Part shown: positions 1 through 39,101 of the stretch, in pieces
Numbering within the stretch: position 1 is the first letter of the stretch
How the letters are laid out: every line of letters begins with the position of its first letter
Assembly (NCBI GenBank): GCA_020832225.1
Contig: JAFIFA010000086.1
Coordinates: 1 to 39,101, forward strand
Direction: 5' to 3'
DNA from: Balneolaceae bacterium
Lineage (GTDB): Bacteria; Bacteroidota; Rhodothermia; Balneolales; Balneolaceae
Length of the DNA stretch: 39,101 bases
Notes under the pieces: model-generated
Told to the model about the DNA's origin: nothing
The model's database searches: none
What the model saw: the letters and a program-made list of their open reading frames with translations, nothing else
Program-made: the position numbers and the translations under genes

Positions 1-168
1 TACCTGAACCGGCGAACCTTCTTTGCAATCCTTAATGAAATCAGCAGCACACGCCCGAAAACTCTCTTTATGTTGGAGTACATGCTGCTCGATAACCTAG
101 AGCTGATCATCACTCAGGGAGACGACTCCAGAGAAGGGATCGATTTAAGATGGCGATATGACTACTGA
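1..168 (+). CDS. C-terminal end of a TamB-like translocation/assembly protein (5' partial)
   Basis: The open frame enters from the left edge and ends at a TGA at 166-168, leaving 55 residues. The tail has alternating polar and hydrophobic residues (LEYMLLDNLELI, then GIDLRWRYDY), as in the last beta strands of TamB/DUF490 proteins, which span the periplasm and help insert or lipidate the outer membrane. Those proteins also end on an aromatic-rich G-x-D-L-x-W/Y-R-Y-x-Y strand. The evidence is the tail alone, so another outer-membrane beta-rich protein is possible. The gene lies 114 bp upstream of the metalloprotease gene on the same strand. Confidence 0.45.
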   Translation, partial: YLNRRTFFAILNEISSTRPKTLFMLEYMLLDNLELIITQGDDSREGIDLRWRYDY

Positions 169-282
169 TCAACATCAACCATACTATTGATTTGAATTTA
201 TCTGCTGCCTAATGGAACCAATTCAATAATTTTCAATTTCAGAAGTTATTGTTGATGGATGTGAAAACTGAAATCTCTATTC

Positions 283-1218
283 ATGAACCTGATCAGAGCA
301 CTTATTATGTTGATACTGTTTATGCTGGCAGGGCTATATCTGATCAGTTACGAAGGAAGTGGGCATACTTCAATTGGAACTGCAGATCCGTGCAGCGAGC
401 CACTTACCTACAGCATCGGTGAGATCGACAGCCGCTTTGGTGTTACGGAAGCTGAGGTACGCGAGGCGATGAGCACAGCCGCTTCATTGTGGTCTGAAGC
501 TATTGACCAGCCTATGGCGGTCTACAGCAGCGATGGCGATGTAGATGTGGTTTTGGAGTATGATGAGCGTCAGGAGAGAATAGATGGAGAGTTTCGTTTC
601 CGTGAGCAGATTGAGTCTGAACAGAGATCCCTGAACCGGATGCAGAGAGAGTATGATGAGATGCGAGATGAGTTTGATGAACGCTCGATAGCTTACCTCG
701 AGCTGGCGGGACAGACCACCTCTAAATTAAACGACCTCAATCGCTGGATTGATGAGCGAAATAGTGAAGGGGGAATTGGTGAATCCGATCGTGAATTCTT
801 TGAAAACCGAAGGGCCAGAGTTCAGGAGATGCAGCAGCAGGTTCTTCAGGAGAGGGAAGAGCTGGACCAGCTTGCCGAACGAATTAATCGCGATACAGAC
901 ATATTGAACCGTAAAATCGATGAGAATAACGAACTTGTGGATCGATATAACCGCAAATTTTCCGGGGAAAATAGATTCACGAAAGCGACCTTCCAAAGGG
1001 ATAGTGACGGTAACAGAGTGATCACCGTCAATATGTTTATGAGCAGGAATGAACTGTCGCTAATACTGGCGCACGAATTGGGTCATGCCCTTGGTCTCAG
1101 CCATGTGGATAATCCCAGATCTGTCATGTATAGCCAAATGGGGGGTCAGGATCTATTTCCTGTGCTTCAGCTTTCAGCAGAGGATCGTCGCGCTATCCGG
1201 GATCGCTGTGGCTTATAG
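283..1218 (+). CDS. membrane-anchored matrixin-type zinc metalloprotease with internal coiled coil
   Basis: A 311-residue protein. Residues 4-22 form a hydrophobic signal or anchor segment, so the rest should be outside the cytoplasm. The zinc site is HELGHALGLSH (His264, Glu265, His268, His274), followed by a Met-turn (SVMYS, Met282), which is the metzincin/matrixin arrangement (M10-like). The N-terminal part of the catalytic fold appears at about residues 55-92 (AASLWSEA, then DVDVVLEYD), and the fold resumes at about 237 (ATFQRDSDGNRVITVNMF). Between them lie about 130 highly charged residues with heptad-like coiled coil. The family link is clear from the motifs; the substrate is unknown. 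The start is the first ATG before the hydrophobic segment; no strong ribosome-binding site is visible. Confidence 0.85.
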   Translation: MNLIRALIMLILFMLAGLYLISYEGSGHTSIGTADPCSEPLTYSIGEIDSRFGVTEAEVREAMSTAASLWSEAIDQPMAVYSSDGDVDVVLEYDERQERIDGEFRFREQIESEQRSLNRMQREYDEMRDEFDERSIAYLELAGQTTSKLNDLNRWIDERNSEGGIGESDREFFENRRARVQEMQQQVLQEREELDQLAERINRDTDILNRKIDENNELVDRYNRKFSGENRFTKATFQRDSDGNRVITVNMFMSRNELSLILAHELGHALGLSHVDNPRSVMYSQMGGQDLFPVLQLSAEDRRAIRDRCGL

Positions 1219-1244
1219 CGTGTGAGTTACTTCCGGCTACGGGC

Positions 1245-1634
1245 TTAGGTTTTAGCACCTACACTGCGAATGGCGTAAGGCATCGCTTCGAGTCGTCCTT
1301 TCTGGATCTTCTGCCCTGTTTCAATACAGAGACCGTAATTACCGGTTGCAATCCGATCGAGCGCAACATTAATCTGATCCTTCCTTTCGGTCAGCCTCTC
1401 AACTGATTGAAGAACCGTGACCTTATTGGCTTCACTAGTGGCTAGGTCACCTTGGTGATGATCCTGACCAGACTGATTGTCGGTCGAATTTTTGTTGTAC
1501 TCATCCAGCCGCTCTTTAAGTGTACTGAGCTCTTTTTGCGTCTCTTTCTTCAGTTCTTCCAACTTTTTCTTAAACCCATTAAGCTCTTTATCGGAGAGGT
1601 GGGTGTTATTAGCCGGTGATGTTGTATTGTCCAT
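1245..1634 (-). CDS. DksA/TraR-family protein lacking the zinc-finger cysteines
   Basis: A 129-residue protein with a long charged helical N-terminal half (LKKETQKELSTLKERLDEY) and a C-terminal part matching the DksA/TraR globular end (ALDRIATGNYGLCIETGQKIQKGRLEAMPYA, quoted in two halves: ALDRIATGNYGLCIETG and QKIQKGRLEAMPYA). DksA-type proteins bind RNA polymerase through the secondary channel or act as related stress regulators. The usual four-cysteine zinc site is not intact: only the Cys of YGLC remains, Thr stands where the second Cys of the first pair is expected, and the closing pair is replaced by IRSVGAKT. The ATG at 1634 is preferred over the upstream in-frame start at 1694 because GGGAC precedes it at suitable distance and the family usually starts there. 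It is convergent with the metalloprotease gene. Confidence 0.75.
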   Translation of the reverse strand: MDNTTSPANNTHLSDKELNGFKKKLEELKKETQKELSTLKERLDEYNKNSTDNQSGQDHHQGDLATSEANKVTVLQSVERLTERKDQINVALDRIATGNYGLCIETGQKIQKGRLEAMPYAIRSVGAKT

Positions 1635-1825
1635 GATTCTGTCCCTTTGCAGTAACTGATTGCAGTTATGTTGGATAGAATTAAACGGATACAAGCTTGA
1701 AATTGTTCCGATTCACTTTCTGCGACAGTTTGGAGAGTGCTTTCAGTCATGGACATATCTCTCATTTATTGCCACCGAGGCACGGAGAACTCTGTGCCTC
1801 AGTGGCAAAAAATATAAATAGTGGC

Positions 1826-2734
1826 TCAGTTCGACTCTGTGAGGAAGCGATGAATCATCTCTGAAACGACTGCGTTGGTTTCAGTTCCGACACTGCTTTC
1901 GGGGAGATCCATGGAGAGCGTTACGAGTACATAGGATGATCCGTCAGGCAGGTAGACAATCCCTGAGTCGTGAACCACACCGGTAATGGAGCCCGTTTTA
2001 TTGGCTACAGTTACATCATCCGGGAGTCGGGCCGGAATCACATCTGTGAAGTACTGATCCTTAAGCACCTCAACCATCAGGCTGTCCATCTCCGGGGAAA
2101 CTGCTGTTCCGTTGGCTATATGCCGAAAAATGATGCCGAGGTCCCTGGCCGTGGTTCGATTGCTTAGTCCCTGGTCAAATGCTTTCATATCGTAGAGGCC
2201 GCGAATAACCTCAATCCGCTCAGCTCCTAAATCACGCATGGTTTGGGTAGTCTCCTCAGCTCCGGTTTTCTGTATGATGAGGTTTGTAGCAATGTTACTG
2301 CTGTAGGTAATCATGGCGTGATTGAGATCCCAGATGGTGGCCATCTCCCCCTCTTTGCGTTCAAACGGGTCAGCAGCATCGGGATCGAGATCGAGCTGAA
2401 ACTCAGAACCGTCTACAATGCTGTAGAAGAGATTATCCACACGGATGGAGTCTTCAAGGTCAAAATCCCCGAGTTCCGCACGACGGAAGAGTTCGACCAT
2501 TACCGGGGTTTTCATTGTACTGGCCGCATGGAAAAGAGAGTCTTCATTGATACCAAACTGCCACTCCGGATGATCGAGGTGCTCAAACCAGACGGCATAG
2601 AAGCCTTCACGTTCGGAAAGATACTCCTCAATTTCCGCCTTCAGGGAGGTGATGTCCCGGTTTTCAGCTTGTTCGGCCTGTTCATTGCAGGAGAGAAATA
2701 GTAAAGAGATCAGTAGCAGGGATAGGATGCGCAT
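1826..2734 (-). CDS. class A beta-lactamase-fold serine hydrolase lipoprotein
   Basis: A 302-residue protein with a lipoprotein signal peptide (FLSC, lipidated Cys16). It carries the penicillin-interacting serine hydrolase motifs in order: S72-T-M-K75 (catalytic Ser and Lys), S145-S-N147 in the SxN position, and K246-T-G. Spacing and length fit the beta-lactamase2 family. Whether it hydrolyses beta-lactams or another ester/amide cannot be told from sequence; the canonical ExxLN omega-loop signature was not recognised. The start at 2734 gives the signal peptide directly at the N terminus; the open frame extends to 2887, but that part is repeat-derived sequence and lacks signal-peptide character. 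Confidence 0.82.
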   Translation of the reverse strand: MRILSLLLISLLFLSCNEQAEQAENRDITSLKAEIEEYLSEREGFYAVWFEHLDHPEWQFGINEDSLFHAASTMKTPVMVELFRRAELGDFDLEDSIRVDNLFYSIVDGSEFQLDLDPDAADPFERKEGEMATIWDLNHAMITYSSNIATNLIIQKTGAEETTQTMRDLGAERIEVIRGLYDMKAFDQGLSNRTTARDLGIIFRHIANGTAVSPEMDSLMVEVLKDQYFTDVIPARLPDDVTVANKTGSITGVVHDSGIVYLPDGSSYVLVTLSMDLPESSVGTETNAVVSEMIHRFLTESN

Positions 2735-3117
2735 AGCAATAGCATTTGTTTTAATGATAGGTGAACTGTGTGGAAGATAATAAAGGGAGTAAAAAGTGAA
2801 AGGTGAAAAGTGAGACGTGAGAAGGTGTCTATCCCTGAGTAAGCTCCGGGGTTTGTTTAAGCGCGGCAGACTCGTAGAGGAGCACATGGTTCTCCTCAGC
2901 GTTTTTTGCGCCTACGCAGCGCACATTGCGGTTGAAATAGGGGATAATTTATATTTAAATCCCATAGTGAGTTCTGGGATTTGGCTAACCAAAATGGGTA
3001 CTAAGGTTTCACTATGTGCACAATGAGTAGGTATATTTATATGTGAAAATGTCTTGGAAAAAGAAAAGCCCTGAGAAAACTCAGGGCTTTGATTAAACCG
3101 GAACTAAAGTCCGAATT
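2735..3117. other. intergenic region with heptad-like repeat remnants and a terminator
   Basis: No convincing gene. At about 2791-2820 there are degenerate copies of GTGAAAA-type heptads (AGTGAAAGGTGAAAAGTGAG), about 60 bp upstream of the serine hydrolase start. The same word forms a cleaner tandem array before argH. The stretch 2820-3050 shows nothing recognisable. The right end holds the susD terminator. Confidence 0.6.
3065..3090 (-). terminator. intrinsic terminator of the susC-susD operon
   Basis: A perfect 11-bp inverted repeat, AAAGCCCTGAG (3065-3075) and CTCAGGGCTTT (3080-3090), with a four-base loop. In the minus direction it is followed by a pyrimidine-rich stretch (CTTTTC). It lies 28 bp beyond the susD stop codon. 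Confidence 0.85.
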
Positions 3118-4464
3118 TTAGTTGGTTGGATAGTTTGGGTTCTGGGCCAGGTTATCCTGAATCTGAAGCTCATCTTCAGGTATTGGGAAGACCCGTCGGA
3201 ATGAATCCCGACCGAGAATCTCCTCGAAACGGTCCAGTCGAACAATGTCAAAGAAGCGGTGTCCTTCGTAATGAAGCTCCGCGCGACGCTCCTGAAGCAG
3301 TGCGTCTACATACTCATCCATATCCGCAAACGGACCTGCATCTCCAAGCCCTGCACGATCCCGAATCATATTCAGATCGTCGTTACCTGCGTTTGGATCC
3401 TGAGAGTCCATAACAGCCGCTTCTGAACGAATCAGGTACATCTCAGCAAGCCTGAGTACCCTGACGTTGTTGGAGTTGTCAGAGTTCGACCACTTAACAG
3501 GCCGGTCACTGTTTCTGATGAAAGTGAAGAGTGTTGACCTCAGGTCATCTTCCTCCAGGGATTCAGGAAGGGATGGGTTCACATTGTACTCATCCCTCTG
3601 GAAGGTGAAGGTATAAAGTGAACTCTGATCCTGATCACTAAACACCAGATCAAAGATCGACTCGCTGGTAGGTGATGTGACGTCTGAACCAAAGAGACTT
3701 TCGATGGGGGTAAGTGAAAACCCACCGTTTTCGATAACATCATCCGCATCGTTAAATGCAGCAGTGTAATTTCCTGCATAGAGATTTACCCTCGCGCGTA
3801 GTGCAACGGCACCCCAGTAGGAGAGGCGGGTATTATCGGTATAGCCCACCATGTTATCAATGGCGAAGTCGAGATCATCCAGGATCTGATCGTATGTATC
3901 AGCTACGCTGCTTCTTGCCAGGTCCGGAATGAGATTGAAGTCGTTGTTCTCAATTGGATCCAGAAGAAGCGGTAGCCCATATTCCGAATTCATATCGAAA
4001 TGATACCCGAATACACGGAGCAGATCGAAATAAGCGAGTGCCCTGATTGCCCTGGCTTCAGCTACCACACGGTCACGGTTTGCAAAGGCATCATCTTCAA
4101 TGCCCGGTACCTCCGCGATCAGAAGGTTGGCGATATTGGCAACACGATAGATGTTCACCCAAGCCGTACCGATCCATAGGTTGCTGATCGGCACGTTACC
4201 CGAGTTTACCTCAGCCTGTGAGTCGAAAAAGCCCTGATAACGTGCATTATCTGCGGCCAGATCGGGTGAAAGGGTGAAGTGTACTCCATAATAGGGAGCT
4301 ACCTGCATCCTGGAGTAGGCTCCAAGCAGAATTGCTTCTGCCGATGCTCCGTCCGTTAGGGCGGTTGCGGCGTCGAGTGAAGCTTCCGGCTGTGTATCCA
4401 GCACATCACAGGATGTGATCGATACCATCAAAAGCGTCAGAAAAATGATTGATAGTTTTTTCAT
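3118..4464 (-). CDS. SusD/RagB-family nutrient-binding outer-membrane lipoprotein
   Basis: A 448-residue protein with a lipoprotein signal (lipidated Cys19 in ITSC) followed by DVLDTQPEA, a typical SusD N terminus. Helical TPR-like segments follow (EARAIRALAYFDLLRVFGYHF; ARVNLYAGNYTAAFNDADDVI) and the C-terminal family signature LQERRAELHYEGHRFFDIVR, which is common to SusD proteins. It should sit on the cell surface as a lid on the TonB-dependent SusC partner and bind a glycan, peptide or other nutrient. It follows the susC-like gene after 11 bp, so the two are co-transcribed. No glycoside hydrolase or sensor lies next to the pair, so the substrate cannot be guessed. Confidence 0.93.
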   Translation of the reverse strand: MKKLSIIFLTLLMVSITSCDVLDTQPEASLDAATALTDGASAEAILLGAYSRMQVAPYYGVHFTLSPDLAADNARYQGFFDSQAEVNSGNVPISNLWIGTAWVNIYRVANIANLLIAEVPGIEDDAFANRDRVVAEARAIRALAYFDLLRVFGYHFDMNSEYGLPLLLDPIENNDFNLIPDLARSSVADTYDQILDDLDFAIDNMVGYTDNTRLSYWGAVALRARVNLYAGNYTAAFNDADDVIENGGFSLTPIESLFGSDVTSPTSESIFDLVFSDQDQSSLYTFTFQRDEYNVNPSLPESLEEDDLRSTLFTFIRNSDRPVKWSNSDNSNNVRVLRLAEMYLIRSEAAVMDSQDPNAGNDDLNMIRDRAGLGDAGPFADMDEYVDALLQERRAELHYEGHRFFDIVRLDRFEEILGRDSFRRVFPIPEDELQIQDNLAQNPNYPTN

Positions 4465-4475
4465 GGGTCCTGTGA

Positions 4476-7400
4476 TTAAAATTCAAGATTGATTCCGAAG
4501 GAGACTGTCCGTACCTGCGGGTGGGTTCCGAAATCGGAGCCTGCAACCAGCGGGTTTCTCGCGTTCTGGTTCACCTCCGGATCGAGACCGGTATAGCTGG
4601 TGAACGTGAGAAGGTTCTGGCCTCTCGCATAGACACGCAGGTTTCTCATGCCCAGACGTTGTGTAATGTCTGGTGAGAAGTTGTAGCCCAGGGTCAGGTT
4701 TTTCAGACGGAGATAGGATCCATCTTCAAGCCAGCGTGAGGAGTACTCTCTCCAGTTTCTGTTGGTAAGAGAGGCTCTCGGAATCGAAGCATTATCTCCG
4801 GGCTCCATCCAGCGATCGTTTGCCAAACGGTGATTGTTTCCATCAGGTAGAACAAACCCAAGCCCATCGGATGGACTCAGGCGGTTAAACCCGAGGTTCT
4901 CATAAGATGCACGGCTGTGGTTGAAGATCTGGTTTCCGTAGGTGAACTGGAAAAGGAAGCTCAGGTCAAACCCTCTGTAGGTAAAGGAGTTGTTGAAGCC
5001 GCCATAGAAATCCGGTTGTGCATTCCCAACAGTTCGGCGGTCACCTGAATCGATAACGCCGTCATTGTTTTCGTCAATCCAGATGATGTTTCCTGTTTGA
5101 GGATCAATTCCTTCATAATCGATCAGGTGGAAGGTGCCGATTGGCTGCCCTACTGAAAGAATGTGTGAATCATTCAAAATCTGGTTGTCTACTTCAAGCT
5201 CGAGTACCTTGTTGCGGATAAACGAAATGTTGAAGCTTGATGACCAGGTGAGATCGCGTCCGGAAAGAACGGCTCCGCGGATATCAAACTCAAACCCTCT
5301 GTTCTCAACCTTACCGATGTTGTCGGTAACGCTTGAGAAACCGGAGATTCCCGGAACCAGTCGGTTCAGCAGAAGGTCATCCGTTGTTTTTACGAAGTAG
5401 TCTGTGCTGATATTTACCCTGTCGTCAAAAAGCCCGATGTCTACACCAATATCGAGCTGCTTTGTGCGCTCCCAGGTGAGGTTGTCGTTGCTTAGCTGTG
5501 TAGGAACGAGGGTAGGGGTAGCTCTGTAGTCTGAGACGCCAAAAAGACCTCTTGAGGCAAAGTTACCGATACCCTCCTGGTTACCAATGATACCGTAGCT
5601 GATACGTGGCTTCAGCTCAGAGAAGATCTCTTGATTTTGCATAAAGCTCTCATTGGTCATTCTCCATGCAACCGAACCACTTGGGAAAAATCCGTACCGG
5701 AAATTATCACCAAAACGGGATGAACCGTCAAGGCGACCGGTGAGCGTAAGCAGATAGCGGTCATCAAACGTGTAGTTTACACGGGAGAAGTAGGAGGCGA
5801 GGCCCCAGCTTGTTCCGGAGGTGGAAGCAGAGGTTACCTGTGCGGCCACAGAGAGCTTGGTGAACTGATCACTTGGGAAACCCTGTGCGTTGATGGACGA
5901 GAAGTCACGATTGGAAGCCTGAAATGAGGTACCCAATACACCATCAAGGTTGTGCCGCTCGCCAAATGTGTTGGCGTATGAGAGATAGTTCTCGATAATC
6001 CAGGTGAAGTCCTGGGTTGAACCAAACGTGCCGAAACCATTGGCCTGTGCGTTCTGAGACTCACGTGAGATGATCGGTGTATAGGCTTCATCATCCAGGC
6101 TGGTGTAGTCGATGGAGAGTGATGTTCTCATCGAGAGATTATCGGTAAAGTTTGCAACCCCAAAGAGAGTACCGATACCGCGAACGGTGCGCGTAAAGCG
6201 TGAGTACTCATTGGCGATCAGAACCGGGTTGTCGAGCATCCACCATCCGAAGTAGTTAAAGGGATCGGCATAGGTTCCGTCATCCTCAAATACCGGCATC
6301 AGCGGATCGCCTGCAAGAGAGTTGATAACAACACCGTAGAGGGAGTTGTCATTGATCGTACGGTCCTGCACGGTTCTGTTAACGGTGATATTGGTCCCAA
6401 AATCGAGCCAGTCTGTAACTGTAGCGTCTAGATTTACACGGCCACTAACACGTTCGAATCCGGTTCCCAGCTGCACACCCTCCTGATCGAAGTAGGAGAA
6501 TGAGGTGTAGTAGCGGGTGTTGTCGGTTCCGCCCGATGCAGTCAATTCATAGTTGGATACGGCCGATGTTCGGAAAATTTCATCATACCAGCGTGTATTC
6601 TGAAGGTCGGTATCAGTCGGGTCAAAACCCCATTGATCCGAAACGTAGTTTTCAGGGAAATTACGACCGAGATCACGGTTATCCTGCCGGGCCGCATCAT
6701 TCATCAGGTCCAGAAACTCGTTGGAGTTCATCATGTCAATCTTATTGGTGATGTTCTGGAAACCGGTATACATGCTGAACCCGATATTTGCCTGGCCGGA
6801 CTGCCCACGTTTGGTGGTGATCATTACTACACCGTTAGCTCCTCGTGAACCGTAGATTGCCGTTGCAGAAGCATCTTTCAGAATCTCGATCGACTCAATG
6901 TCATTGGGGTTCAGATCGGCAAGGGAGTTGGTTGCCTGCCCGCCGGAAAAGAGTCCGGAGAGATCCTCAGAGATAATCGGCACGCCGTCAATTACGTAAA
7001 GCGGTTCACTGCTCGCAGAGAGCGATGTTTGACCACGTATGTTGATGGTGATTCCGGCGCCCGGTGTTCCGGATGGGGAGCTGACAAAGACCCCGGAAGC
7101 ACGTCCCTGAAGGGCGGCATCGAGACTGGCAACCGGCTGATTGGCAATCTCATCGGCAGAGACACTTGCAATCGACCCGGTGAGGTCGCTTCGTGTCTGA
7201 ACGCCATATCCAACTACCACAACCTCTCGAAGCATCTGCTGGTCGAGCTGTAGCACGATGGTAATGTCGTCCCGGTCACCTACCAGTTCTTCAACGGTAG
7301 AGTACCCCACAAAGGAGACTATCAGTATATCATCATCTGCGGCCATAATTCTGAAGCGGCCGTCAATGTCTGTTACGGTTCCTCTTTCTGTATCTTCCGC

Positions 7401-7556
7401 GATGCGAACCGTGGCACCCGGCAGAACTTCTCCATTACTGTCGACAACTGTACCTGTTCGTTCACGATCCTGTGCGATTCCGTCTGCAGCAAGCAGAGGA
7501 ATTGCCAGAACGATCAGGGCACAGACCTGAAGCATTCGTCGTATAGTTGTTGCCAT
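4476..7556 (-). CDS. SusC/RagA-family TonB-linked outer-membrane transporter
   Basis: A 1026-residue protein. Residues 1-28 are a signal peptide; about 33-110 form a carboxypeptidase-regulatory-like domain (GTVVDSNGEVLPGATV, then GTVTDIDGRFRI). The SusC-type junction REVVVVGYGVQ is at about 112, followed by the plug (LTGSIASVSADEI, then YVIDGVPI, IEILKDASATAIYGSRGANG) and a long beta barrel ending in NLEF with a terminal aromatic residue. It imports large substrates through the outer membrane using TonB energy, with the SusD-like lipoprotein encoded 11 bp downstream. The gene is the first of the pair and has a 245-bp upstream region with an operator-like palindrome. Confidence 0.95.
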   Translation of the reverse strand: MATTIRRMLQVCALIVLAIPLLAADGIAQDRERTGTVVDSNGEVLPGATVRIAEDTERGTVTDIDGRFRIMAADDDILIVSFVGYSTVEELVGDRDDITIVLQLDQQMLREVVVVGYGVQTRSDLTGSIASVSADEIANQPVASLDAALQGRASGVFVSSPSGTPGAGITINIRGQTSLSASSEPLYVIDGVPIISEDLSGLFSGGQATNSLADLNPNDIESIEILKDASATAIYGSRGANGVVMITTKRGQSGQANIGFSMYTGFQNITNKIDMMNSNEFLDLMNDAARQDNRDLGRNFPENYVSDQWGFDPTDTDLQNTRWYDEIFRTSAVSNYELTASGGTDNTRYYTSFSYFDQEGVQLGTGFERVSGRVNLDATVTDWLDFGTNITVNRTVQDRTINDNSLYGVVINSLAGDPLMPVFEDDGTYADPFNYFGWWMLDNPVLIANEYSRFTRTVRGIGTLFGVANFTDNLSMRTSLSIDYTSLDDEAYTPIISRESQNAQANGFGTFGSTQDFTWIIENYLSYANTFGERHNLDGVLGTSFQASNRDFSSINAQGFPSDQFTKLSVAAQVTSASTSGTSWGLASYFSRVNYTFDDRYLLTLTGRLDGSSRFGDNFRYGFFPSGSVAWRMTNESFMQNQEIFSELKPRISYGIIGNQEGIGNFASRGLFGVSDYRATPTLVPTQLSNDNLTWERTKQLDIGVDIGLFDDRVNISTDYFVKTTDDLLLNRLVPGISGFSSVTDNIGKVENRGFEFDIRGAVLSGRDLTWSSSFNISFIRNKVLELEVDNQILNDSHILSVGQPIGTFHLIDYEGIDPQTGNIIWIDENNDGVIDSGDRRTVGNAQPDFYGGFNNSFTYRGFDLSFLFQFTYGNQIFNHSRASYENLGFNRLSPSDGLGFVLPDGNNHRLANDRWMEPGDNASIPRASLTNRNWREYSSRWLEDGSYLRLKNLTLGYNFSPDITQRLGMRNLRVYARGQNLLTFTSYTGLDPEVNQNARNPLVAGSDFGTHPQVRTVSFGINLEF

Positions 7557-7598
7557 ATGTTTAATCTGTTTTGGTTATGTGATACTGCAAATTGTGTT

Positions 7599-7617
7599 GC
7601 GGATCCGGCAGATCCGC
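7599..7617. repeat. short inverted repeat in the susC leader
   Basis: GCGGATC (7599-7605) and GATCCGC (7611-7617) are separated by five bases, about 43 bp upstream of the susC start codon. No T-run follows in either direction, so it is not a standard terminator. It could be an operator or an mRNA hairpin. Confidence 0.4.
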
Positions 7618-7724
7618 TTGTGTCTGCTGCAGATGTGTAAAATTTAGCAAACAGAGCACACTTGAATGAATGGGAATTCACTAAGAAAAGCAACAAATCG
7701 TGAGTGAACGTAATGTTTATGCAG

Positions 7725-7740
7725 AAAAAGCGCTTTCAAT
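7725..7740. promoter_or_regulatory. LacI-family operator-like palindrome upstream of susC
   Basis: The perfect palindrome AAAGCGCTTT (7727-7736) lies about 170 bp upstream of the susC start. Read on the minus strand, it sits in TTGAAAGCGCTTTTTC. The core resembles the TGNAANCGNTTNCA operators of the LacI/CcpA family. The same 16-base word, with one difference, occurs upstream of glpK at 24181-24196. No LacI-type regulator gene is in the window. Confidence 0.4.
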
Positions 7741-7801
7741 GCAATTATTTTACAAATGGAAAGATGTTTAGCTTTACATTTTTTACATCCTGCCTAGGAG
7801 A

Positions 7802-9109
7802 TCATGAATCGGATGAGCAGAGCTTACGCAAATGTGTCAGCCCGGGGTTGCCGGGCGAGCCAAGATGGGTGTACTTTTTCATCACGCTTTCGGGGCGAAT
7901 ATGAGAAGCGAGTTCGGGATTTTCAGCAATCTTTCGGTAGGCTTCGCGGAACGGGATGTTTTGATCCTTTACCATTTCATAGGCGGCTTCGGCGGCAAAA
8001 AGATCGGAGCTGCACGCTTTTTTCAGGTTCTCGGGAATGGGTTCCATGTTTTGAATCAGGATAGCGGAAGCTTCAAGAAGACGGGAGGTCTTTTCAAACG
8101 CTTTCAGAACCGGCTCTTTTGTTAGCTGAAGGTCTCTGTGGTAGCCACTTCCGAGGTTGACTGTAGCCGACTGAAGCGTGGCGGCATATCCGGCCATTTC
8201 CATCTGCCCACCCCTGATCAGTTCCGCCACATCGGGATTCTTCTTCTGCGGCATAATGGATGACCCCGTGCAGACCACATCATCCAGGGCAAAAAAGTGT
8301 TCGGGTTCTCCGCTATATCGGATCACATCGGAGGCAAACCGGTTCAGAACCGCAGTGACTCCACCCAAATACTGCACCAGCTGCAGTTCAATCCAACCCC
8401 GCGAGAGTTGAGAGGTGGTTGAGCAGACCAGGGGTTTGTCAAAACCCTGCTCTTGAGCCTCTTTCTCCCGATCGATATCAATCGTGGACCCAAAACCTGC
8501 CGCTGAACCAAGTGGAGAACGGTTGATGAGAGACGTTACACCGGAGGCAGCTTCAGCCTGGATGAGCAGCATTTCAGCATACCCACCCGCCCAGAGCCCC
8601 ACGCTGCTCAGCATCGCTTTTCGCGTATGGGTATAGCCGGGCATGGGCGTCTGCTCGTACTCTTCCGCAAGGTCGATCAGCAGCTTTGCGCACTGCCGGG
8701 TTTGCTGAAGGATGTTTCCGAGCTGCTCCTTTTCATAGAGCCTCATTGCGGTAAGCACCTGATCGTTCCTTGATCGGCCGGTGTGAATCTTTTTGCCCAG
8801 ATCACCCACTTTCTGGATCAGCGCATTCTCGATGGCGGTATGCATATCCTCATCACTCACAGTGATCTCAAACTCACCCGCTTTCCAGGTTTCGAGAATC
8901 TCGTCGAGGGCCGAATGAAGCCGGTCCATCTCCTCTTCACTCAGAATACCGGCGCGCTGAATCGCCCTCGCGTGAACCTTTGATGCACGGATGTCGTAAG
9001 GGACAAGAGCCTGATCGAGCCTGTAATCATCACCAACCGTAAAAGCCTCCACCTTCTTTGCGGTTTCGGATGCGGTGTCTGTGGAGGACTTTTGCCAGAG
9101 TTTGGACAT
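7802..9109 (-). CDS. argH: argininosuccinate lyase
   Basis: A 435-residue protein that cleaves argininosuccinate to arginine and fumarate, the last step of arginine synthesis. It has the fumarase/aspartase superfamily signature GSSIMPQKKNPDVAEL with the flexible catalytic loop. N-terminal conserved blocks include DEDMHTAIENAL and HTGRSRNDQ, which bind substrate, and MPGYTHTRKA follows further on. The length is slightly under the usual 450-470. It is the third gene of the argF-argG-argH series on the minus strand, 261 bp after argG. A heptad repeat lies immediately in front of its start codon, where no Shine-Dalgarno sequence is visible. Confidence 0.96.
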   Translation of the reverse strand: MSKLWQKSSTDTASETAKKVEAFTVGDDYRLDQALVPYDIRASKVHARAIQRAGILSEEEMDRLHSALDEILETWKAGEFEITVSDEDMHTAIENALIQKVGDLGKKIHTGRSRNDQVLTAMRLYEKEQLGNILQQTRQCAKLLIDLAEEYEQTPMPGYTHTRKAMLSSVGLWAGGYAEMLLIQAEAASGVTSLINRSPLGSAAGFGSTIDIDREKEAQEQGFDKPLVCSTTSQLSRGWIELQLVQYLGGVTAVLNRFASDVIRYSGEPEHFFALDDVVCTGSSIMPQKKNPDVAELIRGGQMEMAGYAATLQSATVNLGSGYHRDLQLTKEPVLKAFEKTSRLLEASAILIQNMEPIPENLKKACSSDLFAAEAAYEMVKDQNIPFREAYRKIAENPELASHIRPESVMKKYTHLGSPGNPGLTHLRKLCSSDS

Positions 9110-9116
9110 TTTTTAA

Positions 9117-9141
9117 GTGAAAAGTGAAAAGTGAAAAGTGA
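9117..9141. repeat. tandem heptanucleotide repeat in front of argH
   Basis: Three and a half copies of GTGAAAA on the plus strand (TTTTCAC in the argH sense) end 8 bp before the argH ATG. The next 16 bases (ATTCGGAGCGAAGCG) contain the word CGGAGCGAAGCG, whose reverse complement recurs in the 37-kb repeat region. Confidence 0.8.
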
Positions 9142-9197
9142 TTCGGAGCGAAGCGAAAAGTCCCAGACGATTCGGGGCTGCAAACGCAGGATAAGTG

Positions 9198-9214
9198 CTG
9201 CGCCTTAGGCGCAG
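9198..9214. repeat. perfect hairpin in the argG-argH spacer
   Basis: CTGCGCC (9198-9204), a TTA loop, and GGCGCAG (9208-9214). No T-run follows. It lies in the 261-bp argG-argH gap, which otherwise holds only the heptad repeat and a few TTTTCAC-like words near 9318-9342. It may affect mRNA processing or be a repeat remnant. Confidence 0.5.
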
Positions 9215-9370
9215 TCCCAATCCGTCGGAAAAAGTTGAATAAATATAGCCACGAGATCTGAAACCTATAGAGATATTACTCATTGGAAGCTTCAACTTAT
9301 TTTTTGGCAAATCCTTTTCACTTTTGCGTTCTGCCTTTTCACTTATGGACGATCCGTCCCCATTTAGCAT

Positions 9371-10657
9371 TTATATCTGCGTTGACCCCGAGAGGGCTGC
9401 CTTGCCGGCTGCTTTCTTTAGCTGGTAGGCGGTCTTCTGCGGGAGATTCCAGAGTTCAATAAAACCTGCTGATGCATTCTGATTGAATGAGGCCGACTTG
9501 TTAAAGGTAGCCAGATTTTCATCAAAGAGTGAATAAGGAGACGAGAGTGAAACCACATCGCAGTTCCCCTTGTAGAGTTTGACCGTGACTTCGCCGGTCA
9601 CTTTTTTGTTCTGCTCATTGATGTAGGCCCGGATATTATCCATCACCGGCTCATAGTACTTCGCACCATAGATGAGGTAGGCCCATTTCTGATCCATCAT
9701 CCCTTTCAGTTCGTTCTCTTCCCTGGTGGAAACAAGCTGCTCCAGATTTTTGTGAGACTGAATCAGAATATGCGCAGCCGGATTTTCATAGACGCCCCGA
9801 ACCTTGAGTCCCACAACCCGGTCTTCAATCAGATGAAACACCCCAACGGCGTGTTTCCCCCCAATCTCATTCAGGAGCAGAATGATATCCTTTTTGTCGT
9901 ATGGAGCGCCATTCAGGCTAACAGGCTCACCCTTTTCAAAACCGATTTTCACCAATTCAGGCTCATCGGGGGCCTGCTGTGGTGTGTTGGCCCACTTCAG
10001 AATGTTTTCAAGCGGCGGAATCAGTTCAGGGTTCTCAATCTCCCCGCCTTCACCGGTGTTGGCCCACATGTTCTCGTCGTAGGAGTAGGGGCTCTTCTGT
10101 GTCTGCTCAACCGGGATGCCGTTTTTAATGGCATAGCTGATCTGTTCATCCCGTCCCATGCTCCACTCCCGAACCGGTGCAATTATCTTAAGCTCCGGAT
10201 TGAGTGTGGTGATATAGCTCTCAAACCGAACCTGATCGTTTCCTTTCCCGGTACAGCCGTGGGCGATCACCTGGCAGCCAAATTCAGCCGCAAACTGAAC
10301 GGCGAGCTGTGAGATCATCACCCTGCCCAGCGGACATCCCAGCGCGTAACCGCCCTGATAATCGGCATTTGCTTTAACCGCTTCACTGCAGAGTTCAGCG
10401 AATTCATCCTTGGCATCATAGACGATCGCTTCCTTGGCGCCAAGCTTGAGTGCTTTCTGCTTGATGGCATCCAGGTCATCGGCGGTCTGCCCAATGTTGA
10501 CGGTGAGGGCGATCACTTCACAATCGTACTCTTCCTGAATCCATTTAAGCATGATGCTGGTATCCAGACCGCCCGAATAGAGGAGCAGACAGGTATCAAA
10601 GGTTCCTTTTTCAGCTTCGTGTGACGCGACTTTTTTATAGGTGGTTTCGTTTTTCAT
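9371..10657 (-). CDS. argG: argininosuccinate synthase
   Basis: A 428-residue protein. It joins citrulline and aspartate with ATP to make argininosuccinate. The N-terminal P-loop-like ATP site of the PP-ATPase fold is present (LLYSGGLDTSIMLKW), with further conserved blocks (GCTGKGNDQVRFE, IIAPVREW, SPYSYDENMWANTGEGGE) that bind citrulline and aspartate. The length is near the longer ArgG type. The ATG at 10657 is preferred to the in-frame GTG at 10669 because AGGGGGTGAG lies 7 bp upstream of the ATG and overlaps the GTG. It is downstream of argF and upstream of argH on the same strand, so it falls under the leader-peptide attenuator described here. Confidence 0.96.
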   Translation of the reverse strand: MKNETTYKKVASHEAEKGTFDTCLLLYSGGLDTSIMLKWIQEEYDCEVIALTVNIGQTADDLDAIKQKALKLGAKEAIVYDAKDEFAELCSEAVKANADYQGGYALGCPLGRVMISQLAVQFAAEFGCQVIAHGCTGKGNDQVRFESYITTLNPELKIIAPVREWSMGRDEQISYAIKNGIPVEQTQKSPYSYDENMWANTGEGGEIENPELIPPLENILKWANTPQQAPDEPELVKIGFEKGEPVSLNGAPYDKKDIILLLNEIGGKHAVGVFHLIEDRVVGLKVRGVYENPAAHILIQSHKNLEQLVSTREENELKGMMDQKWAYLIYGAKYYEPVMDNIRAYINEQNKKVTGEVTVKLYKGNCDVVSLSSPYSLFDENLATFNKSASFNQNASAGFIELWNLPQKTAYQLKKAAGKAALSGSTQI

Positions 10658-10676
10658 AATTGGACTCACCCCCTGT

Positions 10677-10719
10677 CCCCCTCTCTGCTAACGCCTACCG
10701 GCGTATCGCAAAGAGGGGG
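10677..10719. repeat. long imperfect hairpin between argF and argG
   Basis: Outer arms CCCCCTCT (10677-10684) and AGAGGGGG (10712-10719), and inner arms ACGCC (10691-10695) and GGCGT (10700-10704), form one extended stem. It is close to the argG ribosome-binding site. It resembles mobile palindromic repeats and could also be an mRNA stability element in the operon. Confidence 0.6.
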
Positions 10720-10793
10720 AACTTCGAATAGAAGTCAGAGGCTTATTTTAGGTTTGTGATTTTTTGAAATTTGGTTGTTGAATAAATCCACTT

Positions 10794-11771
10794 TCAAGAG
10801 GGGATTTTATGGGCACCATTCATTGATTTACTTTCCGGTATATGTTCATCTGCAAGTATCGTGGCAAAAACACCCTTCGATACAATCATTCTGTTCTTGG
10901 CCTGCTCATAGACCCATGAGTTCTGGTGATCAATCACCTCATCAGTAACCTCAACACCGCGGTGGGCGGGCAGGCAGTGCATAAAACCCGCCTCAGATTT
11001 TGCCTGTGAAAAGAGCTTCTCGTTCACCTGATAGGGCTTAAAGTGCTTCATCTTCTCATCGTAGAGGTGCTCTTCACCCATGGAGATAAAGGTGTCGGTG
11101 TAGATCACATCGGCATCGTAAGTGGCCTTATGAGCATCCTCGGTCTGAATGAACTCACCGCCATGCTCAATAGCTAAAAGGGAGAAGTAACCGAGCTGCT
11201 CGCTGTTGAAGGAGTAGGTTGAGGGTCCGGCAAACTTAACGGTATGGCCAAACTTCAATCCTATTTCAGTGAGCGAGAAAGCGACATTGTTGGCGTCGCC
11301 CACATAGGTGATAGTCACTTTTTCATCCTTGCCGAACTTCTGTTGAATGGTATAGAGATCGGCGAGCGCCTGCATTGGGTGGTGCTGGTTGCAGAGTGCA
11401 TTCACAATCGGGATGGTGCCATAATCAGCCAGTTTTTTTAGCGTGCCGTGCGAATAGACCCGGGCAAAGACGGCATCGCACCATTGTGAGACATTCATCA
11501 TCGCGTCTTTGAGGGACTCCCGGCTGGTGAAGGGAACGGCCTTGCTGCTTGAAAAGATGAGGTCGGGACTGATCTCGATCACATCACCGCCGAGGTGGTT
11601 GATGGCTACTTCGGTTCCTACCTTTGTTCTCAAAGAGGGTTTTTCAAAGACAAAAGCGACATTCTTGCCTTTGAGTACCGGCTCCGGGGAACTGTTCAGC
11701 TGCTCGCTCAGGTCGAAAATGGACTGGATGGTTTCAGGCTCAAGTGAGCCGATGGTTAACAGATGATTCAT
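10794..11771 (-). CDS. argF: ornithine carbamoyltransferase
   Basis: A 325-residue protein that makes citrulline from ornithine and carbamoyl phosphate. It has the carbamoyl-phosphate loop in the form FEKPSLRTK (the S-x-R-T-R/K motif), HPMQALADL, the ornithine-specific DTFISMGEE segment and HCLPAHRGVEV with the catalytic cysteine. These favour ornithine over aspartate or N-acetylornithine as substrate. It is the first structural gene of the arg operon. A 168-bp untranslated stretch separates it from the leader peptide and contains the attenuator. No strong Shine-Dalgarno sequence precedes its ATG. Confidence 0.94.
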   Translation of the reverse strand: MNHLLTIGSLEPETIQSIFDLSEQLNSSPEPVLKGKNVAFVFEKPSLRTKVGTEVAINHLGGDVIEISPDLIFSSSKAVPFTSRESLKDAMMNVSQWCDAVFARVYSHGTLKKLADYGTIPIVNALCNQHHPMQALADLYTIQQKFGKDEKVTITYVGDANNVAFSLTEIGLKFGHTVKFAGPSTYSFNSEQLGYFSLLAIEHGGEFIQTEDAHKATYDADVIYTDTFISMGEEHLYDEKMKHFKPYQVNEKLFSQAKSEAGFMHCLPAHRGVEVTDEVIDHQNSWVYEQAKNRMIVSKGVFATILADEHIPESKSMNGAHKIPS

Positions 11772-11865
11772 AATAATCGCAGAGTTGGTTTTAAAAGGGA
11801 GTCTATAGTTGAAATCGGAGGGAGGGGTCGGCAGGACTGGAATACAGCTCAGAGATCTGAGTGTA

Positions 11866-11901
11866 TAAAAAAAGCCCGCTCAAGGTTTGTTGAGCGGGCT
11901 T
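11866..11901 (-). terminator. attenuator terminator of the arg operon
   Basis: A perfect 12-bp stem in the minus-strand RNA, AAGCCCGCTCAA pairing with TTGAGCGGGCTT, with a six-base loop and an uninterrupted run of seven U (plus-strand A at 11867-11873). It lies between the leader peptide and argF, not after a gene. Its 5' arm (from 11901 leftward) overlaps the antiterminator pairing region, so its formation should be conditional. Confidence 0.92.
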
Positions 11902-11950
11902 GTGATAAATCCTGGTAGTTTACACTACACACACTGCTATCACACGCCCG
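11895..11950 (-). promoter_or_regulatory. antiterminator pairing of the arg attenuator
   Basis: On the minus strand, CGGGCGTGTGATA (11950-11938), which spans the leader stop codon, is complementary at 12 of 13 positions to TATCACAAGCCCG (11907-11895), which includes the first seven bases of the terminator stem. The two structures are mutually exclusive. A competing small hairpin, CGCCC-TTC-GGGCG (11957-11945), ties the left arm to the last Arg codons and would be opened by a ribosome stalled earlier on them. A further ACACACAC/GTGTGTGT pairing (11986-11994 with 11927-11935) could enclose it in untranslated RNA. Confidence 0.85.
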
Positions 11951-12005
11951 AAGGGCGGCGACGGCGACGAAGGGAAAGAGTTGTTGTGTGTGTGATTAAT
12001 TTCAT
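11940..12005 (-). CDS. arginine leader peptide of the argFGH operon
   Basis: A 21-codon frame. It begins MKLITHTTTLSL, then has five consecutive arginine codons (CGT CGC CGT CGC CGC, 11969-11955), then PSGV and a TGA at 11942-11940. It is followed by an antiterminator arm and an intrinsic terminator ahead of argF. In classical attenuation, scarcity of the charged tRNA stalls the ribosome at the repeated codons, frees the antiterminator arm and lets transcription continue. Abundance lets the ribosome reach the stop codon, cover that arm and permit termination. The gene reads toward argF and diverges from the HsdR-N-like gene, whose ATG is 86 bp away. No strong Shine-Dalgarno sequence is present. 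The name argL would describe it, but I do not know it as an established symbol here. Confidence 0.9.
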   Translation of the reverse strand: MKLITHTTTLSLRRRRRPSGV

Positions 12006-12091
12006 GACTTGTAATCTCGGGCCTTGAGCAGAAAGATCCAAATCTTTTTTTGAATGGTGATCGGCATATCGCTTTTCCCTATTTTCAGTCT

Positions 12092-13006
12092 ATGAAAAGT
12101 ATTGCATTTCAACACTTTCCACGTCTGATTGAAGAGGGCGGTGAACGTTTGCTCTTCAATCCGGTTCAGAAAAAAAGAGCTAAGAATCGGCCTGAAGAGC
12201 GCGTAAGGCTCCGCTGGGTGGAGTATTTGCTTCATCAGACAGATCAAAGAAAATCACGCATTGGATTTGAAGCGCCGGTGAAGCTGAGGCAGGACCCAAA
12301 CAGTGTGCGGGCAGATCTGGTTCTCTACTCAGATAATCTGACGCCGGAAATTCTGATCGAGTGCAAGGCGGAGACCATTCCACTTACGGAAGCCACCGCA
12401 GAGCAGGCAGCCCGATACAATAGCAAACTGGATGCGAAATATATCTGCCTGACGAACGGCGTGAGTGATTTTTGGTTCGAAGCTGACAGCAGGTCATCTC
12501 ATGAGATCGAATCACCGCTAACTGAGACATCCTCAATCAGAGATGTTGCCGAGACCCCTTCTTGGTGGGCAGAACGTGGTTTTTGCAGCCCAGAGATGAA
12601 GAGTAAGCTGAGCGAGAAGTTGACAAACTTACTGATTCGGTTTTGGTATGAAAGCGGCGATTCAAATATCCGATACCTCGGGTTTGATCAAAATCCGCTC
12701 AACATACCGATGAACCACTACTACCGAATGCTGGTAAGGGATGATCTGAAAATGGCCGTCACATTTACCGGTGGCCGCTCGCACGAAACCAGTTTGATTG
12801 CGGTTCTGAACCGAAACGGCCGCAATGTTGGCCTTATGTCGGCAAACCTGAAGGGAATTCTGGACGAGAAGGAATCACCCGTTCGCATAATCAGCAAACG
12901 AGGTGATCAGCCAGCAGGCCCGGGGGAGTTGGGAAAGCTGTTTGAGGGTGATGATGGATTGGATGAATCGAGTTATTTCGATATTCTGATCCCCTTTTTT
13001 GATTAA
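12092..13006 (+). CDS. solo HsdR N-terminal-like (restriction nuclease fold) protein
   Basis: A 304-residue protein. The first 150 residues match the type I restriction enzyme R-subunit N-terminal domain family (HSDR_N_2): NPVQKKRAKNRPEERVRL, then VRADLVLY, ILIECKAE and YICLTNG. The D-(x)n-E-x-K pattern (ADLVLY ... ECKAE) is that of a PD-(D/E)XK nuclease site. There is no helicase domain and no hsdM or hsdS nearby, so it is not a complete type I system. Such solo proteins are common in Bacteroidota and their job is not established. The ATG at 12092 is preferred to a TTG at 12050. It shares a short divergent promoter region with the arg leader. Confidence 0.7.
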   Translation: MKSIAFQHFPRLIEEGGERLLFNPVQKKRAKNRPEERVRLRWVEYLLHQTDQRKSRIGFEAPVKLRQDPNSVRADLVLYSDNLTPEILIECKAETIPLTEATAEQAARYNSKLDAKYICLTNGVSDFWFEADSRSSHEIESPLTETSSIRDVAETPSWWAERGFCSPEMKSKLSEKLTNLLIRFWYESGDSNIRYLGFDQNPLNIPMNHYYRMLVRDDLKMAVTFTGGRSHETSLIAVLNRNGRNVGLMSANLKGILDEKESPVRIISKRGDQPAGPGELGKLFEGDDGLDESSYFDILIPFFD

Positions 13007-13066
13007 AGAACGCTTCTGCTAAATTGAAGCAAAATAAAAGAACGAACATTAAACAAGTTAATAACT

Positions 13067-14404
13067 ATGTCTACGCATCTGCACCGAGAAAAACTGTTGT
13101 CACTTTTTGAAGAGAATCAGGATGGGGTCATCTTTTTGAAAGGGGCGGAAACCATGTATCGATACGGCACCGATTTTGAATTCCCATTCCGCCAGGAGAG
13201 TAACTTCTGGTATCTCACGGGTGTAAACGAGCCGGAGTATCACGCTGTAATCGATATCGGGTCGGGCAATTTTCATCTCTTCGCCCCAAAGCGAGACGCT
13301 AAATTTGCGGTGTGGCATGGAAAGGTTCGGCGTAAGGATGAGATTGAGGAGGATTATCGTCCGGACTCACTGCACTACAACAATGAGATACTGACGGTTT
13401 TGAATAAACTGAAGCCATCGGTTGTCTACTGCCTTGATGATGAACAGGCGGAGTTTATAGAGGATCTGAACCGTGAGTTTAAAGTTGATGCCGATACCCT
13501 TCAGGATGCGATCACCTACTGCCGCTGTATTAAGACAGACGAGGAGCTGGAGCTGATGAGAAAGGCGGCGTCCGTGAACAATAAGGCGCATCTGGAGGTG
13601 ATGAAGGCTCTGAAGCCGGGGATGTACGAATATGAAACCAAGGCGATTTATGACTATCACCAGAAGCGGCATGGACTTCTTCATCCCGCCTACAACGGTA
13701 TCCACGCAGGGGGATCCAACAGCGCCATTCTGCACTATGTGGAGAACCGTGATCTGATTGGCGATGGCGACCTCTATCTGATCGATGCTGGTTATGAGTG
13801 CGAAGGGTACGCATCTGATGTGACCCGCACCTATCCGGCCAATGGCCGTTTTACGGGAGATCAGGCGGCGATCTATCAGGTGGTTTTGAATGCGCTGAAC
13901 AAATCGATCGAAAATACGAAGCCGGGTGTAAAAATGGAGGAGCTCCACCTGGGTGCCTGCCGGATTATTCTGCACGGGCTGAAGGAGATCGGTATCGTAA
14001 AAGGGGATGTTGAGGAGATGATGGAGAAGAATATCTTTGCGCTCTTCTTTCCGCACGGTTTGGGCCACTTTCTGGGATTGGATACACACGACGTGGGCGG
14101 CTATCCGAAAGGGGTGGAGCGAATCGACCGACCCGGCATTCAATTTTTGAGAGTTCGCCGTGAACTGATGCCGGGCATGGTGGTTACCATAGAGCCCGGA
14201 GTCTACTTCATACCTGCACTTCTAAAACCCGCACTTGAGAATGAAGAGCAGGCTCCGTTCCTGAACCGGGAGAAGATCGAAACCCTCTACGATTTTGGTG
14301 GCGTTCGGATTGAAGACAACCTGATCGTCACCGATGATGGAAACGAAAATCTGACCGAGGTCCCGAAAGAGATAAAGGAGATCGAAGCAGTAATGAAGAG
14401 TTGA
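13067..14404 (+). CDS. pepP: Xaa-Pro aminopeptidase (M24B)
   Basis: A 445-residue protein that removes N-terminal residues before proline. An aminopeptidase P N-terminal domain (residues 1-140, with FRQESNFWYLTGVNEP) precedes the pita-bread catalytic domain. Metal ligands are visible as Asp240 (DAGYE), Asp251 (ASDVTRT), His334 (HGLGHFLGLDTHDVGG), Glu376 (IEPGVYF) and Glu416 (GVRIEDNL). The length is that of E. coli PepP. It follows the HsdR-N-like gene by 60 bp and may be transcribed with it. A weak hairpin follows the stop. Confidence 0.93.
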   Translation: MSTHLHREKLLSLFEENQDGVIFLKGAETMYRYGTDFEFPFRQESNFWYLTGVNEPEYHAVIDIGSGNFHLFAPKRDAKFAVWHGKVRRKDEIEEDYRPDSLHYNNEILTVLNKLKPSVVYCLDDEQAEFIEDLNREFKVDADTLQDAITYCRCIKTDEELELMRKAASVNNKAHLEVMKALKPGMYEYETKAIYDYHQKRHGLLHPAYNGIHAGGSNSAILHYVENRDLIGDGDLYLIDAGYECEGYASDVTRTYPANGRFTGDQAAIYQVVLNALNKSIENTKPGVKMEELHLGACRIILHGLKEIGIVKGDVEEMMEKNIFALFFPHGLGHFLGLDTHDVGGYPKGVERIDRPGIQFLRVRRELMPGMVVTIEPGVYFIPALLKPALENEEQAPFLNREKIETLYDFGGVRIEDNLIVTDDGNENLTEVPKEIKEIEAVMKS

Positions 14405-14440
14405 TTCACATACGCAAAATGCTTCACCACCCGTTCATAA

Positions 14441-14464
14441 ACCGGCGCTAATTTTAGTGCCGGT
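14441..14464 (+). terminator. possible weak terminator after pepP
   Basis: ACCGGC and GCCGGT form a stem extended inside by CTAA/TTAG, with a short T-rich loop. The following sequence (ATAGGTATTTTG) has only a modest T content, so this may instead be an mRNA hairpin. Confidence 0.35.
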
Positions 14465-14495
14465 ATAGGTATTTTGTAACACAGTTTGGTTAACT

Positions 14496-15080
14496 ATGAG
14501 ATTTACGATTATTACATCCCTTATTATTTTAGCAGCTATTCTGCTGAGTGCCTGCAGCGAGCCGGCACTCGATGACTACAGCGACGTAAGTTACGAGCTG
14601 ATCGACCAGAATGGAGAGACCGTCACCTTCCCCGACGATTTTGAGGGTTCTCCGCTTGTGGTTGGCTTTATCTACACGCACTGTCCCGATATCTGCTCTT
14701 TCATCACAGCCAATGTTGGCAAAGTATATAATGAGATGGATAATCCCGGCGACACGAAGTTTCTGTTGGTTACATTCGACCCGGACCGTGACACCCCGGA
14801 AGTACTGAAATCCTACGCGGCCGCTTTTGAGATGGACCGTGAGCCATTTCGGTTTCTGACCGGTGATCCCGACACCATCGACGATTTTATGAGAAGAGTG
14901 AGCGTTCGTACTCAGGAGTCCTACACCAGGGATATGGACGATGGAGAGCGCCTCTACTTTCTGAGCCACTCCGATAAGATTTTACTGATCGACCAAAATT
15001 CCCGTCTGATCTTCGATTATGGCGGCAGCATGACACCCGTAAACATAATTATTGAAGATCTGGAGAAACTGGGACCATGA
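14496..15080 (+). CDS. Sco1/SenC/PrrC-family copper-binding lipoprotein
   Basis: A 194-residue protein with a lipoprotein signal (LLSAC, Cys20) and a thioredoxin-like fold. The copper ligands of the family are present: Cys63 and Cys67 in THCPDIC, and His158 in LSHSDKILLID. FDPDRDTP is also typical. Sco proteins deliver copper to, or reduce the CuA centre of, cytochrome c oxidase at the outer face of the inner membrane. The stop overlaps the start of the PCu(A)C-like gene by 4 bp (ATGA), so the two are translationally coupled. Confidence 0.93.
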   Translation: MRFTIITSLIILAAILLSACSEPALDDYSDVSYELIDQNGETVTFPDDFEGSPLVVGFIYTHCPDICSFITANVGKVYNEMDNPGDTKFLLVTFDPDRDTPEVLKSYAAAFEMDREPFRFLTGDPDTIDDFMRRVSVRTQESYTRDMDDGERLYFLSHSDKILLIDQNSRLIFDYGGSMTPVNIIIEDLEKLGP

Positions 15081-15541
15081 AAAAATTAATCACACTACTC
15101 ATTACCCTACCCAGTTTTTTGATAACGCTAAACTCCTGTGGTGAAGCGGATGAACAGCAACAGGAATGGTCAGTAAGTGGTGAGGGAATTTCAATTGAGG
15201 GAGCGTGGGCACGTCCGGCAAGCGAAGGACGGATGAGTGCAGCCTACTTTCTGATTACCAACTTTGAGGATGAGGATGACCGACTGATTGGCGTGCGATC
15301 GGATGTGGCGCGTATGGTGGAGATCCATGAGTCGTATGAAGGAGAGAATGATATGATGGGAATGAGAGAGGTACCTGAGATCGAACTTCCGGCAAATGAG
15401 ACCGTTCGTTTTGAGCAGGGTGGACTCCACATTATGCTCATTCAGGCAACCCGCCAACTGGCGGAAGGCGACACCTTTGAGCTCACGCTGGAGTTTGAAA
15501 ATAGCGGTGAGCAGACGATTGAAGTTCCGATCAGGAACTAA
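15077..15541 (+). CDS. PCu(A)C-type periplasmic copper chaperone lipoprotein
   Basis: A 154-residue protein with a lipoprotein signal (NSC, Cys21). It has the family's Cu(I) motif, His84, Met96, His118 and Met120, with 21 residues between Met96 and His118, and GAWARP near the start of the domain, which is typical of DUF461/PCu(A)C. It carries copper to Sco or directly to the CuA site of cytochrome oxidase. Co-translation with the Sco1-like gene supports a shared oxidase-assembly role, although no oxidase subunit gene is in the window. Confidence 0.92.
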   Translation: MKKLITLLITLPSFLITLNSCGEADEQQQEWSVSGEGISIEGAWARPASEGRMSAAYFLITNFEDEDDRLIGVRSDVARMVEIHESYEGENDMMGMREVPEIELPANETVRFEQGGLHIMLIQATRQLAEGDTFELTLEFENSGEQTIEVPIRN

Positions 15542-15554
15542 ATATAGATCTCCT

Positions 15555-16199
15555 TTGAGCAACACGAAAGCCAGGAAAACGGCTGATTATTACAACAAGC
15601 TGTCACCGCGATACGACCGGGTCTACAGCTCCTATCTGAAGCATACCCATCAAAAGTTTCTGGCGGAAATTGAGATTTCTACTGAAGACCATGTTTTGGA
15701 TATCAGTGCCGGCACGGGAATATTGGCTTCTGAAATCATAGACCGCTTCGGCAGCCCCGCTGAACTGGTTCTGAACGACCCTTCCAAAAAGATGATAGGC
15801 AAAGCGAGGGAGAAACTTGGTGACCAAGGTAGGGTGGAGTTCAGAAATTATTTTGCTGAAGAGCTTCCATTTGTTGAGGATCGATTTTCTGTGATTCTCT
15901 GCCTCAACTCATTTCACTACTACGTAAATCAGCGGGCGGTTTTGGAACACCTCCACCGCACTCTGAAACCGGGTGGCAGACTCTATATTTTAGATTGGGA
16001 CCGAACCGGTTCGTTCAGGCTGGCAAACAGACTCATCAGTTGGTTATCTCCGGAGAATATTAACACGCGCTCATTAGAAGAGATGAGTGATCTGCTTGGG
16101 GAACATGAATTTCACCTACAGAATGGAGATCGATGGGCGTTCCGATGGTGGAAGTTTTACTATCTGGAGAGCAGAAAAGATTCTCTTTTTAAGGGATAA
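15555..16199 (+). CDS. class I SAM-dependent methyltransferase
   Basis: A 214-residue protein. It has the SAM-binding motif LDISAGTGILASEI, an acidic residue at the end of strand 2 (LVLNDPSKKM), and the later blocks LPFVEDRFSVILCLNSFHYY and LHRTLKPGGRLYILDWD, which place it in the UbiE/Methyltransf_11-like superfamily. The substrate is unknown. The open frame runs back over the PCu(A)C-like gene, but homology begins around 15570, so I place the start at the TTG at 15555, 14 bp after the preceding stop; this start is not certain. It is probably the last gene of the copper-protein operon. Confidence 0.78.
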   Translation: MSNTKARKTADYYNKLSPRYDRVYSSYLKHTHQKFLAEIEISTEDHVLDISAGTGILASEIIDRFGSPAELVLNDPSKKMIGKAREKLGDQGRVEFRNYFAEELPFVEDRFSVILCLNSFHYYVNQRAVLEHLHRTLKPGGRLYILDWDRTGSFRLANRLISWLSPENINTRSLEEMSDLLGEHEFHLQNGDRWAFRWWKFYYLESRKDSLFKG

Positions 16200-16285
16200 G
16201 AACATTGAGATTCTTGTGTAAAAATTCGATAGATTTTGCTGGACCTATTTGCGGGTAATAATGGGGTAACGGATTGGCGTAAAGC

Positions 16286-17767
16286 ATGATCAAGACATTT
16301 ATTATGGGTGTGATCCTTGGGTTGCTTTCTGTGTACCCTCAAGGAGAAGAGCCTTATGAGGGAGCAGAACTGGATCTCAACACCAGGGGGTCAAACCATT
16401 CAGCAGCCTACAGTCAATCAACCGGTGATATTTTTTTGCTCGACCGTTCCACGCATGAGCTTTATAAAATTGGTATGGACGGGTCTGTTGAGATACTGGA
16501 TGCACTCGAAGAAGAGCTCAGTAATCGGCGACGAATGGAGATTACTACATCCGGTGATGCACTTCTGTTCTGGGATATTGGTGTTGGCAGGGTATTTCGA
16601 TATGATATCGAGTCCGGCGAACTGAGCCGGATTGACACCTCCAGAGATCATAGAACAATGTTTGGCCATGCCGCAACGGTAACCGATGGCGAATATATCT
16701 ATGCCATTGGTGGGTATGGATATTGGGAACTTCGAAATTTTCTGATCCGTTTTGAGCCTGAATCGGGTCAGTGGGAGCGCGTGGAGGCCGGTAATACCGA
16801 TCAGATTATAAGAAGCAGGGACGGATTGCTCTTCCAAATCGGAAATACGTTCTACTATCTTGTTGAAGAGTATGGTGGAACTTCAAGGCACTCCCCGTAT
16901 GTCTACAAACTCGATTCAGAACTATCGGTATGGAACAGAGTATACGATACAGAGAGACTGCTTGCAGGGTTCACAATTAGCGCTTCTACATCAGGGAATT
17001 ACCAGTTTCGACATGAAGTGACTAACCGTGTGGACAGGGAGGCAAAAAAGCTGGGATACCTGAGCAGAGATACAGGAACTTCCTACTTGAACCTGCTGAA
17101 CCTGGCTGAAAATAGTCACTACAGGGTTGATCTCTCTTCTCTCAATATCTATGATGCGCGAGCGGTCTTTTTTTCGGAAAAACTGAATCGATGGCTGATA
17201 TTGGGGCATTCTCAGGCTCCTCAACCTCGGAGTTCACTGAGAGTCTACATCTATGAACACGATCCGGAGGCATATTTTGTTGAAGTTACGGTGGCGGGTA
17301 GATACCTGCCGGCTTCGGTAATTGCCATTGGCTTTATAATCATTATTACCGGTGGCTTAATATTGGTCATGTTGTTCAGAAATCAAGAGAGTGAGGTGGC
17401 AGAAGATGAACCGGGATCAGGATCTGCTTCAAAGCCGATAGTAATTCAGGATAACGAAGAGGAGCTGACTGTAACGATTAATGGCGGACGGATTCCCACA
17501 TCCAGAGACGCTTCCATGGAAAAACTGTGGTTGGTAATTGCCGAGATGGTTAAGAGCAATACCGAATCGATTCTTATCTCAGACCTGGACCAAAAAATCT
17601 TTCCAAACCAAACCCAGCAATCAAACAACTCTCGCCGCAGAAAGAAACTTTTCGGATTGATAAACGATACATGCGGCTTTGATTTCATCAAAGAAGAGCG
17701 TTCTAAAGTTGATAAACGCTACAAAGTTCTTACTGTAGATCTCTATCGTGTACTGCTGGAAGATTAG
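16286..17767 (+). CDS. predicted exported beta-propeller, transmembrane and winged-helix-like protein
   Basis: A 493-residue protein, not a named family I can identify. A signal peptide (residues 1-19) is followed by about 310 residues of kelch-like repeats (DGEYIYAIGGYGYWEL, GLLFQIGNTFYYLVEE, KLNRWLILGHSQ). One transmembrane helix lies at about 342-364 (SVIAIGFIIIITGGLILVML). An acidic linker leads to a C-terminal domain (about 408-493: LWLVIAEMV, ISDLDQKIFP, RRRKKLFGLIN, DKRYKVLTVDL) that looks like a winged helix. The topology would put the propeller in the periplasm and the helix-turn-helix-like domain in the cytoplasm, like a one-protein sensor. The functional reading is inference. A terminator follows at 17958. 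Confidence 0.65.
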   Translation: MIKTFIMGVILGLLSVYPQGEEPYEGAELDLNTRGSNHSAAYSQSTGDIFLLDRSTHELYKIGMDGSVEILDALEEELSNRRRMEITTSGDALLFWDIGVGRVFRYDIESGELSRIDTSRDHRTMFGHAATVTDGEYIYAIGGYGYWELRNFLIRFEPESGQWERVEAGNTDQIIRSRDGLLFQIGNTFYYLVEEYGGTSRHSPYVYKLDSELSVWNRVYDTERLLAGFTISASTSGNYQFRHEVTNRVDREAKKLGYLSRDTGTSYLNLLNLAENSHYRVDLSSLNIYDARAVFFSEKLNRWLILGHSQAPQPRSSLRVYIYEHDPEAYFVEVTVAGRYLPASVIAIGFIIIITGGLILVMLFRNQESEVAEDEPGSGSASKPIVIQDNEEELTVTINGGRIPTSRDASMEKLWLVIAEMVKSNTESILISDLDQKIFPNQTQQSNNSRRRKKLFGLINDTCGFDFIKEERSKVDKRYKVLTVDLYRVLLED

Positions 17768-17957
17768 CCCTTCTCAGGAGCACTTGAAGTCTATTTGACT
17801 CCTATCTGTAAACTATCTGATAACTGTTGTAAAGGTGCAATTGGCTACATTTAATGCGGATTGAAATGGCATAGAATATCCGCATATACAAAGTTCTGAA
17901 TTGTTTTTTTGACTTGAGAACACGAGCAATAAGCAGCAAATTGAGCATTTGCTAAAG

Positions 17958-17989
17958 CATGCAGAAGGTGACTCTTCTGCATGTTTTTT
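17958..17989 (+). terminator. intrinsic terminator after the propeller gene
   Basis: CATGCAGAAG (17958-17967) and CTTCTGCATG (17974-17983) form a perfect 10-bp stem with a six-base loop, followed by six T. It ends one base before the stop codon of the convergent 991-residue gene. The 190 bp between 17768 and 17957 hold no gene I can support. Confidence 0.85.
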
Positions 17990-17990
17990 A

Positions 17991-20966
17991 TTATCCATCC
18001 TTTCCGATCAAGCCTAGGAAAACCCCAATAAAGAGTGCAAACCCTGTCCAAGAAATGATGTGCAAAATGGCATATTCACCCTGAACAACCTGATCGGTCT
18101 CTGAAAAGAGGTACCAGAATAGAACCACTACAATGAAGGTATAGAGCAACGTGATAGCCAAAAAGGCGAGAACCCTCCCGAGAATAGAGGCCCCGCGGTA
18201 TAGACTTGTACCAATTCGCTTGATCTTCTTTTTGAGGTCGCTCCACACATAAAGAAATGTCGCAGCTACTCCTATTCCAAAAAGCAGAAAAACACCACCG
18301 ACATCTCCCATTTCAGCCAGGTCGGTCCAGGCATCTCCAAAATCAAACATGAAAATAACACCCAAAAGAATGGCCACCCAAACTCCGGCAAAGTTGCCCA
18401 TATAGTCACTGGCAGTTTTCAGGGGGGATCTTTTGGACGTTTCACGATTACAGATATAGGCGTGACTGAAATCGTAGCGGCCAAGACACCACTTCTTGAT
18501 CTCATTCAGTTTCTGAATTACGTGTTCATCTCCATTCTGCCTGATCGATTTAAACTCCGGAGCCCTGATCAGAGTTACTACATCACTTTCTGCATTTTCC
18601 TCCATTGCGCTATCTGCGTATTGGATCCAGATATTTGTGAGTTCATGTTTCCAAATCGACGAGGCAGCGGAATTTGATGACAGATCCTGAGAAATTGAAG
18701 CGGCATTCTTTAGGAGAGTGATACGCCGGGTCTTTTCGTCCTCCCTGAAAAGTGTATGAACAGCTATCTGATAAAGCTTTTTTTTGCTTGATTCTTTGAG
18801 TGATGAAAATGGCTGCCCCTTTAAGCTGTCCAATAGCGCTGCAGAGCCATCAAACGTTTTATCAATGTTTGTATATGCATTATTCCAGCTTTCCTGGTTG
18901 CTGAGTATCTCCTTTGTAAGAGTGCGAAAGGCGGCAGATTCAGAGCCTCCGAGCACAGGCTCAATGAGCAATTCAACTCTTCGAAGCTGCCTGTGAATGC
19001 TTTGCGTTGTTTCTGAAAGCTGAAATGAGTGACCAAATGTTATTGGTATGGAAGCTTTGACTCTCTCTTCCAACATCTGGGTCGAGCGTCTCAGTAAATC
19101 AGAAATCTGCTCTCCTGAATAATCAGAGAATGGGGGGTGCCCAATCTGCATAGATGGCGTCTCGGAGGGGTGGATTATCTCTTTGAGGTCTTGAATGGTT
19201 AGAGAGTCCCGCACCTGCTCTGCACCGGTGCCCCTAAGTTGATGAATTAGAAATTGAAGCTGTTCAAATGGGTCGTCGTTTGCTGCAGCCTCCAACAGAT
19301 CATTTCTTAAACCGGATAGTGCACGCCAAAAAGGATTGGCAGGCTCTGTCTGCAGACCTTCCTGTTCATTGGCAAGCTGTGTGCAGACTCTGTAGAAAGG
19401 GTAGAGCTCTCCATTCTGCATCGGATATTCGCGATCTCGTGTCAATTCGGCAAGCAACCGATAGAAACGGGAGTGTGGATTGCGAATCGTGGTTAGGTAG
19501 AGGTAGATATCCGGATCAAATTCCGGATCGGAGGCAAGTTGAAAGCGAACCTGATGTTCAAAGGCATCGGCCAGTACAGGGTGAAGCTCAGACTGCCGTC
19601 CGGTTGGAAGAAATGCGGGAAGGAGTCCCGGGCTGTCGAGTCGGTGAATCAGCTGAGGGTCGATTAGCTCCTCCGAGAGGGAGGGCTCCAGCATCAGAAG
19701 CCGTTTCAGAATAGCCGCAAGGGGACTCAGATCAGTGTTCTCGACTGATAGTTTATTGCTGCGAAAAAGCCTGCGCAGCTCAAGAGGATCCATCTCTTCG
19801 GAGTGGATGGTTGTATCAATAAGAAAAAACGCCCTGAATGCCCTTTCATCAGGGTTTACAACTCTCCAAAGCGGTTCATCTGCCAGTCGTCGGATCTCTT
19901 CAGCATAGAGCGGATACCGTTGCTCAATTTCAGTGGGAAAAGATGGAAAGAGGCGTTCATGGAAGTTTGCTGAATCGATGTAAGACTCACTGGTCTTTCC
20001 CGTAGAAACACCCCTGCGGTCGGCCCAGTAACCAAACCTGGATTTTAGAAAGGTGTCGAGTAACGGATCACCGGCCGCTATAGATGCTGCTTGGTCAGCT
20101 GTATTACCAAGATATAAGGAGCTCTCCATCAGCTCATCAAAAAGAAGCAGGCTCTGGAGTTTCGAAGCCATAGCGTTTGAAGTTTGGTATTGATCCATCA
20201 CCCCTTTCAGGCAGCGCAAATAGATGCCGCTCTGCTGATTTCCGGTTCCTGAAAGTTTGTGAAGCAGAATACCGGCGTTTCTGACCAGGTTTCGGTCGCG
20301 AATCGGGCGCTCATCATCAAACCGCTTTTTAAGCAGTGATGTGATGTACTCTCTGACTCGATCATCGCCAGACTCAATCAGAATTGAAGCGGCAGAGAAG
20401 AGAATACTGATATCGGAGTCGATCAGATCTTCATAAGATTCTTCCGCGACAGGCAAAACAGGATGTTTATAGTTGCCGGCTGAAGTAGCGGATACAATGA
20501 CCAGTAAAATTCTGCGGCGCGCCCGAAGGTTTTTTAACGGAATGGACCCGACGGCGTCGACGCTTCTTTTTTTGCAGTAGGATTCAAAATAGTCGCGAAG
20601 CTCCCCGTTTACCGACAGTTCACGTCCCAAAATCTGTGCTGAGAGCTGATAGAGAACGGGATCGGATGCCCGGAAGAAAAAACGGATGAAACCATTCAGG
20701 GATGGGTCGAGCTCTGTGGTGTGCAGCAGAACCCGAAGGCGCAGCCTGATCTCCTCACGACTGTCTACGGAGGTCCAGTCAGACCACGGCCGATGGTTCT
20801 CCGGCAGGCTGAAATAGTCGCAAAGAGCACTCCAGACATCTTCATGGCGATGCCCTTTTCGCATGGCGGTAGAGATGATCCGTGTTAAATAGAGTGGTGA
20901 ATCACCTCGGTTATCATCTTCCCGGCGAATGATCTCAATGATGGAGTTGCCTTTAAGGCTGCTCAT
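17991..20966 (-). CDS. large orphan protein with C-terminal membrane domain
   Basis: A 991-residue protein with no family I recognise. Residues 1 to about 840 are soluble, helical, and rich in Leu, Arg, Asp and Glu, without a signal peptide. Four hydrophobic segments follow in the last 140 residues (WVAILLGVIFMF, VFLLFGIGVAATFLYVW, VLAFLAITLLYTFIVVVLFWYLF and the terminal ILHIISWTGFALFIGVFLGLIG). A basic stretch (KKKIKR) lies between segments 2 and 3. The large N-terminal part would therefore be cytoplasmic and tethered by its C terminus. An alpha-solenoid scaffold is possible but is a guess. It is convergent with the propeller gene and has a 95-bp gap to the amidohydrolase gene upstream. Confidence 0.7.
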   Translation of the reverse strand: MSSLKGNSIIEIIRREDDNRGDSPLYLTRIISTAMRKGHRHEDVWSALCDYFSLPENHRPWSDWTSVDSREEIRLRLRVLLHTTELDPSLNGFIRFFFRASDPVLYQLSAQILGRELSVNGELRDYFESYCKKRSVDAVGSIPLKNLRARRRILLVIVSATSAGNYKHPVLPVAEESYEDLIDSDISILFSAASILIESGDDRVREYITSLLKKRFDDERPIRDRNLVRNAGILLHKLSGTGNQQSGIYLRCLKGVMDQYQTSNAMASKLQSLLLFDELMESSLYLGNTADQAASIAAGDPLLDTFLKSRFGYWADRRGVSTGKTSESYIDSANFHERLFPSFPTEIEQRYPLYAEEIRRLADEPLWRVVNPDERAFRAFFLIDTTIHSEEMDPLELRRLFRSNKLSVENTDLSPLAAILKRLLMLEPSLSEELIDPQLIHRLDSPGLLPAFLPTGRQSELHPVLADAFEHQVRFQLASDPEFDPDIYLYLTTIRNPHSRFYRLLAELTRDREYPMQNGELYPFYRVCTQLANEQEGLQTEPANPFWRALSGLRNDLLEAAANDDPFEQLQFLIHQLRGTGAEQVRDSLTIQDLKEIIHPSETPSMQIGHPPFSDYSGEQISDLLRRSTQMLEERVKASIPITFGHSFQLSETTQSIHRQLRRVELLIEPVLGGSESAAFRTLTKEILSNQESWNNAYTNIDKTFDGSAALLDSLKGQPFSSLKESSKKKLYQIAVHTLFREDEKTRRITLLKNAASISQDLSSNSAASSIWKHELTNIWIQYADSAMEENAESDVVTLIRAPEFKSIRQNGDEHVIQKLNEIKKWCLGRYDFSHAYICNRETSKRSPLKTASDYMGNFAGVWVAILLGVIFMFDFGDAWTDLAEMGDVGGVFLLFGIGVAATFLYVWSDLKKKIKRIGTSLYRGASILGRVLAFLAITLLYTFIVVVLFWYLFSETDQVVQGEYAILHIISWTGFALFIGVFLGLIGKDG

Positions 20967-21061
20967 AGTCTGTCGGGTTTATTGATTGCAGGTTTTTTGA
21001 CAAATAAGAATCGATTAGTTACGAATAGAATAAGAGGCATTAGCTTACTGAAAATCGATAA

Positions 21062-22486
21062 TTATTGATTTGCGTGGCTTTCAGCGGTATTGAAAATTTC
21101 ATCAATCTCACCTTCTCCATAGATGCGGTTGCCGTTTTGAATTACATAACGGATGTCTGTTGTATATTGAATATTCTGGAGTGGATTGGAGTTGAGTAAT
21201 ACCAGATCGGCCTTAAACCCCTCTCTGATCAATCCATACTGATTATCTTTATCAAAAAATGAGGCCGCATTAACGGTGGCAGCGCGAAGGGCTGCGGCAG
21301 GTGAGAGTCCGCTATCAGTAAGTAACTGCAGTTCTTTGTGCAGAGATATTCCCGGATAGACAAAACTATTGTATGGGCCTGCATCAGAACCTGCATAGAT
21401 TGTGACTCCATTCTCATCAAGCTGGCGAACCAACTCGCTGTAGCCGGGAAGGTCATAGATATTGGGTTGATCGTCCGATGCCTGTAGGGCAAGCTCCAGC
21501 CGACCACGATAGGTCTCCTGAATTCCGGGGCCAATATAATTCAGAAATTCATCTTCGGTATGATCGATATGCCTCAGGTTGGCTAGTACATCCATAATGT
21601 AGAGTGTGGGAATAATCCCGGTTCCCTCTTCAATCATCAACTCAGACAGCTCCAGAAGTGTGCTCTCATTTTGAGTTTCTGAGACCCGCATCAAAGCTCC
21701 AAGAAAACCAAGTGGATTGTCTGTCCCGCGGCTCTCAACAAGTTCTCGCGTAATTGCCTGTTCATCGGAAGAGGCACCTTTGTATGCGTAAAAGATGTGT
21801 TCGGTGGCGGTGAGGCCTGCTTCTACCGATTCGGAGAAGATCACCTCAAACGGCATGTGGCCGGTTACGGGTAGATTCCGTTCTCTGGCAGCCTGAATGG
21901 CCGGGAGGAATAGCTCAGGGTTGAGGGCGCTGTCGTTTACCTTTACAAAATCGACCCCGATAGATTCCAGCGAATCCATCGCAGCGTGAATATCGTCAAG
22001 ATTTTCGACGGCAATCGATCCGGGCCAGCGGTAACCGGGCCCATCAATTTTTGGCCCGGAGGTATATATGTAGGGGCCGGACCGCTCTCCGTTTTGGATC
22101 TCACTCCTCCACTCCATGATTGAGGGGGTGACATCCCCGCCGGCATCACGCACAGAAGTAACGCCGTGGGCGATATAGAGAGGGAGGAGGTTGGCATTTT
22201 CCTCAATCAGCTCTTCGCCACCTCTGAAGTGGACATGCATATCCCATAGACCGGGAATTAACCACCGCCCCGATCCATCAATGGTTTCAGCAGACTCCAC
22301 ATCAGAGGGAGTCTCTGTAATTTCTGAAATGACTCCATCTCTGATATAGAGATAGCGGTTTTCCAGAATGTCACCCGACTCAACGTCAAGGATATTCACG
22401 TTTTCGATGACGAGATGAAATGGCTGCTCTTCGCTGCAGGCAACAAAGAGTAGGAGAATCAGCGCAAACAGAGGCAGTGATTTCAT
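21062..22486 (-). CDS. amidohydrolase-family lipoprotein (imidazolonepropionase/prolidase-like)
   Basis: A 474-residue protein with a lipoprotein signal (LLLFVAC, Cys17). Metal-site motifs of the amidohydrolase superfamily are present: LIPGLWDMHVHF (the HxH after strand 1), HGVTSVRDAGG, a VKVND segment around the carboxylated-lysine position, VTGHMPFE, a later TEHIFY, and YAGSDAGPY with the final Asp. The C terminus (GLIREGFKADLVLL) is typical of the family's second small domain. Related secreted enzymes hydrolyse dipeptides or cyclic amides; the substrate cannot be fixed here. It lies downstream of glpK with a terminator-like hairpin between them. Confidence 0.88.
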   Translation of the reverse strand: MKSLPLFALILLLFVACSEEQPFHLVIENVNILDVESGDILENRYLYIRDGVISEITETPSDVESAETIDGSGRWLIPGLWDMHVHFRGGEELIEENANLLPLYIAHGVTSVRDAGGDVTPSIMEWRSEIQNGERSGPYIYTSGPKIDGPGYRWPGSIAVENLDDIHAAMDSLESIGVDFVKVNDSALNPELFLPAIQAARERNLPVTGHMPFEVIFSESVEAGLTATEHIFYAYKGASSDEQAITRELVESRGTDNPLGFLGALMRVSETQNESTLLELSELMIEEGTGIIPTLYIMDVLANLRHIDHTEDEFLNYIGPGIQETYRGRLELALQASDDQPNIYDLPGYSELVRQLDENGVTIYAGSDAGPYNSFVYPGISLHKELQLLTDSGLSPAAALRAATVNAASFFDKDNQYGLIREGFKADLVLLNSNPLQNIQYTTDIRYVIQNGNRIYGEGEIDEIFNTAESHANQ

Positions 22487-22527
22487 ACAGTGGCGATCAG
22501 ATTTGATTTGGAACGATATTTAAACGG

Positions 22528-22558
22528 AAAGCCCGCCGTAGCATTCGGGGCGGGCTTT
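22528..22558 (-). terminator. terminator after glpK
   Basis: AAAGCCCGCC (22528-22537) and GGCGGGCTTT (22549-22558) form a 10-bp stem 20 bp beyond the glpK stop. In the minus direction the T-run is only three bases, so termination may be partial and allow some transcription into the amidohydrolase gene. Confidence 0.7.
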
Positions 22559-22577
22559 AATGGAAACAGATCTTTTG

Positions 22578-24074
22578 CTATCTGTCGTCAGCCCAGGTGA
22601 TGGCTGCCTTCACGGCGCGTCTCCACCCTTTAACCAGTTCATCCACTTTGCTGCGATCCATTTCGGGTTCAAACTTTTTGTCAACCTTCCACTGCTTTCG
22701 GATCTCCTCAATATCCTTCCAGAAACCGGTTGCGAGACCTGCCAGGTAGGCGGCTCCAAGCGCCGTTGTTTCCGTGATTTCAGGGCGAATGGCAGGAACC
22801 TGAAGGAGATCACTCTGGAACTGCATCAGTGTATTGTTCACAGTGGCACCTCCGTCTACTCTAAGCTCCTTGATTTCGATACCTGAATCGGCGTTCATAG
22901 CTTCGAGAAGATCGCTAACCTGGTAGGCGATGGAGTCTTGAGCGGCTCTGGCCAGATGAGCGCGATTTGTGCCGCGGGTGATACCGACAAGCGTACCGCG
23001 TGCATGCTGGTTCCAGTGTGGTGCTCCCAGGCCCGCAAAAGCGGGAACCAGATAGACGCCATCTGAATCCTCGACCTTGTTGGCGAAGTATTCGATATCC
23101 TTTGCTTCCTGGATGATACTCATCTCATCCCGCAGCCACTGTACCACTGCGCCCGCAATGAAGACGGACCCTTCCAGTGCATAGGTTGTCTTTCCATTTA
23201 CTTTCCAGGCAACGGTAGTGAGCAGGTTATTTTCAGACTTGATCGGTTTGTCCCCAATGTTCATCAGCATGAAGCAACCGGTGCCGTATGTATTTTTCAC
23301 CATCCCTTTCTCGGTACACATCTGACCGAAAAGTGCAGCCTGCTGATCTCCGGCAATTCCAGCGATTGGAATCTTGCTGGCAAAAAGGGTGGTCTTCGTT
23401 TTTCCATATACTTCGCTCGACTGTTTTACCTCAGGCAGCAAGCTTTTCGGAATGTTGAAAAGTTTAAGAATCTCATCATCCCAATCCATCGTGTTGATGT
23501 TGAAAAGCAGGGTTCGTGAAGCGTTGGTAACATCGGTTACATGAATGTCGCCCTGGGTAAAATTCCAGATCAGCCAGGAGTCGATTGTACCGAATGCGAG
23601 TTCACCCTTTTCAGCCCTTTCGCGAACGCCCTCTACATTATCAAGAATCCATTTCACCTTGGTGCCGGAGAAGTAGGCGTCCAGAACCAGACCTGTTTTA
23701 TCCTGAATCATATCGGCATGGCCGGCTTCTTTCAATTCATCACAGTAGTCGGATGTCCGGCGATCCTGCCAAACAATCGCGTTATAGACAGGTTTTCCAC
23801 TCTCCCGATCCCATACTACCGTAGTCTCTCGCTGATTGGTAATTCCGATTCCTGCAATTGCCTTACCATTGATTCCTGCCGACGCAACGGCTTCTGCAGC
23901 TACACCCGCTTGAGACGACCAGATCTCCTGTGCATCGTGTTCCACCCAGCCTGGTTTGGGATAGATCTGCCGAAACTCCTTCTGGGCAATTGATTTTATG
24001 GATCCATTTTTGTCGAAAAGCATCGCGCGGGAGCTGGTGGTTCCCTGATCCAGCGCTAAGATGAATTTTTCCAT
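22578..24074 (-). CDS. glpK: glycerol kinase
   Basis: A 498-residue protein of usual length that phosphorylates glycerol to sn-glycerol 3-phosphate. It has the FGGY-kinase N-terminal phosphate loop ([16 protein letters not shown]), [23 protein letters not shown], the substrate motif [13 protein letters not shown] and the glycerol-kinase signature region [11 protein letters not shown], with the C-terminal [11 protein letters not shown]. No glycerol transporter or glycerol-3-phosphate dehydrogenase is adjacent. The 210-bp upstream region contains a LacI-type operator-like word, which suggests control by a sugar-type regulator. Confidence 0.96.
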
Positions 24075-24180
24075 GGGTCTGTCAGGTTTGGGTGGTAGGT
24101 TAATTGATGTTCTTTAACATTATACTTTCAGATCGTGATTTTACTCGGTAACTGCAAGTAAATTCTTGTTCGAAGGTTGT

Positions 24181-24197
24181 TTGTAAGCGCTTTTTCA
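24181..24197. promoter_or_regulatory. LacI-family operator-like site upstream of glpK
   Basis: TTGTAAGCGCTTTTTCA lies 107 bp upstream of the glpK start. It matches the susC upstream word TTGAAAGCGCTTTTTC (minus strand, 7740-7725 region) at 15 of 16 positions. The AAGCGCTT core is a perfect palindrome as in LacI/CcpA-type operators. It also lies downstream of the dimethylargininase gene, so control of glpK is the more natural reading. Confidence 0.4.
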
Positions 24198-24284
24198 TAC
24201 AAGCTGCAGTATCATAAAGAAAATGACCGGTTGAACGTTTCACGATGGCGGGCAATTAGATCCTGAAACCGATAATCGAGTGGT

Positions 24285-25058
24285 TCAGATCTGATTATCT
24301 TCCACAATCACGCTGCTGCATGTGAGACCGGCCTCTGCTTTGGCGAGTTCAGATTGATCAATCACAATCAGATCATAACCGCGCCTGGCGAGCCACTCTG
24401 CAGTGTATGGAAAGGCTGTGGTTGTGAGGGCAAATTTGTCGCGCCTCATCACATTGGTGCCATACGGTTCATCGGGGTGAACCGGTTCGCAATGAATGCC
24501 TGGGAAATGAGCAGGTGATAGCCATTTGGGATTGATAAGCATGAGATCATCTTCAATCCTGGCAACGGCGGTTTTGAGGTGGAGACAGTGACGCACCGGA
24601 ATTCCCGAAACCCGATACCCAAGCGGACGCATGATCTCATCCACCTGACGAACAGCTTCACCATTAGAGCGTTTAGAGAGCCCGATGAAAATATGCTTCC
24701 CCAATACAAAAACATCTCCGCCATCAAGAGTGGCAGGAGCTTTAATAAAACTCAGATCCCGGTAATCCTGCAGAACCTTTGCCATCGATTCAGTTTCCGG
24801 TCGTCTTGATTCTGCACCGGGCCGGGTAATGATTGCCCGTTCAGGAAATACAACGGCTGTGTCCTCTACAAATACACCATCGGGCAGATCGGGTTTCTTT
24901 GGGAGCAGTCTGATCGTGTACCCCATCTTCTCAAGGGCATTTTCATAGACACGGTGCTGTTCTTTTGCCAGATGGATCTCGATCGGTTTACGGTCAAGAT
25001 ACGTTAATTCACACTCGGCAAGTTTTGGACTGATTGGACGGGTGATTGCAACAGGCAT
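24285..25058 (-). CDS. dimethylarginine dimethylaminohydrolase-like amidinohydrolase
   Basis: A 257-residue protein of the guanidino-group-modifying superfamily with a pentein fold. Catalytic elements are visible: FVEDTAVVF with Asp66, LDGGDV (111-116), His160 in HCLHLKT, and the nucleophile Cys247 in GLTCSSVIV near the C terminus. This pattern and length fit DDAH, which converts methylated arginines to citrulline plus methylamines. Citrulline could enter the argG step encoded elsewhere in the window, but that link is inference and a plain arginine- or homologous-guanidine-hydrolysing activity is possible. It is upstream of glpK on the same strand with a 210-bp gap. Confidence 0.85.
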   Translation of the reverse strand: MPVAITRPISPKLAECELTYLDRKPIEIHLAKEQHRVYENALEKMGYTIRLLPKKPDLPDGVFVEDTAVVFPERAIITRPGAESRRPETESMAKVLQDYRDLSFIKAPATLDGGDVFVLGKHIFIGLSKRSNGEAVRQVDEIMRPLGYRVSGIPVRHCLHLKTAVARIEDDLMLINPKWLSPAHFPGIHCEPVHPDEPYGTNVMRRDKFALTTTAFPYTAEWLARRGYDLIVIDQSELAKAEAGLTCSSVIVEDNQI

Positions 25059-25233
25059 GGTAGTTTAAATTAGGTTCGATATCAGTTTATAACGGGAGAT
25101 CTAAGCTGATTCATCTATCAGATTAAATGGCCAAAAGAACGGCATAGCAAGGGTTGCCGTTTAAAAGTCACCATATAATTTGTATTCTGAAGTTGAATAT
25201 AGATTGATCAATCTTCAACCCAATCCTCAGGCA

Positions 25234-26337
25234 ATGTCGAATAAGATCACACGAAAACGATTTCTTCAACAGGCCGGCTCCGTTGCGGCACTTTCTGCCA
25301 TTGGTTTTCCAAACATACTGATCCCGAAGCGGAAAGATAAACTGGGAGTGGCACTGGTTGGACTTGGAGGGTACAGCAGAGGTAGACTTGGGCCGGGTCT
25401 TGAAAAAACGGAGCATTGTGAGTTAAAGGGGATTGTGACCGGAACCCCGTCAAAAATTCCCGAATGGCAGGAGAAGTATGGCATTTCTGATCGGAATGTT
25501 TACAACTATGAAAATATGCATGAGGTGGCCAATAATGATGAAATCGACATTATCTACGTGGTGACTCCACCCGGTCTCCATGCCGAGCACTCCATCATCG
25601 GGGCAGAAGCAGGCAAACACGTTTGGTGTGAAAAGCCGATGGCGATGGATGTTGAAGAGTGTCAGGCAATAATCGATGCGACTGAGAGAAATAACGTCCA
25701 GCTTACTATCGGCCTGAGGATGCTTCATGAGCCCAATACGCAGGAGATCATTCGCTTTGGTAAAGAAGAGACCTATGGTGCAGTAACAGGAGTTGCCTCA
25801 GGAGCGGGCTTTCGGGGGAGCTTTTCTGATCCTGATAACTGGCGGCGGCGTCCGGAGCTGGGCGGTGGTGCACTCTATGATATGGGTGTCTACCCGATCA
25901 ATGCTGCACGGCACGCAACCGGTATGGAGCCCGTTGCGGTGCGGGGCAGGCAGTGGTCAGACCGCGAAGAAATGTATAGCGATGTGGATGAGCACTCTGA
26001 GTTTGAGATGGAGTTTCCCGGAGGAGTGATGGCAAAATGTGAAACCAGTTTCGGTAACTCCACCAACTACCTCGATATTGATGCGGCTGATGGATGGTAC
26101 CGACTGCGGCCGTTTCAGTCATACAGCGGGGTGCGCGGAGAGACCAGCAGCGGACGCGAACTACCTGCCGACCCCGATCATCAGCAGGCCCGCCAGATGG
26201 ATAACGATGCATGGGCAATTAAAGAGAATCTCGACCCGAAAGCTCCGGGCGAAGATGGATTGGAGGATATCCGAATCGTGAGGGCTATTATGGAGTCGGC
26301 CCAAAATGGCGGTGATTGGGTTGAGGTGGAGAGGTAG
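25234..26337 (+). CDS. Gfo/Idh/MocA-family oxidoreductase with Tat-like signal
   Basis: A 367-residue protein. The N terminus (ITRKRFLQQAGSVAALSAIG) resembles a Tat signal, with Arg-Lys in place of the usual Arg-Arg, so export should be treated as likely but not certain. The Rossmann motif GVALVGLGGYSRGRLG follows, then the family hallmark WCEKPMAM and a GGGALYDMGVYPINAARH block as in glucose-fructose oxidoreductase-like members. The reaction is probably NAD(P)-dependent oxidation or reduction of a sugar or cyclitol. I place the start at ATG 25234; an in-frame TTG at 25180 adds residues that do not fit a signal peptide. It diverges from the DDAH-like gene. Confidence 0.88.
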   Translation: MSNKITRKRFLQQAGSVAALSAIGFPNILIPKRKDKLGVALVGLGGYSRGRLGPGLEKTEHCELKGIVTGTPSKIPEWQEKYGISDRNVYNYENMHEVANNDEIDIIYVVTPPGLHAEHSIIGAEAGKHVWCEKPMAMDVEECQAIIDATERNNVQLTIGLRMLHEPNTQEIIRFGKEETYGAVTGVASGAGFRGSFSDPDNWRRRPELGGGALYDMGVYPINAARHATGMEPVAVRGRQWSDREEMYSDVDEHSEFEMEFPGGVMAKCETSFGNSTNYLDIDAADGWYRLRPFQSYSGVRGETSSGRELPADPDHQQARQMDNDAWAIKENLDPKAPGEDGLEDIRIVRAIMESAQNGGDWVEVER

Positions 26338-26868
26338 GGTTGTTGTTCATTTTGGCTTGATCCAAAACGAACCAAAAGATCAAGGCGGTGAATCACTTGG
26401 CGGCGGGTGCTGCTGGGCGACGGGAAAATTTCAAGGCCGATTTGGTTTATATCCCTTCATAAAATTAATATCCGGCTGATGAAATTTTTCTATTCGTCAC
26501 CCGCCAGCCACCCTCTTCCCGCCAATTGATTCAAGGCCGGATCAAACTCAATCGAAAACTTTCGTTATGCCAATAATTTATCTGGGTAATGTCAGGGATA
26601 AAGGGGTGGTTGGGTTATGTCCATAATCAATTTTACACCCACTCTTTTTAATCTACTCCCTAATTAAAGGTAAAGCAGACTGGTTTGAGGGGTGTGTTTG
26701 TGGTGCTTGGATAGAGCCAAGCGCATGGCGCAAAGGGCTGAGCGTTGTATAATGCTTGATTTGGTTGCGAGTTCGAAACTTTCCTTTCTTAAAGCCTGCC
26801 CCAAGTATTCGGTATAACTTATCCATCATTTCTGCAACTTAATTGGGTGGAGAAGGTTATATAGGTAC
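26338..26868. other. 531-bp intergenic region containing foldback repeat copy A
   Basis: The left half is copy A of the 253-bp repeat. The right half (26596-26868) shows no gene, tRNA or terminator. A GAGTTCGAAAC word near 26770 looks like a tRNA T-loop, but no acceptor stem or anticodon arm can be drawn around it. Confidence 0.6.
26343..26595 (+). repeat. 253-bp foldback repeat, copy A
   Basis: Matches 28414-28666 on the opposite strand along all 253 bp, with about 22 differences by eye and no gap. The first 67 bp are identical. The element folds on itself: the 5' part (GAATCACTTGGCGG, then GGCGACGGGAAAATTTCA) pairs with the 3' part (TGAAATTTTTC, CGTCACCC, then CCGCCAATTGATTC). Most differences sit in the apical loop. 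No open frame of note, no clear target-site duplication. Confidence 0.9.
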
Positions 26869-27672
26869 ATGATTACAAAAGCTGCACTCTTTCTTCTGAT
26901 TGTTACTCTAATTCTGCCCGGTCTGTCAAGCAGCTCATCTCTTGGTATGGAAATGGATATGGATGAAAATAATCCATTGACATCTCAGCTGAATGAAGCC
27001 AGGAAACATTTTGAAAAGGGTGATGAAGAGAAAGCTCTTGAGATCTACCTGAGCATCCTGGAAAAGGCTCCAAACAATTATGAAGCTCTTTGGAATACGA
27101 GCTTTATCTACACCAGAAAAGCCCGGCGTCAGATTGAGTATAGTTCACAGGAAGCCATTTATCGAACCGCCCTCGCTTATGCACGGCTTTGTCTGCAAAG
27201 TCATCCGGATAAACCACGATCACACTATGTAGTAGCCGTGGCATCAGCCGGTCTGGCGGATGATATGCCCAACTCTTCCGAACGGTTTAAACTGATCTGG
27301 GATATGAAAGAGTACGCTTACCGTGCACTGGAGATGGACCGGGAATACGCCCCTGCCTGGCATTTGGCGGGTTTATGGCACTCAAAACTTGCCAATGTTT
27401 CGCGCGCTGAACGGATGGCGGCAAGGTTGATCTATGGTTCGCTACCCGATGGTGCATCCAATATAAAAGCGGAGGAGTATCTGAAACGTGCGATAAGTAT
27501 GGATCAAAATGTAATCCTTTTCAAACTGGACCTTGCCCAGCATTACCAGGAAACTGGCCAAAAAAATAAAGCCGTAGAGGTTTTAGAGAAGGTACTTGTT
27601 ATGGAGGCTGTTTCTCAGAACGATTTTTTCGACCTGAAAGAAGCACGGGAAAGGTATGAGCAGTTGATTTGA
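26869..27672 (+). CDS. exported TPR-repeat protein
   Basis: A 267-residue protein with a signal peptide (residues 1-21, LFLLIVTLILPGLSSS). Tetratricopeptide-like helix pairs follow: NEARKHFEKGDEEKALEIYLS, then LEKAPNNYEALWNTSFIYTRKA, and near the C terminus FKLDLAQHYQETGQKNKAVEVLEKVL. A middle part (LCLQSHPDKPRSHYVVAVASAG; AYRALEMDREYAPAWHLAGLW) continues the pattern. TPR proteins act as protein-binding scaffolds; the partner is unknown. The gene stands alone, between foldback repeat copy A and the toxin-antitoxin locus. Confidence 0.8.
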   Translation: MITKAALFLLIVTLILPGLSSSSSLGMEMDMDENNPLTSQLNEARKHFEKGDEEKALEIYLSILEKAPNNYEALWNTSFIYTRKARRQIEYSSQEAIYRTALAYARLCLQSHPDKPRSHYVVAVASAGLADDMPNSSERFKLIWDMKEYAYRALEMDREYAPAWHLAGLWHSKLANVSRAERMAARLIYGSLPDGASNIKAEEYLKRAISMDQNVILFKLDLAQHYQETGQKNKAVEVLEKVLVMEAVSQNDFFDLKEARERYEQLI

Positions 27673-27768
27673 TAGGAAGAGTGGTGGAGCTGGAGAGTGG
27701 GTGAGTGGGTGTAGGTTCTTTAGCCAACTTGACAGGATTGTTTTGTTCATACAAATGAACATAATCTG

Positions 27769-28068
27769 CTAAGATCTCTTGAGATGTCTGATTAAATCCC
27801 GACGGCTGTGCACTGTTGTGAGGATTTCACATGAGTTACCCTGAAGTAGATATATGATTCTGAATCCATCAACGATGCGTTCCCGAAACATATCTTGATC
27901 CAGTTTAGGTACTTGACGCCCTATTTCGGGAAATTCTTGAATTCTATCTACAGCATCAATTATTCTTGAAACTATAAAATTGGAATAGGATGCTGAAGAT
28001 ACTTCATAGAACTCAGCTATCGACTTTAGGTCTCTCCTCGACTCGGCTGACCAATTTATTTCAGCCAT
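27769..28068 (-). CDS. ParE/RelE-family toxin
   Basis: A 99-residue protein of the RelE/ParE superfamily: WSAESRRDLKSIAEFYE at the N terminus, IQEFPEIGRQVP in the middle, then RERIVDGFRIIYLLQGN and ILTTVHSRRDL. This pattern fits the ParE branch (DNA gyrase poison) better than ribosome-dependent RelE, but the target cannot be settled by eye. Its start overlaps the end of the upstream small gene by 13 bp, the usual antitoxin-toxin arrangement. Confidence 0.88.
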   Translation of the reverse strand: MAEINWSAESRRDLKSIAEFYEVSSASYSNFIVSRIIDAVDRIQEFPEIGRQVPKLDQDMFRERIVDGFRIIYLLQGNSCEILTTVHSRRDLIRHLKRS

Positions 28069-28250
28069 TTATTGAATTCTTTTTTTACTTCATCATGGGA
28101 TTTAACATCTCCCTCACGTATGTCTGACAGACCTTTATCAATTTTTTGTAGCACATGCAGTTCATACATGATCTGCTCATACGTGATGTTATCATCAGCA
28201 TTTTCAAGTAAATGTATAGCTGCTTTTTTCGGAGTTAATTCAGCTGACAT
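28056..28250 (-). CDS. antitoxin of the ParE-type pair
   Basis: A 64-residue acidic protein (ENADDNITYEQIMYELHVL, then KIDKGLSDIREGDVKSHDEV) directly upstream of, and overlapping by 13 bp, the toxin gene. The ITYEQIMYELHVLQKI-type segment is typical of small antitoxins paired with ParE toxins in Bacteroidota. No ribbon-helix-helix motif is evident, so autoregulation by DNA binding is not assured. The C-terminal half (KSHDEVKKEFNKWL) probably wraps the toxin. Confidence 0.82.
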   Translation of the reverse strand: MSAELTPKKAAIHLLENADDNITYEQIMYELHVLQKIDKGLSDIREGDVKSHDEVKKEFNKWLK

Positions 28251-28907
28251 ATGAGGTGTGCTTGTATTAAAAAGAATGCAGTTAAGCTCTATCGTATTTT
28301 ACTTAATCAACGTCAGTAAAGCTATTCAGATTATTTCAGAGGTTGACAATTAGAAGCATCCGGGTAGTCGGGATCAGCGTTAGTTGGGTGCTGAGGGAGA
28401 GTGGAGGAGCGGGCTGACATTACACATATAAATTTTTGGCATAGCTAAAGTTTACGATTGAGTTTAACCCGGCCTTGAATCAATTGGCGGGAAAAGGGTG
28501 GCTGGCGGGTGACGAATAGAAAAATTTCATCCGCCGCAAATCAATGCTAAGAAGGAATTTAAATCAAATCGGCCTTGAAATTTTTCCGTCACCCAGAAGC
28601 ACCCGCCGCCAAGTGATTCACCGCCTTGATCTTTTGGTTCGTTTTGGATCAAGCCAAAATGAACAAGGATTTTGTCAAACGCATTAAATCGTTGTGCTAC
28701 ATGGTTTTTTATTTAAGATGCGAATATTACATGGGTAATGTTAGGGGGAGCGGGGGAGTGTGAGTAGGTTCTTCAAGCAACCTGACAGTCCCGAGTAGTC
28801 TGGATCAGCGTTGCTTTGGGTGGAGCGGGTAAGTGGGTGAGAGTGAGATGGTTCCTAAACTAAAGTGCGACGCTGTAAGGTCCTGCGGACGCGTACAGGT
28901 CGTGCAC
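28251..28907. other. 657-bp intergenic region made largely of repeats
   Basis: Holds foldback repeat copy B plus two shorter repeat families: a 24-bp word at 28765-28788 that recurs at 27712-27735 with four differences, and a GTAGTC-GGATCAGCG word at 28364-28390 that recurs at 28795-28822. No gene is supported. G-rich purine tracts (GGGGGAGCGGGGGAG) lie near 28744. Confidence 0.7.
28414..28666 (-). repeat. 253-bp foldback repeat, copy B (inverted)
   Basis: Inverted copy of 26343-26595. In this copy the inner stem is exact: GGGTGACG plus GAAAAATTTCA pairs with TGAAATTTTTC plus CGTCACCC with only a four-base bulge (TATT) on one side. Copies A and B face each other across the TPR gene and the toxin-antitoxin pair. 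Confidence 0.9.
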
Positions 28908-30104
28908 TCAATCCCCATCATCGCTCTTTCGGCCGCCGCCCATGATTACCACTCGCGGATGCATGATAGCCACTGTTTCCACGAGCTCACCCTCCTGCAG
29001 TTTCATTACCCGGTTGATATCTTTGTAGCACTGATAGGTTTCATCGCGAGCCACACCAATGGTGAGGATATCTTTCTCTTTCAAAAACTGTCTATACTCT
29101 CCCTCATCATGGTTCTTTTTCGCCTGTGTTCTGGACGAAATTCTCCCCGCACCGTGTGAGCTGCTCCAGAGGCTCTCTTTATTTCCAAGCCCCTCAACCA
29201 GAAAGGAAGGCGTTCCCATCGAACCGGGAATGATTCCAACCACACCTTTTTCTGCGGGGGTTGCGCCTTTTCGGTGAATAATCATTTTCTGTCCGTTATC
29301 ATCTACTTTTTTCCATGCAAAGTTGTGGTGGTTTTCATATTCACCAACTATTTGAAGCCCCGCCTTTTTGGCAAAATGCTTGTGAATGAGTTCATGGTTG
29401 GCACTGGCGTAATCGCCCATCAGCTGCATGGCGTTCCAGTACTCCTGCCCCTCCTCCTCATCGAGCGACAGCCACGCATAGTTTTTGGAGATACCTTTGT
29501 GCGACTCCTGAGTTCTCAACTCTGCTATGTTCTTGTAGTGGCTGGCTATTTGGTAGCCTGTTCCGCGCGAGCCGGAGTGGGTGATAAGGGCTGTAAATTT
29601 CTCACCTTTTTTCAGCTGCAGCCACTCCTTCTCTTTGAGTACTTCGCCAACCATAATGTCGGCAAAGTGATTGCCGCTCCCTGAACTCCCGAGTTGTTTA
29701 GCGGCTTTATCTTTCAGCTCGCGGGCTTTGGGAATTTCATTCCAGCGCGGGTCTTCCATTACGGCATGATCCCGCTTGCCATCCGAAAAGTCGGAACCCA
29801 ACCCGAAGCTGGTTACGCCATCGAGTATTTTCGCCATCGATTCCCGCGCATTTTCAAACTCCCCGGGCACAATATCCAGTACGCTCATCTTCATACGGCA
29901 GGCGATATCGAACCCCACAAACGCAGGTGAAACAGCATTGTCGAGCGCAGCCACACCGCCCACAGGAAGTGCGTAGCCCACATGCGCATCGGGCAGCAGT
30001 ACCCCTGAAAGTGATACCGGCAGTTCGCACGCTTTTTCAAGCTGATTGAATGCTTCAGGGTCGATGTCTCGCCCGAGGTCGCCAAAAACGTTGATCGGTT
30101 TCAT
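28908..30104 (-). CDS. rtcB: RtcB-family RNA ligase
   Basis: A 398-residue protein that joins RNA 2',3'-cyclic phosphate or 3'-phosphate ends to 5'-OH ends with GTP and metal. Motifs run in order: LLPDAHVGYALPVGGV, VGFDIACRM with the metal-binding Cys, GSSGSGNHF, THSGSRGTG, HHNFAW, HRKGATPA, GIIPGSMGTPSF and the guanylylated-histidine region SSSHGAGR. The length is the short RtcB type (about 400), not the longer E. coli-like form. No archease or RtcA gene is adjacent. Its role could be tRNA repair or RNA stress repair. Confidence 0.93.
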   Translation of the reverse strand: MKPINVFGDLGRDIDPEAFNQLEKACELPVSLSGVLLPDAHVGYALPVGGVAALDNAVSPAFVGFDIACRMKMSVLDIVPGEFENARESMAKILDGVTSFGLGSDFSDGKRDHAVMEDPRWNEIPKARELKDKAAKQLGSSGSGNHFADIMVGEVLKEKEWLQLKKGEKFTALITHSGSRGTGYQIASHYKNIAELRTQESHKGISKNYAWLSLDEEEGQEYWNAMQLMGDYASANHELIHKHFAKKAGLQIVGEYENHHNFAWKKVDDNGQKMIIHRKGATPAEKGVVGIIPGSMGTPSFLVEGLGNKESLWSSSHGAGRISSRTQAKKNHDEGEYRQFLKEKDILTIGVARDETYQCYKDINRVMKLQEGELVETVAIMHPRVVIMGGGRKSDDGD

Positions 30105-30223
30105 GGCAAGTTCTATTTGAAATTCAATATTTCTGTTAGTAACGAAACTCTGAATATCAGACGCAACCCGTTGGGCCTGTTTATCGTATGAGATTTACGA
30201 TTTAATTGAATGAGGTATACTTA

Positions 30224-30565
30224 TTGAACAAGAAAGATGTAAAGGTTGTTCGGCAACTCCCACTAATGGTTGCGGTTGCTATAATCGGAATGCTGATTGT
30301 TGAATATTGCGGCTGGCTGATTATTGAAAAAATAGAGGTTGAAGGGCACTTCCCAGGGCTTATTTCATGGGAGTTTTGGAACAATGTGTTGGTGAATATT
30401 TTTGGAGCTATGATTTTGGTTCTGTTAGCAATTTGCACAGCAACGATCTGTCCCAAATTTCGAAAAGAACCCCTGAGATATATTCATATCCCAATTTGGT
30501 TCGGAATCGGGTTGTTTATAACCCTAATGGTTACTCTTGCAGCAATTGGACTGGTGTCTGTTTAA
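30224..30565 (+). CDS. small membrane protein of unknown function
   Basis: A 113-residue protein with three hydrophobic segments: LPLMVAVAIIGMLIVEYCGW, NNVLVNIFGAMILVLLAICTA and WFGIGLFITLMVTLAAIGL. The N terminus (MNKKDVKVVRQ) is basic and should stay in the cytoplasm. I chose the TTG at 30224 because GAGG lies 9 bp upstream; an earlier in-frame TTG at 30206 has none. No family is recognised. It diverges from rtcB and is convergent with the sodium symporter gene. Confidence 0.5.
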   Translation: MNKKDVKVVRQLPLMVAVAIIGMLIVEYCGWLIIEKIEVEGHFPGLISWEFWNNVLVNIFGAMILVLLAICTATICPKFRKEPLRYIHIPIWFGIGLFITLMVTLAAIGLVSV

Positions 30566-30615
30566 TGAAAAGTGAATAGCCGCTCTATCCAGAATTTTCC
30601 TAAATCGCTGGTTTG

Positions 30616-32118
30616 TTACTGATCCTCCTCAGTGAACTCCTCAATCGCGTCAGTCAACTCCGCATCCTTCTCATAAAACGGCTCCCACTTCGATTTTGGA
30701 TCAGGTGAGGTGAGCAGCGAGACAACGATTAGAACAACTACAGAGAGGCCCGCTGCGGGCAGTACAATGTAGTCGAAAGGGATCAGCGGTTCGGCGCGCA
30801 CGGAGTTGATGATGGTGATCAGAAGCGTTACCCCCATTCCGGTAGCGATGGAGGCTACACCTCCGGCAGTTGTGACCCGTTTCCAGAGGAATGCCGCAAG
30901 CAGGGCAGGAGTGAGGCCGGCGCCGATCATCGTATAGGCGGTGAAAGCCATATCGAGAATGGTTCGAAACTGCGTGAGCAGCATCCATGCTACAATTCCG
31001 AGCAGAAACACCATCACTCTTTGAAATAGAACAATCTTTTTTTCGGAAGCATCAGGGTTGATGAAGCGCTGATAGATATCTCGTGTGAGGTTGGTGGATG
31101 GCGTGAGAAGAAAACTGTTACCGGTAGAGGTGATGATGGCAACGGCCGCGCAGATCAGAAGGAGTCCGCCAGCCAGTGGAATACCAACCTCAGTTGCGAA
31201 GCGGGCCGTGTGAAGAATGATCCGTTCACTGTCTTCGGTGGCCAGGTGCATGATGCTCGAGGGATCGAGCGCATTGAAGTGGCTGAAGGCGAGAATAGCG
31301 AGTGAAGCGATCGCCGTTTCGATGATAACGGTTCCGATCACCCAGATCATAACCGCGTTCTTGGCAGACTTCTCACTCTTTGCCGAGTAGAACTTCTGGT
31401 ACATGTTCGATTCACCCAGAAGAAGCAGAAAGGTGGGGAGGAAAACGCCCATCACCCATATCCAGTTGTGTCCGCCGGTGATATCGAACAGTGCAGGATC
31501 GAGCTCAGTCGTTACAAACTCTACACCGCCGAGATTTATGAAAACCAGCGGAACCGCAATCAGAACGGCAGCGGTTATAATGGCACCGTTGATGATATCG
31601 ACCGAAACGATGGAGAGCATTCCGGCAAAGGCAGTGAATGCGATTATGAAACCGGCGGTGAGAAGCACTCCTTGCCACTCGGGAATTCCCGCAATCAGAT
31701 TAAGAACAAACCCGCCGCCCCGAAACTGATATCCAACTATAGTTGTATATGCAATTACGATTACAATGGTGCCGAGAATACGGGCGTACTTGTTGTAACG
31801 AATCTCCAGGATGTCGGGCACTGTGTATTGAGCGATTCGCCGAACCCGTCCTGCCAGGAAGAAAACGATGATGATACCGATCCATGCTCCGGCCGCAAGC
31901 CATAGCTCAGAGATGCCGACCCGTGCGGCGAGTCCGGCACCTGCAAGCAGTGTACCTGAGCCGAGCCAGGTACAAAGAAGCGTACCCACCAGTTTGGGCG
32001 TGGAGACCTTTCGGCCGGCCACCATAAAGTCATCCTGATTTTTTATAGCACGACTCTTCCAGATGGAGATACCCATCAGCATCGCCAGGTAGAGAAGTAC
32101 GATCCAGAAGTAAATCAT
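30616..32118 (-). CDS. sodium:solute symporter family transporter
   Basis: A 500-residue protein with about 13 hydrophobic segments and SSS-family features: an N-terminal helix (MIYFWIVLLYLAMLMGISIW), DDFMVAGRKVSTP, then GTLLCTWLGSGTLLAGAGLA, and the later TSTGNSFLLTPSTNLTRDIYQRF, which resembles the Na2-site helix and its following loop. It would co-transport a solute (amino acid, sugar or carboxylate) with sodium. It follows the YfcC-like gene on the same strand and may be part of a hut-type uptake set with the urocanate hydratase gene; that link is by position only. Confidence 0.9.
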   Translation of the reverse strand: MIYFWIVLLYLAMLMGISIWKSRAIKNQDDFMVAGRKVSTPKLVGTLLCTWLGSGTLLAGAGLAARVGISELWLAAGAWIGIIIVFFLAGRVRRIAQYTVPDILEIRYNKYARILGTIVIVIAYTTIVGYQFRGGGFVLNLIAGIPEWQGVLLTAGFIIAFTAFAGMLSIVSVDIINGAIITAAVLIAVPLVFINLGGVEFVTTELDPALFDITGGHNWIWVMGVFLPTFLLLLGESNMYQKFYSAKSEKSAKNAVMIWVIGTVIIETAIASLAILAFSHFNALDPSSIMHLATEDSERIILHTARFATEVGIPLAGGLLLICAAVAIITSTGNSFLLTPSTNLTRDIYQRFINPDASEKKIVLFQRVMVFLLGIVAWMLLTQFRTILDMAFTAYTMIGAGLTPALLAAFLWKRVTTAGGVASIATGMGVTLLITIINSVRAEPLIPFDYIVLPAAGLSVVVLIVVSLLTSPDPKSKWEPFYEKDAELTDAIEEFTEEDQ

Positions 32119-32164
32119 GGTTCAGGGTTCAAGTCTCATGGTTCAGGATTGTTGGTCGGACAAG

Positions 32165-32278
32165 AAGTCTCCCCCTTGAGGCGAGGGGTGTTCCTGATCA
32201 AGCTATTGGGTTGAACCAGGGACACCCCTCCCTCCGGCAGAAATACACTGCCGGAGTACTCCCCTCAAGGGGAGACTT
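32165..32278. repeat. three-stem palindromic element between two transporter genes
   Basis: The outer arms AAGTCTCCCCCTTGAGG (32165-32181) and CCTCAAGGGGAGACTT (32263-32278) pair with one bulge. Inside are two further hairpins: GAGGGGTGTTCCTG with CAGGGACACCCCTC (32183-32230) and the perfect CTCCGGCAG with CTGCCGGAG (32232-32256). The fold is a three-way junction. It lies in the 187-bp gap between the two transporter genes. Confidence 0.75.
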
Positions 32279-32305
32279 TATTACCTCGCGCCAAAAAAAA
32301 TCTCG

Positions 32306-33679
32306 CTAAGAATACCCAAACATCACCATCGCCACCATGCAGATTGCGGCGAAGGCGAGCAGCTTGAGGAGAAGCGGGAAGCAGAATCGGAACCACTTGT
32401 CATAGGGAACACCCGCCATTCCGAGAATACCCATCAGAACTGCATTAGTAGGTACAATCATATTGGCGAATCCGTCCCCAAAGAGGAAGGCTTGTACGGC
32501 AATTTGTCGTGATACGCCCAAAAGATCACTCAATGGCGCCATGAGTGGCATAGTAACGAAAGCCTGACCGCTGCCGGATGGAACAAAGAGGTTGAGAATG
32601 GTCTGCATTATCATCATTCCAACGGCAGAGAGTTCGGGGCCAACCATTCCGAGCGGAACTGAAAGAGCGTTCACAATGGTGTGGAGGATTTCGCCATCTT
32701 CCATAATCAGCGCGATTCCCCGAGCCACGCCGACAAGGAGAGCGGTTTCAGTAAGTTCACGGGCGCCGATCACAAACTCCCTGGCCATCAGGCTTGGTCC
32801 AATCCGGCCTATGATGGCGGAGACAACACCCAGTATGATAAAAGCAGCTCCCAGCTCGGTGAGATACCATCCGTGGGTGCGGATTCCATAAACTGCAACG
32901 CCAAGTGCAATCACAAATGAAGCAAGCACGGCAATATGGGTTGCAGATAGAGCGGGATACTCTTTAGGTGGCGCACCTGCGTCAGGCGGATCAATTCCCT
33001 TCATCAGGCTAAGAGAGGGGTTACCCTGCACTTTTCTGGAGTAGGACCAAACGTGATGTGCCCCGATCATGACAAAAGGAACCAAAATGGCGAGCCGCAC
33101 CTCCATGCCGGAGTAGGTTGGCAGACCGGCAACATCCTGCGCAACAACAACGGTATATTGGTTGAATGCAGCCGCTCCATATCCAATTCCATAACCTGCT
33201 ACGATAATACCGACTGCAGTCATCGTGTCCATATCCATACTTCGGCAGAGTGCGACCAGAATCAGTACAAAGGGTATATATTCGGCCGACGCACCCACGG
33301 CGCTGGAAGCGAGTGCAAAAACAAATATGACAACAAAGATGAGGGTAGCGGGCCGTCCTCCGAGATTTTCAAGGAGTCGTCCAAGGAGTGCGTCAATGGC
33401 ACCGGTGCGGCGAATAACCGCCATCACACCACCAATAATAAACAGGAAGAAGATGATATCCTGAGCCGCCGCGAATGCCCTCGGAATAGCTGTAAAGAGG
33501 GTTATGGGGTTCAGAAACTCCCCATCTTCTGCTACCTCAAATGTATTTGGAATCACCACCTCACGGCCATCCACAACTTCGGTCTGAAAGGAGCCCTGGG
33601 GTATGATCCAGGTAGCAATCAGAGCCGCCACCATCAGGAAGAAGAGCAGCGTAAGTGTATGGGGCATTTTGAATTTCAT
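32306..33679 (-). CDS. YfcC-family (C4-dicarboxylate-carrier-like) membrane transporter
   Basis: A 457-residue integral membrane protein with 11 or 12 hydrophobic segments. The N terminus (MKFKMPHTLTLLFFLMVAAL, then TWIIPQGSF) and the internal blocks AVGASAEYIPFVLIL, VAGYGIGYGAAAFNQYTVVVAQ and FVPSGSGQAFVTMPLMAPLSDLL are characteristic of the YfcC/ArcD-like carrier group. These move basic amino acids, peptides or carboxylates. Together with hutU upstream, uptake of histidine-type compounds is possible but not shown. It is 95 bp downstream of the hutU stop. Confidence 0.85.
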   Translation of the reverse strand: MKFKMPHTLTLLFFLMVAALIATWIIPQGSFQTEVVDGREVVIPNTFEVAEDGEFLNPITLFTAIPRAFAAAQDIIFFLFIIGGVMAVIRRTGAIDALLGRLLENLGGRPATLIFVVIFVFALASSAVGASAEYIPFVLILVALCRSMDMDTMTAVGIIVAGYGIGYGAAAFNQYTVVVAQDVAGLPTYSGMEVRLAILVPFVMIGAHHVWSYSRKVQGNPSLSLMKGIDPPDAGAPPKEYPALSATHIAVLASFVIALGVAVYGIRTHGWYLTELGAAFIILGVVSAIIGRIGPSLMAREFVIGARELTETALLVGVARGIALIMEDGEILHTIVNALSVPLGMVGPELSAVGMMIMQTILNLFVPSGSGQAFVTMPLMAPLSDLLGVSRQIAVQAFLFGDGFANMIVPTNAVLMGILGMAGVPYDKWFRFCFPLLLKLLAFAAICMVAMVMFGYS

Positions 33680-33774
33680 AGAGGCGCCTGTAATTGATGG
33701 AGAACTACGAACCGCGCTTAAAATAGGAACGCGCTCCTACTCTTACAAGTGGTCTCTTAAAGAGGATTTCAACA

Positions 33775-35424
33775 CTACTCCATCATCGGGAGATCCACGC
33801 CGCGTTCACGTGCAATCTGCTCGGCAAGTTCGTAACCGGCATCAGCATGACGCATAACACCCGTTCCGGGATCATTGGTCAGAACTCTTTGTAGCCTGCG
33901 ATCGGCCATGTCAGTGCCATCTGCTACGCAAACCATGCCGGCATGTATGGAGTAACCAATACCGACACCCCCGCCGTGGTGAATGCTAACCCAACTTGCC
34001 CCGCTTGCGGTATTCAGCATGGCGTTGAGAAGCGGCCAGTCGGCGATGGCATCAGATCCATCCTTCATCGCTTCGGTTTCACGATTGGGTGAGGCTACAG
34101 ATCCTGTATCCAGATGGTCACGACCAATTACGATTGGGGCTTTCACTTTCCCTTTTTTCACGAGCCAGTTGAACTTTTGCCCCATCTCGGCGCGCTCGCT
34201 ATACTCCAGCCAGCAGATGCGGGATGGGAGCCCTTGAAAATGGATCTTCTCCTGTGCCTGGTGAATCCAGCGACGGAGCGCCTCTTTTTCCGGGAAAGTC
34301 TCCAGGATCGCCTTGTCGGTAACGGCAATATCCTCGGGATCACCCGACAGCGCCGCCCAACGAAAGGGCCCGGAGCCTTTGCAGAAGAGCGGACGAATAT
34401 AGGCCGGTACAAATCCCGGGAAATCGAAGGCACGCTTCATGCCGCGATGATCGGCCACCTGTCCGCGGAGGTTATTGCCATAGTCGAAGGTCACCGCACC
34501 TTTATCCTGCATTCTCAGCATTGTGTCGACGTGGGTAACCATTGAGTCGAGAACATCCTTTTCATAGCCAGCGGGATCGCTCTCGCGCTTTTTTGCCGCT
34601 TCATCCAGCGTATAGCCGGCCGGGATGTAGCCAAGCTGAAGATCGTGGGCAGAGGTCTGATCGGTGAGAACATCCGGAATCATGTCCCTTTTGAGCAGTT
34701 CCGGCAAAAGTTCAGCAACATTGCCGAGCAGTCCGACAGAGAGTGCTTCTCCCTTCGCTTTGGCATCGGATACTTTCTGAAGGGCGTCATCGAGATCGGT
34801 GCATTTGATATCGCAGTAGCCGGTTTTGATCCGCATATCAATTCGGCTCTCATCCACCTCAATACCCAGAAACACGGCTCCATTCATGGTAGCTGCAAGA
34901 GGCTGAGCACCGCCCATTCCGCCAAGGCCGGCGGTTACAACCAGCTTTCCTTTCAGTGATCCATCAAAATGTTGACGTACACACTCTGCGAAAGTCTCAT
35001 AGGTACCCTGTACAATTCCCTGCGACCCGATGTAGATCCACGATCCGGCCGTCATCTGTCCATACATGGTGAGCCCCAGCTTATCGAGCTTTCGAAACTA
35101 CTCCCATGTGGCCCAGCGCGGAACAAGGTGCGAATTGGCCAGAAGCACACGGGGCGACTCCTCATGTGTGCGAAAGACGCCAACCGGTTTTCCACTTTGG
35201 ATCAGCAGTGTCTCATCGTTTTCGAGCCGTTTCAGGGTTTCGATGATTTTGTGATAGCTGGTCCAGTTCCGGGCGGCTTTTCCTCCACCTCCATAGACAA
35301 TCAGATCCTGTGGACGTTCTGCAACGTCCGGATCGAGGTTGTTCATTAGCATTCGCATAGCGGCTTCCTGGTGCCACCCTTTACAGCTTATCTCACTTCC
35401 GTGTGGTGCTCGTATCTCTTTCAT
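33775..35424 (-). pseudogene. hutU: urocanate hydratase gene interrupted by an in-frame TAG
   Basis: Urocanate hydratase turns urocanate into imidazolonepropionate, the second step of histidine degradation. The frame from ATG 35424 (preceded by GGAG at 6 bp) to the stop at 33775 is 550 codons, the family's normal length. Conserved parts are intact: [24 protein letters not shown], the NAD-binding [28 protein letters not shown] and [18 protein letters not shown]. The single defect is TAG at 35098-35100, between WATWE and [18 protein letters not shown]. The reading frame does not shift. One base change from TAT or TAC (Tyr) would explain it. A sequencing error, a recent nonsense mutation or readthrough are the options. 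No hutH, hutI or hutG is visible. Confidence 0.9.
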
Positions 35425-35620
35425 GAACATCTCCGTCACTTCGATTTGCACTTTTTTTGACTCATTCAAAATCATATAAAAAATTAATCGAAACAATAGA
35501 TTTTTGGGTAAAACACGCTCTTTTGTTAAGAGATCCAAATATGTATTTGTTCGGGATGGCAATAGTTTATCTCACCGGACAAAAAGATCCGGCTCGAAAA
35601 GATCATACAGACTAAGAACA

Positions 35621-36838
35621 ATGAAACGATTTAACTATATACTGGCGGCAACCCTGTTTATATGTGCGCAATTAACCGTTGCGGATGTATTTGCACAAGA
35701 GAGCGATACTGAACCGGAATACAGCCGATGGGGTATCTCTCTTTTTGGAGGCTATACCTTTCCCGAGACTGACGACGGACTGCAAATATTTAGCAGCAGC
35801 TTCAATGTTGTAACCGAATCATCCTGGAATTTTGGTGGCGGCTTACACTACGATGTTACTCCGCTCTGGACTGTTGAGGGTGGCTATCGATATAATACTA
35901 TTACAGGAGTTGGCTTTGAGACGGTGATCCATACTGCATCATTTAAAAATCGTCTGAATCTGGACAGGCTTTTCAGAAGAAGTTCACTTTCCGAATACTT
36001 CAATCCTTACGTTTTTCTGGGTTTTGAACAGGATTTCTTTACCGTAGATGCGGAAGATGATGAGTTCAGCCGAAACGAATCGAGTGTTGTTGGTGGATTC
36101 GGTGCAGCGTTTAAAATTACAAACCGTCTGGACATATTCGGGCAGTACGATTTTAAAGTAGCGTCAAACCGCCTCGATAATGCCAACCAGGGTTTCCCAT
36201 ATGATCAGATCGGTATGGTTACTGGTGGAGTACGTATCAATTTTGGCCGTAGTGGTTCCGGGCCATTGAGGCGGGCACCAGCAACCAGATCTCTCTCTGA
36301 TGCCGAGTATATAGATTATAGAACAAAGGCAAGAGCATTTGAGGAGACAGAGCGTGAAGTGACCGGACAGCAAGAGCAGATTATTGCGCTTGAGACCGGA
36401 CTTGCTGAACTGGAGCAGAACCATCAGGAGCAGATCAATAGGCTTGATGAGCGGGTAAACGATCTCGAAACACGAGTGGCGCTTCTCGAAGAGAAAGTAG
36501 ATACACTGGAGACAGCCCATGTTGCTGAGCGTGAACCGGAAATGCCGGATACTGTACCTGCCGGGCATTATGTTCAGGTATTTGCATCAACAGGTGGCGT
36601 TAGTGCAGCGATGGTTCGCGATCGATTTCAGGAGATGCTGCCTGATGAAGATGTTTTTATAATTAGCCGCGGGCAGTATTACGAAGTTCTGATTGGAGGC
36701 TTCGACGCTTTTGTGGATGCACAGCGCATCCATGAAATGGCTGTTGAGGAGTTTTCAGACGCATTTGTGATCACCTTTCCAAGGCCACTTAGTCTTGAAG
36801 AGCAGTATGAAGGGACAGAAATTCGACACGACATGTAG
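35621..36838 (+). CDS. outer-membrane beta-barrel protein with coiled coil and SPOR domain
   Basis: A 405-residue protein. The signal peptide (MKRFNYILAATLFICAQLTV) ends near residue 24. An OprF/OmpX-like barrel covers about 32-215 (RWGISLFGGYTFPETDDG, VTPLWTVEGGYRYN, NPYVFLGFEQDFFTV, QIGMVTGGVRINFG). A coiled coil follows (about 245-325, LAELEQNHQEQINRLDERVN, VALLEEKVDTLE). The C terminus (about 332-400, HYVQVFASTGGVSAAMVRDR, QYYEVLIGGFDAFVDA) fits a SPOR domain, which binds denuded peptidoglycan glycans. The protein could link the outer membrane to the cell wall at division sites; that role is inference. The start is chosen at the signal-peptide ATG. It diverges from hutU. Confidence 0.82.
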   Translation: MKRFNYILAATLFICAQLTVADVFAQESDTEPEYSRWGISLFGGYTFPETDDGLQIFSSSFNVVTESSWNFGGGLHYDVTPLWTVEGGYRYNTITGVGFETVIHTASFKNRLNLDRLFRRSSLSEYFNPYVFLGFEQDFFTVDAEDDEFSRNESSVVGGFGAAFKITNRLDIFGQYDFKVASNRLDNANQGFPYDQIGMVTGGVRINFGRSGSGPLRRAPATRSLSDAEYIDYRTKARAFEETEREVTGQQEQIIALETGLAELEQNHQEQINRLDERVNDLETRVALLEEKVDTLETAHVAEREPEMPDTVPAGHYVQVFASTGGVSAAMVRDRFQEMLPDEDVFIISRGQYYEVLIGGFDAFVDAQRIHEMAVEEFSDAFVITFPRPLSLEEQYEGTEIRHDM

Positions 36839-36955
36839 ACCAGTTTTGGGGGTAAAAGCCGAAAGGGACGCTATGCCTGAGGCGCAACATAGGGGAACCA
36901 TAGCATAAGCTGTTTCAGCATAAAGAAGCTTTCTACGGAGGGCATATAAGGGGGC

Positions 36956-37015
36956 AAGCCGATGTAGTTTCAAACGACCTTGATCGGTCCGGAAACGCAT
37001 CGGCTTCATTTTTTT
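36956..37015 (+). terminator. intrinsic terminator after the SPOR-domain gene
   Basis: AAGCCGATG (36956-36964) and CATCGGCTT (36998-37006) form the base of a long stem extended by GTTTC with GAAAC inside, followed by CA and seven T. It lies 118 bp beyond the stop codon. Confidence 0.75.
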
Positions 37016-37031
37016 GGGTAGGTTATGTTTT

Positions 37032-37061
37032 GGTAGATGGTAGATGGTAGATGGTAGATGG
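37032..37061. repeat. tandem heptanucleotide array (GGTAGAT)
   Basis: Four perfect tandem copies of GGTAGAT plus GG. Copy-number change by slippage is likely. It does not overlap a gene. Confidence 0.85.
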
Positions 37062-37191
37062 TTTGCCCCTTTTTTTATGATTGAACAACTAACCTAAGTG
37101 GAGATCATTCACTTAGTCGATATGGGAAATCGATTTACAGGTGAGCTAACCATTTAAAAACAGGCAATTGCATGAGATCGCGGTCACCCGC

Positions 37192-37493
37192 ATACTGATA
37201 TCGCGGTTGTCAACTGCCTACTGCCTGTTGTCAACTTACCTAACGGGGCCGGATGTTGATGCTGGAAATGCTCTTAAAAAACCCGCAACCCGCAACTCGG
37301 GCCTCCGCTTCGCTCCGGTGCTACCAGGTCGAGCCCGTATACTGATATCGCGGTTGTCAACTGTCAACTCTCCTTATGGGGTCAGGTGTTGATGCCTGGG
37401 GTGATCTGAAAACCCGCAATCCGCACCACGCAACCCGCAACCCGAAATGTCGACGCTGGCAGATCCTCCGCTTCGCTCCGGTGCTACCAGGTC
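37192..37493. repeat. two direct copies of a roughly 150-bp unit
   Basis: A 25-bp word beginning ATACTGATATCGCGG at 37192-37216 recurs exactly at 37339-37363. A 29-bp word beginning CCTCCGCTTCGCTCCGG at 37302-37330 recurs exactly at 37465-37493. Between them are looser repeats of GTTGATGC and AACCCGCAA. The spacing is 147 and 163 bp, so the unit length varies. This is a degenerate tandem duplication, not an array with regular spacers. Confidence 0.75.
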
Positions 37494-37511
37494 TAACCCC
37501 TAACCCGATCA

Positions 37512-39101
37512 TTACCCAACAGCTCCAAGCGGAATTGGTGCGTCAAGGGCTTCTGAAATGGCCCGAACGAGCTCTTTTTCTTCCGTGGTGACGTTTTGAT
37601 CAGAGATCACGCAGTGTATAACTGCACTGAGGAGGTAGCGTTTGACCGGGTTTGCAGCCGCCGCAATCTCGTCTAGTGCCCGGTCAAGGTCGTCGATACG
37701 GCACTCTTCCGGAGATAATAGAGTGAGGTCATCCGGTTTAACCTTGGAGATCGGTTCAAGAGCTGCTTCCCATGCTTTTTGAGAATCTTTTCCGGAGGCA
37801 TGGGAGAGAGCGGATAGCAGAACTTCGATCTCCTTTTTCAGGGTTTTAAGGTGGTGGTGACGTATCTCCTGATCTTTTCGTTTAGCAAAGGCCGTATCCA
37901 GCTGATGCATCACCATCTTATCGAGGGCAAATGCAAAGAGGTTCATGTCTTCCGACATCTGTGCCTGTTTTTTAAGCAGAGAGCGGAATTTGGTGTACTG
38001 ATTCTTGCTCATGTTCCTGAGTGATGGCAGGGCCAGTTCAGCAAGTGGCAGATACCACTCTCGCTTTCCACTCATGATAAGTGGCAGCAGCTGCGCCGTC
38101 TCCTCAGCCATGGAGGCTTCGCTCTCCCTGATGAACCACTCAGGGAGCTCCGATTCAGGGACATTATCGGCAGCAAACAGCAACGCGTATATGAGGGCTT
38201 CTGCAGAGTGTGGCTCATGGGCGGCCTGTCGAAGTGCGGCAGGGATATCCTGCAACATTTTCCCGGCCTGCTGTATGTTTCTACTGTTCATTGTACCAAT
38301 GGTGCCAAGAATAACTTCAGGCGTAAGGGCCGCGTGTCCGCCAAAACCTTTATCGCTTGACTCACCGTCACCCGCCGCTTTTGCAGAGACATGTTCCTTC
38401 TCAAATTTCTTGCGAATCTTCTCTTTTCTCTTCGCATCACCGGTACCAAAAGCGGGGTTAATCGCCTTAACCCGTTTATCGACGGGAGGGTGGGTTGCAA
38501 AAAGTTTGTCGAGTGCTGAATGGAAACTGCTGGCAAAGAAGAGATGGCTCATCTCCATGGCGTGCGCATCCTTGATTTCAGCGCCCTTCCTTTTGGAGGC
38601 AATCTTTGTGAGCGCCCCTGCAAGCCCATCCGGATTACGGGTGTACTGAACCGCTGCGGCATCGGCCAGGTATTCACGCTGGCGTGAGATGGCAGACTGA
38701 ATAATACGGCCAAAAATCATGCCGATATAGCCGATTATCACCAGTGCGAGCCCCATCAGGATAATAACGATGGTGGCATTTCCTCCACCCTTATCATTAC
38801 GGCCACCACCCATTCGCATACCGCCTGAGAACATCACGCTGCGCATGAGCACCATGCCCATGATGTGGATCACAAGAATTCCGTTGAGAACGCCAATAAG
38901 GCGAATGTTCAGCCTCATGTCGCCGTTGAAAATGTGGCTAAACTCATGGGCGATCACCCCCTGAAGTTCATCGCGCGTAAGCTGCTCAAGTGCGCCACGT
39001 GTAACACCCACGGCCGCATCGTTAGTGCCGAAACCGGCGGCAAATGCATTGATATTCTCCTCGTTGTCCAGAACATAGACATCCGGAACCGGAAGCCCGG
39101 A
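37512..39101 (-). CDS. M48-family (HtpX-like) metalloprotease with TerB-like C terminus (5' partial)
   Basis: The reading frame runs past the right edge, leaving 529 residues here; the apparent start at 39011 is only an internal Val codon. The zinc site is VIAHEFSHIFNGDMRLN with the HExxH motif (HEFSH), preceded by NAFAAGFGTNDAAVGVT as in HtpX proteases. Two hydrophobic segments follow (LIGVLNGILVIHIMGMVLM and ATIVIILMGLALVIIGYIGM), then the third-ligand region QREYLADAAAVQYTRNP. Beyond residue 200 there is a long extra domain, and the last 40 residues (LLSAVIHCVISDQNVTTEEKEL) resemble TerB. HtpX-type enzymes degrade damaged membrane proteins. The protein is larger than standard HtpX (about 290). 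Confidence 0.88.
   Translation of the reverse strand, partial: SGLPVPDVYVLDNEENINAFAAGFGTNDAAVGVTRGALEQLTRDELQGVIAHEFSHIFNGDMRLNIRLIGVLNGILVIHIMGMVLMRSVMFSGGMRMGGGRNDKGGGNATIVIILMGLALVIIGYIGMIFGRIIQSAISRQREYLADAAAVQYTRNPDGLAGALTKIASKRKGAEIKDAHAMEMSHLFFASSFHSALDKLFATHPPVDKRVKAINPAFGTGDAKRKEKIRKKFEKEHVSAKAAGDGESSDKGFGGHAALTPEVILGTIGTMNSRNIQQAGKMLQDIPAALRQAAHEPHSAEALIYALLFAADNVPESELPEWFIRESEASMAEETAQLLPLIMSGKREWYLPLAELALPSLRNMSKNQYTKFRSLLKKQAQMSEDMNLFAFALDKMVMHQLDTAFAKRKDQEIRHHHLKTLKKEIEVLLSALSHASGKDSQKAWEAALEPISKVKPDDLTLLSPEECRIDDLDRALDEIAAAANPVKRYLLSAVIHCVISDQNVTTEEKELVRAISEALDAPIPLGAVG

Follow-up and report, generated by a model that had tools for sequence, protein, structure and literature searches.

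A putative arginine-sensing transcription attenuator ahead of argFGH in Balneolaceae, with related leaders before argG across the class Rhodothermia

Introduction

We propose that the argF-argG-argH operon of a Balneolaceae bacterium is controlled by ribosome-mediated transcription attenuation of the classical kind, with charged tRNA-Arg as the signal sensed, an assignment that we consider highly probable, even though no RNA, ribosome or expression data are available for it. The element occupies the minus strand from position 12005 to position 11866 of the window (the entire stretch of 39,101 nucleotides that was analysed), where direct reading of the sequence reveals a leader ORF, an anti-antiterminator hairpin, an antiterminator and an intrinsic terminator, followed by argF, argG and argH. 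The features characteristic of attenuators are met by a run of codons for one amino acid, a terminator, a coevolving and mutually exclusive antiterminator, an occupancy logic (in a model only) and downstream genes that match the codon run.

The leader element and the genes that follow it

The features are as follows, with the basis for each given in brackets.

12039..12042, minus strand: the TTTG of a -33-like promoter element, located 34-37 nt ahead of the leader ATG (recognised by eye from the Bacteroidota promoter consensus, which is general knowledge; an inference)
11940..12005, minus strand: leader peptide ORF MKLITHTTTLSLRRRRRPSGV, 21 codons and a stop (sequence; kept in 25/25 family leaders examined)
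11986..11993, minus strand: P1 5' strand ACACACAC, in the early leader codons (MFE fold; cognate-pairing test)
11955..11969, minus strand: five tandem Arg codons, CGT CGC CGT CGC CGC, the proposed sensor (sequence, run-frequency counts, peptide conservation)
11953..11957, minus strand: P2 5' strand CGCCC, starting in the last Arg codon and reaching the Pro codon; anti-antiterminator (MFE fold; near-invariant pairs)
11938..11950, minus strand: antiterminator 5' arm CGGGCGTGTGATA, which extends over the leader stop codon (sequence; cognate-pairing test, 0/20,000)
11945..11949, minus strand: P2 3' strand GGGCG, common to the antiterminator 5' arm (MFE fold; near-invariant pairs)
11927..11934, minus strand: P1 3' strand GUGUGUGU, past the leader stop (MFE fold; cognate-pairing test)
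11915..11928, minus strand: P3, a small hairpin GUAG...CUAC within the antiterminator loop (sequences and fold; no statistical test)
11908..11914, minus strand: P5 5' strand CAGGAUU, directly before the antiterminator 3' arm (cognate and shuffle tests)
11895..11907, minus strand: antiterminator 3' arm TATCACAAGCCCG, which shares bases with the terminator 5' arm (sequence; cognate-pairing test)
11867..11901, minus strand: intrinsic terminator, with a 12-bp stem formed by AAGCCCGCTCAA (11901-11890) and TTGAGCGGGCTT (11883-11872) and seven T at 11873-11867, two of them within the stem (sequence, fold)
11832..11838, minus strand: P5 3' strand AGUCCUG, between the terminator and argF (cognate and shuffle tests)
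10794..11771, minus strand: argF, ornithine carbamoyltransferase (TIGR00658, 308 bits, over cut-off)
9371..10669, minus strand: argG, argininosuccinate synthase (PRK00509, 486 bits, and TIGR00032, 452 bits, over cut-off)
7802..9109, minus strand: argH, argininosuccinate lyase (TIGR00838, 294 bits, over cut-off)

According to the curated models, the three genes make arginine, the amino acid encoded by the leader run. A dimethylargininase (DDAH)-like gene (24285-25058, minus strand; below the curated cut-off) is also found in the window.

A sequence-only reading had placed a 21-codon frame at 12005-11940, with the five Arg codons at 11969-11955, and a 13-nt arm at the leader stop (11950-11938) pairing at 12 of 13 positions with 11907-11895, and in both cases the sequence, read directly, agrees. 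Of the terminator it had drawn at 11901-11866, the 12-bp stem and the seven T stand, and the end base does not, the T run stopping at 11867 and position 11866 being an A, so that all of its coordinates are right within one base. Three helices are absent from that reading: P1 (ACACAC/GUGUGU), which joins early leader codons to the RNA beyond the stop, the P2 hairpin (CGCCC/GGGCG), which pairs the antiterminator arm with the Arg codons, and P5 (CAGGAUU/AGUCCUG). For the 140-nt leader, the folding energy is -49.4 kcal/mol (z = -6.04 versus dinucleotide shuffles). Shuffling predicts 0.06 occurrences of four tandem CGY codons in the window, and the only two matches observed are overlapping registers of the single run in the leader. 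Five tandem CGY codons occur twice in the 3.37-Mb genome, in the leader and within a 115-aa frame that we take to be ribosomal protein L20; the latter run, being inside a ribosomal protein gene, was ruled out as another leader.

Conservation within the family

Among the 92 Balneolaceae genomes surveyed, about 28 (that of the window included) possess a close argF homologue (identity of at least 58%), and the named relatives whose argF is 66-78% identical are mostly Balneolaceae MAGs, Rhodohalobacter sulfatireducens among these. When the count is restricted to the 25 argF loci (that of the window included) with a contig long enough upstream, an Arg leader with an intrinsic terminator is observed at 25/25, within 150-270 nt before argF and with the terminator at the same position in all of them; the element has thus survived a test that had been set for its refutation, namely a lack of conservation of the Arg run or of the pairing arms in relatives. 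The leaders, 19-23 aa in length, carry an unbroken run of four or five Arg codons, after which P-x-G-V or S-G-V usually comes. Across the 24 distinct leader peptides, four of the Arg and one Gly never vary, unlike the other residues, and the most conserved part of the family element is the Arg codons plus the arms. A covariance model built from 22 family leaders, from which P1 was omitted because MAFFT shifted the P1 columns, recovers the family leaders upstream of argF, independently of argF itself, with E values of 1e-22 to 1e-33, and no further convincing site was found with it in the genome of the window. Matches in four genomes (G025, G042, G029 and G061; E 1e-6 to 1e-4) were inspected and, as no Arg leader was seen there, treated as false positives.

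Two genomes deserve separate mention. One (G038:C2 and G038:C17) contains the argF locus with its leader twice, with identical scores, representing a duplication or an assembly artefact. The other, G043, encodes neither argF nor argG and possesses an orphan leader (G043:C17, about 50651-50786; L056, L184), a leader-like MKFYGNILLMHTRRRRCLLGM with a weaker terminator, flanked by the same neighbours as the window locus: a SusC-like gene to one side, and restriction-subunit-like and aminopeptidase-like genes to the other. This genome appears to have lost its arginine genes, with a putative decaying switch left behind, and an orphan leader after such a clean loss of the operon represents a natural experiment.

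Coevolution of the pairing arms and the proposed mechanism

For the antiterminator, P1 and P5, hybridisation of the arms of each species with the cognate partner was compared to hybridisation with the partner of every other species, and in all three cases the cognate mean surpasses every permutation (0/20,000, family leaders), the permutation tests including no correction for shared ancestry. The pairing arms coevolve, compensatory changes in relatives having been proposed as a check by the sequence-only reading. One example is presented by the most divergent leaders (G038 and G074), in which the arm is changed to GGGCGAAATAC and its partner is changed to match; at two loci (L016 and L017) the cognate antiterminators are weaker than the non-cognate ones.

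In the mechanism that we propose, in which stalling in response to Arg-tRNA and read-through are inferred, a leader ribosome would, when arginine is plentiful, pass the Arg codons and reach the stop codon inside the antiterminator arm, masking the arm, so that the terminator would form and transcription would end near 11867. When arginine is scarce, the ribosome would stall on the Arg run and melt the CGCCC/GGGCG hairpin, the arm would stay free, and the free arm GGGCGUGUGAUA would capture UAUCACAAGCCC before the 3' half of the terminator exists, the polymerase continuing into argF-argG-argH. If the leader is not translated, P1 and P2 would be expected to sequester the arm, and the terminator would form.

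The occupancy logic was modelled with a partition function in which the ribosome footprint is masked, for the nascent transcript just before the terminator 3' half. The antiterminator pairs predicted number 11.7 with the ribosome stalled at the first Arg codon, 3.2 with no ribosome and 0.0 with the ribosome at the stop, and thus the earlier inference, that a stalled ribosome frees the arm and a ribosome at the stop covers it, is reproduced in this model, though only there. When the full transcript is folded at equilibrium, the terminator wins even with a stalled ribosome for nearly all sequences, and antitermination must therefore be kinetic. In the enterobacterial attenuators, antitermination is likewise decided kinetically.

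The additional helix P5 is recognised in 18 genomes of three genera, where a AAAGGACUU-type segment is present directly before the antiterminator 3' arm, in a consistent register and covarying with a partner segment located 23-47 nt past the terminator, mostly about 60 nt before argF. As the MAFFT alignment lost the register of this helix, P5 was judged by the cognate/non-cognate and shuffle tests and not by formal pair counting; single loci are weak, the combined shuffle p is 1e-6, and the cognate test is passed. P5 crosses the antiterminator and can form on read-through RNA only.

Arginine leaders before argG across the class

The covariance model led, in three further families of the order, to loci before the same argF operon or before a different, argG operon, and we therefore surveyed the regions upstream of argG across the class (GTDB Rhodothermia), accepting a leader ORF if a stretch of eight codons in it included four or more for Arg and if it ended shortly before a strong terminator preceding argG. 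Such a leader with a terminator is present at 36 of the 45 distinct argG loci outside the family of the window, the other nine missing the criteria, so that the search that had been suggested before argF or argG of relatives, for Arg-codon frames with a terminator, is positive at both the family argF and the class argG loci, and the Bacteroidota-like taxon originally inferred can be refined to Balneolaceae and Rhodothermia. Compared to dinucleotide shuffles, the argG leaders are significant (p <= 0.05) at 33/39 testable loci, with a combined p of 2e-37, and their antiterminators average -20.9 kcal/mol for cognate versus -16.0 kcal/mol for non-cognate pairings (0/20,000 permutations), examples being GUGGAACCGGCGC with GCGCCGGUUCC and UGAAGAUUGUGUC with GGCAGAAUCUUC. 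No comparable leader-terminator pair was found before argG at 20 loci of other Bacteroidota families (0/20), nor was an Arg leader found in the Balneolaceae genomes that possess a different argG operon (0/20; L108-L127), in which ArgR is also missing. Two loci of the same order (L069 in G101 and L072 in G100) were rejected as Arg leaders, their codons being for Trp: directly before a trpE-like gene, each has a terminator and a leader peptide in which three Trp codons stand in a row, and these we interpret as putative trp attenuation.

Outside the family the leader peptides differ (RRRRFRRR..EDCV, RRRRRITRY and TRRVKPPRRRK, for example), Arg richness being their only common trait, and the choice of Arg codons varies by clade (CGC/CGT versus CGA/CGT) with Arg retained, pointing to Arg rather than to one nucleotide string. 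These differences also bear on nascent-peptide arrest, an improbable alternative, in which a poly-Arg peptide, perhaps with free arginine as a ligand, would stall the ribosome via the exit tunnel, and not through uncharged tRNA-Arg. The fungal arginine attenuator peptide provides a precedent, Arg-rich stretches are able to slow ribosomes, and RRRRPxGV is indeed conserved among the family leaders; however, RNA pairing constrains the PxGV codons, no such peptide is shared beyond the family, and arrest by high arginine would be of the wrong sign, since in the masking model the antiterminator is freed by a ribosome that has stalled on the Arg run. Still harder to sustain is a constitutive terminator or processing site next to a chance or unrelated Arg-rich small protein, with no regulation by arginine: while the conserved features are known from sequence alone, with no expression data to exclude it, it has to contend with pairing arms that coevolve and with an Arg run and a terminator that are kept across many families and in two operon contexts.

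Distribution of ArgR

The ArgR C-terminal domain (PF02863) was detected in none of the 92 family genomes and in one of the 245 genomes of the class, while 8 of 14 control genomes were positive in the same search. The sole ArgR of the class (L185, G153:C181) is encoded directly upstream of argG of that genome, with no terminator there. Membership in an ArgR/AhrC regulon, which requires an ArgR protein in the genome, is thus not met in the family.

Start of transcription

In nearly all of the 25 family leaders, inspection by eye shows a TTTG or TTGC box approximately 36 nt ahead of the leader ATG, and the promoter-like motif of the window precedes the leader start and is not situated downstream of 11866. 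In other families of the class, a TTGACA-type promoter-like motif ends 6-13 nt before the leader start (14/18 at p <= 0.05 versus shuffles, combined p 1e-15, the in-frame choice of starts inflating these values somewhat). With promoter-like motifs so near the leader start, the leader RNA would begin close to the AUG, and we infer, from these motifs only, that transcription may start close to the leader ATG and that the leader RNAs may be near-leaderless. Enterobacterial leader RNAs are not known to start close to the leader AUG. Leaderless transcripts make up only about 4-6% of mapped mRNAs in the two Bacteroidota species for which figures were available.

Implications and comparison with known systems

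If the proposed attenuator is real, it would extend classical attenuation to the sensing of arginine, in a lineage nearly devoid of the usual arginine repressor, and would account for the control of arginine synthesis in much of Rhodothermia. A broader scenario, of an ancient attenuator that replaced ArgR across the class, served two types of arginine operon, employed near-leaderless RNA with the ribosome loading on the emerging AUG, and gained in one branch a P5 pseudoknot restricted to read-through RNA, is advanced as a tentative one, about which we remain somewhat more doubtful than confident. The many diverged copies make this RNA switch testable in detail, the near-leaderless start included.

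In other phyla, arginine biosynthesis is controlled through ArgR/AhrC repression and Arg T-boxes; in contrast, Rhodothermia are nearly without ArgR, and the window has no T-box match. An arginine metabolite-binding riboswitch or a T-box with an incidental small ORF, to which a structured 5' RNA and a terminator ahead of an amino-acid operon would also conform, we consider very unlikely, as Rfam gives no match at the gathering threshold, T-box and riboswitches included, and as there is no conserved ligand pocket or T-box element, the Arg codons and arms being the most conserved part. Relaxed Rfam thresholds yielded nothing convincing either, the known leader models scoring far below their thresholds (Trp_leader 22.2 versus 41 bits, Leu 22.1 versus 50, Thr 14.1 versus 55).

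Arginine is known to be sensed by leader peptides elsewhere. One example is orf34 of Salmonella speF, in which arginine is reported by a ribosome that pauses at a pair of adjacent Arg codons, but whose targets are Rho termination, decay by RNase G and the translation of ornithine decarboxylase, and not an intrinsic terminator before arginine synthesis genes (PMC6386406). Another example is rbfL of S. aureus, which senses arginine limitation via Arg codons and, unlike the Balneolaceae leader, blocks a downstream ribosome-binding site and controls a biofilm regulator (PMC13009471). The uORFC-8-2 cysS motif of Rhodobacterales, a Cys-codon leader with a terminator found computationally, for which ribosome-mediated attenuation was inferred, is alike in combining a codon-run leader with a terminator, but for another amino acid, gene and taxon (PMC8632094). 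Closest in taxonomy, clues to leader-peptide attenuation were reported for amino-acid operons of Flavobacterium psychrophilum, of the same phylum, with neither the amino acids nor the mechanism detailed in the accessible part of that report (PMC9723704). The initial impression that an Arg leader is little described in Bacteroidota-like genomes holds in that no arginine case was found in the literature searched, and needs amending in that, judging by the same part, leader-peptide attenuation had already been proposed in Bacteroidota (PMC9723704). In Actinobacteria, no conserved RNA elements were reported before arginine operons. The same literature yielded no attenuator of this type for arginine biosynthesis in any bacterium, though an earlier listing elsewhere is not excluded.

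Ribosome-mediated attenuation is a known mechanism, and what may be new is its specificity for arginine, for which there is no Rfam family, along with possible variant features. The enterobacterial his, thr, leu, ilv, phe and trp attenuators combine tandem regulatory codons, a stop near the 2:3 arm, an antiterminator/terminator pair and a biosynthetic operon. The Balneolaceae Arg leader follows the same overall design (that of RF00513, Trp_leader, for example), and differs from it in the Arg codons, in the taxon (Balneolaceae and Rhodothermia), in the promoter-like motif near the leader start and in the extra helix P5.
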